Shown: positions 1 to 64,000 of the stretch, in pieces
Layout: each line of letters opens with the position of its first letter
Position numbering within the stretch: the stretch's first letter is position 1
Source: Emticicia sp. 21SJ11W-3
GTDB lineage: Bacteria > Bacteroidota > Bacteroidia > Cytophagales > Spirosomataceae
Reading direction: 5' to 3'
DNA length: 64,000 nt
Assembly (NCBI RefSeq): GCF_024138715.1
Contig: NZ_CP092074.1
Span: 186,001 to 250,000 of the forward strand
The notes under the pieces: model-generated
What the model saw: the letters and a program-made list of their open reading frames with translations, nothing else
Database searches by the model: none
What the model was told of the DNA's origin: nothing
Program-made: the position numbers and the translations under genes

Positions 1-339
1 ATCTTCTTTACGCTCAAGGCCTACAGGTATCATACATTGGTAGAGTGTATTCCGGTTACAGGCCGCATGCACCAGATACGTGTGCATTTGCAATGCCTGA
101 AAGCCCCCATTGTTTGTGACCCTACTTATGGTGGAGAGGACATCTTCCTTTCGCAGCTGAAAAGCAAAAAATTCAACCTTAAGAAAGGTACTGAAGAATT
201 ACCCTTGATAAAAAGGGTGGCTTTGCATGCGCATTCGCTTACTTTCCGATTACTGGATGGCGAGGTAATAAAGATAGAGGCTCCTTACCCGAAAGACTTT
301 GATGTGCTGGTAAAACAGTTGGATAAGTTTACTGCCTGA
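1..339 (+). CDS. RluA-family pseudouridine synthase, C-terminal part (5' end outside window)
   Basis: The reading frame is open from base 1, so the gene starts before the window; an internal TTG at 37 is not a credible start. The translated part contains the C-terminal half of an RluA/RsuA-type catalytic domain: the motif VTGRMHQIRVHL followed by PIVCDPTYGG and ALHAHSLTF, all typical of the RluA family, which isomerises uridines in rRNA or tRNA. The catalytic aspartate segment (HRLD) lies outside the window, so activity cannot be judged. The gene converges on the minus-strand transporter that follows, with only 9 bases between the stops. A second, complete family member lies at 18048-18773. 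The family is clear; the exact RNA target is not. Confidence 0.85.
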   Translation: MFFTLKAYRYHTLVECIPVTGRMHQIRVHLQCLKAPIVCDPTYGGEDIFLSQLKSKKFNLKKGTEELPLIKRVALHAHSLTFRLLDGEVIKIEAPYPKDFDVLVKQLDKFTA

Positions 340-348
340 TATTCGGGT

Positions 349-1269
349 CTACTCAGCAGAAGTGTTTATGGCTACATTTTTTTTTCGCCCCATGGTCATT
401 AAAATCACGCCTGTCAGAACAATGGCTGAGGCAACCAGTGAGCGTGGGGTGAGCACCTCTCCTTTAAAAATCCATCCCAAAAAGAAGGCCACTACCGGGT
501 TTACGTACGCATAAGTAGCTGTAACCTGTGGCGGTGCGTTGTTAATCAGCCACAAGTATGCGCTGTAGCCTATATAAGAGCCCACTACAATGAGGTAAAT
601 TAATGCCAGCCAGGTTTCCTGTGTCATATTACGAAAGGCCTGCACATGATTCTCTTCAAATATCAGGCTCATTACCAGAGAGAAGCATCCGCCGGTTATC
701 ATTTGTATGGCGGTAGACTGAACAGGTTTCGGGAGCGACATATATGGGGATTTCAAAGAACCAAAAGCCCAGGCAACTGAACCCGCAAATACCAGTAAGG
801 CCGGGAAAACGGCCACTTCCCGATTGGCAGTATTGGCCGGATTCATCGGGTCAAGGAGGTAAGCCATCCCGAATAGGCCTATCACCAACCCAATTAAACC
901 GATAAATGTTGGCTTGGCTTTGCTGAAAAACAGAAAGTCGAGCATTATCATCCAGGCAGGTAAGGTAGCAACCAGCAATGCAACCAGGCCTGACGGCATG
1001 AAGCGCAGCGCATACGCCACTGTACAATTGCCAATGCCACTCAGTGTTACACCCACAACAGCAGCGTTACGTATCTCTTTGAAGTCGGGTATGCCATAGC
1101 CTTTCCACAAAGTAAAGATAAACAACAGTATACCGCCGGTAAGGAATCGTAAGCAGGAAACCATCATGGGCGGAAGCACCTCAATGGCATACTTCATACC
1201 TAAAAAAGTAGAACCCCAGACCACATAGACAAGCCCGAGAGCAATAATAAGCTTGGTTTTATAAGACAT
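349..1269 (-). CDS. EamA/DMT-superfamily membrane transporter
   Basis: 306 residues, highly hydrophobic with about ten membrane segments, the usual size and layout of the drug/metabolite transporter superfamily (two five-helix EamA repeats). The first repeat begins at once with ALGLVYVVWGSTFLGMKYAI and the second has the typical TYAYVNPVVAFFLGWIFKGE near residues 245-270, a hallmark of EamA domains. The substrate cannot be deduced; members export amino acids, purines or other metabolites across the inner membrane. It lies 58 bases downstream of the Fur-family gene on the same strand and may be co-transcribed with it, so metal or stress control is possible but unproven. Confidence 0.9.
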   Translation of the reverse strand: MSYKTKLIIALGLVYVVWGSTFLGMKYAIEVLPPMMVSCLRFLTGGILLFIFTLWKGYGIPDFKEIRNAAVVGVTLSGIGNCTVAYALRFMPSGLVALLVATLPAWMIMLDFLFFSKAKPTFIGLIGLVIGLFGMAYLLDPMNPANTANREVAVFPALLVFAGSVAWAFGSLKSPYMSLPKPVQSTAIQMITGGCFSLVMSLIFEENHVQAFRNMTQETWLALIYLIVVGSYIGYSAYLWLINNAPPQVTATYAYVNPVVAFFLGWIFKGEVLTPRSLVASAIVLTGVILMTMGRKKNVAINTSAE

Positions 1270-1327
1270 GGATTAAAGCAGTGAAAGCAAGGCAATTCTA
1301 AAAACAGCATGCTGAAACGGCTGGGTT

Positions 1328-1747
1328 TCAGGCATTGCATACAGGGCAGGTGCCTTGCATAAGCATATTAATTTCAGACAGCTTGTAGCCATCGGGTAAG
1401 CTAATCTTAGGTATATGCACACTTTCAAGGCAGGTAGTATTACCGCACGACAAACATTTAAAATGAACGTGGTCGTGATGGTGCTCTTCATGAGAGCACT
1501 CAGTAGAACGGCAGAGTGCATACTTGGTGCCGCCTTCGTCGTCCAATACTTTATGTATTATACCTTTTTCAACAAAGGTTTTCAGGGTTCGGTAAATGGT
1601 TACCCTGTCAAAGCGCTCTCCGAACAGGTTTTCCAGGTCTCCGTGCGAAAGCGCATGGCTGTAAGTCTGAAAAGACGCCAATATATCTTCACGACAGCCC
1701 GTATGGCGCAAGTCGTATTCTTTCAGTGTATTTTTAGAGAGACTCAT
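1328..1747 (-). CDS. Fur-family metal-responsive transcriptional regulator
   Basis: 139 residues, normal length for a Fur/Zur/PerR protein. An N-terminal winged helix (residues about 10-80, with RVTIYRTLKTFVEKGIIHKV as the recognition region) is followed by a metal-binding dimerisation domain. Two CxxC pairs, Cys98/Cys101 and Cys134/Cys137, would form the structural zinc site, and the HHHDHVHFKC segment (residues 89-98) supplies regulatory metal ligands. Sequence alone does not separate Fur, Zur and PerR; the histidine-rich loop fits zinc or iron sensing. A perfect 7-bp inverted repeat ends directly against the start codon (1748-1766) and could be an autoregulatory operator. The downstream gene is the DMT transporter. 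Confidence 0.9.
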   Translation of the reverse strand: MSLSKNTLKEYDLRHTGCREDILASFQTYSHALSHGDLENLFGERFDRVTIYRTLKTFVEKGIIHKVLDDEGGTKYALCRSTECSHEEHHHDHVHFKCLSCGNTTCLESVHIPKISLPDGYKLSEINMLMQGTCPVCNA

Positions 1748-1766
1748 AATTTATAAACGATAAATT
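1748..1766. promoter_or_regulatory. Inverted repeat abutting the Fur-family start codon
   Basis: AATTTAT, five bases, ATAAATT: a 19-base AT-rich inverted repeat directly upstream of the ATG. Its size equals a classical Fur box, although the sequence is not the classical GATAAT type. Autoregulation is an inference from position. Confidence 0.35.
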
Positions 1767-1825
1767 CATGAAAGTCGTTTTGTATTGTCAATATCTGCAC
1801 TTTTCGAGTACATTAATTACAAGAC

Positions 1826-3727
1826 CTATTCTACCAGCAAATTTACGTTTTCAAACTGTAATTTAACCAGATTTGCGTAAATTCCTTCTTCTTTTAGTAT
1901 CAATTCGTCGTGCGAACCCAATTCGGCAATCCTGCCGTCTTTTAAGACATAGATAGTATCTACATTTCGGATGGTTGCCAGGCGGTGCGCAATAATAATG
2001 GTAGTGCGGTTTTTCATCAGTTCATCCAACGCATCCTGTACCAGTTTTTCAGATTCCGAGTCAAGTGCACTGGTGGCTTCATCCAGAATCAGAATAGACG
2101 GGTCTTTCAGAATAGCCCGCGCAATGGCCACACGCTGTCTTTGTCCGCCCGATAGTTTCACACCTCTTTCGCCCACAATTGTCTGGAATTTCTCAGGAAA
2201 CGACGTGATGAAGTCGTAGGCATTGGCTTTCCTGGCGGCCTCAAACACCTCGGCTTCAGTGGCGCCCGGTTTGCCATAGGCTATATTCTCAAAAATGGTG
2301 CCTCCAAAAAGCATTACCTCCTGCGGTACTATGGCAATGTTACTTCTGAGTTCGGTTACATCTTGTGTGGCAATATCTTTACCGTCAATCAGTATCTGGC
2401 CTTTTGTAAGCGGATACATCTTCATTAAAAGCTGCACCAGTGTCGATTTACCAGCCCCGCTTTGCCCAACCAATGCAATTTTCTCTCCCGATTTCACCTC
2501 AATTGATACATCTTTCAGCACGCTTACGTCAGCCCTTGAAGGATACTCAAAACCTACCTGTTGAAATGAAACATTTCCGGCTGTTTTCTTAAATTCAACC
2601 GTACGCGAAACATCTACTTCTGATTCCTCTCCCAGAATTTCCAGTACCCTTTCAGACGCCCCAATCGTTTTTTGAATCTGAGCATACATATCACCCAAAC
2701 CACCAACCGAGCCTCCGATAAAACCTGTATAGATAATAAATGTAAACAGGTCTTTAAAATCAAGCTCACCACTCAGCACCAGATTACCGCCATACCATAC
2801 AACCCCTACAACGCCACCAAACAATACAAAAATAATGAACGAAATAAAACCACCCCTGAAAGTAGCTGCTTTGAGGGCATATTCAACTACTTTCTGTATA
2901 GAAGAAGTGTATCTTGCTACCTCCAGACGTTCGTTGGTAAAGGCTTTTACTACATTGACCGACTGCAGGGTTTCTTCTACAATAATATTTGTCTTGGCCA
3001 GTTCGTCTTGTACAATTTTAGAATTTTTTCTGATAAACCGTCCGAAAATAATAGCGGCCACCACCAGAAACGGAAACGTAGACAGCATAAAGAGTGTCAG
3101 TTTGCCAGATATAAGCGTAATCAGTAACACACCGCCCACCAGCGTAAATATCTGTCTGAACAGCTCGGCCAGTGTGGTAGAAAGCACATCCTGCAACTGT
3201 GTTACGTCAGACGTTATCCGGCTCATCAGCTCACCCACCCGGCTTTTTTCAAAGAAAGTAACCGGCAGCGTGATAATTTTGGCATATAACTCTTTGCGGA
3301 GGTCTCGCATGGATTGCTCAGATACCCTCGTAAAAGTGTACACCCTCAGAAAAGAGAAACCCGCCTGCAGAATCAGTAAAACAACGAACAGAAAAGTAAC
3401 CTCGTTTAAAGTAAATTCAGGTGCAGCATGAAAAACATTCTGAAGCTTGTCGCCTAAAATACTTGCATTGCCAATAGGGTTTGAATTAGGTATTGAAGCC
3501 GCTTTTTCAGGCGAAACAATGGCTCCTACCATCTGGCCCATTAAAAGCGGAATACTCATTGACGTAAGCTGCGACAACACCAGAAAAATGAAGCCAATCG
3601 CAAATGTCCATTTATAAGGCAACGTAAATCTGAAAACCTTCAGCGCCTTTCTGAATCCTTCTTTACTTAGTTTTTTCTTGTCTTTTTCTGAAGCCTCTTC
3701 TCCAAAACTTCGGGTTCTTTTTGCCAT
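1826..3727 (-). CDS. MsbA-like ABC exporter (fused permease and ATPase)
   Basis: 633 residues, the typical half-transporter layout: a six-helix ABC transmembrane domain (about residues 35-365) fused to a nucleotide-binding domain (about 385-625). Visible ATPase motifs in order are Walker A GQSGAGKSTL, the signature LSGGQRQRVAIARAI, Walker B ILILDEATSALD and the H-loop IIIAHRLATI. It should dimerise and drive ATP-dependent export of a lipid, peptide or drug. The MsbA/BmrA-like family is sure; the substrate is not, and a lipid A flippase role is only a possibility. It lies 61 bases downstream of gldB on the same strand, a spacing compatible with one transcript. Confidence 0.92.
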   Translation of the reverse strand: MAKRTRSFGEEASEKDKKKLSKEGFRKALKVFRFTLPYKWTFAIGFIFLVLSQLTSMSIPLLMGQMVGAIVSPEKAASIPNSNPIGNASILGDKLQNVFHAAPEFTLNEVTFLFVVLLILQAGFSFLRVYTFTRVSEQSMRDLRKELYAKIITLPVTFFEKSRVGELMSRITSDVTQLQDVLSTTLAELFRQIFTLVGGVLLITLISGKLTLFMLSTFPFLVVAAIIFGRFIRKNSKIVQDELAKTNIIVEETLQSVNVVKAFTNERLEVARYTSSIQKVVEYALKAATFRGGFISFIIFVLFGGVVGVVWYGGNLVLSGELDFKDLFTFIIYTGFIGGSVGGLGDMYAQIQKTIGASERVLEILGEESEVDVSRTVEFKKTAGNVSFQQVGFEYPSRADVSVLKDVSIEVKSGEKIALVGQSGAGKSTLVQLLMKMYPLTKGQILIDGKDIATQDVTELRSNIAIVPQEVMLFGGTIFENIAYGKPGATEAEVFEAARKANAYDFITSFPEKFQTIVGERGVKLSGGQRQRVAIARAILKDPSILILDEATSALDSESEKLVQDALDELMKNRTTIIIAHRLATIRNVDTIYVLKDGRIAELGSHDELILKEEGIYANLVKLQFENVNLLVE

Positions 3728-3788
3728 AGTACTTTATCCTCAGATACCGCCGGGGATTTTAAATTTTAAAAGGTAATAGGCAGGCAGA

Positions 3789-4784
3789 CTATTCTTCTGT
3801 TTGCCCTTTATATTTCGATTGCTCAAAAATCTCGCGAGCATTGGTGTTTTCCATCAGTTGTACTAACGTAACCGCCGGGTTTTCGGTTCGATACCGGCTC
3901 ACTATTCGCCAACCCACCCATTGGCCAATGCGCCCGGGGCAGTCAGCCCCTATTTCGGTTACAAATGGTCTTTCAGACACATACTTGTCTTTTATTCTGT
4001 CGTTGGTTTCAAAAAGTAGTTTGTTGTCAAGAAAATACCCCCACACGTATTCCTGATTATGCCAGGTCTTTACAAGATTTGAGTCGGCATAGGCAACTAC
4101 GAGCGAATCAGCAATGTTGGGTATAACCGCCCGGGTAAACTCAAAACTCTTGCCATAAAACACCATATCGGCCAGTAAAGAACGGTCGTTCAAATCAACT
4201 CTGTTGTATTTTCTTGACAGCAAAGTAATCACCGTAGGTACCAGATAAGGTTTGTCGTATCGTTTCAGCATATAGTTAGGGTGCTGCGGGCGGTATTTGG
4301 CTCCGGGGCCAATGAAAGATTCCAACGGAATCACTATCAGACTATCAGTAACTACCAGTTCATTGTCCAGACCGGCAAACGTAGTGATAATCTTTGGCTC
4401 TTTGAAATCGGGGTAATAGAATTTTATGTGCCTGAAGGCATTTTCAAATTGAAGCCTCAGGCTGTCTGAATTGCCAAATGCCTGTTGTGTCTGCTGGTAC
4501 AATTCATGAATGGCAGGGTGATGAATCAGCATATCAATCCGGTCAATGAGAGCCGGGTCATTGGCCGATGTCTGATAGAAGGTTTCAACAAAGACCGGGT
4601 GTTTTTCAAGAAAACCTTTGATTTCTTCTTTGCTTTTCAGGTTCATCAATGTGTTTTCAAGGTGCTCAATTGTCACATTTACCTGTATCTGAGATACATC
4701 TGCTTCAGCAGCAGAATCGGTATTCTGGCAGGCATAAAAACAGGATGCAATCAGAAAGAAAAAACCGGGGATACGATATTTCAT
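3789..4784 (-). CDS. gldB: Gliding motility lipoprotein GldB
   Basis: 331 residues starting with a lipoprotein signal (hydrophobic FFFLIASCFYAC with the lipidated Cys at residue 19). The body matches the GldB family as I recall it, including the GPGAKYRPQHPNYMLKRYDKPYLVP-like region (residues about 184-208) and a C-terminal GRIGQWVGWRIVSRY block. GldB is required for gliding in Flavobacterium johnsoniae and is found across gliding Bacteroidota, where it belongs to the motility/type IX secretion set, probably membrane-anchored facing the periplasm. No gldC partner is adjacent, unlike the usual gldBC pair. A TAATTTTG -7-like element lies about 31 bases upstream on the minus strand. Confidence 0.8.
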   Translation of the reverse strand: MKYRIPGFFFLIASCFYACQNTDSAAEADVSQIQVNVTIEHLENTLMNLKSKEEIKGFLEKHPVFVETFYQTSANDPALIDRIDMLIHHPAIHELYQQTQQAFGNSDSLRLQFENAFRHIKFYYPDFKEPKIITTFAGLDNELVVTDSLIVIPLESFIGPGAKYRPQHPNYMLKRYDKPYLVPTVITLLSRKYNRVDLNDRSLLADMVFYGKSFEFTRAVIPNIADSLVVAYADSNLVKTWHNQEYVWGYFLDNKLLFETNDRIKDKYVSERPFVTEIGADCPGRIGQWVGWRIVSRYRTENPAVTLVQLMENTNAREIFEQSKYKGQTEE

Positions 4785-4815
4785 ACGATGAATAAGTGTT
4801 TTTTCGAAAAACGTA

Positions 4816-4823
4816 CAAAATTA
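4816..4823 (-). promoter_or_regulatory. Putative -7 element for gldB
   Basis: On the minus strand this reads TAATTTTG, matching the Bacteroidota -7 consensus TAnnTTTG. No TTTG/TTG sits at the right distance upstream, so support is partial. Confidence 0.35.
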
Positions 4824-5246
4824 GGCAATTATTTGTCTCTAATCATGTACATTCACAAATTATAGTAGTTTTTAATGTGCCTGCCAAATAGATACAAACA
4901 ACCGTGGTTGCGGCAGCTTTGATAGTTTCAATAGCCCATCAGTAACTTTTTGTTTTTGCGTAGGGTTGTGGGGCAGGTTTTATTAAAACGCAACTTTTTT
5001 GTGGCAAAGTTTGTGCAGCAATGGGTAACAGGATTTGCTGCCAGTATGCGGTTTTTAATTTTAACTGTGTTTTGGGGTACATCAAACAACTGAAAATAAA
5101 TAATTTACAAAAAATAATTTGTCGGCTTTGTTGAAGAAAACGGGCAGATAGAACCCTGAAAAAGGATTTTGGCTACACCCCTGGGCAATCGGTTAAGTTA
5201 CCGGATATAAAACTTCTTAAAAAACACATTTTACTAATTGTATTTC

Positions 5247-5278
5247 TTTGATATTATGTATGAATGTGTGTATTTTTG
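5247..5278 (+). promoter_or_regulatory. Bacteroidota-type promoter of the PpiD/SurA-like gene
   Basis: TTTG at 5247-5250, a 20-base spacer, then TATTTTTG at 5271-5278: a full match to the -33/-7 consensus of the Bacteroidota primary sigma factor. The leader to the ATG at 5362 would be about 80 bases. Confidence 0.72.
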
Positions 5279-5361
5279 CGGTTCGTTTTTTTGAGTACTT
5301 TACTATTTAAACCTATATTCCTAAAAACACGGACCAAAATCTAAGTATAAAATAAAAACTA

Positions 5362-7500
5362 ATGGCTTTAATTAACAAAATTCGGGAGCGTTCGGGAATC
5401 GCAGTTGCAGTTATTGCAGTTGCCCTTATTCTATTTATCGTTGGAGGAGACTTATTCTACGGAAGTGGCGGAAATGGAGGCTTGTTTGGTGGTAATAAAA
5501 ACAAAATCGGTGAAATAGCCGGTACTACCATTGATGCCCAGGCATTTCAGGCAAAGCTGGATGCAGCACGTTCCAACTACGAACAACAGGCAGGCAGAGC
5601 TCTTCAGGAGCAGGAAGTTCAACAACTCCGCAATCAGGTATGGGAGGAGATGATTTTCGACATTGCCTATAATGAAGAATTTGAAAAATTAGGTCTGAAA
5701 GTAACACCTGAAGAGTTAAGCGAGATGATTCAGGGCACCAAAAACCTTAGCCCGCTTATCAGGCAGCAATTTACTAATCCTCAAACAGGGCAGTATGACC
5801 GCAACAGTCATATTCAGTTTATTGACGCAGCAGCTAAAAACCAATTGCCTGCACCTCAGAAAATGGCCTGGGAGCAAATCAAAAAACAGGCAATCAAACA
5901 ACGTTTGTTAGAAAAATACAATGCATTAATTAGTGCGGCCACATTTGTAACAACAGCAGAAGCCAAAAAAGAATACGAAGGCCAGGTTAGCAAGGCAGAC
6001 GCCCGTTATTTGTATGTGCCATTCTTTAGCGTAAACGATACTACCATTAAAGTTACAGACAGCCAGTTGTCTGATTACCTGAGTAAACATAAAAATGAAT
6101 ATACAGGTTATGACAGCCGCTCTTTCAACTATGTGGTGTATCAGGTTGCTCCTACTAAAGAAGACAGCGCCGCGCTTTATGAAGACATCAAATCTTTTGC
6201 AAAAGGTTTGGCTGCAGCTAAAGACCCGCAAGATTATGCCACCATCAATTCAGAAATCAGATTGCCGTTTGAGCGTTCAGCCAGCGAACTGACCCCGGAA
6301 TTGAAAGCGGCTTTGGCATCGGCTATCCCTGGTGCGGTAATCGGGCCGTTTAAGGAAGGAAGCGTATATTCTATTCATAAATATGAAGGTACCACTACCG
6401 ACACCGCATACACTGCAAGAGCAAGCCATATCCTGATTCCGGTAAACAAAACAGCGCCAGATTCTGCAAAAGCATTGGCGCGCAAACAGGCACAGTCTAT
6501 TCTTGACCAGCTGAAACAAGGTGCAGATTTTGCAACGCTGGCTCGTACCAACAGCCAGGACGGTTCGGCTCAGCAAGGCGGAGACCTGGGTTTCTTTAAA
6601 CAAGGTGCGATGGTAAAACCATTTGACAACGCCGTGTTTGGCTTTAGCGGAACTGGTCTGATACCTAATCTGGTAGAGACAGACTTTGGTTACCATATTA
6701 TTAAAGTAACTGAGCCTAAGTCAAACTTAAAATATAAAATAGCCAGCATCAGCCGCGAATTACAGGCCAGCGAAGCAACCCGCAATGCGGCGTATCAAAG
6801 AGCTGAAACATTGCGTTCAGGTGCAGGTTCAGAAAAAGAGTTTGAAGAGGCCGTTAAGAAAGACCCTAAACTGGTTATGCTGAAAGCCGAAAGGGTTTTC
6901 CCTGAAGCAACTGCTTTCAACACAATACAGAACGCACGCGAAGTTGTTTTGTGGGCATTTAATGACGACACCAAAGTAGGCTCGGTTTCTAACCGCGTTT
7001 TTGAAATAGGCGATAATTTTATTGTGGCAGCAGTTACAGCTAAATCAGAAAAAGACAGCCCTAAGGTAGACGACTTCAGAGAAGCTTTAACAGCCAAAGT
7101 GCGTAACGAAATTAAAGGAGAACAGATTCTGAAAAAATTGAACGGGGCTTCGGGCACTTTAGAGCAAATTGCACAAAAATATGGTGCGGGTGCTATAGTT
7201 GAGGCCGCCAATGGTATCAGTTTTGCCACTGGTCTGTTAACTACTCCAGGTGTTGACCCTATCGCCATCGGTAAGATTTTCAGTCTGGCATCAGGCAAAC
7301 GCTCAAAACCATTTGTTGGCGAAAACGGTGTGTTTATTGTAGAAACCACGCGTCTTGAAAACGCCCCAGCCATTGCAGACTACAGCCAGTATAAAGCACA
7401 GGTATTGCAACGTACCGGAGGTTTTGGCGCTTCATATATGGCCAACCAGGCTATCCGCGATAACGCGAAAATCGTAGATAACAGATCGAAATTCTTCTGA
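5362..7500 (+). CDS. PpiD/SurA-like membrane-anchored periplasmic peptidyl-prolyl isomerase
   Basis: 712 residues. A single N-terminal membrane anchor (residues about 11-30) is followed by a SurA-N-like chaperone region and a parvulin domain (about residues 350-455) with RASHILIPV, GADFATLARTNSQDGSAQQGGDLGFF and ETDFGYHIIKVTEP, the standard rotamase blocks. A long C-terminal chaperone-like part follows, as in PpiD. Such proteins help fold outer-membrane and secreted proteins on the periplasmic face of the inner membrane. The gene has its own strong promoter and is closed by a strong hairpin terminator at 7525-7558, so it appears monocistronic. The ppiD name is withheld because the Bacteroidota family is distant from the E. 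coli gene. Confidence 0.9.
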   Translation: MALINKIRERSGIAVAVIAVALILFIVGGDLFYGSGGNGGLFGGNKNKIGEIAGTTIDAQAFQAKLDAARSNYEQQAGRALQEQEVQQLRNQVWEEMIFDIAYNEEFEKLGLKVTPEELSEMIQGTKNLSPLIRQQFTNPQTGQYDRNSHIQFIDAAAKNQLPAPQKMAWEQIKKQAIKQRLLEKYNALISAATFVTTAEAKKEYEGQVSKADARYLYVPFFSVNDTTIKVTDSQLSDYLSKHKNEYTGYDSRSFNYVVYQVAPTKEDSAALYEDIKSFAKGLAAAKDPQDYATINSEIRLPFERSASELTPELKAALASAIPGAVIGPFKEGSVYSIHKYEGTTTDTAYTARASHILIPVNKTAPDSAKALARKQAQSILDQLKQGADFATLARTNSQDGSAQQGGDLGFFKQGAMVKPFDNAVFGFSGTGLIPNLVETDFGYHIIKVTEPKSNLKYKIASISRELQASEATRNAAYQRAETLRSGAGSEKEFEEAVKKDPKLVMLKAERVFPEATAFNTIQNAREVVLWAFNDDTKVGSVSNRVFEIGDNFIVAAVTAKSEKDSPKVDDFREALTAKVRNEIKGEQILKKLNGASGTLEQIAQKYGAGAIVEAANGISFATGLLTTPGVDPIAIGKIFSLASGKRSKPFVGENGVFIVETTRLENAPAIADYSQYKAQVLQRTGGFGASYMANQAIRDNAKIVDNRSKFF

Positions 7501-7524
7501 TACGTCAGAAACCGTTATAAATTA

Positions 7525-7558
7525 AAAAATAGCAGCTTGTTTACAGGCTGCTATTTTT
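7525..7558 (+). terminator. Rho-independent terminator of the PpiD-like gene
   Basis: A perfect 12-bp stem (AAAAATAGCAGC / GCTGCTATTTTT) with a 10-base loop, 25 bases after the stop; the right arm ends in five T. Confidence 0.85.
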
Positions 7559-7697
7559 GCTTTATGTGCATCAGGTGTTTGTGCCAAATACAACCCAACC
7601 GGATAAAAGCCCTGCGTAAAATGTTTATGAAAGCGGGTAATTCTTAAAAATTTTAAAAATAAGCAGTGGCTTTATAATCAGGGTTTTGCAAAACTTG

Positions 7698-7705
7698 TAT
7701 TTTTG
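7698..7705 (+). promoter_or_regulatory. Putative -7 element for the HupE-like gene
   Basis: TATTTTTG matches TAnnTTTG and lies 33 bases before the ATG at 7739. A TTTG occurs only 9 bases upstream, so the -33 element is unclear. Confidence 0.4.
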
Positions 7706-7738
7706 CTATTACTAATATACTGCCTAACCACTAAACTA

Positions 7739-8332
7739 ATGACCGAATTTTCAATTTACCTTCAGTTGGGTTATCAACATATAACCGATATCAACGGCTA
7801 TGACCATATCTTATTTGTAATAGCCTTATGTGCCATTTACAGGATATCTGACTGGAGACGAATTTTAATTTTGGTAACAGCATTTACCATCGGGCATTCG
7901 GTTACACTTGCTTTAGCAGCTTTAAATGTGATTGATTATAGTACCGAACTCATTGAGTTTCTGATACCCGTAACAATTATTATTACCTGTATCAGCAATC
8001 TGTTTCATAAGAGCAGCACAAGTGTATTGGTACCAGAGCATTTTTCGCCGGTAAGGTATTTTTTAGCCCTGGGTTTTGGGCTTATTCATGGCATGGGGTT
8101 CTCTAATTACCTCCGCAGTTTATTAGGTAAAGACCAGAACATCATTCAGCAGTTGCTGGCATTTAATGTGGGGCTTGAGTTCGGGCAGATACTGATTGTA
8201 TCCATCGCACTGGTATTGTCTTTTTTAATGCTCAATGTTTTCCATGTAAAAAAACATACCTGGAATCTCATACTGTCAAGTTTTGTTGCAGGGGTGGCAT
8301 TTAAACTGATGACCGAGAAATGGTTTTTTTAA
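7739..8332 (+). CDS. HupE/UreJ-like integral membrane protein
   Basis: About 197 residues from the ATG at 7739 (a TTG 36 bases earlier is in frame but falls inside the -7 element). Six or so membrane segments. The motif GYDHILFVIALCAIY near the N-terminus, followed by TAFTIGHSVTLALA, is diagnostic of the HupE/UreJ_2 family, whose members are linked to nickel or other metal uptake. A second histidine motif, GLIHGMGFSNYL, lies around residues 120-131. No hydrogenase or urease genes are nearby, so nickel as the substrate is not supported by context; many Bacteroidota copies are orphans like this. Confidence 0.85.
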   Translation: MTEFSIYLQLGYQHITDINGYDHILFVIALCAIYRISDWRRILILVTAFTIGHSVTLALAALNVIDYSTELIEFLIPVTIIITCISNLFHKSSTSVLVPEHFSPVRYFLALGFGLIHGMGFSNYLRSLLGKDQNIIQQLLAFNVGLEFGQILIVSIALVLSFLMLNVFHVKKHTWNLILSSFVAGVAFKLMTEKWFF

Positions 8333-8419
8333 CTGCAATCGCCCAAGGCATAAGACTAAAATAAATTGTATCAATCGCAAACATTTAACACTAACAGAGT
8401 ATTAAACCTTCATCAAAGC

Positions 8420-10795
8420 ATGAAAAAAATCTCCATTTTTATCGCGACGGTTTTGTGCGGCATGGTTTCGGCGCAAGCGCAGCAGGCGCCTGCTACCCAA
8501 TACAATGCCAATACCAAATTTGAGCAAATGGGCACTGCCCTGCCTACGCCTAATACTTTTCGTACAGCAGCCGGAGCACCTGGCAGAGACTACTGGCAGC
8601 AAAAGGCAGACTACGACATCAAAGCTGAACTAAACGACAACAACCAAAGCATAACCGGTACAGAGAAAATAACCTACACCAACAATGCGCCTGAAGAGCT
8701 CCGTTACTTATGGATGCAGCTTGACCAGAACGTTTTCTCTAAAAACTCAGACGGAAACACTACCCGCCAGAGTGCCATTAACCCAACCAGTGGGTCTAGT
8801 TTTACCAGCATTGGTAATCTGAGTGGCGCTAATGATAAAGACTACGGGTATAAAATTCTGGCTGTGAAAGATGCCGCTGGAAAAGATTTGAAATATACCA
8901 TTAACGGAACTATGATGCGTATAGACCTGCCAGCGCCATTGGCTAAAGGTATGGCCTTTGTGTTTCAGGTCGACTGGAAATTTAACATCATCGATTTGAA
9001 ACTGGTAGGTGGTAGAAGCGGTTTTGAGCTATTTCCGAAAGATGGTAACTTACTATATGAAATTGCCCAGTGGTTTCCTCGTATGGCTGTTTACGATGAC
9101 GTAAATGGATGGCAGCACAAACAGTTCTTGGGTCAGGGAGAATTTACTCTTCCTTTCGGAGATTATAAAGTAGCGCTGACAGTGCCTAACGATATGGTAT
9201 TGGGTGCCACCGGAGAGCTGCAAAATCCTAAAGAAGTGCTTACTCCAACTCAATTAAAACGCATGGAGCAGGCCAAAACATCAAAAACACCGGTACTGAT
9301 TGTTACACAGGCAGAAGCCGAGGCTGCCGAAAAGGGCAAGCCAACCGGCAAAAAGACCTGGATTTATGCAGCCAAAAATGTACGCGATTTTGCCTTTGCT
9401 ACTTCTCGTAAATTCATCTGGGATGCCATGCAGGTAGACGTTGAAGGCAAAAAAGTATGGGCAATGTCTTTATATCCTAAAGAGGCTAACCCGCTTTGGG
9501 GACAATACTCAACCCGTGTAGTGGCACACACATTGGTTAACTACTCAAAACGCACCGTTGCTTATCCGTATCCGGTGGCTTATTCGGTTCATGGTTCGGT
9601 AGGGGGTATGGAGTACCCGATGATGAGCTTTAACGGCGCACGCCCTGAGGCTGACGGCACGTATTCAGAAGGAACTAAAAACTTTCTGATTCTGGTGATT
9701 ATTCATGAGGTTGGTCATAACTTCTTCCCAATGATTGTGAATTCTGACGAGCGCCAGTGGTCATGGATGGACGAAGGCCTGAACTCTTTCCTGGAAGGGT
9801 TAACCTGTCTTGAGTGGGACAGGAACTTCCCGGCTACTGGTATAGAGCCACAATACATTACCAGTTACATGAAACTGGATGCCGATAAACAGAACTCAAT
9901 TATGAGTAGTTCAGATAACATTCTGCCGGGTACTTTTGGGCCTAATGCTTATTCAAAACCTGCAACAGGGCTGAACATTCTTCGGGAGACCATCATGGGG
10001 CGTGAACTGTTCGACTACGCGTTTAAAGAGTACGCACGCCGATGGGCTTTTAAACACCCTACACCTGCCGATTTCTTCCGTACAATGGAAGACGCATCAG
10101 GCGTTGACCTTGACTGGTTCTGGAAAGGCTGGTTTTATGGCGTTGAGCCGGTTGACCAGGCCATTGCTAATGTAGAATGGTATAGTATAGACTCGCAGGA
10201 CCCCACCAAAATTAAAGCAGCAGCTAAAGCGGATGCGGATGCCAAAAAAGAAACGCTGAGCAATATCCGCAACAAAACAGATATTAAACAGACGGTGGTA
10301 GAGGCAGATTCAACCATGCGAGACTTCTATAACGCTTATGATAGATTTGCAGTATCAGACGCCGATAAGAAAAAATATGAGCAGTATCTTTCTACTCTTT
10401 CAGCCGATGAGCGTAAAATGGTAGATGAAGGCAAGAACTTTTACGTTTTAAGCCTGAAAAACAAAGGTGGTTTGGTAATGCCTGTAATTATCAGAATGGA
10501 GTTTGAAGACGGCACCTTTGAAGACGTAAGAATACCGGCCGAACTTTGGAGGTTGAATGATAAAGAGGTGAAAAAGACTTTGGTAACTACCAAAAAAGTA
10601 GCGAAGTTCAAGCTGGACCCTTACCATGAGATTCCGGATATTGATACGTCTGACAACACCTTCCCTAAAGAGCCAGAACAACCTACCCGTTTCCAGGCTT
10701 TCAAGCAGAGAAGTTTTAATCCGGGGCCTAATCCAATGCAGGAAGCTAAAAAGAACCAGCCTTCTGGTGTGCAAACAAGCGGAGATAAGAAATAA
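8420..10795 (+). CDS. M1-family metallopeptidase (aminopeptidase-like), exported
   Basis: 791 residues from the ATG at 8420, which gives a clean Sec signal peptide (MKKISIFIATVLCGMVSAQA, cut near residue 20); the in-frame extension from 8366 would bury it. The central gluzincin domain has HEVGH at residues 429-433 and the third zinc ligand Glu 18 residues later in WMDEGLNSF, the exact M1 HExxH-x18-E spacing. The upstream GGMEYP replaces the GAMEN exopeptidase motif, as is common in Bacteroidota M1 relatives. It probably trims peptides in the periplasm or outside the cell. The C-terminal ~170 residues are charged and of unknown role. A strong terminator follows at 10824. Confidence 0.92.
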   Translation: MKKISIFIATVLCGMVSAQAQQAPATQYNANTKFEQMGTALPTPNTFRTAAGAPGRDYWQQKADYDIKAELNDNNQSITGTEKITYTNNAPEELRYLWMQLDQNVFSKNSDGNTTRQSAINPTSGSSFTSIGNLSGANDKDYGYKILAVKDAAGKDLKYTINGTMMRIDLPAPLAKGMAFVFQVDWKFNIIDLKLVGGRSGFELFPKDGNLLYEIAQWFPRMAVYDDVNGWQHKQFLGQGEFTLPFGDYKVALTVPNDMVLGATGELQNPKEVLTPTQLKRMEQAKTSKTPVLIVTQAEAEAAEKGKPTGKKTWIYAAKNVRDFAFATSRKFIWDAMQVDVEGKKVWAMSLYPKEANPLWGQYSTRVVAHTLVNYSKRTVAYPYPVAYSVHGSVGGMEYPMMSFNGARPEADGTYSEGTKNFLILVIIHEVGHNFFPMIVNSDERQWSWMDEGLNSFLEGLTCLEWDRNFPATGIEPQYITSYMKLDADKQNSIMSSSDNILPGTFGPNAYSKPATGLNILRETIMGRELFDYAFKEYARRWAFKHPTPADFFRTMEDASGVDLDWFWKGWFYGVEPVDQAIANVEWYSIDSQDPTKIKAAAKADADAKKETLSNIRNKTDIKQTVVEADSTMRDFYNAYDRFAVSDADKKKYEQYLSTLSADERKMVDEGKNFYVLSLKNKGGLVMPVIIRMEFEDGTFEDVRIPAELWRLNDKEVKKTLVTTKKVAKFKLDPYHEIPDIDTSDNTFPKEPEQPTRFQAFKQRSFNPGPNPMQEAKKNQPSGVQTSGDKK

Positions 10796-10823
10796 TAATT
10801 CTTTATAAAATAATGTTAAATTT

Positions 10824-10856
10824 AGCCGGAGATATGACCCTCTCCGGCTTTTTTTG
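10824..10856 (+). terminator. Rho-independent terminator after the M1 peptidase
   Basis: Perfect 9-bp GC-rich stem (AGCCGGAGA / TCTCCGGCT), 8-base loop and a run of seven T. Confidence 0.9.
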
Positions 10857-10880
10857 TTAAACTCAGCCACGTTTAAAGCT

Positions 10881-11687
10881 ATGCAAACAATAAAACTTAC
10901 GATACAGAATCATATCGCCCATGTAGTACTGAATAGGCCCGAAAAAGCCAATGCACTCAACCAGACCGCCTGGGACGAACTCAAAGATACTTTTGAGAAT
11001 CTGGATGAAAACCCTGAAGTGCGGGTAATTGTGCTGGAAGGCGGCGAGAGCAAACACTTTTGCGCAGGCATAGATTTAAGCCTGCTGATGTCGGTAGCAC
11101 AAACAGATATTACGTGTGAGGGCCGTAGGAGAGAAAAAGTCAGGAAAGACGTTCTCAGGCTGCAGGCACCGGTTAATGCCATTGAAAACTGCTCCAAGCC
11201 TGTTTTAGCAGCAGTTCACGGTGGATGTATTGGTGGCGGGCTGGACATTATCTGTGCCTGCGATATACGCTATTGCACCGAAGATGCATTCTTTACTATT
11301 AAGGAAATTGACATGGGTATGGTAGCCGATTTAGGTACACTTCAGCGGCTGCCAAAGCTGATAGGAGAGGGCCGGGTGCGTGAAATGGCCTATACAGGGC
11401 GGCATGTAGGCGGCAAAGAAGCTGAAAAAATAGGCATTGTAAACAGTGCCTACAATGATAAAGCTACCATGATGGAAGAGGTTTTTAAACTGGCCGCTAC
11501 TATAGCTGCCAGGTCGCCCTTGTCTATCCGTGGTACCAAGCATATTCTGTTGCATACCAGAGACCACACTGTTGCCGACGGCCTGAACTACATGGCAACC
11601 TGGAACGCCGCCATGCTGCTATCAAACGATTTGCAGGAAGCCTTCATGGCTAAAAGCCAGAAGCGGGATGCCAGTTTTGAAGACTGA
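10881..11687 (+). CDS. Crotonase-fold enzyme, probable delta(3,5)-delta(2,4)-dienoyl-CoA isomerase
   Basis: 268 residues from the ATG at 10881 (the in-frame ATG at 10854 lies inside the preceding terminator). It has the crotonase oxyanion-hole blocks HFCAGIDLSLL (about 59-69) and HGGCIGGGLD. It is unusually close to mammalian ECH1, with the run KEIDMGMVADLGTLQRLPK. The three acidic residues that distinguish the dienoyl-CoA isomerase from ordinary enoyl-CoA hydratases are all in place: Asp122, Glu142 and Asp150, with the same 20 and 8 residue spacing. It would reposition double bonds during breakdown of unsaturated fatty acids in the cytoplasm. It converges on typA across a bidirectional terminator. 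Confidence 0.88.
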   Translation: MQTIKLTIQNHIAHVVLNRPEKANALNQTAWDELKDTFENLDENPEVRVIVLEGGESKHFCAGIDLSLLMSVAQTDITCEGRRREKVRKDVLRLQAPVNAIENCSKPVLAAVHGGCIGGGLDIICACDIRYCTEDAFFTIKEIDMGMVADLGTLQRLPKLIGEGRVREMAYTGRHVGGKEAEKIGIVNSAYNDKATMMEEVFKLAATIAARSPLSIRGTKHILLHTRDHTVADGLNYMATWNAAMLLSNDLQEAFMAKSQKRDASFED

Positions 11688-11701
11688 GTTTTTATATGCC
11701 C

Positions 11702-11745
11702 ATAAACGAAGAAACCCTACCGGCCGGCAGGGTTTCTTCGTTTAT
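11702..11745. terminator. Bidirectional terminator between dienoyl-CoA isomerase and typA
   Basis: Perfect 17-bp inverted repeat (ATAAACGAAGAAACCCT and its complement) around a 10-base GC-rich loop, placed between two convergent stop codons. There is no long T tract, but the stem is very stable and serves both strands. Confidence 0.75.
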
Positions 11746-11759
11746 TACTTCTGAGCAAA

Positions 11760-13580
11760 TTAAGCTATTGCAAAAGCGCCTTTGCTTTCATAACGTTTAC
11801 GCTCGTTTTCGTCAAGGTATATTTTACGCATACGAATCGACTTAGGCGTAATCTCCAGATATTCATCTTTCTGGATATACTCCATGGCATCTTCCAGAGA
11901 GAAATTAATCTTCGGTGCAATACGCACGTTGTCATCAGAACCCGAAGCACGCATGTTGGTCAGCTTTTTGGCTGTTTGCAGGTTAATCACGAGGTCATTC
12001 TGACGGTTGTGTTCGCCTACTACCATACCCATATAAATTTCTTCGTTCGGGTCAATAAAGAAAACCCCTCTGTCTTGCAGTTTATCAATTGAATAAGGTG
12101 TTGCAGGGCCGTTACCCATCGATATCAACGAACCATTGATACGACCCGGGATTGCACCTTTAAACGGCTCATAGGCCTTGAAGCGGTGGTTCATAATGGC
12201 CTCACCGTAAGTAGCAGTCAATACATTTGAACGTAAACCAATCAAACCACGAGACGGAATATTGAACTCAAGGTGTTGTAAGTCACCTTTGGGTTCCATA
12301 ATCAATAATTCGCCTTTGCGTTGCGTTACCAGCTCAATTACTTTTCCGGCTGTTTCTTCCGGTACATCTACTACAAGGGTTTCAACCGGCTCAAGTCTTT
12401 CACCGTTTTCACCTTCTTTGTATAATACCTGTGGCTGGCCCACTTGTAGTTCGTAACCTTCACGACGCATGGTTTCAATCAGAACCGACAAGTGAAGGAT
12501 ACCGCGGCCATACACAATAAATTTATCTTCAGTATCGCCGGTTTCAACGCGAAGGGCAAGGTTTTTCTCTGTTTCTTTCATCAGACGGTCACGTAAGTGG
12601 CGCGATGTAACAAACTTACCTTCTTTACCAAAAAACGGCGAATTATTGATGGTAAACAACATGTTCATGGTTGGCTCATCAATAGCGATACGTGGCAGGG
12701 CTTCCGGATTTTCTGCATCGGCAACGGTATCACCAATTTCAAAATCTTCAATACCTGTTACAGCACAAATTTCACCCGAACTCACTTCTGCTACTTTTGC
12801 TTTACCAAGGCCCTCAAAAACGTGTAGTTCTTTAATACGCATCTTTTTGGCGCTTCCATCTGCTTTGCAAAGCGCTACCTGCATACCTTCTTTCAGTACA
12901 CCTCTGGCCACACGGCCTATGGCAATACGACCAACAAAAGATGAGTAATCAAGAGAGGTAATCTGCATCTGCGCTGTACCATCTACAACCGGTGACGCCG
13001 GAATATTGGCAACAATGGCATCAAGTAAAGGAATAATGTCAGTCGTTGGTTTTTTCCAGTCGGTACTCATCCAGCCTTGTTTAGACGACCCATACAAACA
13101 CGGGAAATCAAGCTGGTCTTCGGTAGCCTCAAGGTTAAACATCAGGTCAAACACCTGTTCGTGTACCTCTTCAGGGCGACAGTTTTCTTTATCAACTTTA
13201 TTTACTACCACAATTGGTTTCAAACCTAATTGCAGGGCTTTGCCTAATACAAAACGGGTTTGAGGCATCGGGCCTTCAAAAGCATCAACTAACAGAATAA
13301 CACCGTCAGCCAGTTTCAAAACGCGTTCAACCTCTCCTCCGAAGTCGGCGTGGCCCGGGGTATCTATAATATTGATTTTTACATCGTTATAACGTACTGA
13401 TACGTTTTTCGACACAATGGTGATTCCGCGCTCACGTTCAAGGTCATTGTTATCAAGAATCAAATCACCAAATTCCTGATTTTCTCTGAAGATTTTTGAA
13501 GCATGAATAATTTTGTCAACCAGGGTTGTTTTACCGTGGTCAACGTGGGCAATAATGGCAATGTTTCTAATATTTTGCAT
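11760..13580 (-). CDS. typA: Ribosome-associated GTPase TypA/BipA
   Basis: 606 residues from the ATG at 13580, the start that places [20 protein letters not shown] at the N-terminus as in other TypA proteins; an upstream in-frame extension is not conserved in character. GTPase motifs are G1 [11 protein letters not shown]3 [12 protein letters not shown] and G4 [13 protein letters not shown]. Domain II and the EF-G-like domains III/V follow, then the TypA-specific C-terminal domain with PSRGLIGLR and [12 protein letters not shown]. TypA binds the ribosome and supports assembly and growth under cold or stress. Length and motifs are complete. It is transcribed alone; a TAATTTTG element lies about 90 bases upstream. 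Confidence 0.96.
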
Positions 13581-13909
13581 GAAGTCTAAAGTTATCGTAA
13601 TGCGCCAATCTTTACCCCAACGCATCACGGATAAACGACTAACGAACTACACCTTTTTGAAATAAACTGCAAAATTAGAAAAATACAATGAGAAAACCTT
13701 GTTTTTGGTAGATTATCCTATCATTATTAAATTGTTAATAGGAATAGTGCAATAATATCTGGTTTTAAGGCAGGTGGTTTTTATGAAGTACTAAAACTAA
13801 ACCAAAATTACGGGTTGGCTTGAAACTATTTCAGGCCTCAGGCAGTAAAAAACCGGGGCATATAAAAGTTTTTGGTAACGCTGAAAACCGGGCATTAAAA
13901 ATCAAATCG
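13581..13909. other. Intergenic region upstream of typA
   Basis: 329 bases without a gene. It holds a -7-like element for typA (13670-13677) and the region downstream of the minus-strand lipoprotein gene. No clear terminator or RNA gene seen. Confidence 0.6.
13670..13677 (-). promoter_or_regulatory. Putative -7 element for typA
   Basis: Minus-strand TAATTTTG matches TAnnTTTG; no convincing -33 element at the standard distance. Confidence 0.35.
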
Positions 13910-14419
13910 TTAAAACTCTCTGAGAATAATGGGTTTCGATTCTACCGTATTTGAAACATTTCCTGCCCGGTCTTTAATCGTAATCTGATACTTAACGGTG
14001 TCTTTGGCCGGAACAGAATTATGAAAATATACAATTGAGTAGTTAAGCGTTCCTTCTATTGGGCGCTTTTTATCATCTAATTTAAGACGCGGAAAGAAGC
14101 CCGAATAAGGTACCGGTTGTGGAATCTCCTGAAATACGCCGTCCTTGCTTCTGAATATCTTTAGCAAATAATTAAAGTCCTGCTTATCTACAGCTACCTT
14201 TTTTTCTTCTTCGCTCAGGCCTAAATCTCCGTCGCCGTCTTCAAAATGTATGCTTATAATTACTGAATCTTTCTTTGAACCCGAGAAGCTGTCCAGGGTG
14301 GTTTCTTTACGTAAATCTCTAAACTCAATATATGGTATTAAATCGAACGATATGTCATTATAACAGCCAATTAGCAATACTGTTACACTAAAAACAACCA
14401 ATACTGAAACCTTTTTCAT
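13910..14419 (-). CDS. Small lipoprotein of unknown function
   Basis: 169 residues with a clear lipoprotein signal (MKKVSVLVVFSVTVLLIGC, Cys at residue 19). The mature part contains an acidic stretch FEDGDGDLGLSEEEKK (about 68-83) and ends in a beta-rich region with YQITIKDRAGNVSNTVES, which suggests an immunoglobulin-like sandwich. The DGDGDLG motif resembles a calcium-binding loop, but this is inference. Similar single-domain lipoproteins are common in Cytophagales and unassigned. It stands alone, divergent from the LuxE-like gene 106 bases away. Confidence 0.8.
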   Translation of the reverse strand: MKKVSVLVVFSVTVLLIGCYNDISFDLIPYIEFRDLRKETTLDSFSGSKKDSVIISIHFEDGDGDLGLSEEEKKVAVDKQDFNYLLKIFRSKDGVFQEIPQPVPYSGFFPRLKLDDKKRPIEGTLNYSIVYFHNSVPAKDTVKYQITIKDRAGNVSNTVESKPIILREF

Positions 14420-14525
14420 CTGTAATCTGTAATTTTAGAAGCAATTTAGTATAAAAATGAAAGTTTTAGGCTTAACCGTAACATTTTTTGTTGTTATGCC
14501 CCGAAACTACCAATAAATCTATTTC

Positions 14526-15590
14526 ATGGGTATCCGAGACGAACTCAAATCGGCAGTTCTTCAGTTAAGTGACTATCCTCAGAATCAGCATACTTTTGAT
14601 GAGCTGGCTCTTGAGATTTTCCGGTTTCAGGCTGTGGCCAATCCGGTATATAATCAATATCTGGGTTTTCTGAAAATTGACCCCAGACGAATCAATCGTT
14701 TGGAGAAAATTCCGTTTCTGCCTATTCAGTTCTTCAAGCATCATAAAATCATTTCTGGCAATGCCCCCGAACAAATAGTTTTTGAAAGCAGCGGCACAAC
14801 TCAGCAGAATGTAAGCAGGCATTACGTAAGCGACCTGCCTTTTTATGAACACATCAGCCAGAAAATCTTTGAGCAGTTTTATGGGCCATTAACCGACTAC
14901 CATATTCTTGCTTTGCTGCCCTCGTATCTTGAACGAAATAATTCGTCGTTGGTGTATATGGTGCAAAGTTTTATTTACCGCACATACTCGCGTGAATCAG
15001 GATTCTACCTTCATAACACCGCAGAGATGCTCGATAAGCTGCAGCAGCTTTCAGAAAACAACCAGACACACCGTAAGGTTTTGTTAATAGGTGTAACTTT
15101 TGCCCTGCTTGATTTGGTAGAAGAAGGCTACGATTTGTCTTTCATGGAAAATCTGAAAGACAGGCTCATTGTAATGGAAACCGGTGGTATGAAAGGACGA
15201 AGAAAAGAGTTATTGCGTGAGGAAGTACACGCCATTCTTACAAAAGCTTTGCCGGTTAAACAGATTCACTCTGAATACGGTATGACTGAACTGCTTTCGC
15301 AGGGATATTCTATGGGTGAAGGTGTATTTCAGCTACCGGCCTCAATGAAAGTGCTGTTGCGGGAAATCAACGACCCTTTCAAAATTATCTCGACACAGTT
15401 TCATACGGGTTTATCGAAAGAAGCAGTTGTTCGTGGAGGTATTAATGTAGTAGACCTGGCCAATGTTGATTCTTGTTGCTTCATTGAAACCCAGGATTTA
15501 GGGGCTTATCAGCCAGCAAACCAGCAGTTCAGTGTTATTGGCCGGTTCGATAACTCCGATATCAGAGGCTGCAATCTGCTTGTGGTTTAA
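14526..15590 (+). CDS. LuxE/PaaK-like acyl-adenylating enzyme (acyl-protein synthetase family)
   Basis: 354 residues. The segment FESSGTTQQNVSRHYV (about 87-102) is the phosphate-binding P-loop of the adenylate-forming superfamily, in the form seen in LuxE acyl-protein synthetases; LPSYLERNNSSLVYMV and HSEYGMTELLSQGYS (about 250-264) are the other family blocks, the latter contributing to the adenylate pocket. LuxE activates a fatty acid with ATP in luminous bacteria, but no lux genes are present and Bacteroidota homologues are widespread, so the natural acid is unknown. Its stop overlaps the stop of the convergent fructosamine-kinase-like gene (15587-15590). Confidence 0.85.
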   Translation: MGIRDELKSAVLQLSDYPQNQHTFDELALEIFRFQAVANPVYNQYLGFLKIDPRRINRLEKIPFLPIQFFKHHKIISGNAPEQIVFESSGTTQQNVSRHYVSDLPFYEHISQKIFEQFYGPLTDYHILALLPSYLERNNSSLVYMVQSFIYRTYSRESGFYLHNTAEMLDKLQQLSENNQTHRKVLLIGVTFALLDLVEEGYDLSFMENLKDRLIVMETGGMKGRRKELLREEVHAILTKALPVKQIHSEYGMTELLSQGYSMGEGVFQLPASMKVLLREINDPFKIISTQFHTGLSKEAVVRGGINVVDLANVDSCCFIETQDLGAYQPANQQFSVIGRFDNSDIRGCNLLVV

Positions 15591-16486
15591 GATAAATACC
15601 GGTTAAGTGTTCTCAATACGGGCGGCAGATAAATTGCCCCGAAAATATTGACATGTACCATAAGTGCATACAAATTATAAATGCCGGCGCGGTCTTCAAA
15701 CCGTGGCTGTAATGGGAAACTCTCATGATAAGCCTCGTAGAAACGGTTATCGAAACCATCAAAAAGACGGGTAAAGGCCAGTTCTACTTCGCGGTTGCCA
15801 TAATATACGGCAGGGTCTATCAGGCAGGGTTCACCAATGTTGTCGGCAATAACATTGCCTGCCCACAAGTCTCCATGTAATAACGAGGGTCTTTCATCCG
15901 GAAGCAGCGAAGGAAGTAACTCGTAGAACTTCTGAAACTTGTCATATACTTCTTTATCTATCAGCTCATTATAATAAGCCAAACCAGCCTGCACATTCAG
16001 CCTTTTCTCAATAAAAAAAGGTATCCAGTTAATGTTTGGTTCATTGTTTTGTTCCAACGAGCCAATGTAATTATTAAAGCCCAGCCCGAAACAATCGCTG
16101 GTGTTTCTATGCAAGGCGGCCAGTTTATGCCCAAGGGTTTCCCAATAAAACTTATTCTGTTTATTGGCCTCTATATGTTCCAGAATCAGGTAATCGTGTC
16201 CGTCTCGCCTTCCCCAGTTTATTACTTCGGGTATTCTAATCACCTTCGTTTCGCGCAGCAGGTCAAGTCCGCGTGCCTCGGCCGCAAACATCTGGTCGTA
16301 GTTAAGCGTATTATATTTAACAAAATACTTGCCTTCACTGGTAAGTATCTGGACCGTAGCATTGATGCTTCCACCCTGTAACAGACGATACTCATTCACC
16401 TGCACATCGTGCCCCAGTGTTTCAAAAAGTATTCCCTCAAAAAATTGAAATTGGTCTTCAGCCGTTTGCATGGTTTGGTTCCTCAC
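15587..16486 (-). CDS. Fructosamine kinase-like phosphotransferase
   Basis: 299 residues from 16486 (an ATG at 16471 is equally possible). The aminoglycoside-phosphotransferase-like fold is shown by GGSINATVQILTSEGKYFVKYN near the N-terminus, the catalytic loop LLHGDLWAGNVI (about 204-215, with the Asp base) and LIDPAVYYGNREVELAFTRLF, the metal-binding DPA variant typical of fructosamine/ketosamine-3-kinases. The family phosphorylates glycated amines so that the sugar is released, a protein-repair step in the cytoplasm. The family is clear; substrate is inferred from relatives. The gene converges on the LuxE-like gene with overlapping stops. Confidence 0.87.
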   Translation of the reverse strand: MRNQTMQTAEDQFQFFEGILFETLGHDVQVNEYRLLQGGSINATVQILTSEGKYFVKYNTLNYDQMFAAEARGLDLLRETKVIRIPEVINWGRRDGHDYLILEHIEANKQNKFYWETLGHKLAALHRNTSDCFGLGFNNYIGSLEQNNEPNINWIPFFIEKRLNVQAGLAYYNELIDKEVYDKFQKFYELLPSLLPDERPSLLHGDLWAGNVIADNIGEPCLIDPAVYYGNREVELAFTRLFDGFDNRFYEAYHESFPLQPRFEDRAGIYNLYALMVHVNIFGAIYLPPVLRTLNRYLS

Positions 16487-16752
16487 TTAAATATTCCTAA
16501 AGCCTTTCATGTTGCAATAAATGAAAGTTTAATCCGAATGGCAAAATAAAAACTTTCTCGTTAAATTTTACGAACTTTGCCAGCCAGACTGGCTTCAGGA
16601 TGTTATTTGATTTGTAATAACCACATTTGCCCTCATATAACCCTTGTAACCGGTTTTGTTAACAGCAACAATTATAACAGCTTTGTAATAAGGATACTAA
16701 TAACGCCGGTGTAATACGTTTTATTCTAAGAAAAAAGCATTCACGACACTAC

Positions 16753-17898
16753 ATGAAAAGAAGTCTCGCTATTTTGGGCTCAACAGGGTCAATTGGTACA
16801 CAAGCATTGGAAGTGGTTGCCGCCAACCCCGATATTTTTGAAATAGAAGTACTCACAGCCCAGAACAATGCCGATTTGCTGATTGAGCAGGCTGCCAGGT
16901 TCAGGCCGAATGTAGTGGTAATTTCAAACGAAGCGCTATATGATCAAGTTTTTGCAGCACTTGACCCCCTTCAGATAAAAGTCTATGCCGGAGAGAAGTC
17001 GCTGGCATCGGTAGTACAGATGGAATCGGTTCAAATGGTGCTGACTGCTCTGGTTGGTTATGCAGGGCTGATACCCACCCTGGCAGCTATTAAAGCCGGT
17101 AAACATATAGCTTTGGCTAATAAGGAAACAATGGTAGTAGCTGGCGAACTGGTAACAGATTTGGCACAAAAAAATAAAGTTGATATTCTGCCGGTTGACT
17201 CTGAACATTCGGCGATTTTTCAATGCCTGGTCGGAGAATTTCATAATCCCATTGAAAAAATCATTCTAACGGCTTCAGGCGGGCCGTTTCTTGGTAAAGA
17301 CCGCGAATTTCTGAAAACTGTTACCAAGCAGCAAGCCTTGAAGCACCCTAACTGGAGCATGGGCGCGAAGATTACCATTGATTCGGCATCGTTGATGAAC
17401 AAGGGGCTGGAAGTGATTGAAGCCAAATGGTTGTTTGACCTGACCCCCGAGCAGATTGATGTGGTTGTGCATCCGCAAAGTATTATTCATTCTATGGTGC
17501 AGTTTGAAGACGGCAGCATTAAGGCGCAGATGGGCTTGCCTGATATGCGCGTGCCTATACAATTTGCTTTGTCTTATCCTGTCCGTTTAAAATCAGACTT
17601 CCCCAGGTTCGATTTCACAAAGTATCCGTCGCTTACTTTTCAACAGCCAGACACGCAGACATTCCGTAATCTGGGCTTTGCTTTTGAGGCACTCAGAAGA
17701 GGAGGCAATATGGCCTGTATTGTCAATGCCGCTAATGAAATAGCCGTAGCATCATTCCTGAAAGAGGAGATTGGTTTTCTTGAGATGTCTGACCTCATTG
17801 AGGCTTGTATGCACAAGGTTAGCTTTGTTAAAACCCCAACCCTGGAAGACTACATCCGTACTGATGAAGAAACCCGCCGCATAGCTTTAGAATATTGA
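16753..17898 (+). CDS. dxr: 1-deoxy-D-xylulose 5-phosphate reductoisomerase
   Basis: 381 residues, full length. The NADPH-binding N-terminus reads ILGSTGSIGTQALEVV; the metal and substrate region has LPVDSEHSAIFQCL (Asp and Glu ligands), the SGGPF loop and HPNWSMGAKITIDSASLMNKGLEVIEA. These are invariant DXR blocks. The enzyme commits carbon to the MEP isoprenoid pathway by converting DXP to MEP in the cytoplasm, so this organism uses the non-mevalonate route. It appears to be transcribed alone; no clear promoter matches were found in the 266 bases upstream, and other MEP genes are not in the window. Confidence 0.97.
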   Translation: MKRSLAILGSTGSIGTQALEVVAANPDIFEIEVLTAQNNADLLIEQAARFRPNVVVISNEALYDQVFAALDPLQIKVYAGEKSLASVVQMESVQMVLTALVGYAGLIPTLAAIKAGKHIALANKETMVVAGELVTDLAQKNKVDILPVDSEHSAIFQCLVGEFHNPIEKIILTASGGPFLGKDREFLKTVTKQQALKHPNWSMGAKITIDSASLMNKGLEVIEAKWLFDLTPEQIDVVVHPQSIIHSMVQFEDGSIKAQMGLPDMRVPIQFALSYPVRLKSDFPRFDFTKYPSLTFQQPDTQTFRNLGFAFEALRRGGNMACIVNAANEIAVASFLKEEIGFLEMSDLIEACMHKVSFVKTPTLEDYIRTDEETRRIALEY

Positions 17899-17994
17899 TT
17901 GAAATAAACAGCCCGTACCAGAAGTTTTATTAAACCGCAATAAGCCTGTGCAGTATGGGCTTGTTGTACCCACTAAATACCCCTGCAGATACAG

Positions 17995-18015
17995 TTTTGT
18001 AGTTAAACTACAAAA
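17995..18015. promoter_or_regulatory. Perfect 21-base palindrome inside the promoter of the RluA-type gene
   Basis: Arms TTTTGTAGTT and AACTACAAAA around a single A. It covers the probable -33 element (TTTG 17996-17999) and ends 7 bases before the -7 element, the classic position for a repressor operator. The regulator is unknown; ACTACA half-sites recall BlaI/MecI/CopY-type repressors, which is only a guess. Confidence 0.5.
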
Positions 18016-18030
18016 AACTAAGTATCTTTG
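17996..18030 (+). promoter_or_regulatory. Promoter of the RluA-type pseudouridine synthase gene
   Basis: TATCTTTG at 18023-18030 is a perfect TAnnTTTG; TTTG at 17996-17999 gives a 23-base spacer, slightly long. The start codon follows 17 bases after the -7 element, so the leader is short. Confidence 0.55.
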
Positions 18031-18047
18031 TAGCAAATTATAATGAT

Positions 18048-18773
18048 ATGAAACATCCATTTTATGTTCTCTATGAAGACAATCACCTTATTATTGTTAA
18101 TAAGGCGCCAGGGATTTTAGTGCAGGGAGATGCCACAGGAGACAAAACATTAGCAGACTACGTAAAAGATTATATTAAGAAGAAATATAACAAACCCGGT
18201 GACGTTTTTCTGGGTACGGTTCACCGGCTTGACCGCCCCGTGAGTGGTATTGTGGTTTTTGCACGCACCTCAAAGGCACTTGAGCGCATGAATGAACTTT
18301 TCAGGCGCCGCGATGTTCAGAAAATCTATTGGGCTGTAGTAGGCAAAAGACCAGAGAAAAAAAGCGGCAAGCTGACCCACTGGCTGGTAAAAAATGAAGA
18401 GAAAAACGTTGTTACGGCTTATGATACAGAAGTGAACGGTTCGCAGAAAGCAGAATTGAACTACCGCTATCTGGGAGAAATCAATCACTTTCATTTGTTA
18501 GAGATAAACCCTATAACGGGGCGCCCACATCAGATAAGAGTTCAGCTGGCAACTATGGGCTGCCCGATAAGAGGAGACATAAAGTATGGTTTCCCCAGAA
18601 CCAACCCCGAGGGTAATATTAATTTGCATGCCCGCCGTTTATACTTTGTGCATCCGGTTAAAAAAGAACCCATTCTTTGTATTGCACCACTACCAGAGAA
18701 CCCCTTCTGGGAAGAGTTTCTTGAACTGGACCCCGAAGATATCAAAACCGAGAATCTTGACTTTTTGTATTAA
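18048..18773 (+). CDS. RluA-family pseudouridine synthase
   Basis: 241 residues without an S4 domain. It begins FYVLYEDNHLIIVNKAPGILVQGD and has the catalytic motif VHRLDRPVSGIVVFA (about 64-78, with the nucleophilic Asp), then ITGRPHQIRVQLATMGCPIRGDIKYG and NLHARRLYFVHP. This is a complete RluA catalytic domain that would isomerise specific uridines in rRNA or tRNA; which position is not deducible. The gene has its own promoter overlapped by a long palindrome, unusual for an RNA-modification gene. A Tat-exported protein gene follows 81 bases later on the same strand. Confidence 0.92.
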   Translation: MKHPFYVLYEDNHLIIVNKAPGILVQGDATGDKTLADYVKDYIKKKYNKPGDVFLGTVHRLDRPVSGIVVFARTSKALERMNELFRRRDVQKIYWAVVGKRPEKKSGKLTHWLVKNEEKNVVTAYDTEVNGSQKAELNYRYLGEINHFHLLEINPITGRPHQIRVQLATMGCPIRGDIKYGFPRTNPEGNINLHARRLYFVHPVKKEPILCIAPLPENPFWEEFLELDPEDIKTENLDFLY

Positions 18774-18854
18774 CAAAACTCAGGATATACCCCGGATTGG
18801 TCTAAGGCATTACTTTCTTTAGCTTGCATCAATCAACCCCTTAATAGAATAAAA

Positions 18855-19787
18855 ATGAATCGCAGAAATTTTATTTCCAAAAGCGCTATGGTTGCCGGAG
18901 CGTCTGCACTGCCATTGGGTGCTTCTTTGGCAGCTGAGGCGCCGCAAAACAACCTGGTAGCGGCCAATCAATTCAAGCTCTTATATGCACCACATTTTGG
19001 TATGTTTGAGAATCTGGCTGGAAAAGACCTGATTGACCAGCTAAAATTTATGGCCGACAACGGCTTTATGGCGCTGGAAGACAACGGAATGCTGGGGCGC
19101 CCCGTAGATGTACAAAAGAAGATTGGGGAAACCCTTGCAAAGCTGAATATGAAAATGGGGGTATTTGTGATTGACGGCGGCGATAACTGGAAAATATCTC
19201 TTACCACCGGAAAGAAAGAGTTTCTTGAAAATTTCCTTAAAACCTGCCGTGCCTCTGTAGAGGTAGCCAAGCGTGTTAACGCCAAATGGGCCACAGTAGT
19301 ACCTGGATTTTTTGAAAGAAGATTACCCCTGGGCATACAAACCGCAAACGTAATTGATGCTTTACGACGCGCATGCGACATCCTGGAGCCACATGGCTTA
19401 ACTATGGTGCTTGAGCCCCTTAGCGATACGCCGGAGCTGTTTTTGCGCCATTCAGACCAAACCTACATGATTTGTAAAGCAGTTAACAGCCCGTCGTGCA
19501 AGATTCTGTTTGATATGTGGCACATGCAACGCAACGAAGGCCGCCTGACACAAAATATGGACTGGTGCTGGAGCGAAATCGGGTATTTTCAGATAGGGGA
19601 TGAGCCCGGCCGTAATGAACCTACTACCGGAGAGGTAAATTACAGGAGTCTGTTTAAACATATCTATAATAAGGCAAAGGCCAATAATCAGGAGTTTATT
19701 TTGGGTATGGAACACGGAAATGCCTATAAAGGGGCAGAAGGAGAGAGGAAGTTAATAGAGGCCTACCGTTGGAGCGATAATTTTTAA
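18855..19787 (+). CDS. Tat-exported xylose-isomerase-like TIM-barrel protein (hydroxypyruvate isomerase family)
   Basis: 310 residues. The N-terminus MNRRNFISKSAMVAGASALP has the twin-arginine signal (RRNFIS) and a hydrophobic stretch, so the folded protein should reach the periplasm. The remainder is an AP-endonuclease-2/xylose-isomerase-like barrel. Likely metal ligands are Glu in MVLEPLSDTPE, Asp and His in ILFDMWHMQ, the YFQIGD segment and Glu in LGMEHGNAYKG, matching the hydroxypyruvate isomerase (Hyi) subgroup. The reaction is probably aldose-ketose isomerisation; the substrate is unknown. A very strong terminator follows at 19804. Confidence 0.85.
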   Translation: MNRRNFISKSAMVAGASALPLGASLAAEAPQNNLVAANQFKLLYAPHFGMFENLAGKDLIDQLKFMADNGFMALEDNGMLGRPVDVQKKIGETLAKLNMKMGVFVIDGGDNWKISLTTGKKEFLENFLKTCRASVEVAKRVNAKWATVVPGFFERRLPLGIQTANVIDALRRACDILEPHGLTMVLEPLSDTPELFLRHSDQTYMICKAVNSPSCKILFDMWHMQRNEGRLTQNMDWCWSEIGYFQIGDEPGRNEPTTGEVNYRSLFKHIYNKAKANNQEFILGMEHGNAYKGAEGERKLIEAYRWSDNF

Positions 19788-19803
19788 AATGGGTGTATTG
19801 GCT

Positions 19804-19850
19804 ATAAAAAAGAGGTAGTTTTGAAGAAATTCTAACTACCTCTTTTTTAT
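19804..19850. terminator. Strong hairpin terminator after the TIM-barrel gene
   Basis: Perfect 17-bp inverted repeat (ATAAAAAAGAGGTAGTT and complement) with a 13-base loop; the right arm contains six T, so it should act as a terminator on the plus strand and, being symmetrical, on the minus strand as well. Confidence 0.9.
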
Positions 19851-20199
19851 AAGCGTCAAAGGAAGAAATCGAACTGCAGGCCAAAGATTTTAAGGCCTTA
19901 AAGGTGTATAGGATTGGCTAATAGGGTCTTATATGGCAGTTTTGCTCGTATTTATATCATTTTGGTTCACGCCAACACTTATAAAACCTTGTCTACAAAT
20001 ATCGAAACATACAACTCATAAATAAACATATCGCTTTTGGGGTACGTAAAACAAAAATGAGATTTAGATTTTTTAGTGGGTAAATTATCATACAGATACG
20101 TTTCATCTTTTAGGTACCAGTAAATAAATTTAATTTCTATCCTAAAGAAAACTATGCAAAATTTATGAGTAATTAGTTAAAACAATTTAATTGTGACTT
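19851..20199. other. AT-rich intergenic stretch
   Basis: About 350 bases with no gene, RNA or promoter that I can support. Base composition becomes clearly more AT-rich from about 19.95 kb on, continuing through the broken protease and lipoprotein genes to about 21.95 kb. Confidence 0.6.
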
Positions 20200-21385
20200 A
20201 TGAAAGCGTACATTTACTATCTATTAATATTGTTGACTTTCTTCGCGTGCGATAAAGAAAAGGTTATAGCAGAACAGGAGATTGAATCACCTATGGCAGT
20301 CTCATTGAGTGAAGCTTCCAAAATCGCCCAATTAGTTACTACATCGTCAACTCCTAAAGCAAGAGCTACCCCTTGAACCTAATTTTAAATTAACGCCAAT
20401 CCCCGATGAAAAAGGAGAGAATATTTGTTATGTCATAAATTATGAAGGTGGTGGCTTTGTAGTTTTAGCTGCTGACAAACGCATTATTCCAATTTTAGCT
20501 TATTCTAAAACTGGAAATTTTGAAGTTTCAAAAGATTTAACATCGTCAATCATTTATTGGCTCCATACCGTAAAGGAGGCGTTAAAAGAAGCAAGAAAAA
20601 CGAGTGACAAGGCGTTAGAACTGTGGAATATTAAATATATAAACCGAATTTTAAAGAGTAATTTCGATAGTAAGCTTTTTAACAGTGCTGGTAAGGGCAG
20701 AGAAACCACTGAACCCCCAGGAGAAGACCCTGGATGTCAGTTTAGTGAGTATAATCTCGGCCCGCTTATGGCAACTATATAGGGGCAAAATGCTGGATAT
20801 AACGACTTTGCACCTTATTTGGGCTGTAATTCGGCTACTGAGACTTCTAATGGTCGTGCTTGGGCTGGATGCGTTGCAACTGCAATGGGTCAGATAATGA
20901 AGTACAACCAGAAGCCATCAACTTGGAATTGGTCTGCAATGCCAAATACGCCTGGCAGTGTAACAACATCACTTTTATTAAAAGATATATGAGATAATGT
21001 TGATATGGATTATCAATGTACAGGATCTGCAGCAGCTACATACGATGGGTATTTATCGTTTAAAAATGATTATGGTTACTCTTCTGCTCAATATGATAAT
21101 TACAACTATCAAACTGTAATTTCTAACTTAGATAATTTACATCCTGTAGTTCTTGCAGGAGGAAAGTATTCTGGATGGTGGATATTTGCTACCTATGACA
21201 GTGGGCATGCATTGGTTACTGATGGGTACCATACTTATAATTTTTGCGAATCAGGCACATATTTATATTTACACATGAATTGGGGACGAGAAGGGTCGCA
21301 GGATGGCTTTTATGCATATGACTATTGGTCCCCACCTTATCATTATTATGAAAGCAGCAAAGAAATGATTTATAATTTATATTAA
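20200..21385 (+). pseudogene. C10-family (streptopain-like) cysteine protease, disrupted
   Basis: Conceptual translation from the ATG at 20200 gives a lipoprotein signal (ILLTFFAC, Cys at residue 17), a streptopain-type prodomain and a C10 catalytic domain. Three lesions break it: a frameshift at about 20369-20373 (a short C run, after which the stop TGA at 20374 is met), an in-frame TAG at 20780 and an in-frame TGA at 20990. The catalytic features are otherwise intact: the nucleophile region GCVATAMGQIMKYN (about 20868-20909), the histidine in GHALVTDGY (about 21202-21228) and HMNWGREG. Decay therefore looks recent, unless the lesions are sequencing errors. Low GC and a lipoprotein neighbour suggest acquired DNA. 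Confidence 0.82.
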
Positions 21386-21395
21386 AATACATGCT

Positions 21396-21869
21396 ATGAA
21401 AACTACACTTCCAATTATAATAATTTTTTTCTTAGTGTCTTCATGCGAGAAGCATCCTAAGATATATGATAAAAAGGTAGAAATATATTTTGATGTATTT
21501 ATTACCCAGAAGGTGACTAATAAAGATATGTTAAATCCAAATTTGAGTGATAATTTTAACTTTGGTCATATAAGTCTTGATTTTACGACACCTCCGAATC
21601 AGGATAAGTCAATAAGCTATATAGGGTTTAAAATTCCAGAATTAGGCCAAAGAGATGGCAAGTACTACTTAAGAGTTACTCCGACAATATACGAGCCCAC
21701 AGAGGATGAATACAAGGTAACTATAAACTGGCCCGATGGCGGTAAAGATGAAATCTCTTGTCGGATATCCCATGTTCCATATATCATTTCAACTTATGAA
21801 ATTCTACTCAATGGAACTACGATATGGAAGGCACCAAATGGTAAAAGAGAGATAACTATTATGAAATAA
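21396..21869 (+). CDS. Small lipoprotein downstream of the C10 protease
   Basis: 157 residues with a lipoprotein signal (MKTTLPIIIIFFLVSSCEKH, Cys at residue 17). The mature domain appears all-beta and shows no motif I recognise. It begins 10 bases after the protease stop, so both were probably one transcription unit and share the low-GC composition. C10 proteases of Streptococcus (SpeB) and Bacteroides fragilis (Bfp) are often paired with small prodomain-like inhibitors, some of them lipoproteins; by position this could be such an inhibitor, but I see no clear sequence resemblance to the prodomain here. A terminator follows at 21954. Confidence 0.75.
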   Translation: MKTTLPIIIIFFLVSSCEKHPKIYDKKVEIYFDVFITQKVTNKDMLNPNLSDNFNFGHISLDFTTPPNQDKSISYIGFKIPELGQRDGKYYLRVTPTIYEPTEDEYKVTINWPDGGKDEISCRISHVPYIISTYEILLNGTTIWKAPNGKREITIMK

Positions 21870-21953
21870 TAAAGTTACTATTTCTAGATATTGTAAGGAA
21901 ATTAATAATCGGCTTTTAAAAGATGAGAGGAATTTGAAGTTTATAAGATTGTC

Positions 21954-21997
21954 AATAATAAAGGTATCGGGCTCCAACCTGATACCTTTTTTATTAT
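21954..21997 (+). terminator. Terminator after the lipoprotein gene
   Basis: Stem of AATAATAAAGGTATCGGG against CCTGATACC-T6-ATTATT with a G-U pair and a small slip in the A/T run; closes the protease-lipoprotein unit. Confidence 0.75.
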
Positions 21998-22008
21998 TGG
22001 TGTTAAAT

Positions 22009-22041
22009 AAAAAAGTCTTATTCGTTTAAATCGAATAAGAC
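22009..22041 (-). terminator. Terminator of the DTT-repeat lipoprotein gene
   Basis: 10-bp stem GTCTTATTCG / CGAATAAGAC; on the minus strand it is followed by six T. It lies 27 bases after the minus-strand stop. Confidence 0.8.
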
Positions 22042-22068
22042 CTTCTTTTGAAACTATCTGATTAAGAA

Positions 22069-22245
22069 TTATTTCTTAGTTGTATCAGCAGCAGCTGTAG
22101 TATCAGCAGCAGCTGTAGTATCAGGAGTAACGGCAGTTGCAGTTGTATCAACAGATGTTGAATCAGCAGTAGTTTCTGATTTAGAAGTACAAGCTGCTAG
22201 AGATGCCATACCGGCTACGAATAAAATTGCAAATACTTTTTTCAT
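22069..22245 (-). CDS. 58-residue lipoprotein with Asp-Thr-Thr-Ala repeats
   Basis: Starts at the ATG at 22245, which gives a compact lipoprotein signal (MKKVFAILFVAGMASLAAC, Cys at residue 19); a longer in-frame start has no such sense. The mature chain of about 40 residues is low-complexity, rich in Thr, Ala and Asp, and ends with two DTTAAA units and DTTKK. Such short acidic Thr-rich lipoproteins are frequent in Bacteroidota and may be O-glycosylated (D-T/S-A/L/V-type sites are the Bacteroides glycosylation motif), which would be consistent with the DTTA runs. It has its own promoter (22278-22309) and terminator, so it is very likely a real gene. Confidence 0.8.
   Translation of the reverse strand: MKKVFAILFVAGMASLAACTSKSETTADSTSVDTTATAVTPDTTAAADTTAAADTTKK
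22082..22117. repeat. Two perfect 18-bp tandem repeats within the small lipoprotein gene
   Basis: GTATCAGCAGCAGCTGTA occurs twice head to tail and a partial third unit follows. In-frame, encoding DTTAAA-type units, so copy number could vary without frameshift. Confidence 0.85.
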
Positions 22246-22277
22246 TTCTTTATGATGTTTAAGGTTTGAAACGCATT

Positions 22278-22309
22278 GCAAATTTAAGTTTATTTTAAGA
22301 TATAAAGCA
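22278..22309 (-). promoter_or_regulatory. Promoter of the 58-residue lipoprotein gene
   Basis: Minus strand: TTG (22309-22307), 21-base spacer, TAAATTTG (22285-22278), a good -33/-7 pair; leader about 30 bases. Confidence 0.6.
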
Positions 22310-22379
22310 AGCGATTCTTAAATTTTTTTTAAAATCACCTTAAATGAGGCTTAAAAAAGCAATATTATCTTGATAAAGT

Positions 22380-22886
22380 TCAATTCTGGCGTTCGTTACG
22401 GGTTTTTATCCTGTTATAAATACCTGTGCTTCTGAAAGTAAGAAACTTATGGCCAAAGTAATTGGCAAGAAAACTGACTCCCATACCAATTACATGAGAG
22501 CTCTTTTCACGAACAAGTAACGACTGTTCAGCAAAATACCGGTTGGCCAGATGATCAAATGCCAGAGATGAAACGCCCACCTGTATTCCCCAGGCTAATA
22601 GAGCAATGGTTAAAAATTTTACCGATTCGCGCCGCGTATTGCCTGACTCCCTGGCAGAAAATGCAAAAACTTTTGCCGGAATAAAACTTACCACAGTGGC
22701 TGTCAGATAACCAGCCGAAACACTGAAATTAAAGGCCGGTTTATCGGCAAAGCCCAAATGAAGGAAAAGATATTTATAAGGGATCTGTGTAATAAAATTT
22801 GTACCGGCGCCTAAGATAGCTGTTAAGAAAAAAGACACGAAAACCCGTAATTCTTTATTCTTTAGTTTTTTCAATATTTTAAGCAA
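22380..22886 (-). CDS. GtrA-family membrane protein
   Basis: 168 residues with four membrane segments, the size and topology of GtrA/DPMS-like proteins. Features include FVSFFLTAILGAGTNFITQIP at the N-terminus and the C-terminal HVIGMGVSFLANYFGHKFLTFR, whose NY-x-x-x-K/R-x-x-x-F ending is typical of the family. GtrA proteins are thought to flip polyprenyl-phosphate-linked sugars made by GtrB-type transferases. A GtrB-like enzyme is encoded at 29406-30350, not adjacent. It lies 28 bases downstream of nuoN on the same strand, so it is probably transcribed with the complex I genes although it has no role in that complex. Confidence 0.85.
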   Translation of the reverse strand: MLKILKKLKNKELRVFVSFFLTAILGAGTNFITQIPYKYLFLHLGFADKPAFNFSVSAGYLTATVVSFIPAKVFAFSARESGNTRRESVKFLTIALLAWGIQVGVSSLAFDHLANRYFAEQSLLVREKSSHVIGMGVSFLANYFGHKFLTFRSTGIYNRIKTRNERQN

Positions 22887-22914
22887 GACATTAATATTTA
22901 TAGCAATATTTCAA

Positions 22915-24309
22915 TCACATAAGGCTTCTTAGTAAATCAGGGAAGAGGCCCAGTAATAATGTACCAAATGCGGCAGCGCCCAGAATAATCTTATGAAAGG
23001 CCGTCAGGTTAATACTTTCACCTTCTCCCTCCTTCATGTAAGCGGCAATAATGGGTTTGAAATAGTAATAGATACCAACTGCCGACATCAGAATAGCCAC
23101 TACAAGCAACCAGATTTTGCCTCTGAAGGCAGCATCTGCAAAAACATAGAACTTGCCCCAGAAACCAGCCGTAAGCGGAATACCCGCCAGTGAAAGCATA
23201 GAAATGGTAAGTATAAAGGCCAGGAAAGGGCTTCTTTTACCTAGGCCATTCAATACAGATATACTCTCATCAGGGCGGCCGTTAACCAGTTTTTCTTTAG
23301 ATACAGCCATTAATACGCCAAAGGCACTAATAGTGGCTAACGAATAAGCCAATGAATAGAATACTATTGAATCGTCTGATTTATTGCTTAAGCCAATGAC
23401 AGCTAAAAGCATGTATCCGGCATGCGAAATGCTCGAGAAAGCAAGCATCCGTTTGAAGCTGCTTTGCGAAACCGCAGTAATGTTTCCGATAACAAGGCTA
23501 AGTACGGTCATGATAACAACCATTACCCACCAGAAGCCATACAGTGGAGAGAACGAAGCATCTAAAATACGATATATAGTTGCAAAGCCCGCTGTCTTTA
23601 CAATTGTAGACATAAAGGTGGTAAAAATACTAGGGGCGCCTTCATACACATCAGGAGTCCAGAAGTGAAACGGTGCCGCCGATACCTTAAACAATAAACC
23701 TATCAGTAAGAATGTAACACCTATGTAAAGATATACCGGGCCACCATTCATTTGTGCCTGTTGTGCTACTGCTCTGGTTACATCAATATTAAACGAATAG
23801 TTGGCGCCATAAAGCATGGCAATACCAAATAGCATGATACCCGTAGCAAACGACCCCATCAAAAAATACTTAAGGGCCGCTTCGTTTCCTCTCAGATTCC
23901 GCTTGTCGCTTCCTGTCAATACATACATAGATACCGAAAGAATCTCAACTCCGATAAAAAGCATAATAAGATTCTGGAAACCTGTCATCATGATGGCACC
24001 CACCAGCGAAAACTGAAGGATAGCAAAATACTCTGCAGGTTGTGCGTGGTCTTCATCAATAAATCCCTTCGACAACGCCATAATCAGAAAAGCCGAAATC
24101 AGGAGTATTGCCGTAAAGAGTATCGACAGGTTATTTACCTGAAGCATATTGTTGAAATACAGACCCGGCTTATTCCACTCATAAAAATTGGCAATAAAGG
24201 CAATTGTTATAAATAAAAGAGAAGCAGGAAGTAGCACCTTCTTCGATTTAAGAAAACCTAAGAAAAGGGTAATAATTCCGGAAATAGAAAGTACGAGTAT
24301 AGGATACAT
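22915..24309 (-). CDS. nuoN: NADH-quinone oxidoreductase subunit N
   Basis: 464 residues, about 14 membrane segments, full length for NuoN. It shows the antiporter-like core shared with NuoL/M, including IGVEILSVSMYVLTGSDKRN with the key Glu, KVSAAPFHFWTPDVYEGAP with the conserved Lys and Pro, and FKRMLAFSSISHAGYMLLA. NuoN is one of three proton-pumping subunits in the membrane arm of complex I. It is the third of four nuo genes in the order K-L-M-N, separated from nuoM by 62 bases. Confidence 0.95.
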   Translation of the reverse strand: MYPILVLSISGIITLFLGFLKSKKVLLPASLLFITIAFIANFYEWNKPGLYFNNMLQVNNLSILFTAILLISAFLIMALSKGFIDEDHAQPAEYFAILQFSLVGAIMMTGFQNLIMLFIGVEILSVSMYVLTGSDKRNLRGNEAALKYFLMGSFATGIMLFGIAMLYGANYSFNIDVTRAVAQQAQMNGGPVYLYIGVTFLLIGLLFKVSAAPFHFWTPDVYEGAPSIFTTFMSTIVKTAGFATIYRILDASFSPLYGFWWVMVVIMTVLSLVIGNITAVSQSSFKRMLAFSSISHAGYMLLAVIGLSNKSDDSIVFYSLAYSLATISAFGVLMAVSKEKLVNGRPDESISVLNGLGKRSPFLAFILTISMLSLAGIPLTAGFWGKFYVFADAAFRGKIWLLVVAILMSAVGIYYYFKPIIAAYMKEGEGESINLTAFHKIILGAAAFGTLLLGLFPDLLRSLM

Positions 24310-24371
24310 AAGGTCTATTTATCATTATCAGTTCAGGAGCAGTATAAAAACAGCCATGTATGAACTATGAA

Positions 24372-25820
24372 TTAAGGATGAATCAGTTGTAATAAACTAT
24401 TTACCGCAGGCTCAGTAATTTTCAGAAATACATTAGGGAAAACACCCATCAGTAGTACAACGGCTGCTATTGGCAACAGCACAGCAATTTCTGAGCCTTT
24501 CACATCGCTGAATTTAGCCGTTACCTCGTTGCTTGGGCCAAACATAGAACGTTGCATCAGGCGCAGCATGTAAACTGCTCCAAAAATAATGGTCAAGCCT
24601 GCAACGCCGCCTAACCAGGCATTTTTATCAAACACGCCTTTCAGCAATAAAAACTCACCTACAAATCCGTTGGTAAGGGGCAGCGCCACACTACCCAGCA
24701 TAATAATCATAAAATAGATACTCAATGCGGGGGTCTGCTGTGTTATGCCACCTAATGCCTGCAGGTCTCTGGTTTGTGTGCGGTCGTAAATGATTTTCAC
24801 AATAAAAAACAAACCAACTGCATTAATGCCATGCGCTACCATTTGCAGCAGGGCACCTTGTATTCCGCTCAAAGTGCCAGATAAAACACCGGCAGCCATT
24901 AAGCCCATGTGTGCAAATGACGAATAAGCAATAAGACGTTTAATATTATTTTGCTGTATGGCAATAATTGAGCCGTATATAAGACCAATTACAGACAGTA
25001 CCATGGCAATTGTGCCGAAGTTGGACAAGCCTACCGGCGAAAGTGGCAGCAGAATACGAATAAGACCATAAACCCCCATTTTTGAAAGTAGCCCAGACAA
25101 CAGCATGGTAGCCGGAGTAGGAGACTCACTGTACGCATCCGGTTGCCAGGAATGAAAAGGTAACACCGGCATTTTAATGGCAAAAGCTATAAAGAAAGCC
25201 CAGAAAAGCAGATTCTGATTAGCCGGCGATATAAACTTGGCTGCGTTGTAAAGTTCCTGAATATTGGCTGTTGAGGCGTTAATGTACAGATACACAATGG
25301 CTACCAGCATAAACAAGCTGCCAAACATGGTATATACAAACATTTTGAAAGTGATTTTGGGTGCATTGATACCACCCCACAAAGCAGCCAGAAAATAAAC
25401 CGGTATAAGGGCTATTTCGTAAAAGAAATAGAAAACAAATATATCTTTAGCCATAAAAACTCCCATCAAAGCCGCTTCAGTCAATAGAATAAGCGAGTAA
25501 AAAGAGAATGGTTTGTTATAGCTGTTTTTAAACGTAGAAACAATAATTAAAGGCACTAAGAAGCCGGTAAGGGCAATCATTAAAAGGCTGATGCCATCAA
25601 TACCCAAATGGAAATTGATTCTCAGGTCTTTAATCCAGGCATATTTTACTTCTATAATGGTCTGAGAGTCAAACGAAAGAAAAGTGTAAGCAGCTAAGGC
25701 AAACTCTGCAAGGGCTGTTATCAAGGCCACATTTTTTGATACTCCAGCATTACTACCTCTTAACAAAAACAGAATAAGACTGCCGATAAGGGGAATTAGT
25801 ATAAGGATTAGTGCTAACAT
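24372..25820 (-). CDS. nuoM: NADH-quinone oxidoreductase subunit M
   Basis: 482 residues, about 14 membrane segments, full length. The motifs KDIFVFYFFYEIALIPVYFLAALWGG (pumping Glu) and KMPVLPFHSWQPDAYSESPTPATMLLSGLLSKMGVYG are diagnostic of NuoM; IKRLIAYSSFAHMGLMAAG follows. It forms a central proton channel of complex I. The gene sits between nuoL (50 bases upstream) and nuoN and is surely co-transcribed with both. Confidence 0.96.
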   Translation of the reverse strand: MLALILILIPLIGSLILFLLRGSNAGVSKNVALITALAEFALAAYTFLSFDSQTIIEVKYAWIKDLRINFHLGIDGISLLMIALTGFLVPLIIVSTFKNSYNKPFSFYSLILLTEAALMGVFMAKDIFVFYFFYEIALIPVYFLAALWGGINAPKITFKMFVYTMFGSLFMLVAIVYLYINASTANIQELYNAAKFISPANQNLLFWAFFIAFAIKMPVLPFHSWQPDAYSESPTPATMLLSGLLSKMGVYGLIRILLPLSPVGLSNFGTIAMVLSVIGLIYGSIIAIQQNNIKRLIAYSSFAHMGLMAAGVLSGTLSGIQGALLQMVAHGINAVGLFFIVKIIYDRTQTRDLQALGGITQQTPALSIYFMIIMLGSVALPLTNGFVGEFLLLKGVFDKNAWLGGVAGLTIIFGAVYMLRLMQRSMFGPSNEVTAKFSDVKGSEIAVLLPIAAVVLLMGVFPNVFLKITEPAVNSLLQLIHP

Positions 25821-25870
25821 CCGTAATGAGTTTTAATTTTTAAGTCGTAATGTTTGGTTGAAATAATGGG

Positions 25871-27814
25871 TTATTTTATTCCAACAATTGCTTTAATTGT
25901 TTCCAGAACCTGAAAGCCCAGATTGATACCGATAATAACCGCGATGCCGATAACCATGGCAAACAAATAGAAGCCTGTACCACCGGCCTGTAATTTACGG
26001 GCCGCATTGCTGAACGAGTTCACAAAACCACCTACGCCGTTTACGATACCGTCGAATCCTTTCGGCTCGAAAACACCTGAAAACAGATTAGACAATCCTT
26101 TTACCGGATTCACGAATACAGCCTGGTAAATTTCGTCAATATAATACTTGTTATAGATAACTTTCTGAATGCCTGTAATTTCGCTGTCTTCAACCGGTAC
26201 ATTTTTGCTGTTGCCAAATCGGGTATAGGCCACAAATATTGAAATAACTGCTGCAGCTACAGAAATACCCATTAAAATCCACTCTGTTGAATGATCTACC
26301 GGATGGCCTCCAAATTCAGGATTAACCGCTTTTGACCCTTCATAAATCGGGTTCAGGAAGTCGGCAAGCGCATGAGGGAAATGGAATATTTCAGGCATAC
26401 CTATAAAACCACCTACTACTGATAAAGCAGCCAGAACCATCAATGGAATGGTCATGCTCGCAGGCGATTCGTGCAAATGATGCTCTTGCTCATGCGTGCC
26501 TCTGAACGACCCCGTAAAAGTAAGGAAGAAAAGACGGAACATATAAAAGGCTGTCATCATTGAGCCAGCCACAGCCAGCACCCACATAATTTTGCTATGC
26601 TCGTAAACATGGGCAAGGATTTCATCTTTTGAGAAGAAACCTGCAAAAGGCGGAATACCTGAGATGGCAATGGTACCAATCAGGAAGGTGATAGCAGTAA
26701 TTTTAATTTTGCTCCACAAACCACCCATCCGGCGGATGTCCTGCTCACCACCCATGGCATGAATCACACTACCTGCGCCAAGGAATAACAATGCTTTGAA
26801 AAACGCGTGCGTAACCACATGGAAGAAACCAGACGTATAGGCTGATACCCCTAATGCCATAAACATATAGCCTAACTGGCTAACGGTTGAATACGCCAAT
26901 ACCTTTTTGATGTCGTTCTGGAAGATACCGATGGTAGCTGCAAGCACAGCAGTTGCCACGCCAATCCAGGCAACAAATTCAAGTGTGGCAGGTGATAGCG
27001 TGTATAAAATATTTGAGCGTACAATCATGTAAATACCTGACGTAACCATGGTAGCGGCGTGAATAAGGGCCGAAACCGGAGTAGGGCCTGCCATGGCATC
27101 AGGTAACCAGGTATACAACGGAATCTGCGCAGATTTACCCATGGCACCTATAAACAAAAAGCCGGTAATGGCAATAATAGCGCCATTGCCAACACTTAAG
27201 CCCTTGGCTTTGTCAAAAACCTCTGCATACTCAACTGTACCGAAGTTAATGATAATAAGGAAAATACCAATCAGAAAGCCCAAGTCACCAATGCGGTTCA
27301 TGATAAAGGCTTTTCTTGCGGCATTGCCGTATTCGGTATTTTTGTTCCAGAAACCAATAAGCAGGTAAGAACACAACCCGACGCCTTCCCAACCAATAAA
27401 CATTACGATGTAGTTGGAACCCATCACCAATAAAAGCATTGAGAAAAGGAACAGGTTAAGGAATGACATAAATTTGCCATATCCTTCATCGTCATGCATA
27501 TAGCCCATTGAATACAGGTGTATGAGCGTACCCACACCGGTAATAACAAAGAGCATCAGAATGGAAAGCTGGTCTATCTGAAAAGCGAAGTTAATCTGTA
27601 ACGTGCCGACGGTAATCCAGTCGAAGACATTGACAATGATAGGCTGATTGGTTTCTGCAAATTGGTTGTAGGCTATTATAGTACCAATAAATGATAGTAA
27701 TGAAGCCCCAACACCTATGGGTCCGGCTATGCTTTTTGAGATTTTACGAAAACCAAGACCGTTGATTAAAAAACCAATGAGTGGAAATAAAGGTATTAGA
27801 GTAATGATTGACAT
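25871..27814 (-). CDS. nuoL: NADH-quinone oxidoreductase subunit L
   Basis: 647 residues, the normal NuoL length. The N-terminal antiporter core has YIVMFIGWEGVGLCSYLLIGFW with the conserved Glu and AQIPLYTWLPDAMAGPTPVSALIHAATMVTSGIY, followed by KVLAYSTVSQLGYMFMALG. The C-terminal part carries the extra helices, including the long lateral helix that runs along NuoM and NuoN. It pumps protons at the distal end of complex I. It is 71 bases downstream of nuoK. The variant HEQEHHLHESPASM (around residue 445) is histidine-rich but lies in a loop common to the family. Confidence 0.96.
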   Translation of the reverse strand: MSIITLIPLFPLIGFLINGLGFRKISKSIAGPIGVGASLLSFIGTIIAYNQFAETNQPIIVNVFDWITVGTLQINFAFQIDQLSILMLFVITGVGTLIHLYSMGYMHDDEGYGKFMSFLNLFLFSMLLLVMGSNYIVMFIGWEGVGLCSYLLIGFWNKNTEYGNAARKAFIMNRIGDLGFLIGIFLIIINFGTVEYAEVFDKAKGLSVGNGAIIAITGFLFIGAMGKSAQIPLYTWLPDAMAGPTPVSALIHAATMVTSGIYMIVRSNILYTLSPATLEFVAWIGVATAVLAATIGIFQNDIKKVLAYSTVSQLGYMFMALGVSAYTSGFFHVVTHAFFKALLFLGAGSVIHAMGGEQDIRRMGGLWSKIKITAITFLIGTIAISGIPPFAGFFSKDEILAHVYEHSKIMWVLAVAGSMMTAFYMFRLFFLTFTGSFRGTHEQEHHLHESPASMTIPLMVLAALSVVGGFIGMPEIFHFPHALADFLNPIYEGSKAVNPEFGGHPVDHSTEWILMGISVAAAVISIFVAYTRFGNSKNVPVEDSEITGIQKVIYNKYYIDEIYQAVFVNPVKGLSNLFSGVFEPKGFDGIVNGVGGFVNSFSNAARKLQAGGTGFYLFAMVIGIAVIIGINLGFQVLETIKAIVGIK

Positions 27815-27885
27815 ATATTAATAGCCTCAGCCTCAAAGGCATGAATAAGGTTTAAAAACTATTATATCTAAATTCTGAAGGGCAA

Positions 27886-28218
27886 TTACCACTTCAGTTT
27901 ATCCAACAAACCAACATCAATAGAGCGGATATTTCTATAGATCATCACAATAATTGCCAGCCCAACGGCTACTTCAGCCGCGGCTACTGCCATAATAAAG
28001 AATACAAAAACCTGCCCTGAGGGGTCTGCTCTGTATGACGAAAACGTAATCAATAAAAGATTAACCGCATTGAGCATCAGCTCAATAGACATAAATATGA
28101 TGATTGCATTGCGGCGTATCAATACACCCACTACGCCAATGATGAATAAAATACTTGCCAATAAGACATAATTGAGCAATGGGACGGTCTGGATAATGTC
28201 TGGTATTTTATTTTGCAT
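27886..28218 (-). CDS. nuoK: NADH-quinone oxidoreductase subunit K
   Basis: 110 residues from the ATG at 28218; a longer frame to 28278 would run through the promoter. Three membrane helices with FMSIELMLNAVNLLLITF (conserved Glu of helix 2) and FFIMAVAAAEVAVGLAIIVMIYR (second Glu), exactly as in NuoK. It couples the quinone site to the pumping subunits of complex I. It is the first gene of the K-L-M-N unit and is preceded by its own Bacteroidota-type promoter rather than by nuoJ, so the nuo operon of this organism is split. Confidence 0.95.
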   Translation of the reverse strand: MQNKIPDIIQTVPLLNYVLLASILFIIGVVGVLIRRNAIIIFMSIELMLNAVNLLLITFSSYRADPSGQVFVFFIMAVAAAEVAVGLAIIVMIYRNIRSIDVGLLDKLKW

Positions 28219-28255
28219 CTGCAGATTTGTGATTGTTTTTCCGAAAATTTTTTCG

Positions 28256-28285
28256 CAAAAATAATGAACAATTATCAATAAACAA
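28256..28285 (-). promoter_or_regulatory. Promoter of nuoKLMN
   Basis: Minus strand: TTG at 28285-28283, 19-base spacer, TATTTTTG at 28263-28256. Good match to the Bacteroidota consensus; leader about 30 bases. Confidence 0.62.
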
Positions 28286-28371
28286 TTATCAACCTGAATT
28301 TTAACGGCTGGCTGATGTCATATAAATTGCTGTTGAATATAGAAGAAAAACGGTGTTTATAATCGCAAAAA

Positions 28372-29187
28372 CTATTTTTCTATCATCATTTTCAGCTTTA
28401 TTTCGGTTAATTTTCTTTTGGTGTCAAGCGGGAAATCTCCGTTTATCATCCAATCGTAATACTGAGGCTCATTTTTCAATACCAGTTTTACCGGTTTGCC
28501 ATTGTGTTTGCCAAAATTAAACAGTACTTCGCCTTTGCTGTTCAGGGTCATCCGTTGTGCAAAGTCTACAATATTGGCCGATGTTAACAGGTGCAGGGCG
28601 TCCATGTCGTTTTTAACAGGCTCGTATTCTTCACCTTTGTCGTTTTTCAGTTTTACACCATCATATTTTTCAACCTGCGAGCACAGTACCTCAAGCGTAG
28701 CCAGTGTGTCAACCTCTGCACTATGGGCGCCTTCAAGGGTTTTGTTGCAATAGAATCTGTAGGCTGCCGATAACGTTCGGGGTTCCATTAAATGAAAAAT
28801 CCTCTGCGCATCAATCAACTTGCGGTTTTTAATGTCAAAATCTACATCAATACGTAGAAACTCCTCAACCAGCATGGGTACATCAAAACGGTTGCTGTTA
28901 AAACCGGCCAGGTCGCATCCTTCAATAAACTGAGCCAGCGATCTCCCGATTTGCTTAAAAGTGGGGGCATCTTTTACGTCTTCATCATAAATTCCATGAA
29001 TCAGGCTTGTTTCAATCGGAATCGGAATACCCGGATTAATCAGTTTTGTCTTTACCTCAACGGTTCCGTCAAGCTTGGCTTTGGCAATACACAATTCCAC
29101 AATTCTGTCTTTGGTAATATTCACTCCTGTTGTTTCGAGGTCAATTACGGCAAGAGGTTTTCGGAGTTTAAGTGTATGAGTAAGCAT
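28372..29187 (-). CDS. DEDDh 3'-5' exonuclease (DnaQ-like) with C-terminal DUF3820-like region
   Basis: 271 residues. Exo I is VIDLETTGVNITKDRIVEL (residues about 14-32, catalytic Asp and Glu), Exo II LAGFNSNRFDVPMLVEE (Asp, near 96) and Exo III HSAEVDTLATLEVL (His and Asp, near 155-160), so all DEDDh residues are present. The C-terminal LFNFGKHNGKPV...YYDWMINGDFPLDTKRKL resembles the small DUF3820 domain often fused to such nucleases. It probably trims DNA 3' ends in repair or proofreading; it is not the polymerase III epsilon subunit for certain. It has its own promoter and lies upstream of nuoK on the same strand. Confidence 0.88.
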   Translation of the reverse strand: MLTHTLKLRKPLAVIDLETTGVNITKDRIVELCIAKAKLDGTVEVKTKLINPGIPIPIETSLIHGIYDEDVKDAPTFKQIGRSLAQFIEGCDLAGFNSNRFDVPMLVEEFLRIDVDFDIKNRKLIDAQRIFHLMEPRTLSAAYRFYCNKTLEGAHSAEVDTLATLEVLCSQVEKYDGVKLKNDKGEEYEPVKNDMDALHLLTSANIVDFAQRMTLNSKGEVLFNFGKHNGKPVKLVLKNEPQYYDWMINGDFPLDTKRKLTEIKLKMMIEK

Positions 29188-29211
29188 TATTTATTATTTA
29201 AATCAGAGGCA

Positions 29212-29245
29212 CAAAGTTAGAAAATAATCAAAAGGATTGGCCAAA
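29212..29245 (-). promoter_or_regulatory. Promoter of the DEDDh exonuclease gene
   Basis: Minus strand: TTTG at 29245-29242, 22-base spacer, TAACTTTG at 29219-29212; about 25 bases before the ATG. Confidence 0.5.
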
Positions 29246-29356
29246 ACAGCATTAAATTATATTGTTGTGTCTGTATCACTAATTGGTAATCCGTGTCGGG
29301 TTCTTCTATGCGCACCAACTGTTTTATGGCAGAGGCCCGTCGCACCAAACAAAAAA

Positions 29357-29381
29357 TGCCACCTCCTGGCAGAGCATGGCA
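29357..29381 (-). terminator. Possible terminator of the GtrB-like gene
   Basis: Short stem TGCCA/TGGCA around a 15-base loop; on the minus strand it is followed by a run of six T. It lies 25 bases after the stop. The stem is weak. Confidence 0.4.
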
Positions 29382-29405
29382 CAATATTATTTCTGGTTAT
29401 AAACG

Positions 29406-30350
29406 TTATTTATTTTCAATTATCTCATCAATTACAAAGAAAGGGCGCTTTTTTACTTCAATGTAAATTCTACCTATGTATTCTCCAAGAATACCCAGTA
29501 TAATCAGAATCACACCACTCAGAAAGTACATACCTACCGCCAGCGAAGCCGTACCCGGTGTTTCTTCAGGGGCATGCCCGAACACCTTAAAGCCTATTAA
29601 ACGGTGTAATATAAAGAATGTGCCCAGAAAAAACGAAGGGATAGAGATTAGAAAGCCCATGTAAGTAGCCAACCGAAGCGGGAAACTCGAAAACCCGAAT
29701 AGGCCGTCAAGGGCCAGTTGGACAAGCTTCTTGAAAGTATATTTTACTTCTCCTGCTGCCCTTTCTGCTCTTTCATAAGTAACACCCACTTGTTTAAAGC
29801 CCGCATAGGCACGCATACCTCTTACAAATCGGATCTGTTCCGGCATTTCTTCTACCAGCACATTTACTACTTTTCTGTCCATTACACAAAAATCTCCTGA
29901 GTCTAACGGAATCTCAATGTCTGATATCCAGGCCAGAATTCTGTAAAATGCCGAGTAAGCTACTTTCTTAAAGAATCCTTCTTTTCGTTTTGTTCTTACA
30001 GCATATACAACCTCATAGCCTTCCCGCCATTTATTTAAAAAACGGTTGAGTTCTTCCGGGGGGTCCTGCAAATCGCCATCCATTATCACAATGGCATCAC
30101 CCTTAGCAACTTTTATACCGGCAGAAATGGCAGGTTGATGCCCGAAATTGCGCGAAAGTTTTACCACCTTAACGCGCGGGTCTTTTGCGGCCATCACCCG
30201 CATCATGGTTAAAGATTGATCTCTTGAGCCGTCATCTACCAATACAATTTCGTAATCCTCACTCCACGACGGAGCGGCAGAGGTTAGTCGATTATAAAGA
30301 TTTTGCAGGTTTTCTTCTTCGTTAAAAATCGGAATGACAATAGAAATCAT
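29406..30350 (-). CDS. GtrB-like polyprenyl-phosphate family 2 glycosyltransferase
   Basis: 314 residues. The N-terminal GT-A domain starts ISIVIPIFNEEENLQNLYNRL and has YEIVLVDDGSRD, KLSRNFGHQPAISAGI and the metal-binding VIMDGDLQDPPE (DxD-type, near 91-102). Two C-terminal membrane helices (about 232-255 and 270-295) end with GEYIGRIYIEVKKRPFFVI, the signature of GtrB/DPM1-like enzymes that transfer a sugar from UDP to undecaprenyl phosphate on the cytoplasmic face. A GtrA flippase candidate is found at 22380-22886. Its promoter is at 30383-30416. The sugar is unknown. Confidence 0.9.
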   Translation of the reverse strand: MISIVIPIFNEEENLQNLYNRLTSAAPSWSEDYEIVLVDDGSRDQSLTMMRVMAAKDPRVKVVKLSRNFGHQPAISAGIKVAKGDAIVIMDGDLQDPPEELNRFLNKWREGYEVVYAVRTKRKEGFFKKVAYSAFYRILAWISDIEIPLDSGDFCVMDRKVVNVLVEEMPEQIRFVRGMRAYAGFKQVGVTYERAERAAGEVKYTFKKLVQLALDGLFGFSSFPLRLATYMGFLISIPSFFLGTFFILHRLIGFKVFGHAPEETPGTASLAVGMYFLSGVILIILGILGEYIGRIYIEVKKRPFFVIDEIIENK

Positions 30351-30382
30351 TATAACAGGGGCTTAGTGCAATCTTTAAATCG

Positions 30383-30416
30383 CAAAGATAGATTATTTAA
30401 AATACAAAAGGGCAAA
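30383..30416 (-). promoter_or_regulatory. Promoter of the GtrB-like gene
   Basis: Minus strand: TTTG at 30416-30413, 22-base spacer, TATCTTTG at 30390-30383. Leader about 30 bases. Confidence 0.5.
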
Positions 30417-30434
30417 GAAGAAAAATATAGACAT

Positions 30435-30463
30435 AAAAAAGTCCTGCGTGTGGGGCAGGACTT
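30435..30463 (-). terminator. Minus-strand terminator downstream of the surface lipoprotein
   Basis: 9-bp stem AAGTCCTGC / GCAGGACTT followed on the minus strand by a T tract. It isolates the GtrB-like promoter from upstream transcription. Confidence 0.7.
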
Positions 30464-30646
30464 TGGCTTATTCAGCGCGTATGATGTATAAACGACCAGT
30501 GTTCATGAAAAGTTTCGTGTTTGAAAAATTATTGTATTATTTTTCAGAATTGTTTTTTGAGTTGTATTGATAGAACTCCAATCTATAAAAAGTGTATTTC
30601 CGGATGCTATTTGTATAATGATTAGATATGCTATTTACCCAAGAAG

Positions 30647-30678
30647 CAAGAGGCTGCCAGTTTCTGTACAGCCTCTTG
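30647..30678. terminator. Hairpin just after the surface lipoprotein stop
   Basis: Perfect 10-bp stem CAAGAGGCTG / CAGCCTCTTG with a 12-base loop, 18 bases downstream of the minus-strand stop. No T tract, so it may be an RNA-stabilising hairpin or weak terminator. Confidence 0.5.
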
Positions 30679-30695
30679 TGAAAAACTCAGATAGT

Positions 30696-33302
30696 TCAAA
30701 AAGTAATGGTATTCACCGTACTGGATGCCGATGTGGTGGTAGTACTTTTCAAAGTGGCACCCGAAGTAGAGTAGGTACCTCCGGTATATAAACCCCATCC
30801 TGACGAATTGCCTGTAAAACTGCCTCCCGTATAGCTTCCGCCAAAGTAAATTTTATACTGCGTATTTTTTAATAAACCAGGTGAAGAGAAGTGGAAATAA
30901 TAAGTGGCATTTTTAGGCTTGAAAGTAACCAGTTCTGTGCCGGATGCGTTTTCAATATGCAGCAATGAAGAAGCGGCCAGTTGGGTGCTCGATTTGATAA
31001 ACATACCTACCTGGGTTGAGGCGGCCCCCATCGCCTTCGACATATTTGAACTTGAACCTGCCGCAATCAGTGTGCCTCCGTTTACAAGAAATGTGCCGTT
31101 TACATCTATGGCTTCTTCGGGTTGGTTGGTAGGGCCGTTTACAATGGTTATACCGCCTTTAATGGTAATGTTGCCATTGCTATCTATGGCATCGCTTCCT
31201 GACACTATCAAAACACCGTTGTTAATGAACAGATTGCTTCCATCATTAGATTCTGTTCCGCCAGAAACCGTTCCTTTCGTAACATTAATACCATCGTTTG
31301 ACGCAGATACATTGGTTATGCCTCCATCAAAAGTAATGGTTGGCGCTTCAATTCCCTCTGTCGATTTGGTGATATTAATAGTACCGTTGCTCACCGTAAC
31401 ACTGGTTTCTGATTTAATGCCATCATCGGTGGCAGCAATATTCAATTCGCCATTTGTGATTATGAAACTGCCATCGCTCTTAAAGCCTTTGGCTTCACTG
31501 GTTTGCGAACTGCTATAAGTGTATTTGCTTCCTGTGGCCGAAATAGCAGTGGCACCTCCGCTAATAGTGGCAGTACCGTCCACAGTTATGCCTTTGCCAC
31601 CGGTACCGGTGTTGGTAATAGTAAGATTACCACCTTTAATAGCCAGGTTTTTATCACAATTGATACCGGCAGAAGCAGCAATGTCAGCATCGTCAGTTAC
31701 ATAATAAGCTGCGCCTGATACGGTTATTTTTACTGTACCTGCCGAAAGCGTGAAGTCGCCATCTGTTTTAATACCTTTGGCGCCTTTTCCGCTTACGGTA
31801 AGGGTAACAGCATCTGCTGTACCGATTGAGGTGTAACTGGTGCTTTTGATGGCGTTGCCTTTGTCTCCGGTGGTAGTTACTTTTACAGTTCCGCCTTTAA
31901 TTAAAACATAGGGTGTTATGCCTGCGTCTGTTCCGTCATACTGCGCGCTGATGCCATCGTCTACACTATTAACAGTTACCGAGCCACCATTAATAGACAC
32001 GTACCCTTCTTCTGCCACAATACCATCACTTGTAGCGGTTACGTTAAGGGTTCCATTATCAATCATAAAGTAATCATTGGCATGTATCCCGTCTTTTACT
32101 GCCGATTTTACAATGATATTAGATTCTTTAACATAGATATAATCGTCTGAAACTATGCCGTGCTTGTAGTTTCCGGTTATATTGAGTGTACCAGTACCCA
32201 TAAAACCCAGTTGCCCTTCGCTGAAGAATGTTCCTTTCTGGTCTTCACTGCTGCTGGTATAAGTAGTGCCGTCTGCCAGAGCGTTAGTGGTTCCGCTCAG
32301 TATATTAATTGTTGCCTTTTTGCCTGACTGTATATTTATAGCAGGGCCGCTGCTGTTGGTCAGGTTCAGACCTTTCATGGTAATATTGAACTGATAATCG
32401 CTGTAAATCTTGAAACTACCTTTTGTAGCCGTACCCGATAACAGATATACAATTTCTTTGGTCGTGTTTTTAGAGGTTACGGTTACATCGGCACCATTTA
32501 CGTCTACACTAACGCCATCGTTGATGAATGCGTTGTTTACCGCTGCACTGGTACCTGAATAAGCTATCACCACTGTATCTTTGGCTGGGTTCGCTATACC
32601 TGCTGTGCCGGCTGCTATGGCTAAAGTAAGGGTAGTGGTTTGCCCGCCAAAGCTAATATTAAATATGGCGGTTCCGGCTGATGTGGGTGAACCTGATATG
32701 GTATAGGTCAGACTCCCGCCTCCGCTGGCTAATGTACCCGCTGCCAGTGTTGCCGTAAGCCCTTCAACACCTGTTGATGAGGCTGTTGATGCATCGTATA
32801 CTCCTCCGTTCCCGCCTGTGTATTCAAGTGTGATTGTTCCGGCATAGGCAGTTCCGCTGGTACCAGCATCGGGCGTACTTTTGACTGTAAGACTTGCTAC
32901 ACTGGCCTGCGATAGCGCCACAGGTAATGAAAGCGTACAGCTTTGTCCGCCTAATTCAATCGGAAAGATGGCCGTTCCCGCGGTGGCGGGTGTTCCGGTG
33001 ATAATAAAGCTGGCAGTTCCGCTTCCATTAGCTAAAGTGCCTGCCGATAAAGTAGCTGTTAACCCGGTTACACCAGTTGAGGCAACGGCTGTTCCTTGGG
33101 GATATTCAGCGGCATTTCCGCCTGAATAAGGAACATTGGCAGTAGCCGTAAAAGATACCCCACTGGTTGCGTTTGCCGAGAATGTTGCTTTTGAACAATC
33201 GAGTGCTGAAATGCTCGCGGTTTTTGTGAGTTCGTCAGTTTTACATGATTGAAATAGTGATAAAACTGTTAAAAATAACAATTGAACTACGGTTTTATTC
33301 AT
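30696..33302 (-). CDS. Large surface lipoprotein with DUF4353/Cthe_2159-type beta-helix
   Basis: 868 residues from the ATG at 33302, which gives a lipoprotein signal (LLFLTVLSLFQSC, Cys at residue 20). Residues about 30-205 hold two tandem copies of an ~85-residue beta-sandwich unit (each with GGN, then a TGV-GLTATL-AGTLA stretch and TAGTAIF). From about 230 to 770 runs a parallel beta-helix built on motifs such as DGIHANDYFMIDNGTLNVTA, DGISAQYDG and GIKTDGDFTL, the pattern of DUF4353 proteins related to the Clostridium polysaccharide-binding Cthe_2159. It probably binds acidic polysaccharide at the cell surface. The C-terminal ~100 residues are Ser/Thr/Gly-rich. Codon use is repetitive but the frame is intact. 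Confidence 0.87.
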   Translation of the reverse strand: MNKTVVQLLFLTVLSLFQSCKTDELTKTASISALDCSKATFSANATSGVSFTATANVPYSGGNAAEYPQGTAVASTGVTGLTATLSAGTLANGSGTASFIITGTPATAGTAIFPIELGGQSCTLSLPVALSQASVASLTVKSTPDAGTSGTAYAGTITLEYTGGNGGVYDASTASSTGVEGLTATLAAGTLASGGGSLTYTISGSPTSAGTAIFNISFGGQTTTLTLAIAAGTAGIANPAKDTVVIAYSGTSAAVNNAFINDGVSVDVNGADVTVTSKNTTKEIVYLLSGTATKGSFKIYSDYQFNITMKGLNLTNSSGPAINIQSGKKATINILSGTTNALADGTTYTSSSEDQKGTFFSEGQLGFMGTGTLNITGNYKHGIVSDDYIYVKESNIIVKSAVKDGIHANDYFMIDNGTLNVTATSDGIVAEEGYVSINGGSVTVNSVDDGISAQYDGTDAGITPYVLIKGGTVKVTTTGDKGNAIKSTSYTSIGTADAVTLTVSGKGAKGIKTDGDFTLSAGTVKITVSGAAYYVTDDADIAASAGINCDKNLAIKGGNLTITNTGTGGKGITVDGTATISGGATAISATGSKYTYSSSQTSEAKGFKSDGSFIITNGELNIAATDDGIKSETSVTVSNGTINITKSTEGIEAPTITFDGGITNVSASNDGINVTKGTVSGGTESNDGSNLFINNGVLIVSGSDAIDSNGNITIKGGITIVNGPTNQPEEAIDVNGTFLVNGGTLIAAGSSSNMSKAMGAASTQVGMFIKSSTQLAASSLLHIENASGTELVTFKPKNATYYFHFSSPGLLKNTQYKIYFGGSYTGGSFTGNSSGWGLYTGGTYSTSGATLKSTTTTSASSTVNTITF

Positions 33303-33445
33303 ATTGGTGGTTGTTTTAGAAAAGAAACATTGTGTATTGTGGGTATAGACGAACAAAAACTGAAAAGAGTGGTATAGGAAAGACAAACTTTATGGGCATA
33401 CCAGAAAATTGAAGTGCGCCCAAATTGGATTGTAAAAACAAACAA

Positions 33446-33478
33446 TAAAAAAAGAGACCGCCGGTTTATGGCAGTCTC
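33446..33478 (-). terminator. Duplicated copy of the oxidoreductase operon terminator
   Basis: Stem GAGACTGCC / GGCGGTCTC (minus-strand sense, one mismatch) followed by seven T. The functional copy is at 35223-35255. Confidence 0.8.
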
Positions 33479-33506
33479 CTGAATACTTATCTTATTTGTC
33501 TAATTC

Positions 33507-33608
33507 TTAAAAACCTATCTGGCCTGAAAGAGACGCTCCGTAAGGTACAAAATCGGCATTTATGCCCATTACTTTACAGGCTTCGGCCGCAACTCTGATA
33601 GAGTTGTT
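33507..33608 (-). pseudogene. Orphan 3' fragment of the FAD oxidoreductase gene
   Basis: The last 34 codons of the gene at 35284-36609, including its stop, copied by the target duplication of IS element 1. No start and no function expected. Confidence 0.9.
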
Positions 33609-33675
33609 AGTCCCGACTTGTCCACCTCTTAAATTTAAAATCATAAGTTGCTGAAATAGAGTATATTAACTCTAT

Positions 33676-33683
33676 TAATTTTG
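33676..33683 (+). promoter_or_regulatory. Putative -7 element of the element 1 transposase
   Basis: TAATTTTG, 25 bases before the ATG; a TTG at 33648-33650 gives a long 25-base spacer. Overlaps the right arm of the small hairpin. Confidence 0.4.
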
Positions 33684-33708
33684 TAATTTGCTGACCTAAT
33701 GGGTCAAA

Positions 33709-35199
33709 ATGTATAAAATCAGGCAAATAAAATATTCAGAAAGTTCGGTTTCTATCCAGGTTTATAAGATTGAAAACAGGAAGCGAGTCATTGTTCGCCA
33801 CATCGGCACTGCTCGTAACGAGCAGGAGAAATCTGACCTACTTGTTCTTGCTAATGATTTTATTGAAAAAATCTCTAAACAACTTTTTCTCTTTGAAGAC
33901 CAGCAAGCAGGCAATGTATTTTATATCAGACAAACCGAATTTATCGGGGTTCATTATACTTTTCTTTATGATGTACTATCCAAAATTATCCTTGCCATCG
34001 GTTTTGACAAGCTAAACAATACTCTGCTTCTGGATTTGGTCATTATGCGGATAATGGAACCGGCCTCTAAACTTCGTTCTATTGCGCTTCTGGAGGAATA
34101 TTTTGGTATCAAACATCGCAGACAAAATTATTATAAGACTGCTCCTGAGTGGCTTAAACTAAAGTCGAAAGCCGAGGGCATTGCTCTCGCATTTGCCAGG
34201 AAGCATTATGCCTTTAATTATGACTTATTGTTTTATGATGTCACTACCTTGTACTTTGAGACTTTTGAAGAAGATGAATTGCGTAAGAATGGATTTTCTA
34301 AAGATAATAAATTCCAACAACCACAAATTTTAGTGGCACTAATGGTCAGTAAAGAGGGATTTCCGATAGCTTACGAAGTCTTTGCTGGCAATACTTTCGA
34401 GGGGCATACCATCATTCCCGTTGTAAAAAGTTTCATCCTTAAAAATAAGGTAAAAAACTTTACAGTAGTGGCTGATGCGGCAATGATTAGTACCGAAAAC
34501 ATTGAGGCGCTAAGAGAAAATGACATCAGCTACATTGTAGGAGCCAGATTAGGTAATCTTTCCCATGAGTTGATAGAGGCAATAGACAAAAGTATTTTGC
34601 GTGAAGATGGCAAAAGCATCCGCATCAAAACAGACAAAGGATATTTGGTTTGCAGCTACTCCACAGTCAGGTATCGTAAGGATAAGTATGAAATGGAAAA
34701 GCAAATAGAAAATGCTAAATACATCATCGAAAACCCCTCCAAAAACAAAAAGCTAAAGTTCACCACCACGAAAGAAGAAATTATAGCACTCAACCAGAAA
34801 CTAATTGATAAAACACAAAAGATTCTGGGAATCAAAGGCTATTATACCAATATAGAAGAAAGCCTTCTCAGCAATGATACCATCATAGAACGTTATCACG
34901 AATTGTTCAGAATAGAACAGGCTTTCCGAATAGCTAAAAGCGATTTACAGACAAGACCCATATTTCACTACAAAGAAGAACCTATCAAGCTACATCTGTT
35001 AATTTGCTTTACAGCACTGGTTATATCCAAGCACATAGAACTTCAAACAAACAAATCCATCCGCAAATGTATCCATGAATGTAAAAGGATAACAACGGCA
35101 AGGCTAAAAAACAAGATTACAGGAAAAGAAATAAAAATAAAGGCAAATCTAAACCCAGTAATCATGGAAATCCTAAGAAAAATCAACTTGCTGACCTAA
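33709..35199 (+). CDS. IS1634-family DDE transposase (element 1)
   Basis: 496 residues, intact. An N-terminal region with a short beta/helical DNA-binding part (YKIRQIKYSESSVSIQVY) precedes the RNase H-like catalytic core. Likely catalytic residues are Asp177 (LLFYDVTTLYFE), Asp256 (FTVVADAAMIS) and Glu403 in the RIEQAFRIAKSDLQTRPIFHY block, the Y-(2)-R-(3)-E-(6)-K-like signature of the IS4/IS1634 group. It cuts and joins the element ends. Length and motifs agree with the IS1634 subgroup, members of which are known for long target duplications. It is only distantly similar to the transposase of element 2. Confidence 0.93.
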   Translation: MYKIRQIKYSESSVSIQVYKIENRKRVIVRHIGTARNEQEKSDLLVLANDFIEKISKQLFLFEDQQAGNVFYIRQTEFIGVHYTFLYDVLSKIILAIGFDKLNNTLLLDLVIMRIMEPASKLRSIALLEEYFGIKHRRQNYYKTAPEWLKLKSKAEGIALAFARKHYAFNYDLLFYDVTTLYFETFEEDELRKNGFSKDNKFQQPQILVALMVSKEGFPIAYEVFAGNTFEGHTIIPVVKSFILKNKVKNFTVVADAAMISTENIEALRENDISYIVGARLGNLSHELIEAIDKSILREDGKSIRIKTDKGYLVCSYSTVRYRKDKYEMEKQIENAKYIIENPSKNKKLKFTTTKEEIIALNQKLIDKTQKILGIKGYYTNIEESLLSNDTIIERYHELFRIEQAFRIAKSDLQTRPIFHYKEEPIKLHLLICFTALVISKHIELQTNKSIRKCIHECKRITTARLKNKITGKEIKIKANLNPVIMEILRKINLLT

Positions 35200-35214
35200 T
35201 TTGAACAAGTCAGG

Positions 35215-35385
35215 ACAAACAATAAAAAAAGAGACCGCCGGTTTATGGCAGTCTCCTGAATACTTATCTTATTTGTCTAATTCTTAAAAACCTATCTGGC
35301 CTGAAAGAGACGCTCCGTAAGGTACAAAATCGGCATTTATGCCCATTACTTTACAGGCTTCGGCCGCAACTCTGATAGAGTTGTT
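35215..35385. repeat. Right copy of the ~170-bp direct repeat flanking IS element 1
   Basis: The copy that remains attached to the intact FAD oxidoreductase gene. Identical to 33438-33608. Confidence 0.95.
35223..35255 (-). terminator. Terminator of the rsmH-glycosyltransferase operon
   Basis: Stem GAGACTGCC / GGCGGTCTC with a 7-base loop and seven T on the minus strand, 28 bases after the oxidoreductase stop. Confidence 0.85.
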
Positions 35386-36609
35386 GGTACTTCTTTCGTC
35401 AGGGTAAATATGAGCCATATTGGCTATGTAAAGATTTTTGGTTGGGGTCTCGCAAGCCGGTACTTTTTCAGAGAAATTCAAATCGCATACAGTTGCAGCT
35501 GTATTGGTTTTGAAGATGTACACATTTTTTATCCAGTCTTCTGAGAACTCCGGATTAATGCGTTTCAAAGGCGGAATCATCAGGTCTTTGATTTCTTCAT
35601 TACTCATTTTCGCCAGGTCTTCACTCATGGCAAAGTAGCGGGATAAATACAGAATATGTGAGCCATTGTATTGCTCTTTCGGTATAAAATTGGTGTGCTC
35701 AATTACTCCACCAAACGGAAAACCCTGGTCGGCCACGTTCATCCAGTAAATATGGCTGAACGATTTTTTCATTTCCAGAATTGTACACACTGCACCGAAA
35801 TACTCAATGCCGTTGGCACCAAGCGGTGAGTTTTTAATTTTATCGAAATAAATAGAAGGTATAGTCAGCAGGAATTTATCTCCTTCAATGTTCAGATTTT
35901 TGGTTTTTATACTTTTTATTTCGTTATTTTCAATCTTAAATTCTTCAACGGGTTCATTTTTGATGAGTTCCACGCCCATTTCATCCAATCTTTTCAGAAG
36001 CGTTTCTATCAGGGTTTTCCAACTTCCCTGAATATAGCCCAGGCGCTCGTCTCCCGATTTCCTTGAACCCAGTCTTTGAGCCATCCGGCCAATCATCCAC
36101 GACAACGGTACCTGCCCTGCATAAGGCCCGAATTTGATATTGAGCATGGGTTTCCAGAGGGCATCTGTTATATCTCGCCCTGCCCATTTATAAAACCATT
36201 CCAGGGTAGGGGTGCCTTCATTCTCGCGCCACTTGGCCAGTTTACCCAAAAAAATACTGGTCAATCCAAAACGGATTTTGCCTAAAAAACCTACGGGCTT
36301 AAACTTCAGTAAATCAACTGGTGAATTAAAATCATATATTTTTCCATTTCTGAAAACCCCCATAGTGGTTTTTTTATAGAAGGCTTTATCAGCAATACCC
36401 AGATCTTGCAACAACCAGCGTAATTCGGCATCCTGCGTAAAGAAATGGTGGTAGTAATACTCCAATTGGTTGCCGCCAATCTCAAAAGTATTGAGTAGCC
36501 CGCCAAATTTATCGCTGCCTTCAATTACGGTTACCTTAATGCCCTGTTTGGCTGCAACGTATGCAGCCGCCAGACCGGTCATGCCACCACCTATGATGTT
36601 TAATTTCAT
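35284..36609 (-). CDS. FAD-dependent oxidoreductase (amine oxidase / protoporphyrinogen oxidase-like fold)
   Basis: 441 residues. The N-terminal dinucleotide-binding motif is IIGGGMTGLAAAYVAAKQGIKVTVIEGSDKFGG; the C-terminal NLYIANMAHIYPDERSTNNSIRVA closes the FAD site as in amine oxidase/UDP-galactopyranose-mutase relatives. Such enzymes are common in polysaccharide gene clusters of many phyla, but the reaction is unknown; it may modify a sugar or a polyprenyl-linked intermediate. It is the last gene of the minus-strand operon starting at rsmH, 22 bases after the membrane protein gene. IS element 1 inserted in its 3' end, yet the long target duplication left the gene full length. Confidence 0.85.
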   Translation of the reverse strand: MKLNIIGGGMTGLAAAYVAAKQGIKVTVIEGSDKFGGLLNTFEIGGNQLEYYYHHFFTQDAELRWLLQDLGIADKAFYKKTTMGVFRNGKIYDFNSPVDLLKFKPVGFLGKIRFGLTSIFLGKLAKWRENEGTPTLEWFYKWAGRDITDALWKPMLNIKFGPYAGQVPLSWMIGRMAQRLGSRKSGDERLGYIQGSWKTLIETLLKRLDEMGVELIKNEPVEEFKIENNEIKSIKTKNLNIEGDKFLLTIPSIYFDKIKNSPLGANGIEYFGAVCTILEMKKSFSHIYWMNVADQGFPFGGVIEHTNFIPKEQYNGSHILYLSRYFAMSEDLAKMSNEEIKDLMIPPLKRINPEFSEDWIKNVYIFKTNTAATVCDLNFSEKVPACETPTKNLYIANMAHIYPDERSTNNSIRVAAEACKVMGINADFVPYGASLSGQIGF

Positions 36610-36631
36610 ATCAGCTTTTAATATCTTTATT

Positions 36632-38443
36632 TTATTGAATCTTGATTGCTTGTTCTTTTATAACTTTAAACCTGCTGTTTTCCAGCTTGCCTATCTTCAT
36701 ACTGTAGGATCCAACCGGCAGGTCTGGTTTGGCCACTACGGCTTCAATATGGCTATTATAGAAATTACCCGAACTTAAAAAGGTTGTAAATTTATTGGCC
36801 GGCGCCTCCAGAGTAAATGCCAGACGGGTTTTATCGTTCGTAAAAATGGCATAATAACCATCATATCTGGTACAGGCAGGAACGGCCATGTTTTCAATTT
36901 CTATCTGAATAGAGTTCGAATCGTCGGTAATTTTCACGGTTTCTGCTCCGGTGTTAGGTACCTGGTTTATATAAAGGGCTTTGTTTAGGCTGTCAATTTC
37001 TGCCGGCGTAGTATAGTTCTTAAAATGCACCCTGCTGATCCAGAGTATGTCGTTCACATATTTCATTATTCCCGGCACAAAACCTGCATAGTTGAAAGGC
37101 GGAATGGGCAGGCGTTGATATTGGTTAATTGGCACGTGGTCGTCAGGGTTCCGGGAGTTCTCAAAGGCATAGTAGTAATAACGGCCGTTGTTTTTCCAGT
37201 TCAGAATGGTAGTTCCAAAGAAACGCCTGTGTTTTTCAACCTCGTCCAGGCTTTCGTAATAAGAAAAAAGACTGAATAAAATGGCTGCAAGTATCGAAAT
37301 CCGGAGGTACTTTTTCCACTGTGCAACAGCCACTACATTGAAAAAGCTCAGGTAAACAATGGCAAACAAAATAATGGAAACAGTTTTATAACGGCTGGCA
37401 AAGGCTTGTTCTAAACCCTGGCTGGCTCTTGATACCGAAAAGGCCGCTCCGCTTAAACCAACAAAAATAAAGGCAGCCAGCAAATAAAGATTGAATTTTG
37501 GGTGTGCCAGCAGTCGGGTATAAAGTCTGTAAAACCAATTGCTGTTGTCTTTCTTTGCTTTTGGCAGAAAGTGATAATACAAAAAAGTAAATAGCTGCAC
37601 AGCCAGCCAGCCAACTAAAACCACCCCCGCCGAAATAGCCACCACATGTTTAAGTGTTACGTTATAGAACTGAACGGTGCTATCAATAGGAGAGCCGAAA
37701 AAGGCAAAGAAATCGCCGATGATAATATGCGGAAACTGTGTGATGTTCACCTTTACATCCGGCCGTATGCCCGGTTTCTCAAAATCATGAAAATAAAGCC
37801 AGAAACTGAATGCCAGAAATACAAAATACTGTATTTTCTCGCCTCGCGAGCGGGTGTATAGTAAAATGGGTATGGCCGCCAGAAACGCAAACATACCATT
37901 GCCATTGGTAAACATGGCTATAAAAAACAGTACAATGCTTAAATAAAAAGCCCATTTCTGTTTATTGAACAAAAGCAGACTAAAACCCCATAAACCAAAA
38001 ATAATAACTACATTGGGCTGCAGTGAGGTAATTGCCCAGAAGATGTTTTCAATAGGTTGGGTGTTGAAAACAATGAACAGAATAGGTATTAAATAGGCCA
38101 TTCCAAGATTTATTTCGCGAAGCAACCGATAAAAAACAAAGGGAAGAATGAGCAAATGGGCCACGCCCATCAGCATTAAAATCTTATAGTTAACTTCGCC
38201 AAACAACTGGTAGCATAATAATGTGCTGAGCCTTACATAGATTATGCGGTGCTCGCACATCTGCGAAAAAAGCAGTGTCATCTTTTCGCCAAAGGTGCTT
38301 TGCTGCATCCAGCTGGCCAGAAAACCCTCTATGCCGTGCCAGTCGTCGTTCCAACCTATGTTAAACGCATTTTTGAACGCAAAAGCATAAAATGCTACAA
38401 TAGGAACCAACACCAGAATATAAATACCTAACTTTTTTTTCAT
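36632..38443 (-). CDS. Polytopic membrane protein, probable GT-C-type glycosyltransferase
   Basis: 603 residues with about 11 predicted membrane helices in the first 400 residues and a soluble C-terminal domain of about 190 residues that looks beta-rich. The first loop contains NIGWNDDWHGIEGFL, an acidic DD motif in the position of the catalytic acidic residue of GT-C glycosyltransferases, and ISLQPN-type loops follow. This layout suits an enzyme that uses a polyprenyl-phosphate sugar donor on the periplasmic side, but I do not recognise the family firmly. It lies 35 bases after a family 2 glycosyltransferase gene and is part of the rsmH-led operon. Confidence 0.75.
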   Translation of the reverse strand: MKKKLGIYILVLVPIVAFYAFAFKNAFNIGWNDDWHGIEGFLASWMQQSTFGEKMTLLFSQMCEHRIIYVRLSTLLCYQLFGEVNYKILMLMGVAHLLILPFVFYRLLREINLGMAYLIPILFIVFNTQPIENIFWAITSLQPNVVIIFGLWGFSLLLFNKQKWAFYLSIVLFFIAMFTNGNGMFAFLAAIPILLYTRSRGEKIQYFVFLAFSFWLYFHDFEKPGIRPDVKVNITQFPHIIIGDFFAFFGSPIDSTVQFYNVTLKHVVAISAGVVLVGWLAVQLFTFLYYHFLPKAKKDNSNWFYRLYTRLLAHPKFNLYLLAAFIFVGLSGAAFSVSRASQGLEQAFASRYKTVSIILFAIVYLSFFNVVAVAQWKKYLRISILAAILFSLFSYYESLDEVEKHRRFFGTTILNWKNNGRYYYYAFENSRNPDDHVPINQYQRLPIPPFNYAGFVPGIMKYVNDILWISRVHFKNYTTPAEIDSLNKALYINQVPNTGAETVKITDDSNSIQIEIENMAVPACTRYDGYYAIFTNDKTRLAFTLEAPANKFTTFLSSGNFYNSHIEAVVAKPDLPVGSYSMKIGKLENSRFKVIKEQAIKIQ

Positions 38444-38478
38444 AAAAGAACACGCTAAAAGGTTGGGTAGCTCTCAAA

Positions 38479-39396
38479 CTAAACTTTCTCGACAGACCCC
38501 ACGTAATCCTGAAAATGCACTGCAGGAAGAAAATTGAAATTTACACGATATGACAGTACCGTAAAAACCAGAATCAGTGAACTTAGAAAGGCCTGCATCA
38601 ATATACCTAAAAACAGCAATACGCCCCACATCGGGATGTAAACACTATAGGCAAAAACAATAATAATGCTTGCAATGGCCACCATAATAAGTAATGAAAT
38701 GGCTATCATTAGCCGAACCGAAACGGTGTCAATATAAACAGCAATGGCGCTCAGGCCATGTATAACCAATGAGGTATAGTTCATCTTTGACTTGCCCGTG
38801 TATCTCTCTCCTCTTTCAAGCCCAACCGATTTGTACGTTAGCCTTGACCGGATAATGCCACCGGGGTAGTGGTTCCAGATGTCTGATACGTGTGTAACCT
38901 TGTTGAGCAGTTTAAGCGGAATAACTGAAAAATTACCAAAGTTGATTACCTTACCGGTTAAAAGAATAAAAATGTATTTATATATTTTGTAGAAAATCTT
39001 GAAGAAGAAACTCTCGTTACGTTTGGTGCGGCGGGCAAAAACAATTTCTTTTCCGTTGCTTTTTATGGCTTCTGCAAGTAACAAAGGTAAATGCTCGGGT
39101 TGGTCTTCACCGTCTACATCCATTACCACCACAAAGTCGCTGTCATAATTTACATTCAGGTAAGACAGCCCAATGGCTATTGCTTTCTGGTGGCCAAGGT
39201 TTTTGTTCAGGTGCAGAATTTCAAGGGGGTGTCCTTTCAGTTTGTCTATGTTTACTTCCAGACTTGAGCAGTCGTCTACTACTAGTATCTGGTAGTTGCT
39301 GTATTCGGTGTTAGCCAATACCAAATGTATTTGGTCAGCGAGTTGATACAAGCAGTCCCAGTCATTAAAAAGTGGTGTAACAATAGTTATTTTCAT
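38479..39396 (-). CDS. Family 2 glycosyltransferase with C-terminal membrane helices
   Basis: 305 residues from the ATG at 39396; a longer in-frame start at 39450 would add an arginine-rich leader with no family support. The GT-A domain begins MKITIVTPLFNDWDCLYQLADQI and includes YQILVVDDCSS, LNKNLGHQKAIAIGLSYL and VVVMDVDGEDQPEHLPLLL (metal-binding acidic motif). Two helices at about 225-250 and 258-285 anchor it, as in GtrB-like enzymes, suggesting transfer to a lipid carrier. It is fourth in the operon, between a soluble glycosyltransferase gene and the polytopic protein. Confidence 0.88.
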   Translation of the reverse strand: MKITIVTPLFNDWDCLYQLADQIHLVLANTEYSNYQILVVDDCSSLEVNIDKLKGHPLEILHLNKNLGHQKAIAIGLSYLNVNYDSDFVVVMDVDGEDQPEHLPLLLAEAIKSNGKEIVFARRTKRNESFFFKIFYKIYKYIFILLTGKVINFGNFSVIPLKLLNKVTHVSDIWNHYPGGIIRSRLTYKSVGLERGERYTGKSKMNYTSLVIHGLSAIAVYIDTVSVRLMIAISLLIMVAIASIIIVFAYSVYIPMWGVLLFLGILMQAFLSSLILVFTVLSYRVNFNFLPAVHFQDYVGSVEKV

Positions 39397-39456
39397 AAAA
39401 AAGCGTCTTCTGTTTTTGGACTCTAACCCCCGCTCAGAAACCAGTAACACACAAAA

Positions 39457-40296
39457 TTAGGAAAAATTACGCTCGTGTGCTTGAATTTGTTCGTCGTATC
39501 TCCTGTTTGTTTCGGCAATGGTGGCATCGTATCTGTAATCCAGCCATTCGTTCACATCGGCAAACATTTGTTTTCTGTTTTTCAGAAACCCTACATTTGT
39601 GGCCGACTGTACATTGCTTAGCCCGCCTCTGTGTTTACGGTACACACCCATCGGCTCTGGTATATAATGAATGTCGCCCTGCGCTGCCAGTTGTATCACC
39701 AATGCCCAGTCGCCGGCGGCGGCACGGCTGTGCCATGCTGCAAAATCATGGTCGCGGAAATGGTTTCTGTAAAATGTGCTGGCAGTAGCAATAAACCATC
39801 GGTCTTCCAGAATATCCTGAATGGTTGAGTGCATCTTCTGGTCTGAAGTATTGAAAAAATGCCCCGGCGAATGGTCTTCATATATCACCTGCATATTATG
39901 GTGGCAAATCATATAGCTTTTATTGGCCTCCATAAAATCAAACTGCTTTTGCAGCTTCAGGGGGTCAGTCCAGTAGTCATCTCCCTCGCACAAGGCCACA
40001 TAATCGCCTTTGCAGGCTTTTATAATACCTAATACATTATTGCGCCCAGCAAACTCTTTAGGTTCTGTTGGCCCCTGGTTTTCCTGATGAAGAAAAGCAT
40101 TGAATAGCTGTGGGTGCTGCGCTATGTATTCTCTGATAATGGTCTGATTATTATCGGTAGAGGCATCATCACCTATTACAATTTCATAGCTAAAATCAGT
40201 TTTTTGCATCAGAATACCATCTAATGTCTGCCTTATAAACGATTCATGGTTATAAGTAGGAACACAAACACTTACTTTGGGTCTGGTAGATTCCAT
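39457..40296 (-). CDS. Family 2 glycosyltransferase
   Basis: 279 residues, soluble GT-A fold. Starts with KVSVCVPTYNHESFIRQTLDGIL, has YEIVIGDDASTDNN and the acidic motif YVALCEGDDYWTDPLKL (around residues 101-117). It is a clear paralogue of the next gene upstream (40303-41286): both share the PTYxHExFIRxTLDxIL start, GDDAS, the EGDDYWTD/DGDDYWTD block and WFIATAS, which suggests a tandem duplication followed by divergence. It adds a sugar to a surface glycan in the cytoplasm; donor and acceptor are unknown. Only 6 bases separate the two genes. Confidence 0.9.
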   Translation of the reverse strand: MESTRPKVSVCVPTYNHESFIRQTLDGILMQKTDFSYEIVIGDDASTDNNQTIIREYIAQHPQLFNAFLHQENQGPTEPKEFAGRNNVLGIIKACKGDYVALCEGDDYWTDPLKLQKQFDFMEANKSYMICHHNMQVIYEDHSPGHFFNTSDQKMHSTIQDILEDRWFIATASTFYRNHFRDHDFAAWHSRAAAGDWALVIQLAAQGDIHYIPEPMGVYRKHRGGLSNVQSATNVGFLKNRKQMFADVNEWLDYRYDATIAETNRRYDEQIQAHERNFS

Positions 40297-40302
40297 GCCG
40301 TT

Positions 40303-41286
40303 TTATTGATTTTTTTTGAGTCGATGTGGCAATAAAGCAAAAAAACTATAGGTACTTACAAGCCATACCGGTAGTATATAATCGCGGATTATTTCCTTTT
40401 TAGTTGCATAAGACGGGTTTGCTAAACGCAGGTATTGAATAGCTGCAAAAACCTTTTTGAAGTAGGTGTTGGCATATTGTCTGCTGTCTAAAAGCATACG
40501 GTAATAGCGGGCAATATTCTTGTTGAGCGTGGTATGAAACCGGAGGTTTAGCTCTTCATCTATACCGCGGTACATTCCAATACGGTTTTCCAGAAATTCT
40601 GCATCGGCATAGCCGTCGGTGAAGCTCATGCCGCTGTGGCGGTTTTTTCGGTAGACTGACATCACCTTGTTTATGTACCTGAACTTGCCTCCGTTTTTAC
40701 CCAACAGGATATACCGCGGGATGTCGCCGCTTTTTGATTCATGAAACCATTTCGGATAATTGGTAATTACTCCATGACGAAACAAAATGGCCGAAGTGGC
40801 TATAAACCAGACTTCGTCTTCACCAATAAAATCTTCAATGGTAACTATCTCTTTCTGGTCTGGAGGATTCACGAACTGATTCGGATGAGAATCATCATCA
40901 AAAATGATTTCGGCATTATGAAAACAGGCCACATAATCTGGGTTGGTGTCCAGAAAATCAGCCATCTCTTGCAGCTTGTTGTCGTCTGTCCAGTAGTCAT
41001 CGCCATCCATGGGCGCAATGTATTGTCCTTTGGCTACTTCAAGGGCCACCAATGTATTATTTTTACCAAAGCCACCCAGGTTTTTTTCATGCAGCAGCGG
41101 TACAATTATGTTGGGGTATTTCTGATGATATTCTTTTATAATAGCGGCCGTGTTATCTGGCGACGCATCGTCACCCACTATTACTTCAAAACTAAAGTTC
41201 ACCTTCTGGCTAAGAATAGAATCTAAGGTTTTACGAATAAACGGCTCATGTTTATAAGTTAAAACCACTACACTTACTTTTATCAT
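40303..41286 (-). CDS. Family 2 glycosyltransferase
   Basis: 327 residues, GT-A fold: KVSVVVLTYKHEPFIRKTLDSIL, FEVIVGDDASPDN, PMDGDDYWTDDNKL and WFIATSAILFRH. Paralogous to the gene at 39457-40296 but about 50 residues longer at the C-terminus, where a final hydrophobic segment (PVWLVSTYSFFALLPHRLKK) could attach it to the membrane. It begins 9 bases after the rsmH stop on the same strand, so it is translated from an rsmH-led transcript. Likely role: assembly of a surface polysaccharide or glycoprotein glycan. Confidence 0.9.
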   Translation of the reverse strand: MIKVSVVVLTYKHEPFIRKTLDSILSQKVNFSFEVIVGDDASPDNTAAIIKEYHQKYPNIIVPLLHEKNLGGFGKNNTLVALEVAKGQYIAPMDGDDYWTDDNKLQEMADFLDTNPDYVACFHNAEIIFDDDSHPNQFVNPPDQKEIVTIEDFIGEDEVWFIATSAILFRHGVITNYPKWFHESKSGDIPRYILLGKNGGKFRYINKVMSVYRKNRHSGMSFTDGYADAEFLENRIGMYRGIDEELNLRFHTTLNKNIARYYRMLLDSRQYANTYFKKVFAAIQYLRLANPSYATKKEIIRDYILPVWLVSTYSFFALLPHRLKKNQ

Positions 41287-41295
41287 CTCATGCTT

Positions 41296-42204
41296 CTATT
41301 TAAGGCATTCAGCAATGCGCAACTTAGCGCTTCTTGCTCGTGGATTTCTCTCTATTTCTTCCGCTCCTGCTTCAATGGCTTTTCTTGTTACAGCTTCCAG
41401 AGGTTTTATGTCGTTTCCGAAGAAATCTTTCTCAACTTCACCACTAAACTTACCGCTTCTGATGAAGTTCTTCACCAGCCGGTCTTCCAGCGAATGGTAA
41501 GACATCACCACCAATCGCCCACCGGGTTCCAATACTTCGGGCGTTTGTTGAAGAAACTCTTCCAGCACTGCCATTTCCTGATTCACCTCAATTCGCAATG
41601 CCTGAAAAACCTGTGCAAAATACTTGTTTTCTTTACCGCGCGGAGTAAATTTATTGAGTATGCCCTTTAAATCATTTATGGTTTCAATGCTTTTATTCAG
41701 GCGGGCTGTATAAATGGCCTGAGCGGCGGTGCGGGCGTTTTGGATTTCTCCGTACATGCCCAGTATTTTATGTAATTGATCAACCGAATACTCGTTTACA
41801 ATGTTTTTGGCCGTGATATCAGCTTTTTGGTTCATTCGCATATCCAGCTCGGCATCAAACCGGGTTGAGAAGCCACGTTCGGGGGTATCAATCTGATGCG
41901 AAGAAATACCGAGGTCCGCCAGAATACCATCTACTTTTTTTGCACCAAACAAACGCAGGTATTGCCTGATATTCCTGAAATTAGCATCAATAAAGGTGAA
42001 GTTTTTAGAATCTATCAGTTTCGATTCTGCTTTGGCATCGGCGTCCTGGTCAAAAGCATACAATTTACCTGTGGTGAGTTTTTCCAGAATTGCCCTTGAA
42101 TGGCCGCCTCCACCAAATGTTACATCTACATAAACACCATCGGGCTTGATATTCAGGCCGTCGAGGCATTCTTTTAACATAACAGGAACATGGTAGGCAG
42201 ACAT
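41296..42204 (-). CDS. rsmH: 16S rRNA (cytosine(1402)-N(4))-methyltransferase RsmH
   Basis: 302 residues, full length. The SAM-binding motif VDVTFGGGGHSRAIL (about 27-41) is followed by DGILADLGISSHQIDTPERGFSTR (about 104-127) and LEPGGRLVVMSYHSLEDRLVKNF, all invariant in RsmH (MraW). It methylates C1402 of 16S rRNA. In most Bacteroidota rsmH is in the dcw cell-wall cluster next to mraZ and ftsI; here it leads a glycosyltransferase operon and has no dcw neighbour, so the gene has moved. It is divergent from the histidine kinase gene across 367 bases. Confidence 0.96.
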   Translation of the reverse strand: MSAYHVPVMLKECLDGLNIKPDGVYVDVTFGGGGHSRAILEKLTTGKLYAFDQDADAKAESKLIDSKNFTFIDANFRNIRQYLRLFGAKKVDGILADLGISSHQIDTPERGFSTRFDAELDMRMNQKADITAKNIVNEYSVDQLHKILGMYGEIQNARTAAQAIYTARLNKSIETINDLKGILNKFTPRGKENKYFAQVFQALRIEVNQEMAVLEEFLQQTPEVLEPGGRLVVMSYHSLEDRLVKNFIRSGKFSGEVEKDFFGNDIKPLEAVTRKAIEAGAEEIERNPRARSAKLRIAECLK

Positions 42205-42571
42205 AAATTGCGGTTTAGTGAACCTGTTTGAACTTTTAATTCAGTGCCGAAAATGAGATATTTTTGCTCAGATAAAGTAATTTTTGAGTTCGTAGCATCG
42301 CTACAGACGAAACAAATTACTGAAATATGAGTCTAAAAATAGCCATTTGCAGACTAAAGAAATAAGTTTAAACAGGTTTCGAATCAATAATAATTGCAAA
42401 AATAGTGAAAAAACAAAATACTTCTGCCCCGTGCAAAGTATATCTGTCTGTAATGTGAGTTGGGCCAAACTAAAAATGGTGCTGTTATCGTTAAAGTTTT
42501 ATGCGTTAATTAGCAGATTATCTGAAAAACATGCAGTTTTATCATAAAAACCAGTCAAACTTATTTAGTAA
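42205..42571. other. Divergent intergenic region rsmH / histidine kinase
   Basis: 367 bases, AT-rich. No gene, RNA or convincing TAnnTTTG promoter on either strand could be identified, although it must hold both promoters. Confidence 0.6.
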
Positions 42572-43774
42572 ATGGCACGCAGAGAGGTATTTGTAAATAT
42601 ATATGAGCAGGTTACGGGTTGGAGATTCGTACTGATTTTTCTTTTACTGATAATAGGTGCAGCCGTATTGTATTATTTTAACCAGCTGGGGCAGCAGGTT
42701 GAAGACCGTGAAAAGAAGTATGCGTCTCTCTACGCAGCTGGTATAGGCTTTACCATTCAGGAGAACGGAAAAGATTGCCAGTATACCTACGTACAGGAAA
42801 TGCTCGAAGCCAATGAAACCGTGCCTATGATAATAGTTCTGAACGGTGTGCCGTCTGAGTATTCGCAGAATATACCCGAGCTGGAAGACAAGAAAAAGAA
42901 ATGGACAGCAGAGGATAAAATGGATTTTAAGTATAAAATGGTAGCTGCTATGGGGCAGGAGCATCCGCCTATACAGTTTGTGGTAGGCAGAGACATTGGC
43001 TATGTGTATTACAGCAACTCGGTAGTGGTAAAACAATTACGATACTTCCCATACATATTGCTGGCTACGTTTCTGGTCTTTGGTTCAATGGCTTATATTG
43101 CTTACAGTTCGTCTCGTAAGGCAGAACAAAACCGTGTCTGGGTTGGGTTGGCTAAAGAAACGGCGCATCAGCTCGGTACGCCGATTTCTGCCTTGATGGC
43201 GTGGGTTGAGGTATTGCGGTCAAATCCTGATTTTGATACGTCTATTGGCGATGAAATGGAGAAAGACGTAAAACGTTTGGAGACTATCACCACTCGTTTT
43301 TCAAACATCGGGTCTGTGCCGCAAATGAGTCAGGAAACATTGCCCGAAATGGTTGAGCAGTCGTTGAAATATCTTGAAAGAAGAATTTCTACCAAGGTAA
43401 AGGTTCATTTTGAAAGCCGCATACCTGCCGAAACCAGAGTGGAAGTAAACAGGCATTTATTTGAATGGGTAATAGAAAACCTCTGCAAAAATGCAGTTGA
43501 CGCCATGAGCGGCAAAGGAGAATTATTTGTAAGCCTTATGCCCTTAACAAAAAGCAGGATAGCCATTGATATCCGCGATACAGGTAAGGGTATTACCCCG
43601 GCCAATCTGCGTAAAATATTTAAGCCGGGGTTCAGTACCAAAAAAAGAGGCTGGGGGCTTGGCTTAACACTTGCCAAGCGTATTATTGAAAACTACCATG
43701 ATGGTAAACTTTTTGTGAAAGAAACGCAAACGGATAAAGGCACTACTTTCAGAATTGTGCTGCATGAGGCCTAG
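42572..43774 (+). CDS. Orphan sensor histidine kinase
   Basis: 400 residues. Two membrane helices (about 17-36 and 158-179) flank an extracytoplasmic sensor region of about 120 residues without a recognised fold. The H-box is LAKETAHQLGTPISALMAW with phosphoacceptor His199, then N-box NLCKNAVDA, G1 DTGKGI and G2 GWGLGLTLAKRI. The variant H-box KETAHQLGTP is shared by a conserved group of Bacteroidota kinases. No response regulator gene is adjacent, so its partner is elsewhere. It converges on the acyl-CoA dehydrogenase gene with 7 bases between stops. Signal unknown. Confidence 0.92.
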   Translation: MARREVFVNIYEQVTGWRFVLIFLLLIIGAAVLYYFNQLGQQVEDREKKYASLYAAGIGFTIQENGKDCQYTYVQEMLEANETVPMIIVLNGVPSEYSQNIPELEDKKKKWTAEDKMDFKYKMVAAMGQEHPPIQFVVGRDIGYVYYSNSVVVKQLRYFPYILLATFLVFGSMAYIAYSSSRKAEQNRVWVGLAKETAHQLGTPISALMAWVEVLRSNPDFDTSIGDEMEKDVKRLETITTRFSNIGSVPQMSQETLPEMVEQSLKYLERRISTKVKVHFESRIPAETRVEVNRHLFEWVIENLCKNAVDAMSGKGELFVSLMPLTKSRIAIDIRDTGKGITPANLRKIFKPGFSTKKRGWGLGLTLAKRIIENYHDGKLFVKETQTDKGTTFRIVLHEA

Positions 43775-43781
43775 CTTCAAG

Positions 43782-44996
43782 TTATTTCTTTCTTACATCA
43801 AGCCCATAGCCTTTCAGAATACCGCGGGCAAGTGCGGCTTTGTGCACCTCATCCGCACCGTCATAAATACGGGCAGCCCTTTCGTGCGAGTACCAGTGTG
43901 CCAGCAGTATGTCGTTGGTCATGCCCAACGCTCCGTGCGTCTGTATTGCTCTGTCAATTACCCTCAGCATCATGTTGGCCGTAAAGAATTTTATCATAGA
44001 TATCTCATCGCGTACGGCTGCGGCGCCCTGCTCGTCTATATTTTTGGCGGTTCTTAAAACCAGCAGTCGGGCGGCATCAATCTCAGCACGGCTTTCGGCA
44101 ATAAAGCCCTGAATAAACTGTTTTTCGCCCAAAACAACCCCTTCTTCCATTTCTCTTGAAACGGCGTAATGGCACATCAGCTCAAAACTTCTTTCGGCTA
44201 TGCCAATAAAACGCATACAGTGGTGTATTCTTCCGGGTCCTAGTCTTTCCTGTGCCAGTAAGAAACCGCTACCCTCTGCTCCAATAAGGTTGGCCTGTGG
44301 CACACGCACGTTTTCATACATAACTTCGGCATGGCTTGCCCAGCTGTCGCCGGCATGGCCCATAATCGGTATGTTTCTTACAAGGGTAAAGCCCGGGGCA
44401 TCGGTAGGTACCAGTATCTGGCTGGCTCTTTTGTGCGGCGCAGCATCCGGACTCGTTACCGCCATTACAATAGCAAAAGCGGCGCCATCAGCTGAAGACG
44501 TAAACCATTTGTGCCCGTTAATTACATAATCGTTTCCGTCTTTTACGGCAGTGGTTCCCATGCGGGTAGGGTTAGAGCCTGCAAATTCGGGCTCTGTCAT
44601 AGAAAAACAACTTCTGATATCCCCTTCCATCAGGGGTTTCAGGTACTGGTCTTTCAAATGTGCTGGGGCATATTTGTGCATCAGCTCTGTATTGCCAATA
44701 TCGGGTGCCTGTGTGTTAAACACAAAATGGCCAAAGGGCGTCATGGCCAGTATTTCGCTAATCTGTCCAAATTCGCAAAGGCTTAACTCAAGTCCCCCGT
44801 CAGCTTTAGGCAAATGCAAGCCCCATAGCCCCGCCTTTTTTACAAGTTCCCGCTTTTGTTGAAGAACAGGCTCTATGTATGAGAAATTATGCGTCAGATT
44901 TTCAGTGGTTTCCAGCGGATATAATTCATTGACAACAAATTCTTTAATTCTGGGTAATAGTTTGCTTATTTTATCGGTAATGAAAAGGCGCTCCAT
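43782..44996 (-). CDS. Acyl-CoA dehydrogenase
   Basis: 404 residues, full three-domain ACAD. The FAD-binding middle domain shows CFSMTEPEFAGSNPTRMGTTA and YVINGHKWFTSSADGAAFAIVMAV; the C-terminal domain ends IQTHGALGMTNDILLAHWYSHERAARIYDGADEVHKAALARGIL. The RIYDGADEVHK ending and overall pattern resemble the ACAD10/11-like group, which favours longer or branched substrates. It introduces the alpha-beta double bond in fatty acid breakdown. Together with the dienoyl-CoA isomerase at 10881 it indicates fatty acid degradation, though the two genes are far apart. Confidence 0.93.
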   Translation of the reverse strand: MERLFITDKISKLLPRIKEFVVNELYPLETTENLTHNFSYIEPVLQQKRELVKKAGLWGLHLPKADGGLELSLCEFGQISEILAMTPFGHFVFNTQAPDIGNTELMHKYAPAHLKDQYLKPLMEGDIRSCFSMTEPEFAGSNPTRMGTTAVKDGNDYVINGHKWFTSSADGAAFAIVMAVTSPDAAPHKRASQILVPTDAPGFTLVRNIPIMGHAGDSWASHAEVMYENVRVPQANLIGAEGSGFLLAQERLGPGRIHHCMRFIGIAERSFELMCHYAVSREMEEGVVLGEKQFIQGFIAESRAEIDAARLLVLRTAKNIDEQGAAAVRDEISMIKFFTANMMLRVIDRAIQTHGALGMTNDILLAHWYSHERAARIYDGADEVHKAALARGILKGYGLDVRKK

Positions 44997-45093
44997 ACAA
45001 TATGGTTTTTTAGGTTGAATGCGTAAATATGGTAATAATTTAGTTTTCCTGTATTGATTTCTGAAATTTTAAGATTATTCGTAGAAAATACCT

Positions 45094-45101
45094 TAATTTT
45101 G
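45094..45101 (+). promoter_or_regulatory. Putative -7 element for the POTRA/beta-barrel gene
   Basis: TAATTTTG, 62 bases before the ATG at 45164; no clear -33 element. Confidence 0.35.
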
Positions 45102-45163
45102 GATTTTAGAATTTGATTCCGCCTTTCTGTTCTGAAACAAAATTTCCTATCTGCCTGCATTGA

Positions 45164-46558
45164 ATGAGTAAATTCAGCCTTTTTTTTCTGTTTGGTTTGC
45201 TGACACATTTCGGCTGTCTCGGCTTTGCGCAAGACTCCGTTTATGTAAGGCAGATATTAATTAAGGGCAATACACGCACCAAAGCCAAAATTATTATGCG
45301 CGAGGTGGCTGTAAGAGAAGGAGACAGTCTTAACAAAGCAACGCTGACAGATGTGCTTGAAACCGACCGCCGGAAGATTGTTAACACGAATCTGTTTATT
45401 ACAGTTAATATTGCCGTTGCCGAAGTAAGCAGCACAGTAATTGATGTTGAGATTGAAGTAAAAGAGAGGCTCTATTTTGTGGCGTATCCGGTTTTTTATC
45501 TGGCCGACCGCAACTTTAACGAATGGTGGTATGAACGTCGCCGCGATTTAAGCCGAACCATTTTTGGCGTTTACAGCAGGCACTCAAACCTGACGGGCAA
45601 TAATGACCAACTGAAACTAAGGGCCGAATTTGGATTTGTGCCTAATTTTGAAGTGGCGTACTCAACGCCTTATCTGGACAAAGAACTTACCAAACGTATT
45701 TCGCTGGGGGCCTTGTATGTAATGAACAAAACAATGGCCTACCGCACCTGGCAAGATAAGCTGCAGTTTTTTCAGAGCGAAGCCCGGCAGCGTGAGCGGC
45801 TGTATCTGTATTCTGTCTTCAGCCAGAGAAAAGGCTTTTATCAGAGCCAGCAATTAGAATTGAGTTATACGCAGGTCCAGATTGGAGATACCATAGCAGC
45901 GCTTAACCCTGATTATTTTCTTCTTGCCAGGCAAAAACAGAGTTACTTTCTGGCTAGTTATGCTTATATTTATGATAAACGCGACAACCGCCAATATGCG
46001 CTCGACGGGTACCTGATAAGTTTTTCGGCAGCCAAATATGGTTTGTTGCCTACCGATAACGTTAATCTGTTTAGTATTGCGGCTGCTTACACGCAGTATA
46101 TACCACTAGGTAAGAAATTTTATGCCAATTACAGCCTGAGAGGGCGGATGTCTTTCCCTCAGAAACAACCGTTTTTACAAACACTGGGGCTGGGTTACCG
46201 AAATGACCTTGTGCGGGGCTACGAGCTGTACGTAATTGACGGCCAGCAATATGGTCTTCTGAAAACTAACTTGAAGTACAACCTGTTTAACCGTACCTTT
46301 GACCTGAAACGATACCTTAAGATAAAGCAATTTAATACTTTTCCACTCGCGGCATACTTAAATTCATTTATCGACGTTGGGTACGTTAGAAACCGTTATT
46401 CAGCGCTCAATAATAGCCGATTGGCCAATAAACTGATAACCGGAGCAGGCATTGGCCTTGATGTTGTAACGTTTTATAACGTGGTGGGGCGGGTAAATTA
46501 TTCATTAAATGGTTTAGGAGAGAGAAGAGTGTTTTTTGCAGTAACCAGAGATTTTTAA
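45164..46558 (+). CDS. BamA/TamA-like outer membrane protein (single POTRA plus beta-barrel)
   Basis: 464 residues with a signal peptide (cut near AQD, about residue 23). Residues about 24-100 form one POTRA domain: VRQILIKGNTRTKAKIIMREVAVREGDSLN, then RKIVNTNLFITVNIAV. The remainder has the alternating pattern of a 16-strand barrel, with YDKRDNRQYALDGYLISFSAAKYG and LGLGYRNDLVRGYELYVIDGQQYGLLKTNLKYNLF, matching the Omp85 barrel region and its RGY motif. With one POTRA it is smaller than BamA and is probably a lineage-specific Omp85 relative involved in outer-membrane insertion or export of a partner. Not the housekeeping BamA. Confidence 0.85.
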   Translation: MSKFSLFFLFGLLTHFGCLGFAQDSVYVRQILIKGNTRTKAKIIMREVAVREGDSLNKATLTDVLETDRRKIVNTNLFITVNIAVAEVSSTVIDVEIEVKERLYFVAYPVFYLADRNFNEWWYERRRDLSRTIFGVYSRHSNLTGNNDQLKLRAEFGFVPNFEVAYSTPYLDKELTKRISLGALYVMNKTMAYRTWQDKLQFFQSEARQRERLYLYSVFSQRKGFYQSQQLELSYTQVQIGDTIAALNPDYFLLARQKQSYFLASYAYIYDKRDNRQYALDGYLISFSAAKYGLLPTDNVNLFSIAAAYTQYIPLGKKFYANYSLRGRMSFPQKQPFLQTLGLGYRNDLVRGYELYVIDGQQYGLLKTNLKYNLFNRTFDLKRYLKIKQFNTFPLAAYLNSFIDVGYVRNRYSALNNSRLANKLITGAGIGLDVVTFYNVVGRVNYSLNGLGERRVFFAVTRDF

Positions 46559-46597
46559 ATACGGAACAATAAATATTGTTATAATTCAAACAAATCC

Positions 46598-47143
46598 ATG
46601 AAAGTCTACATTTTTGTATTAATTTTGTTCATCCTTGCTTGTAGTAACCCCCAAGAAAACCAAAAAGTGGAATCAAAAGAAGTGCAACCAACAGATGCGC
46701 CTGCAACCACTAATGTTCAGAATCTGGCGCGTACAATTATGGGTACTGGCGAAGGATTGCTTAGAGGTGTAAAATTCGGCGACTCAATTGAAGATGTCAG
46801 GAAAAAAGAAACTGTTGAGCTCTTTGAAGAGGATGAATCTCATCTGGGTTATTCTTTTGACACCGAAAACCTTGAAACGGTAGATATACTGTATGAAAAA
46901 AACAGCCAGAATCGCGTTTCGGGTATTGGTCTTGATATTTACATGAATACCGACGACACCAATGAAAAACTCAAACGGGAGCTGTCTGACTTGTTTACGG
47001 TCAGGTACGGAAAACCGGTTTCTGAGAATCCTAGTCTGGTATGGGCCATCAAACCTGCAGGGCAGGTGAGCATTAAAGTTGTTAAAAACAAGTTAGACAG
47101 AGGGTTGGAGATTAGGTTCTCTCAACCACCAAAGTCTATTTAA
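46598..47143 (+). CDS. Small lipoprotein of unknown function
   Basis: 181 residues. The lipoprotein signal is MKVYIFVLILFILAC with Cys at residue 15, then a low-complexity acidic/Thr linker (ENQKVESKEVQPTDAPATT) and a soluble alpha/beta domain of about 130 residues containing LLRGVKFGDSIEDVRKKE, a phrase seen in small domains of unknown role that start after a linker. It follows the POTRA/barrel gene by 39 bases and is probably in the same transcript, so a role near the outer membrane is likely. A terminator follows at 47196. Confidence 0.78.
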   Translation: MKVYIFVLILFILACSNPQENQKVESKEVQPTDAPATTNVQNLARTIMGTGEGLLRGVKFGDSIEDVRKKETVELFEEDESHLGYSFDTENLETVDILYEKNSQNRVSGIGLDIYMNTDDTNEKLKRELSDLFTVRYGKPVSENPSLVWAIKPAGQVSIKVVKNKLDRGLEIRFSQPPKSI

Positions 47144-47195
47144 ATATGTGCAGGGCGGCGCTCAATACCTCTGCCTGCAAGGCATCTCAAAACAA

Positions 47196-47220
47196 AAAAG
47201 GCACTTAACGGGTGCCTTTT
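47196..47220 (+). terminator. Terminator after the small lipoprotein
   Basis: 9-bp stem AAAAGGCAC / GTGCCTTTT with a 7-base loop; right arm ends in four T. Confidence 0.75.
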
Positions 47221-47308
47221 GTATTTACAGGGCGGTTTTAAAGCCCGGCCATCAGCATTGATTTACTGGCGCCCTTTGTATTCAGGCCTAATTTATTTAA
47301 ATGTAGCT

Positions 47309-48037
47309 ATGTGCAGTCATTTATCGCTTAATCAAAAACCACAGGTAATTGCCGAAAGGTACCGGCTTCAGAGTTGGCAAAAAATCAAAGAGCTGCTACC
47401 GGTGTATCATAACAATGCTTATAACTACCAGGTATGGCCGGTTATTACTGGTATTGAGCCAGATGCACTGCAATTGATGCATTGGGGGCTGATTCCATCA
47501 TGGGCCAGAAGCAACTTGCAGGCAGACGAACTAAAGAAGAATACCATAAATGCCCGCATTGAAAGTATATTTGAAAAACCATCTTTTGAAGACGCAGCCC
47601 GCAGAAGACATTGTCTGATACCAGCTACAGGTTATTTTGAATGGCAGGACATTAAAGGAAAAAAATACCCATATTTTATTTATCTCAAAAGCGGTGAAGT
47701 TTTTAGTATGGCTGGAATATGGGATACCTGGACAGACCATGACACCGGAGCCACCAAAGACACGTTTTCTATTCTTACTACAGAGGCCAATCCGCTGATG
47801 GCCAGAATCCATAATCTGAAACAACGAATGCCGGTAATATTAACCGAAGAAACAGAGAATGACTGGCTCACCGGCGGATTTGATGCTACCTCCATTCAGG
47901 CATTTATGAAGCCCTTTGATGCGCATAAAATGGATGCTTACACCATTGGCAGGCATATCACAGAAAAAAATTCTGACACACCCGCTGTACTAAAGCCATA
48001 CACCTATCCGGAATTTATGCAAACCAGTTTGTTTTAA
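47309..48037 (+). CDS. HMCES/YedK-type abasic-site protein (SOS response-associated peptidase family)
   Basis: 242 residues from the ATG at 47309. This start is chosen because the family needs Cys at position 2, exposed after Met removal; the sequence begins MCSHL. The other active-site residues are in place: Asn81 in INARIES, Glu111 in ATGYFEW and His168 in ARIHNLKQRMPVIL. Relatives crosslink to abasic sites in single-stranded DNA through Cys2 and so shield them during replication. The gene is alone between two terminators. A longer in-frame start at 47219 would overlap the preceding terminator and lose Cys2. Confidence 0.93.
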   Translation: MCSHLSLNQKPQVIAERYRLQSWQKIKELLPVYHNNAYNYQVWPVITGIEPDALQLMHWGLIPSWARSNLQADELKKNTINARIESIFEKPSFEDAARRRHCLIPATGYFEWQDIKGKKYPYFIYLKSGEVFSMAGIWDTWTDHDTGATKDTFSILTTEANPLMARIHNLKQRMPVILTEETENDWLTGGFDATSIQAFMKPFDAHKMDAYTIGRHITEKNSDTPAVLKPYTYPEFMQTSLF

Positions 48038-48092
48038 GTACTTTCTTAAATGAGATAATAAACGTAATAAGTCAGGTAAAAAAGCATTTGGC

Positions 48093-48132
48093 ATAGTGGA
48101 ATTGGTCACAGACCGGTTCCACTATTTTTTTT
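48093..48132 (+). terminator. Terminator after the HMCES-like gene
   Basis: 9-bp outer stem ATAGTGGAA / TTCCACTAT with an inner GGTC/GACC helix, then eight T. Confidence 0.85.
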
Positions 48133-48316
48133 ATGCCGTTTTAGCAGTGTTCAAAACAGGGTATGTGTCAAATTGGCATGAAAAATAACGTGTAAAATGC
48201 GGTATGCAGCCACTTTGTCATTGTTTTACGGGTGGTACACAAATTGTATATTACGAATCCGTAGCCACAACGGAGTGGCAAATAAAAATGTTAAACAATA
48301 TTAAATTTATAAAACC

Positions 48317-48748
48317 ATGGCAACATTAGTTAGAAGTTTCGCACCTGCATTCCCATCATTATTAGAAAACTTTTTGAACGACTTTGAGCGCGTTGCGCCA
48401 ACACACCAACATTCATTCCCGGCTGTTAACGTCCTGGAGAACGAAAACTTATATAAACTAGAACTGGCTGCTCCGGGATTAAAAAAAGAAGATTTCAAAA
48501 TCAATGTTCATGAAAATGTATTGACCATTTCAGTTGAACAAAAAAGTGAAACAGAACAAACCCAGAACAACGGTAAGTACACACGCAAAGAGTTTAACTA
48601 CTCTTCATTCAAGCGTTCGTTTACATTACCGAAAACTGTAGACAGCGAAAAAATTGCAGCAGCATATAATGATGGCGTTTTAGCGCTTGAATTGCCCAAA
48701 AAAGAAGAGGCAAAACCAAAAGAGCCTCGCCTGATTGAAATAGCTTAA
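48317..48748 (+). CDS. Hsp20/alpha-crystallin small heat-shock protein
   Basis: 143 residues, standard length. The alpha-crystallin domain covers about residues 33-125: PAVNVLENENLYKLELAAPGLKKEDFKINVHENVLTIS, YSSFKRSFTLP and AAYNDGVLALELPKKEE are the expected strands. The C-terminal LIEIA contains the I/L-x-I motif used for oligomer assembly. It holds unfolding proteins in the cytoplasm. The gene is monocistronic, with a terminator at 48768; the 180 bases upstream must hold a heat-shock-responsive promoter, but I cannot recognise a CIRCE element or a good TAnnTTTG there. Confidence 0.95.
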   Translation: MATLVRSFAPAFPSLLENFLNDFERVAPTHQHSFPAVNVLENENLYKLELAAPGLKKEDFKINVHENVLTISVEQKSETEQTQNNGKYTRKEFNYSSFKRSFTLPKTVDSEKIAAAYNDGVLALELPKKEEAKPKEPRLIEIA

Positions 48749-48767
48749 TTTAAGTGTGATTTACAAC

Positions 48768-48803
48768 AAAGGCAAGATTCTGCAAGGTTTCTTGCCTTTT
48801 GTT
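48768..48803 (+). terminator. Terminator after hsp20
   Basis: Stem AAAGGCAAGA / TCTTGCCTTT with a 12-base loop and four T; 20 bases after the stop. Confidence 0.75.
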
Positions 48804-48865
48804 GCATACTGCATACCCCTAGTTAAAATTTGTTAAAAATACCGCCGGCTACGAATTATCATAAA

Positions 48866-48873
48866 TACTTTTG
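48866..48873 (+). promoter_or_regulatory. Putative -7 element for the HtrA-like gene
   Basis: TACTTTTG matches TAnnTTTG, about 140 bases before the ATG; spacing to the nearest TTTG is too long. Confidence 0.3.
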
Positions 48874-49013
48874 CGTTAAATTTGTACAAAGCGTTAGTAT
48901 AATTTTATTTGTACCCTAAAAGAAAGAAGACAGGATTTGATAATATTTTACTAATGACCGGTTTCCGGTCAGTGTAATCAGAATAATTCAGTTTTAAATT
49001 AGCTTCCAGAACT

Positions 49014-50555
49014 ATGAACAACACATTAAAAACAATCGGTATTGCTATTGCAAGTAGTATCGTTACCATAGGTGGTTATCGTATGTTGGGTCTTGAAGGA
49101 AAAGATGTTATTTTTAATGAGTCATCTTCAACTCCTGCTATCAACAGACTAGCTAACTATTCAGGCGGAGCGGCCGTTCCCGGCGACTTTACCTATGCAG
49201 CAGAACTTTCAACGCCATCAGTAGTACACATTAAGGCCAAGTCGTCTCGTATGGTGCGTCAGCAACGCTCTATGTTTGATGATTTATTCGGCGATGATTC
49301 CCCATTCGGTTTCGGAGTCCCCCGGGGCGGAAGCCAGCAACAGGAATCTTCAGGTTCCGGAGTAATTATAGCGGCAGATGGCTACATTGCCACAAACAAC
49401 CACGTAGTAGAAGGAGCTGACGAGCTGGAGGTTATTACTTCAGACCACAAAACCTACAAAGCCAAAGTGCTGGGTACTGACCCTTCAACAGACATCGCTG
49501 TTATTAAAATAGATGGCAGTGGTTTTCCTGCCATGTCGTTTGCCAACTCAGATAACGTAAAAGTTGGCGAGTGGGTATTGGCCGTAGGTAACCCTTTCAA
49601 TCTCGAGTCAACAGTAACAGCAGGTATTGTAAGTGCCAAAGGCCGCAATATTGGTATTCTGGCGCAAAAACAACAAATGTTCAGACGTAACAGCGACGAC
49701 CGCCAGCAAAGAACATCAGACGCCATTGAATCATTTATTCAGACTGATGCCGCCGTGAATCCCGGCAACAGTGGTGGGGCTCTGGTGAACCTGAAAGGTG
49801 AGTTAATAGGTATTAATACTGCCATAGCCAGCCCTAACGGCGCTTATGCAGGTTATGCATTTGCGGTGCCTTCAAGCATTGTGAAAAAAGTAACTGCCGA
49901 CATCGTGAAATACGGTAATGTTCAACGCGGATACTTAGGCATTAACCTGTTGGAGCTTGACGGCAAAAGAGCTGAAGAAGTTGGTTCAAAAGAAACATCG
50001 GGTATCTATGTAGCTGACGTAATTGAAAACGGCGCTGCTAAAGCCGCAGGTATCAAAAAAGGTGACGTAATTGTGAAAGTTGATGGTGTTGAAACCAAAA
50101 GCGGCCCAAGATTACAGGAAATGATTGGTCGTAAACGTCCGGGTGAATCAGCAATGGTTACCGTAATACGCGACGGCAAACCAAAAGATTTTGATGTAGT
50201 GCTACGTAACAGAGACGGCGGACGCGACATTCTGAAAAAAGAAGCTGTTGAAGCCGACAGAGCTTTTGAAAAACTAGGGGTAGAGCTGTCTGACCTAACG
50301 CCGGCAGAAAAACAAAAACTGGGTGTTCAGGGCGGTGTAGTAGTAAAAAGAATTTATGATGGCGATATTGCCGATTATACCGAAATGCGTGAAGGATTTA
50401 TTGTTTTGAAAGTAGGTGAGCGCAAAATTAAATCGGTCAGTGAATTTAAAGAAGCCATCAAAAATGCAAAAGAAAATGGAGACGATGGCGTATTGATTTG
50501 CGGCACTTACCAAAGCATATCACGCACGGTTTGTTATGGCGTTTCTTTAGAATAG
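49014..50555 (+). CDS. HtrA/DegQ-family serine protease
   Basis: 513 residues. An N-terminal hydrophobic segment (about 5-22) anchors or exports it to the periplasm. The trypsin-like catalytic triad is complete: His130 in IATNNHVVEG, Asp160 in DIAVIK and Ser253 in VNPGNSGGALV. Two PDZ domains follow (about 305-395 and 415-505). It degrades or refolds damaged envelope proteins. The last 117 coding bases and 254 bases downstream are duplicated at 52656-53026 because IS element 2 inserted here; the gene itself remains full length, the stop being on the left copy. Confidence 0.95.
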   Translation: MNNTLKTIGIAIASSIVTIGGYRMLGLEGKDVIFNESSSTPAINRLANYSGGAAVPGDFTYAAELSTPSVVHIKAKSSRMVRQQRSMFDDLFGDDSPFGFGVPRGGSQQQESSGSGVIIAADGYIATNNHVVEGADELEVITSDHKTYKAKVLGTDPSTDIAVIKIDGSGFPAMSFANSDNVKVGEWVLAVGNPFNLESTVTAGIVSAKGRNIGILAQKQQMFRRNSDDRQQRTSDAIESFIQTDAAVNPGNSGGALVNLKGELIGINTAIASPNGAYAGYAFAVPSSIVKKVTADIVKYGNVQRGYLGINLLELDGKRAEEVGSKETSGIYVADVIENGAAKAAGIKKGDVIVKVDGVETKSGPRLQEMIGRKRPGESAMVTVIRDGKPKDFDVVLRNRDGGRDILKKEAVEADRAFEKLGVELSDLTPAEKQKLGVQGGVVVKRIYDGDIADYTEMREGFIVLKVGERKIKSVSEFKEAIKNAKENGDDGVLICGTYQSISRTVCYGVSLE

Positions 50556-50809
50556 TACCAGGGTGCCATCAGGTATTAATAATCAGGCCCTTACAATCAG
50601 ATATTGCTTTAAAAAGCAGTAGTAATTCAAAAATTGCTACTGCTTTTTGTTTATATCACACTGTAAAAGCCGTAATGGGTTTTCACAAAATGCCTTATAT
50701 GTTTTATGATGCCAGTTTCTGATTATTGAATCAAATCCTCTGCCAATACCGTGTATCAATAGAAGTAGTTGGCTGTTCTGTTCTTTTTTCGTTCAATCTT
50801 AACTAATTT
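50439..50809. repeat. Left copy of the 371-bp direct repeat flanking IS element 2
   Basis: Identical to 52656-53026 over 371 bases (offset 2217, no mismatch found by eye). It contains the 3' end of the HtrA-like gene, its terminator and 160 further bases. It stops exactly at the IS terminal inverted repeat. Confidence 0.96.
50611..50648 (+). terminator. Terminator of the HtrA-like gene
   Basis: Perfect 12-bp stem AAAAAGCAGTAG / CTACTGCTTTTT; it lies 56 bases after the stop. Confidence 0.85.
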
Positions 50810-50902
50810 CTTGAGTTTGACACGATTTTGGGATAAGTGGCTGATAATAAGGCACATGAATATCCAATCGGCTCTCTACAAACCGTTATTTGGAGTGCGA
50901 GT

Positions 50903-52513
50903 TCAGATTTTAAACTTTGCTTGCGTTTGTATGGGTAATATTGGTTTTAAGCCCAGTTTTTGGAGGATAGTTTTTTCGTTTTCTGTTGGCATAGACCTTA
51001 GATAAGATTTGGCTCCGTTATTTTCTATCAGGCTTACTTGCATTTTGTCAAGGGTATCCCTCAACCCTTTTTCAGTGATTACATTTTTATCGCGGTTAAT
51101 TTTTTGTAAGACAAAGTTTTGTATGGCGAAGGCTATGTAACACAGGCATATATGTCCTTCGATTCGCTGGTCTGTCCAGTGAAACATGGGCCTGGTTTCC
51201 AGATGGGATTTGAAGGTTCTGAAGCTATGTTCTATTTTGAATAGTTGTTTGTATTGGTCCAGAACTTCGGCTACCGGCATGCTTTGATTATTGGTGCTTA
51301 TAGCTAAAAACCCATCATACTTTTCGGAGACCTTTATTTTTTCTTCATTCAGGCTATATTTCTGGTTTTCATCTGATTTTAAGAAGAATCTGGTGGCTTT
51401 ATTGTTGATTTTCGAAGGGTTCTTCAAGAGGTGCTGTGCGTGCTGTAGTTTATCTTCCCGGTCTTGCTTGTCTTTGGCCGCTCTTTTTGCCGAGTAGGTA
51501 GTAATAAAGGTCTTGCCTTCCTGTTTTAATGTGGTGTAGCGAATCAAAACATCTTGTCCGGTAGCATCTTTGTATATCCACTGCTGATGGTAATTCTTTA
51601 AGTCGAGTAGGGTTTGCTGCGTTTTTTGGGGCAGGCTTTTCAAACGTTCTCCAATGATAAATTCGTAGCCTTTGCTATTTGTTATTTCCAGGTTTTTCTT
51701 TGAAAGCATCCCCCTATCGGCTACTACAATTACTTTGTCAATCTGGTATCGCTTTTTAAGGTCGCCCAGTGCTTCCCTAAAAGTATCCCCTTCATAGGTG
51801 TTGCCTTTGAAAACCCTATAACCGATAGGGTTTTTCAGGTGGTCTATGAGCATACAAAAAAGAACTTGTGTTTTACCTATTTTGCCATCCTTACCAAAAC
51901 CCATTTGTCTAAGTTGTCCTTCTTTCTCAACTTCGCTGGCAAAGTAGAAGGTCGTTACATCATAAAATACCACATCCAGGCTTTGATTGAAAAGATTCCG
52001 ACCCGTTTGAAAAATCTGCTGCTGGATTAACTCAGTATACTGAGCCAACTTATCCAGAGCCCGATACAAGTGCTGTAATGACAATTCGGGAAGGTTTATG
52101 TACTCATCACGATGCTGAAAGTTGCTGCGTTTGCTGCAAGGGCTTTGCAGTCGTTCCAAAAGCATCAGAAATACACTGTCAAAAAGACTGAACTGAAGCT
52201 TGCTCTTTTGCTGAAGACGATCCAAAAGAAGCCTTAACCCATACTGCTCCAGGGCATAACCAAATACTTTTTGATAACCATAATTGTATCGACCTAATTC
52301 GATTAGGTCCCCTTCCAAAATAGTCTTCAACTCTCCTCCACCTAATTCGTAAAATCTGATGCCAATGTTACGAAGTTCTTCAGGCTTATAATCTTCAACC
52401 TTACCAAGAGAATACAAAACCCTCGAACTAGGCTTCCCTGACCCATTTCGGAAACTCTCCAAAATGCGCAAATAAGTGCCTGATTGCTTTCTCTCTACTT
52501 TCAAATATGCCAT
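50903..52513 (-). CDS. IS1634-family DDE transposase (element 2)
   Basis: 536 residues, intact. Likely catalytic residues are Asp185 (VVFYDVTTFYFA), Asp266 (VIVVADRGMLSKKN) and Glu428 in FKIEHSFRTFKSHLETRPMFHW, the C-terminal signature of the IS4/IS1634 group. YSLGKVEDYKPEELRN near residue 34 is the N-terminal domain common in this family. A good promoter (TTG, 21 bases, TAATTTTG) ends only 5 bases before the ATG, so the message may be almost leaderless. It shares family and motif order with the element 1 transposase but little sequence. Confidence 0.94.
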   Translation of the reverse strand: MAYLKVERKQSGTYLRILESFRNGSGKPSSRVLYSLGKVEDYKPEELRNIGIRFYELGGGELKTILEGDLIELGRYNYGYQKVFGYALEQYGLRLLLDRLQQKSKLQFSLFDSVFLMLLERLQSPCSKRSNFQHRDEYINLPELSLQHLYRALDKLAQYTELIQQQIFQTGRNLFNQSLDVVFYDVTTFYFASEVEKEGQLRQMGFGKDGKIGKTQVLFCMLIDHLKNPIGYRVFKGNTYEGDTFREALGDLKKRYQIDKVIVVADRGMLSKKNLEITNSKGYEFIIGERLKSLPQKTQQTLLDLKNYHQQWIYKDATGQDVLIRYTTLKQEGKTFITTYSAKRAAKDKQDREDKLQHAQHLLKNPSKINNKATRFFLKSDENQKYSLNEEKIKVSEKYDGFLAISTNNQSMPVAEVLDQYKQLFKIEHSFRTFKSHLETRPMFHWTDQRIEGHICLCYIAFAIQNFVLQKINRDKNVITEKGLRDTLDKMQVSLIENNGAKSYLRSMPTENEKTILQKLGLKPILPIQTQAKFKI

Positions 52514-52517
52514 AATG

Positions 52518-52549
52518 CAAAATTACAACCATATAGCTTTGAATGTCAA
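52518..52549 (-). promoter_or_regulatory. Promoter of the element 2 transposase
   Basis: Minus strand: TTG at 52549-52547, 21-base spacer, TAATTTTG at 52525-52518; the start codon follows after 4 bases, so transcription should start at or very near the ATG. Confidence 0.55.
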
Positions 52550-52655
52550 TAGACAAAAACACAATCGGCTCTCTACACTTTTTCCGAAAAATAGCCAAAA
52601 TAGCCCCCAGTTAGCCATCCAAGAGCTTTTTCCAAAAACAACTGTCAAACTTAAG

Positions 52656-52772
52656 AGTGAATTTAAAGAAGCCATCAAAAATGCAAAAGAAAATGGAGAC
52701 GATGGCGTATTGATTTGCGGCACTTACCAAAGCATATCACGCACGGTTTGTTATGGCGTTTCTTTAGAATAG
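52656..52772 (+). pseudogene. Orphan 3' fragment of the HtrA-like gene
   Basis: The last 39 codons of the protease, including the stop, copied by the target duplication. It is in frame with an open frame from inside the IS (from about 52476), which is accidental. Confidence 0.9.
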
Positions 52773-52827
52773 TACCAGGGTGCCATCAGGTATTAATAAT
52801 CAGGCCCTTACAATCAGATATTGCTTT

Positions 52828-52865
52828 AAAAAGCAGTAGTAATTCAAAAATTGCTACTGCTTTTT
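52828..52865 (+). terminator. Duplicated copy of the HtrA-like terminator
   Basis: Same 12-bp stem as 50611-50648; it now shields the pse operon from transcripts leaving the IS right end. Confidence 0.8.
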
Positions 52866-53093
52866 GTTTATATCACACTGTAAAAGCCGTAATGGGTTTT
52901 CACAAAATGCCTTATATGTTTTATGATGCCAGTTTCTGATTATTGAATCAAATCCTCTGCCAATACCGTGTATCAATAGAAGTAGTTGGCTGTTCTGTTC
53001 TTTTTTCGTTCAATCTTAACTAATTTTGTGCCTTCATGCACTCATGGGTTAGTGAACTGTTAAAAAAATATCATCAGGGTTATATCATAAATT

Positions 53094-53101
53094 TACCTTT
53101 G
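53094..53101 (+). promoter_or_regulatory. Putative -7 element of the pse operon
   Basis: TACCTTTG matches TAnnTTTG and lies 29 bases before the pseB ATG. No TTG/TTTG at the expected upstream distance. Confidence 0.45.
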
Positions 53102-53130
53102 ATATTTTTTGAGCCAAACTTAAACATTCT

Positions 53131-54150
53131 ATGTCATTTACGCTGAAAGATAAATCAATCCTTATTACCGGAGGAACAGGCTCGTTAGGTAAAGCGCTTA
53201 CTAAGCATATATTAAGCAGGCATCCTGAAATAAAGAAATTAATCATCTTTTCAAGAGATGAGCAAAAACAATTTCAGATGGCGCAGGAATACCCCGACAG
53301 CAAGTATCCGCAAATGAGGTACTTTATAGGCGATGTACGTGATTTTGAACGCCTGAAGCGAGCCTTACGTGGGGTTGATTACGTGATTCATGCCGCAGCC
53401 ATGAAACACGTGCACATTGCAGAGTATAACCCGATGGAATGTGTAAAAACCAATGTTTTAGGTGCAGAGAACGTTATCAATGCCTGCCTGGAAACAGATG
53501 TAGAAAGGGTAGTGGCTTTATCGACAGACAAAGCCTGTGCACCTATCAATCTTTACGGAGCCACCAAGCTGGCATCAGACAAACTATTTGTGGCAGCCAA
53601 TAACATAAAAGGCTGGAACCCCATCCGGTTTTCGGTAGTTCGTTATGGCAACGTAATGGGGTCAAACGGTTCGGTTATTCCCTTCTTTATGAATAAGCGT
53701 AAAGAAGGAATTATTCCTATTACAGACCCCAACATGACCCGCTTCAATATCTCTCTGCAAGGTGGAGTAGACATGGTCATGCATGCGTTGGAACACGCCT
53801 GGGGAGGCGAAATTTTTATACCTAAGATTCCTTCATACCGTATTCTGGATGTGGCTGAGGCCATAGCGCCTGAATGCGAAACAAAAATTGTTGGAATAAG
53901 ACCCGGCGAGAAAATTCATGAAGAAATGATTACAGAGTCAGATTCGTTCCTGACCTACGATCTGGGTAAGTACTTTACCATTCTGCCTTCTATGCATAAA
54001 TGGAAAATTGAAGATTTTACGGCCGCGTTTAATGCGCAAAAGGTACCGGTGGGCTTCAGATATACATCTGCTGAAAACACAGAATGGGAAACAGTTGAGA
54101 GCCTGAGAAAATTGATTAAAGAACATGTCGACTCAAACTTTAGTGTTTAA
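53131..54150 (+). CDS. pseB: UDP-N-acetylglucosamine 4,6-dehydratase (inverting) PseB
   Basis: 339 residues, full length. The short-chain dehydrogenase fold begins ILITGGTGSLGKALTKHIL; the inverting-dehydratase block HAAAMKHVHIAEYNPMECVKTNVLGAENV (about 88-116) and STDKACAPINLYGATKLASDKLF (Tyr-x-x-x-Lys) are diagnostic of PseB/FlaA1. It makes UDP-2-acetamido-2,6-dideoxy-beta-L-arabino-hexos-4-ulose, the first step of pseudaminic acid synthesis. First gene of the operon; its stop is followed directly by the pseC ATG without a gap. Confidence 0.95.
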   Translation: MSFTLKDKSILITGGTGSLGKALTKHILSRHPEIKKLIIFSRDEQKQFQMAQEYPDSKYPQMRYFIGDVRDFERLKRALRGVDYVIHAAAMKHVHIAEYNPMECVKTNVLGAENVINACLETDVERVVALSTDKACAPINLYGATKLASDKLFVAANNIKGWNPIRFSVVRYGNVMGSNGSVIPFFMNKRKEGIIPITDPNMTRFNISLQGGVDMVMHALEHAWGGEIFIPKIPSYRILDVAEAIAPECETKIVGIRPGEKIHEEMITESDSFLTYDLGKYFTILPSMHKWKIEDFTAAFNAQKVPVGFRYTSAENTEWETVESLRKLIKEHVDSNFSV

Positions 54151-55338
54151 ATGAATGTCATTCCCTACGGAAAACAACATATAACTGAAGAAGATATAGC
54201 CGTTGTTATTGAAACCCTTAAAAGTCCGTATCTGACACAGGGGCCTAAAATAAAAGAGTTTGAAGATAACTTTGCCCGGTTTATTGGCGCACGTTATGCC
54301 GTGGCGGTTTCAAACGGCACAGCAGCTCTGCACTTATGTACTTTGGCATTGGGTGTAAAAGAGGGGCAAAAGGTTATTGCCACACCCATTACTTTTGTGG
54401 CGTCGTCTAATTGTGTACGTTATTGTGGTGGCGAAATAGTGTTTGGTGATATTGACCCTGAAACCTATCTGCTAGATATCAACGCTGTAAGAGCATTACT
54501 GGAAAACGCGCCCGAAGGAACATATACCGGAATTATCCCGGTCGATTTTGCCGGAAGAGCCGTTAACATGGAAGAGTTCCGGAAACTGGCCGATGAATAT
54601 AACCTCTGGATAATTGAAGACGCCTGCCATGCGCCGGGTGGATTTTTCAAGGATTCAAAAGGTGTAAATCAATATTGTGGAAATGGTAATTTTGCCGACC
54701 TGGCAGTGTTCTCGTTTCACCCTGTTAAACACATTGCCTGCGGAGAAGGGGGCATGATAACCACCAATGACGAAGAACTGTACAAAAAACTGCTTCAGTT
54801 AAGAACACACGGTATTGTGCGCGACACCAACTTATACACCAACAGCATTGAGCTGGCGGGCGGAGCAGACGCCTACCCCGGCTGGTATATGGAAATGCAG
54901 TCGCTTGGCTATAATTACAGAATTACCGATTTTCAGGCAGCGCTAGGCAGCAGTCAGTTACAAAGGATTGACCATAATCTGGCCAGCCGAAGAGCCATTG
55001 CAGCCCGGTACGATGCGGCCTTCAGAGATTGTCCTTTCATTAAGGGGCATTCGGGTGTTGTAGAAGGCCATGCCTATCACCTGTATGTAATAGAGGTAGA
55101 CAACCGCCTGGGTTTGTATAACCATCTGCACGCGCATAATATTATGGCTCAGATACACTACGTACCCTCGCATATTATGCCTTATTATCGTGATTTAGGC
55201 TGGAAAGAAGGCGACAGACCAATGGCAGAAGCATATTACAAGCGCTGTTTGAGTATTCCGATGTACCATACCCTTACAACCGACGAGCAAAACTTTGTTA
55301 TAGATTCCATACTTAATTTTCTGAACACCCAACCATGA
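54151..55338 (+). CDS. pseC: UDP-4-amino-4,6-dideoxy-N-acetyl-beta-L-altrosamine transaminase PseC
   Basis: 395 residues. PLP-dependent DegT/DnrJ/EryC1 fold: AVAVSNGTAALHLCTLAL binds the cofactor phosphate, WIIEDACHAPGG carries the Asp that contacts the pyridine nitrogen, and the Schiff-base lysine is in VFSFHPVKHIACGEGGMI (about residue 194). It transfers an amino group to C4 of the PseB product. It starts at the base after the pseB stop and overlaps the methylase gene by 4 bases, so translation is coupled. Confidence 0.95.
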   Translation: MNVIPYGKQHITEEDIAVVIETLKSPYLTQGPKIKEFEDNFARFIGARYAVAVSNGTAALHLCTLALGVKEGQKVIATPITFVASSNCVRYCGGEIVFGDIDPETYLLDINAVRALLENAPEGTYTGIIPVDFAGRAVNMEEFRKLADEYNLWIIEDACHAPGGFFKDSKGVNQYCGNGNFADLAVFSFHPVKHIACGEGGMITTNDEELYKKLLQLRTHGIVRDTNLYTNSIELAGGADAYPGWYMEMQSLGYNYRITDFQAALGSSQLQRIDHNLASRRAIAARYDAAFRDCPFIKGHSGVVEGHAYHLYVIEVDNRLGLYNHLHAHNIMAQIHYVPSHIMPYYRDLGWKEGDRPMAEAYYKRCLSIPMYHTLTTDEQNFVIDSILNFLNTQP

Positions 55339-55967
55339 TAGAAAAGAATTATATCACACCGCAGGAAGAGTTTTGGGCGGGTAGCTTTGGTAATGAGTAC
55401 ATTCAGCGTAATCAAAGTCAGGAGTATCTGGCGTCTAACCTCAACTTCTTTGTAAAAGCTTTGCATCAGGCAGGCAAACCCAAATCTCTTATAGAGTTTG
55501 GCGCTAATATCGGTATGAACCTCAGAGCCATCAAGGCTTTGTATCCGGGCATTGATTTAGGAGGTATTGAAATTAATGAAGAAGCTGCGGGTGAATTAAG
55601 AAAAGTTATAGGTTCTGAGAACGTCTTTCAAGGTTCTATTCTTGAGTATGAGCCGGTAAAAAAATATGAGGTTGCGCTTATAAAAGGGGTCTTGATTCAT
55701 ATCAACCCTGAGGTGTTGCCTGTCATTTACCAGAAACTCTATGAAACCTCGGGCAGATACATTCTCATTTGTGAATATTACAACCCGTCTCCGGTCTCAA
55801 TTAACTACCGCGGGCATACAGACAGGCTCTTCAAACGAGATTTTGCCGGAGAAATGCTAGAGAAATACCCTGATTTAAGCCTGGTAGATTACGGCTTTGT
55901 TTATAGAAGAGACCCGGCGTTCCCTCAGGATGACATCACCTGGTTTTTAATGCAGAAAAAAGACTGA
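55335..55967 (+). CDS. Pseudaminic acid biosynthesis-associated methylase
   Basis: 210 residues, SAM-dependent methyltransferase fold. The N-terminal EFWAGSFGNEYIQRNQSQ and the SAM motif SLIEFGANIGMNLRAI (about 49-64) match the small family usually found in pseudaminic acid clusters; YEVALIKGVLIHINPE and YILICEYYNPSPVSINYRG are further shared blocks. It probably methylates a pathway intermediate or the finished sugar; the position has not been fixed for the family as far as I know. It overlaps pseC by 4 bases and ends 7 bases before pseF. Its presence suggests a methylated pseudaminic acid derivative. Confidence 0.85.
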   Translation: MIEKNYITPQEEFWAGSFGNEYIQRNQSQEYLASNLNFFVKALHQAGKPKSLIEFGANIGMNLRAIKALYPGIDLGGIEINEEAAGELRKVIGSENVFQGSILEYEPVKKYEVALIKGVLIHINPEVLPVIYQKLYETSGRYILICEYYNPSPVSINYRGHTDRLFKRDFAGEMLEKYPDLSLVDYGFVYRRDPAFPQDDITWFLMQKKD

Positions 55968-55974
55968 CAGGCAC

Positions 55975-56661
55975 ATGGGCAATATAGCTATTATTCCGGC
56001 AAGAGGAGGAAGCAAGCGGATTCCTCGGAAAAACGTAAAAGACTTTTGCGGAGAGCCTATTATTGCCTATTCCATAAAGGCTGCATTAAAAAGTGGTTTG
56101 TTTGATGAGGTAATGGTATCTACTGATGATAGCGAAATTGCCTCTGTCAGCCGGCAATTTGGCGCCAGTGTCCCTTTTTTCCGGTCGGCGGCAAACGCCA
56201 ATGACTATGCCACAACCGCCGCTGTATTAACAGAGGTGCTAACCCAATACCAAGCCATAAATAAAAGCTATCAGTACGGGTGTTGCATCTACCCCACTGC
56301 CCCCTTTACGTCTGTTCAAAAGCTAAAGGAGGCTTATGCGCTGCTTAATGCCAATGGGTTTGATACCGTCTTGCCTGTTCAGCGTTTTTCGTTTCCAATT
56401 CAGCGTGCTTTTTATAAAGAACAAGACCAAATCAGTTGGGTAGAGCCACAACATGCCCTTACCCGCTCTCAGGATTTACCCCAGACCTATCATGATGCGG
56501 GGCAATTCTATTTCTTTCATGTAAGTTCTTTTCTGAAAAGCCAGAAACTGATTACCTCTAATTCAGGAGCGGTTGAAATAAGCGAGCTTGAAGGACAAGA
56601 CATTGACAATGAAACCGACTGGAAACTGGCTGAACTGAAATTTAGACTGATGAATCCATGA
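55975..56661 (+). CDS. pseF: Pseudaminic acid cytidylyltransferase PseF
   Basis: 228 residues. The N-terminal CMP-sugar synthetase motif IIPARGGSKRIPRKNVKDFCG binds CTP; VSTDDSEIASVSRQFGA and YPTAPFTSVQKLKEAY are characteristic, and HDAGQFYFF (about 176-184) separates PseF from sialic acid synthetases. It activates pseudaminic acid to CMP-Pse for transfer. It overlaps the next gene by 4 bases. Gene order here (methylase then pseF) is typical for Bacteroidota clusters. Confidence 0.93.
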   Translation: MGNIAIIPARGGSKRIPRKNVKDFCGEPIIAYSIKAALKSGLFDEVMVSTDDSEIASVSRQFGASVPFFRSAANANDYATTAAVLTEVLTQYQAINKSYQYGCCIYPTAPFTSVQKLKEAYALLNANGFDTVLPVQRFSFPIQRAFYKEQDQISWVEPQHALTRSQDLPQTYHDAGQFYFFHVSSFLKSQKLITSNSGAVEISELEGQDIDNETDWKLAELKFRLMNP

Positions 56662-57677
56662 GAAAATATGCCTGCCTGACGCAACAGATATTTGGTTCTG
56701 AAAAATATACCATTGTGCCTCTGCGAGACCAGGATAAATATGACATAATGCAGTGGCGGAATGAGCAGATTTATCATTTAAGGCAGGCCGCCCCGCTTAC
56801 TACTCAGCAGCAGGAATGGTATTTTGATAAGGTGGTGGCTCAATTGTTTGAAACAGCCAAACCAGCTCAGTTGCTTTTCTCTTATCTTGAAAATGACACC
56901 TGCATTGGCTATGGTGGATTGGTACATATTAACTGGACAGACAGGCACGCAGAGATATCGTTTATCATGAAAACCAGCCTCGAAAAAGATTTTTTCGAAT
57001 TTCACTGGCGTACGTATCTTTCTTTAATTGAAAAAGTTGCTTTTGAAGAGCTGAATCTGCATAAAATATTTACTTATGCCTTTAATTTGAGGCCTCATTT
57101 GTATGTGGCTATTGAAAAAAGTAATTACCATTTAGAAGCCACATTGCCAGGCCACTGCTTGTTTGAAGGTAAATTTATTGATGTGCTTATTCATTCAAAG
57201 TTTAATGATATCAATATCAGAACAGCCAATGAAGCCGATTTGATGCGCTATTTTAACTGGACTAATGACGAAGAGGTACGGAAACAATCTTTTAACAGCC
57301 AGCCGGTGGTACTTGAAAATCACCGGCAGTGGTTTCTTAAAAAAATAAAAGACCCCAACTGCCTGATGCTTGTTTTTGAAGATGCCCGCCAACAGCCAAT
57401 AGGGCAGGTAAGATTTGAAAATAACCCCGATAAGCAAAATAGCATTGTTGGTGTATCGATTGATAAATCATTCAGAGGTAAAGGGCTGGCTGGGCAATTG
57501 CTAACAAGGGCTGTGCGGTATTTTTTAAGAGAAAACCCCGGGTACACCATTGAGGCGTACATAAAAACCGAAAATAAAGGGTCAATAGGCGCATTTAAAA
57601 GTGCCGGCTTTTTGTTTACTAAAAACTTAGATTATCAGGGCTTTGAAACTGTATTATATACAAAGAGGAATCAATGA
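56658..57677 (+). CDS. Double-GNAT protein: PseH-like acetyltransferase fused to a second GNAT domain
   Basis: 339 residues with two acetyltransferase domains. Residues about 15-183 resemble PseH, which acetylates the 4-amino group: IMQWRNEQ, VAFEELNLHKIFTYAF and LFEGKFIDVLIHSKF parallel Campylobacter/Helicobacter PseH. Residues about 185-335 form another GNAT domain (NIRTANEADLMRYFNWTNDEEVRKQSF, then the acetyl-CoA loop FRGKGLAGQLL and ENKGSIGAFKSAGF), of the kind often fused to the C-terminus of the PseG hydrolase. No PseG hydrolase domain is present here or elsewhere in the operon. It overlaps both neighbours by 4 bases. Confidence 0.85.
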   Translation: MRKYACLTQQIFGSEKYTIVPLRDQDKYDIMQWRNEQIYHLRQAAPLTTQQQEWYFDKVVAQLFETAKPAQLLFSYLENDTCIGYGGLVHINWTDRHAEISFIMKTSLEKDFFEFHWRTYLSLIEKVAFEELNLHKIFTYAFNLRPHLYVAIEKSNYHLEATLPGHCLFEGKFIDVLIHSKFNDINIRTANEADLMRYFNWTNDEEVRKQSFNSQPVVLENHRQWFLKKIKDPNCLMLVFEDARQQPIGQVRFENNPDKQNSIVGVSIDKSFRGKGLAGQLLTRAVRYFLRENPGYTIEAYIKTENKGSIGAFKSAGFLFTKNLDYQGFETVLYTKRNQ

Positions 57678-58714
57678 AAATAGCGAATTACAGCATAGGG
57701 CAAAACCATAAGCCATTTATAATTGCCGAAATGAGCGGCAATCATAATCAGTCTTTAGAAAGAGCCCTGAAAATAATTAAGACAGCCGCTGAATGTGGGG
57801 CCGATGCCATTAAATTACAGACTTATACAGCCGATACCATAACTATTAACCAGAGAGGCGGGCTTTTTGATATCAAAGACGATACTTCGCTCTGGAAAAA
57901 CCGGAATCTTTACGAATTGTATGAAGAAGCGCACACCCCCTGGGAATGGCACGAAGCCATGTATAAATGTGCCGCCGACAATAACATTATCTGTTTTTCT
58001 ACCCCATTTGATGATACGGCTGTAGATTTTCTTGAAAACCTGGGCACACCGGCGCATAAAATAGCTTCTTTTGAAAACAACCATTTCCCGCTGTTGAAAA
58101 AGGTTGCCCAGACGGGAAAGCCCGTCATTATGTCAACAGGTGCCAGTACACTGGCCAACCTTGATGAAGCCGTAGCTGTTTTACGGGCTAATGGTTGTAA
58201 AGACCTGGTGCTGCTGAAATGCACAAGCAACTATCCGGCCAGTCCTGAAAACTCTAATGTTCGTACTATTCCACACCTGCGCGATTTGTTTCAGTGCGAA
58301 GTAGGCCTGAGTGACCACACCATGGGCATTGGCGTACCATGTGCAGCAGTAACATTGGGGGCAACCGTTATAGAAAAACACTTTTGCCTGAGCCGCGCCG
58401 AAGGCGGAGTAGATTCAGCTTTTTCGTTAGAACCTGACGAACTGAAATCGTTAGTGATTGAAACCGAAAGAGCCTGGCAGTCGTTGGGGGTTATTCAGTA
58501 TGGTGTTCAGGAATCAGAAAAGAAAAGCCTTTTGTTTAAACGCTCAATTTATGTAGTAAAAGATATCAAATCGGGCGAGGCATTTACTGAAGAAAACTTA
58601 AGGGTAATTCGCCCGGGAGACGGACTACCGCCTAAATACTATGAGGGGCTGCTAGGCAAAATCAGCCATACAGACTTAAAAGCCGGTACTCCGTTGCAGT
58701 CAGTCGAATCATAA
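57674..58714 (+). CDS. pseI: Pseudaminic acid synthase PseI
   Basis: 346 residues, NeuB-family fold plus C-terminal SAF domain. FIIAEMSGNHNQSLERALKIIKTAAECGADAIKLQTYTADT opens the TIM barrel; CSTPFDDTAVDFLENL, KIASFENNHFPLL, STGAST and LLKCTSNYPASPENSN are the conserved substrate and metal blocks, and GLSDHTMGIGV follows. The SAF domain (about 285-345) has RSIYVVKDIKSGEAFTEENLRVIRPGDG. It condenses the 6-deoxy sugar with phosphoenolpyruvate to give pseudaminic acid. The wording SGNHNQ is typical of PseI rather than NeuB. Last gene of the operon. Confidence 0.95.
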   Translation: MKIANYSIGQNHKPFIIAEMSGNHNQSLERALKIIKTAAECGADAIKLQTYTADTITINQRGGLFDIKDDTSLWKNRNLYELYEEAHTPWEWHEAMYKCAADNNIICFSTPFDDTAVDFLENLGTPAHKIASFENNHFPLLKKVAQTGKPVIMSTGASTLANLDEAVAVLRANGCKDLVLLKCTSNYPASPENSNVRTIPHLRDLFQCEVGLSDHTMGIGVPCAAVTLGATVIEKHFCLSRAEGGVDSAFSLEPDELKSLVIETERAWQSLGVIQYGVQESEKKSLLFKRSIYVVKDIKSGEAFTEENLRVIRPGDGLPPKYYEGLLGKISHTDLKAGTPLQSVES

Positions 58715-58931
58715 AAAACTTGTTTGGGCTGGCAAACAGGGTATTTGATACCCCGTTAATCCTTCAATCTGGATTTTTCAATTACTGGTTATTTATAAAT
58801 TTTCTATAAATTTACTATACCATTACGTAAGAAAGATTTAACTTTCCGCCAAAGTACCTTCTTGATTACGTTACAGTTTAAGTTAACCTGACACGAAATC
58901 TTAAAGTTTCGTTTTACTTTATATTAAACAT

Positions 58932-59789
58932 ATGAAAGGAATTATTCTCGCCGGAGGCTCTGGAACCCGTTTACATCCGCTTACACTTGCTGTGAGTAAA
59001 CAGTTAATGCCAGTATATGATAAGCCAATGATTTACTACCCATTGTCAATACTTATGTTGGCAGGAATCCGCGAGATTCTGATTATCTCTACTCCTCATG
59101 ATTTACCTCACTTCAAAAAGTTATTGGGCGATGGGAGCAGAATAGGTTGTGAATTCAGCTATGCCGAACAACCATCGCCTGACGGCCTGGCGCAGGCTTT
59201 TATCATAGGTGCCGATTTTATCGGTAACGACAGTGTGGCATTGGTATTAGGCGACAATATATTTTATGGTAGCGGTTTAAGCAAATTATTGCAGAGCAGC
59301 ACCAACCCCGACGGCGGCATTGTGTTTGCCTACCAGGTGCATGACCCGGAAAGATACGGTGTTATTGAGTTTGACGATAACCGTAAGGCCATATCTATTG
59401 AAGAAAAACCTCAAAAGCCTAAGTCAAACTTTGCTGTGCCGGGTTTATACTTCTATGATAACAACGTGGTAGAAATTGCCAGAAACATAAAACCATCACC
59501 GCGTGGCGAACTGGAGATTACCGACATCAATAAAGTGTATCTTGAAAGTGGCAGGCTTAGTGTAGGTATTATGAACCGAGGCACTGCCTGGCTCGATACC
59601 GGCACGTTTGTTTCTTTAATGCAAGCCGCACAGTTTGTACAGGTTATAGAAGAAAGACAAGGCCTTAAAATTGGTTGCATTGAAGAGGTGGCGTACAGAA
59701 TGGGCTTTATAGATGCAGGCCAGCTTGAAACCATAGCCAAGCCCCTTGTTAAAAGCGGGTATGGTCAATATTTGTTGAATTTAATCTGA
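58932..59789 (+). CDS. rfbA: Glucose-1-phosphate thymidylyltransferase
   Basis: 285 residues, full length. The nucleotidyltransferase motif [16 protein letters not shown] and [17 protein letters not shown] begin the protein; LGDNIFYG carries the metal-binding Asp, and [33 protein letters not shown] and [10 protein letters not shown] complete the RmlA signature. It makes dTDP-glucose, the precursor of dTDP-rhamnose and other deoxysugars. The partner genes rfbB, C and D are not in the window. It stands 217 bases after pseI, with no clear terminator between, so read-through is possible. Confidence 0.95.
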
Positions 59790-60095
59790 TATTCATATAT
59801 TTTGTTGTTGCTGAAATTCTTTAAAAAGAAAACAGGCAGAGTGTTTCTTTAATGGAAACTAATTCTGCGCCTAACCAAAATATCTTTCTGCTTTGACAAC
59901 ACAACCTGACTGTGAACAGAAAACACATCGGAGATGATTAATGATTCTCCGGCACATGGATGGAATAATATGTGATTGCAATGGCTGAAATTGGGTTTTA
60001 TCAGATATGTAAAATGGGCGCCTGCTAATGGGTTTGCCGTAATTGTTGTTTTTTAATTTTACCCTAATTTAAGATTCCTACGTATCATTCAAATC
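59790..60095. other. Intergenic region rfbA / SLBB export gene
   Basis: 306 bases with no gene or terminator seen. A weak promoter-like pair (TTTG 60033-60036, TAATTTTA 60054-60061) lies before the export gene but departs from consensus. Confidence 0.5.
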
Positions 60096-62465
60096 ATGGC
60101 TTCACTTAAAACTATTTTTAAGGTTCTGGTATTAATGTTTTTTATTTCGGAAGTAGCTTATTCTCAGGTTACCCAACAAATGCCCGAAAATGTTGATAAA
60201 CTAACCGACAAGCAGCTGGAAGCACTTATTAAAGCCGCAGAAAAAAGAGGACTGTCTGATGCACAAATAGAGGCAATGGCTATTGCTAATGGATATAGCA
60301 CTCAGGACATTGCCAAAGTAAAAGAAAGAATAAACCGCCTCAATAACAAATCGACCAACGATAAAACCGGTGTTGATAAAACAAGGAAATCAGATGATTC
60401 GAACAGAAAAAGAGAAACCGGCGGCCGTGAGCAATTAGGAGACGTTGATGTAAAAGATTTATCTGCCGAGTCGAGGCCGGAAATAGTTAATAGAAAAGAT
60501 TCAGTTGCAAAGAGACCCGTCATATTCGGGAGTCAGCTCTTCAACAATAAAAACCTTACTTTTGAGCCGAACCTGAGGCTACCAACGCCAAAAAACTATG
60601 TTCTCGGGCCTGACGATGAGCTAAGAATTGATATTACCGGCTATGCGTATCAGCATTACAGCACTACGGTGTCGCCAGAAGGCACCATAAAAATTGAAAA
60701 TCTACAGCCCATTTACGTAAACGGCAATACTATAGAGCAGGCAAAAGGCAAAATTGTTGCCCGGCTTAAAACTATCTTTGCAGGCTTAAGAAACGGCACG
60801 CTGAATGTAGATGTTACACTGGGCGATGTAAGAACTATAAAAATAACGGTTGTCGGAGAAGTACAAAACCCGGGTACTTATTCGCTCTCTTCGTTGGCAA
60901 CTGCTTTTAACGCATTGTATCTATCTGGCGGCCCCACAGAAAAAGGGTCTTTAAGAAATATTCAGATAATACGCGACAACGCTGTTATCAAAAAAATAGA
61001 TGTGTATAACTTTCTGCTTAAAGGAACCCGCGAAGATGACATGAACCTGACAGACCAGGATGTCATTCTGGTTCCGGTAGTTCAGAACCGGGTCAGAATT
61101 ACAGGGCAGGTAAATAAAGAAGGTATTTTTGAGCTGAAAGAGAATGACAATTTCAAAACCCTGCTTGAATATGCCGGAGGCTTCACCGATAAGGCCTACA
61201 CAGCCACAGTGAACGTAACAAGAAATACCCAGAGCGAGAAGAAAATCCTGACTTTCGACCCTCAGGCCAATCCGGAGTTTATTACCCAAAACGGTGACCA
61301 ATTTCTAATAGGCACTATACTTGAGCGTTTCGAAAATAAAGTAGCAATAAGAGGAGCAGTAATGAGACCGGGTGAGTTTGCCTTAGGCGGTCAACTAAAA
61401 ACTGTCAGGCAACTGATTGAGTTCGCCAAGGGTTTGCGTGAAGATGCTTACCCTGATCGGGCCATTTTAGTAAGAAAAAAAGATAATTTTGATTCTGAAT
61501 ACCAGGCAATTAACTTAAGGAAACTGCTGAATGGAGAAATAAGTGATATAGAATTGAAGAGGGAAGACCAGTTGCTGATAAAATCTATCAGCGAAATCAG
61601 AGAAGATAGGCTGGTTTATATTGAAGGGGCCGTTAATATTCCGGGCTTTTATGAATTTGCAGAAAACATGGAAGTAAAAGACCTGATTCTTCTGGCCGGA
61701 GGGTTATCTGACGGAGCCACCTCAAAGCGCGTTGAAATTGCACGACGGCTGTATAATGACGAATCGAACGATAAAACAACTGAAATTATTAATTTTAGTT
61801 TAGGCTCGGTACAGGAAAACGAAAATTTGACCAAACTAAAGCCTTTCGATAAGGTGTTTATCCGGAATCTGCCTAATTATGACGACCAGCCAACGGTACA
61901 GATAGTTGGTGAGGTAAATTATCCGGGTAGTTATGCGATAGAAAATAAAAGCGACCGCATTGTAGATATTATTGACCGGGCAGGAGGGTTGAGAAAGGAA
62001 TCAGATATTACCAGCGCTAAACTTTACAGAGATAACAGACTGGTTTTTGTAGATTTTGAGAAGGCACTTAAAAACAGAAATACCCCATCTAATCTTTTTC
62101 TGGAAAACGGAGACAGAATAGAGATTCCTAAAGAAAGGCAAACGGTTACTATTGCAGGGCAGGTGCTTAATCCTACCAGTGTGGCTTATCAGCCGGGTTT
62201 TGTTTTCAGAGATTACATAGCACAAGCTGGGGGCTTTACCGACAGCGCTTTTGTAAGAAAAACCTACGTAATATACTCTAACGGTAGCACTGACAGAACC
62301 AGAAGCTTTTTAGGTATAAAGGCGTATCCGAAGGTAAAGTCAGGTATGACCGTAATGGTGCCAAAAAGAAACAGGGTTAGAATGACCACCGCCGAGCGAA
62401 TTGCATTGAGCACTGGCTTAGTTTCATTATCTGCCGTGTTGCTAACGCTAATCAGGCTTTTATAG
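60096..62465 (+). CDS. SLBB-domain polysaccharide export protein (Wza-like)
   Basis: 789 residues with a Sec signal (cut near VAYSQ, residue 24). A charged helical N-terminal part (about 30-130, LTDKQLEALIKAAEKRGLSDAQIEAM) is followed by the Poly_export domain (about 168-245, YVLGPDDELRIDITGYAYQHY and VSPEGTIKIENLQPIYVNG) and at least five SLBB units (for example ITVVGEVQNPGTYSLSSL, VRITGQVNKEGIFEL, VQIVGEVNYPGSYAI, VTIAGQVLNPTSVAY). A final helix (about 768-787) could cross the outer membrane. It is larger than E. coli Wza (about 380 residues) as usual in Bacteroidota. It exports surface or secreted polysaccharide, with the Wzz-like protein encoded next. Confidence 0.92.
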   Translation: MASLKTIFKVLVLMFFISEVAYSQVTQQMPENVDKLTDKQLEALIKAAEKRGLSDAQIEAMAIANGYSTQDIAKVKERINRLNNKSTNDKTGVDKTRKSDDSNRKRETGGREQLGDVDVKDLSAESRPEIVNRKDSVAKRPVIFGSQLFNNKNLTFEPNLRLPTPKNYVLGPDDELRIDITGYAYQHYSTTVSPEGTIKIENLQPIYVNGNTIEQAKGKIVARLKTIFAGLRNGTLNVDVTLGDVRTIKITVVGEVQNPGTYSLSSLATAFNALYLSGGPTEKGSLRNIQIIRDNAVIKKIDVYNFLLKGTREDDMNLTDQDVILVPVVQNRVRITGQVNKEGIFELKENDNFKTLLEYAGGFTDKAYTATVNVTRNTQSEKKILTFDPQANPEFITQNGDQFLIGTILERFENKVAIRGAVMRPGEFALGGQLKTVRQLIEFAKGLREDAYPDRAILVRKKDNFDSEYQAINLRKLLNGEISDIELKREDQLLIKSISEIREDRLVYIEGAVNIPGFYEFAENMEVKDLILLAGGLSDGATSKRVEIARRLYNDESNDKTTEIINFSLGSVQENENLTKLKPFDKVFIRNLPNYDDQPTVQIVGEVNYPGSYAIENKSDRIVDIIDRAGGLRKESDITSAKLYRDNRLVFVDFEKALKNRNTPSNLFLENGDRIEIPKERQTVTIAGQVLNPTSVAYQPGFVFRDYIAQAGGFTDSAFVRKTYVIYSNGSTDRTRSFLGIKAYPKVKSGMTVMVPKRNRVRMTTAERIALSTGLVSLSAVLLTLIRLL

Positions 62466-62542
62466 ATATTTTTTTGATTGAGCGCACCAATAGTTGTTGA
62501 AGTAGAAAGTGGAAGTTAAAAAGAAAGCATAAGGATTACCCA

Positions 62543-63583
62543 ATGAAGGAATCAACAAATAATACAGTTAGTCTTAATTTCAAGGCCCTTTTTCAGGTTA
62601 TCTGGAAAGAAAAAATTCTTATTTTTATGATCATACTGGCTTCGGCAGGTATAGGTCTCTGGTATGGCTTTTCACAAAAAGAACAATTTACTGCTCAGGG
62701 AAAAATACTGCCCGAGATGCTGGGCAGAGGAGGGCTGCGGCTCGGTAATTTAGCAGGCATTGCAAGCCTTGCCGGTGTAGACATAGGTAGTGCAGACGGC
62801 ACCGAGGCGGTAAGGCCTGATTTGTATCCGGATATTCTTAAGAGTACTCCTTTCTTTCTGGAGCTTTTCAAGCAGCCTGTTGTAACCAGAGATAACAGAA
62901 AGATAACCTTTGAACAGTTTTATGAGGGCGAATTTGAAAAAAAATCTGACGAAAAACAGAAAGATACTGTCAAGGCGCCACATAATCAAAATGGCGTTCT
63001 TGTAATTGGTAAAAAATACGAACGGAGAATCCAGGCCTTGAAAGCAAGAATTGTTGGGGTTATTGACAAAAAAAGTGGGGTTATTAATATATCTGTTAAA
63101 ATGCCCGACCCTTATGTGGCAGCTGAGGTAGCAAATTTTGCTATGAATTACCTTACACAATATGTAACGCGCTACAGGGTAGATAAGGCACAGAAAGACC
63201 TTGATTTTCTGGAAGAAAGGGTAAATGTAGCCAAAGGCAAATATTACTTTAACCAAACAAAAAAGGCACAGTACAGCGACCAGTTTCAGGAGTCAACCAT
63301 GAGGTTGCAATCAGCTGATATTCAGCGTGAAAGAATAGAGTCAGAATACCGCATGGCTTCTACTTTTTATAATGAACTTTTAAAAAAATATGAGGAAGCA
63401 AAAATTAAAGTTCAGCAGGAAACACCCGTTTTTAAGGTTTTAGAACCCCCAACAGTGCCTACCAGAAAAAGTGAGCCAAGAAAAAGTTTAATTCTTTTAG
63501 TAGCAGTATTTATAGGCGGCTTAATTGCCCTGATAGCCGCTTTGATAAGAAATAACAATTACTCAAAAGTTATAAATAGCTAA
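62543..63583 (+). CDS. Wzz-like polysaccharide chain-length / co-polymerase protein
   Basis: 346 residues. Two membrane helices, about 24-43 and 318-336, bracket a periplasmic domain with coiled-coil character (about 190-300, VDKAQKDLDFLEERVNVAKGKYY and a following helix). This is the Wzz/PCP topology; PTVPTRKSEPRKSLILLVAVFIGG before the second helix includes the Pro-rich motif of the family. No tyrosine-kinase domain is fused. It controls chain length during Wzy-dependent synthesis and couples to the export protein encoded 77 bases upstream. A terminator follows at 63712. Confidence 0.9.
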   Translation: MKESTNNTVSLNFKALFQVIWKEKILIFMIILASAGIGLWYGFSQKEQFTAQGKILPEMLGRGGLRLGNLAGIASLAGVDIGSADGTEAVRPDLYPDILKSTPFFLELFKQPVVTRDNRKITFEQFYEGEFEKKSDEKQKDTVKAPHNQNGVLVIGKKYERRIQALKARIVGVIDKKSGVINISVKMPDPYVAAEVANFAMNYLTQYVTRYRVDKAQKDLDFLEERVNVAKGKYYFNQTKKAQYSDQFQESTMRLQSADIQRERIESEYRMASTFYNELLKKYEEAKIKVQQETPVFKVLEPPTVPTRKSEPRKSLILLVAVFIGGLIALIAALIRNNNYSKVINS

Positions 63584-63711
63584 GGCGGCCTTTAGCTATG
63601 GTGCTGGTTACAATAATACTTGCTGCTAAACACCAAGAGGTGTTTTAATGTACAATATAGCAGCAGATAACTAATGCTACAATAAAGAAATGCCTCGTGC
63701 AATAAAATTTT

Positions 63712-63743
63712 CAGGGGTGTGCTAAAGGTTCACCCTGTTTTTT
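63712..63743 (+). terminator. Terminator after the Wzz-like gene
   Basis: Stem CAGGGGTG / CACCCTG with one bulged G and an 11-base loop, followed by six T. Suggests the following dehydrogenase gene has its own promoter. Confidence 0.65.
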
Positions 63744-63872
63744 CTACTCTCTGTCGCTGCGTTTGCAATCAATCGGCTTTAATGCCAGTTCTAATGAATA
63801 GAATTTTAATTAGAGTTGAACTGAAATTCTGAATAGCCAATAGAATCAATACAAGCAAGCCATTTCATCATC

Positions 63873-64000
63873 ATGCGCTTTAACGATATACAAATTACAA
63901 TAGTGGGTCTGGGATATGTTGGCTTACCGCTTGCTGTGGAATTCGGGAAGAAGTTTGCGACTATAGGCTTTGATATAAATATCGATCGTATCCGTGAACT
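63873..64000 (+). CDS. UDP-sugar 6-dehydrogenase, N-terminal part (3' end outside window)
   Basis: 42 codons are visible from the ATG at 63873: the Rossmann motif ITIVGLGYVGLPLAVEFGKKF followed by FDIN. This is the NAD-binding start of the nucleotide-sugar dehydrogenase family, in the form found in UDP-N-acetyl-glucosamine/galactosamine dehydrogenases (WbpA, TviB). It would oxidise C6 of a UDP-sugar to a uronic acid for the adjacent polysaccharide locus. The rest of the gene lies beyond the window, so the exact substrate class cannot be confirmed. Confidence 0.85.
   Translation, partial: MRFNDIQITIVGLGYVGLPLAVEFGKKFATIGFDINIDRIRE

Follow-up and report, generated by a model that had tools for sequence, protein, structure and literature searches.

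Most IS elements duplicate 2-14 bp of their target. In the window (the whole stretch of Emticicia sp. 21SJ11W-3 DNA analysed here, 64,000 nucleotides), an IS element lies between two direct repeats of 371 bp. This locus raises the question of whether repeats of such a length are made on insertion and, if so, whether they are peculiar to this site or a property of the transposase.

The 371-bp repeats and the element between them

The direct repeats at 50439-50809 and 52656-53026 were identical over the full 371 bp, and the 1846-bp IS (50810-52655) filled exactly the gap between them. The alignment confirmed the perfect duplication around a complete element that a sequence-only reading of this DNA had claimed. 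The borders of the repeats are exact, since the outer bases differ (GGTC before the left repeat, TGTG after the right one) and the IS ends lie inward. The match is not of chance origin. Across the window only two direct-repeat families of at least 80 bp were present, the 371-bp pair and a 174-bp pair, each flanking an IS. The termini of the 1846-bp IS are inverted repeats of the form CTT[G/A]AGTTTGACA (CTTGAGTTTGACA at 50810-50822, plus strand, and CTTAAGTTTGACA at the right, promoter-proximal end, 52643-52655, minus strand). Inverted repeats of 13 bp had been proposed and were present at both ends, matching at 12 of the 13 positions.

The repeated DNA belongs to the host, as had also been proposed. 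The ORF of an htrA-type protease gene (49014-50555, plus strand) overlaps the left repeat, which consists of the last 117 nt of that gene, a terminator-like hairpin and a spacer. The htrA-type gene was left intact because its 3' end is included in the repeat, and the first 117 nt of the right repeat are an orphan copy of this end.

The DDE transposase (536 aa, 50903-52513, minus strand) matched the IS1634-family model NF033559 with 348 bits (cut-off 100, residues 29-523), which bore out the earlier family assignment; it also matched Pfam DDE_Tnp_1. The catalytic residues located by alignment, D185, D266 and E428, fall in conserved columns, with a long spacer before the E (161 residues between D266 and E428). 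The predicted structure model of this transposase was too poor for use (pLDDT 45). The length of 1846 bp lies within the 1500-2000 bp of the IS1634 family, and the ends start with C (CTT[G/A]AG), as is usual in this family (PMC2266710). The usual 5-6 bp direct repeats were not found: the five genomic copies of the element have repeats of 44-482 bp. Membership nevertheless stands, because IS1634 and IS1549, type elements of the family, break the 5-6 bp rule too. The 2008 study that names 5-6 bp as the norm for the family reported 8-514 bp for these two elements and stated that a mechanistic model had yet to be proposed (PMC2266710). The IS4 family, from which the IS1634 family split off, has related DDE transposases but differs in its duplications of about 7-13 bp and in its full YREK motif (PMC2266710). 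The NCBIfam IS4 models scored far below their cut-off against the window transposase.

Duplications at other copies and in relatives

The sequence-only reading had attributed the repeats to the insertion itself, and this was supported by single-copy sequence in congeners, by restored reading frames and by long repeats at other copies. The htrA-end part of the 371-bp repeat was single copy in all of the 10 congeners compared. The empty-site comparison suggested earlier succeeded for this part, but a whole one-copy 371-bp empty site was not seen in the 10 congeners, where the spacer is not conserved and only the htrA coding part aligns. At two other loci, removal in silico of the IS plus one repeat restored a frame of 218 aa (L145) and one of 202 aa (L147), and the restored L147 frame gave one continuous DUF3226-family match spanning the repeat. 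No relative of the gene hit at L145 showed an empty site in 222 genomes of the family. Since the htrA part is single copy in congeners and disrupted frames are restored by taking out the IS plus one repeat, it is the insertion that makes the repeats.

The genome (one 5.18-Mb contig) contains four further full copies of the 1846-bp IS, identical or with 1-5 substitutions, and the direct repeats at the five copies measured 482, 120, 371, 44 and 127 bp. The survey of genomic copies that had been suggested therefore gave flanks of 482, 120, 44 and 127 bp, none of them short. The 127-bp repeat has 4 mismatches and the IS copy within it 5 substitutions, and by these it looks like an older insertion.

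The window holds a second IS1634-family element with a long duplication, which is absent from the earlier reading. It is 1603 bp long (33612-35214) and lies between 174-bp direct repeats (33438-33611 and 35215-35388, 1 mismatch). Its transposase (496 aa, 33709-35199, plus strand) matched NF033559 with 294 bits and falls inside the long-repeat clade described below. A minus-strand gene at 35284-36609 stays intact because the right 174-bp repeat carries its 3' end. Five copies of this element were present in the genome, four of them with repeats of 174 (1 mismatch), 112, 429 (2 mismatches) and 106 bp; the fifth (L207) had no clear repeat, and we read the sequence around it as IS3-like. A third element (L204) occurs as a single copy with a 133-bp repeat. 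The transposases of all three elements match NF033559, and repeats of 44-482 bp flank 10 of their 11 copies. The duplication comes with the insertion and is seen at nearly all copies, its length changing from one to the next.

Long repeats were also found well beyond this genome. In the family-mate Lacihabitans sp. LS3-19 (Spirosomataceae, Cytophagales, Bacteroidota), which carries a relative of 79% identity, the contigs break inside the IS; the six left-end and the six right-end contigs paired one-to-one, sharing repeats of 32, 441, 181, 236, 334 and 88 bp (0-2 mismatches). Two of the four copies in the complete genome G632 have repeats of 325 and 131 bp, and the flanks of the two others match only crosswise (281 and 156 bp), the pattern that an inversion between two IS copies in opposite orientation would leave. 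A Mycoplasmopsis gallopavonis plasmid showed repeats of 43-400 bp, one pair being crosswise. Further repeats measured 680 bp (an Aliarcobacter plasmid element), 93 and 102 bp (Rhodococcus plasmid members of the clade), 33 bp (a Persicobacter plasmid) and 47 bp (a Streptococcus phage). Single elements in other Bacteroidota have long repeats too, and a Carnobacterium plasmid has repeats of about 309-434 bp with an indel, which we read as two offset repeats. Altogether, elements with repeats of 32-680 bp span at least five phyla. An assembly artefact has hardly any probability as their source: short-read assemblies are error-prone at long repeats beside multicopy ISs, but the repeats were seen in G000 and G632, each a single-contig genome, and in finished plasmids from several phyla, always with exact borders, and other elements of these genomes or of the plasmid collection have short repeats or none.

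Repeat length follows the transposase clade, not the host

A tree of 54 transposase rows placed the 23 long-repeat rows in one clade (support 99/99), together with one short row (L191); the 13-bp Ligilactobacillus element was counted as long, IS1634 and IS1549 are represented by relatives only, and the rows are not independent observations. The repeat-length labels required 2 changes on this tree, compared with a mean of 12.7 after shuffling (none of 500 shuffles was as low). The clade held when the tree was rerun with the two further elements of this genome, and a single change is enough once L191 is left out. The window IS thus belongs to the long-duplication subfamily both by its long, variable repeats at most copies and by the placement of its transposase in this clade. 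The link with IS1634 and IS1549 and their long duplications, drawn in the sequence-only reading, was strengthened in that the trait tracks one clade of the family.

The other branches of the tree have repeats of 4-7 bp. In a Mesorhizobium plasmid all eight copies of a short-branch element had 5-6 bp, and repeats of about 4-7 bp were measured for elements of Acidiphilium, Geobacillus, Alicyclobacillus, Sphingobium, Bradyrhizobium, Dietzia and Thiodictyon. Both types were found within one genome (G619), where L066 and L119 have one a 45-bp and the other a 7-bp repeat. Short staggers also occur: within the long clade the Microbacterium element L191 has an apparent 5-bp repeat (uncertain) and the Ligilactobacillus element L199 one of 13 bp, and a new IS1549 insertion had a 13-bp duplication (PMC10066036). 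Five long-clade copies (L073, L076, L136, L154 and L207) had no clear repeat at their flanks, and such copies were put in neither the long nor the short class. Two residues mark the long clade, E241, where the short branches have D, and S341, where they have N; from the alignment they are candidate causes of the trait rather than demonstrated ones.

Known elements fall on both sides of this division. IS1634 of Mycoplasma mycoides belongs to the same family (NF033559) and has long, variable repeats, and the Mycoplasmopsis element measured here lies in the same clade as the window IS; IS1634 differs in its host phylum and is placed in the clade through this Mycoplasmopsis relative only. IS1549 of Mycobacterium smegmatis has reported long repeats like those of the window IS, and repeats of 93 and 102 bp flank the Rhodococcus elements in the clade, but IS1549 has an actinobacterial host and its fresh insertion duplicated 13 bp (PMC10066036); the likeness is drawn from its description. 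ISGka5, ISPfe2 and the Acidiphilium sp. PM element also encode DDE transposases and were assigned to the same family by their authors. The duplications of ISGka5 and ISPfe2 are 6 bp (PMC8024623, PMC3281130), and 6-bp flanking sequences are listed for the Acidiphilium sp. PM element (PMC4549789). The relatives measured here have 4-7 bp, lie on other branches and have D in place of E241 and N in place of S341 of the long clade.

The restriction to one clade bears on the possibility that a tandem duplication came first and that the IS then inserted precisely where its two copies meet. A Dup-IS-Dup case has been published, with an IS481 element between the copies of a duplicated sequence (PMC11708052), but in our material 44 insertions with repeats of varied length, limited to one transposase clade, have the IS precisely against the repeat border, and the htrA part of the window repeat is single copy in congeners. 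Nothing similar was seen at the host's own control elements, five IS1182-family copies in the same genome, which had no repeat of 4 bp or more. We therefore regard such an order of events as extremely unlikely.

Junctions and a proposed origin of the long repeats

The junctions were analysed in 44 insertions with repeats of 32-680 bp (mean 180, median 123), drawn from insertions classed as long; no value lies below 32 bp. The two repeat copies were identical in 32 of these insertions, and only 17 mismatches were counted in 7898 bp. This argues against a normal short duplication that recombination or gene conversion among the IS copies later lengthened. The copies do recombine, as the crosswise pairs in G632 and Mycoplasmopsis indicate, but recombination between copies swaps flanks and does not duplicate unique flanking DNA; moreover, the IS copies are nearly identical and no lengthening of the repeats with age was apparent. 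Later lengthening is very unlikely.

On the joined strand, the duplicated DNA started with A (+1) in 36 of 44 insertions at one end and in 34 of 44 at the other, compared with an expected fraction of 0.32 (p = 2e-11 and 1e-9, respectively). Sorted by promoter-proximal and promoter-distal end, the count was 35 of 44 each. Beyond the A at +1 purines follow, and G or C precedes it, giving a half-site of approximately S|ARR over the 44 insertions. No coupling of the two ends within an insertion was seen (both ends had A in 28 insertions, 27.8 expected, n=44). Each junction obeys its own local rule, although the +1 preference does not imply that the transfers happen independently in time. With a suitable half-site about every 27 bases on each strand, the spacing of the repeats is not set by a shortage of sites. 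A difference between the two ends at +2 is suggestive only (p = 0.07), and the repeat lengths showed no significant helical period near 10.5 bp (p of about 0.09).

We think it reasonably probable that the 1846-bp IS1634-family element has been active recently and that, in its subfamily, the transposase duplicates between tens and hundreds of target bases per insertion by joining the IS ends uncoupled at separate half-sites. From the junctions we infer that the two 3' ends of the IS would be transferred to the target uncoupled. Each end would pick its own half-site (about S|ARR, with A as the joined base followed by purines) on opposite strands of one duplex, and the 5' stagger would be 32-680 bp, where the sister branches keep to a fixed 5-6 bp. 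Host strand-displacement or replication synthesis would then copy the long stretch of paired DNA between the nicks from both sides, leaving one full copy of this stretch on each side of the IS and always a duplication. The polymerase could be supplied through the beta-clamp binding of the family (PMC4549789). An IS1634-family transposase binds the beta clamp, for which QLxLF is the binding motif (PMC4549789). The C-terminus of the window transposase (...ILQKLGLKPILPI) contains one Q and fits this motif only weakly, and no convincing beta-clamp motif was seen in its sequence.

The ends might instead go one into each of the sister duplexes formed behind a replication fork, at positions that are not equivalent, with the joining daughter carrying the intervening segment twice. 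Beta-clamp binding would place the transposase at forks (PMC4549789), and the variable lengths and independently chosen junctions fit. However, an offset without direction should give deletions as commonly as duplications. The exhaustively paired replicons (this genome, Lacihabitans, G632 and the Mycoplasmopsis plasmid) gave at least 28 duplication pairs, about three pairs not classed and no demonstrable deletion; under equal frequencies the chance of such an excess is about 2e-6. Selection against deletions could contribute to it, and we consider the use of sister duplexes unlikely overall. Returning to the uncoupled joining within one duplex, we give an even chance to the wider proposal that one ancient branch of the IS1634 family lost the fixed stagger of DDE transposases. 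Each IS end would be transferred separately to a half-site of its own choice, the two sites lying on opposite strands as much as about 700 bp from each other, and each jump would duplicate enough target to spare or copy the ends of neighbouring genes.

No earlier description of the clade-wide pattern of long repeats, or of any case in Bacteroidota, was found in the open literature (subscription papers and ISfinder lay outside the search). The clade-wide pattern and the junction rule appear to be new, while the long repeats of IS1634 and IS1549 were already known. What had been an oddity of two elements becomes a trait of one clade present in at least five phyla. The question of mechanism can now be tested, with 44 measured insertions, a junction rule, a short-repeat sister group (sometimes in the same genome) and the candidate residues E241 and S341. 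Software that expects 2-14 bp misses long duplications of this kind, and the long repeats tag rearrangements, such as the 43-kb inversion in G632.

A second IS1634-family element in the window

The window holds a further IS1634-family element, absent from the sequence-only reading, which together with its 174-bp target duplication occupies positions 33438-35388. As at the 371-bp duplication, insertion spared the adjacent gene: the neighbouring minus-strand gene (35284-36609) is intact because the 174-bp repeat includes its 3' end. Another copy of this element in the Emticicia genome (L207, at approximately 457 kb) is located within IS3-like sequence. The original duplication of this copy is ambiguous, since a 218-bp near-repeat begins at a distance of 396 bp from it, and does so on a single side.

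Atypical copies and IS1182-family elements

The Microbacterium plasmid element (L191) falls within the long-repeat clade of IS1634-family transposases, yet its apparent repeat is 5 bp. Either a reversion to a short stagger or the later loss of a long repeat could account for this. At the end of a Lacihabitans sp. LS3-19 contig (L049, contig C9, 1-511), two IS left ends lie in the same orientation with 42 bp between them, perhaps a nested copy or an assembly artefact. The Emticicia genome also carries five copies of one IS1182-family element (L215-L219), and none of them is flanked by a detectable target duplication of at least 4 bp.

Inversion between two IS copies

Two IS copies on contig C1 of another complete genome, G632 (L141 and L142, at approximately 2.013 and 2.057 Mb), are in opposite orientation and their flanks match crosswise only, indicating that a segment of approximately 43 kb was inverted via recombination between both copies. 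The long repeats act as tags for which flanks were originally paired.
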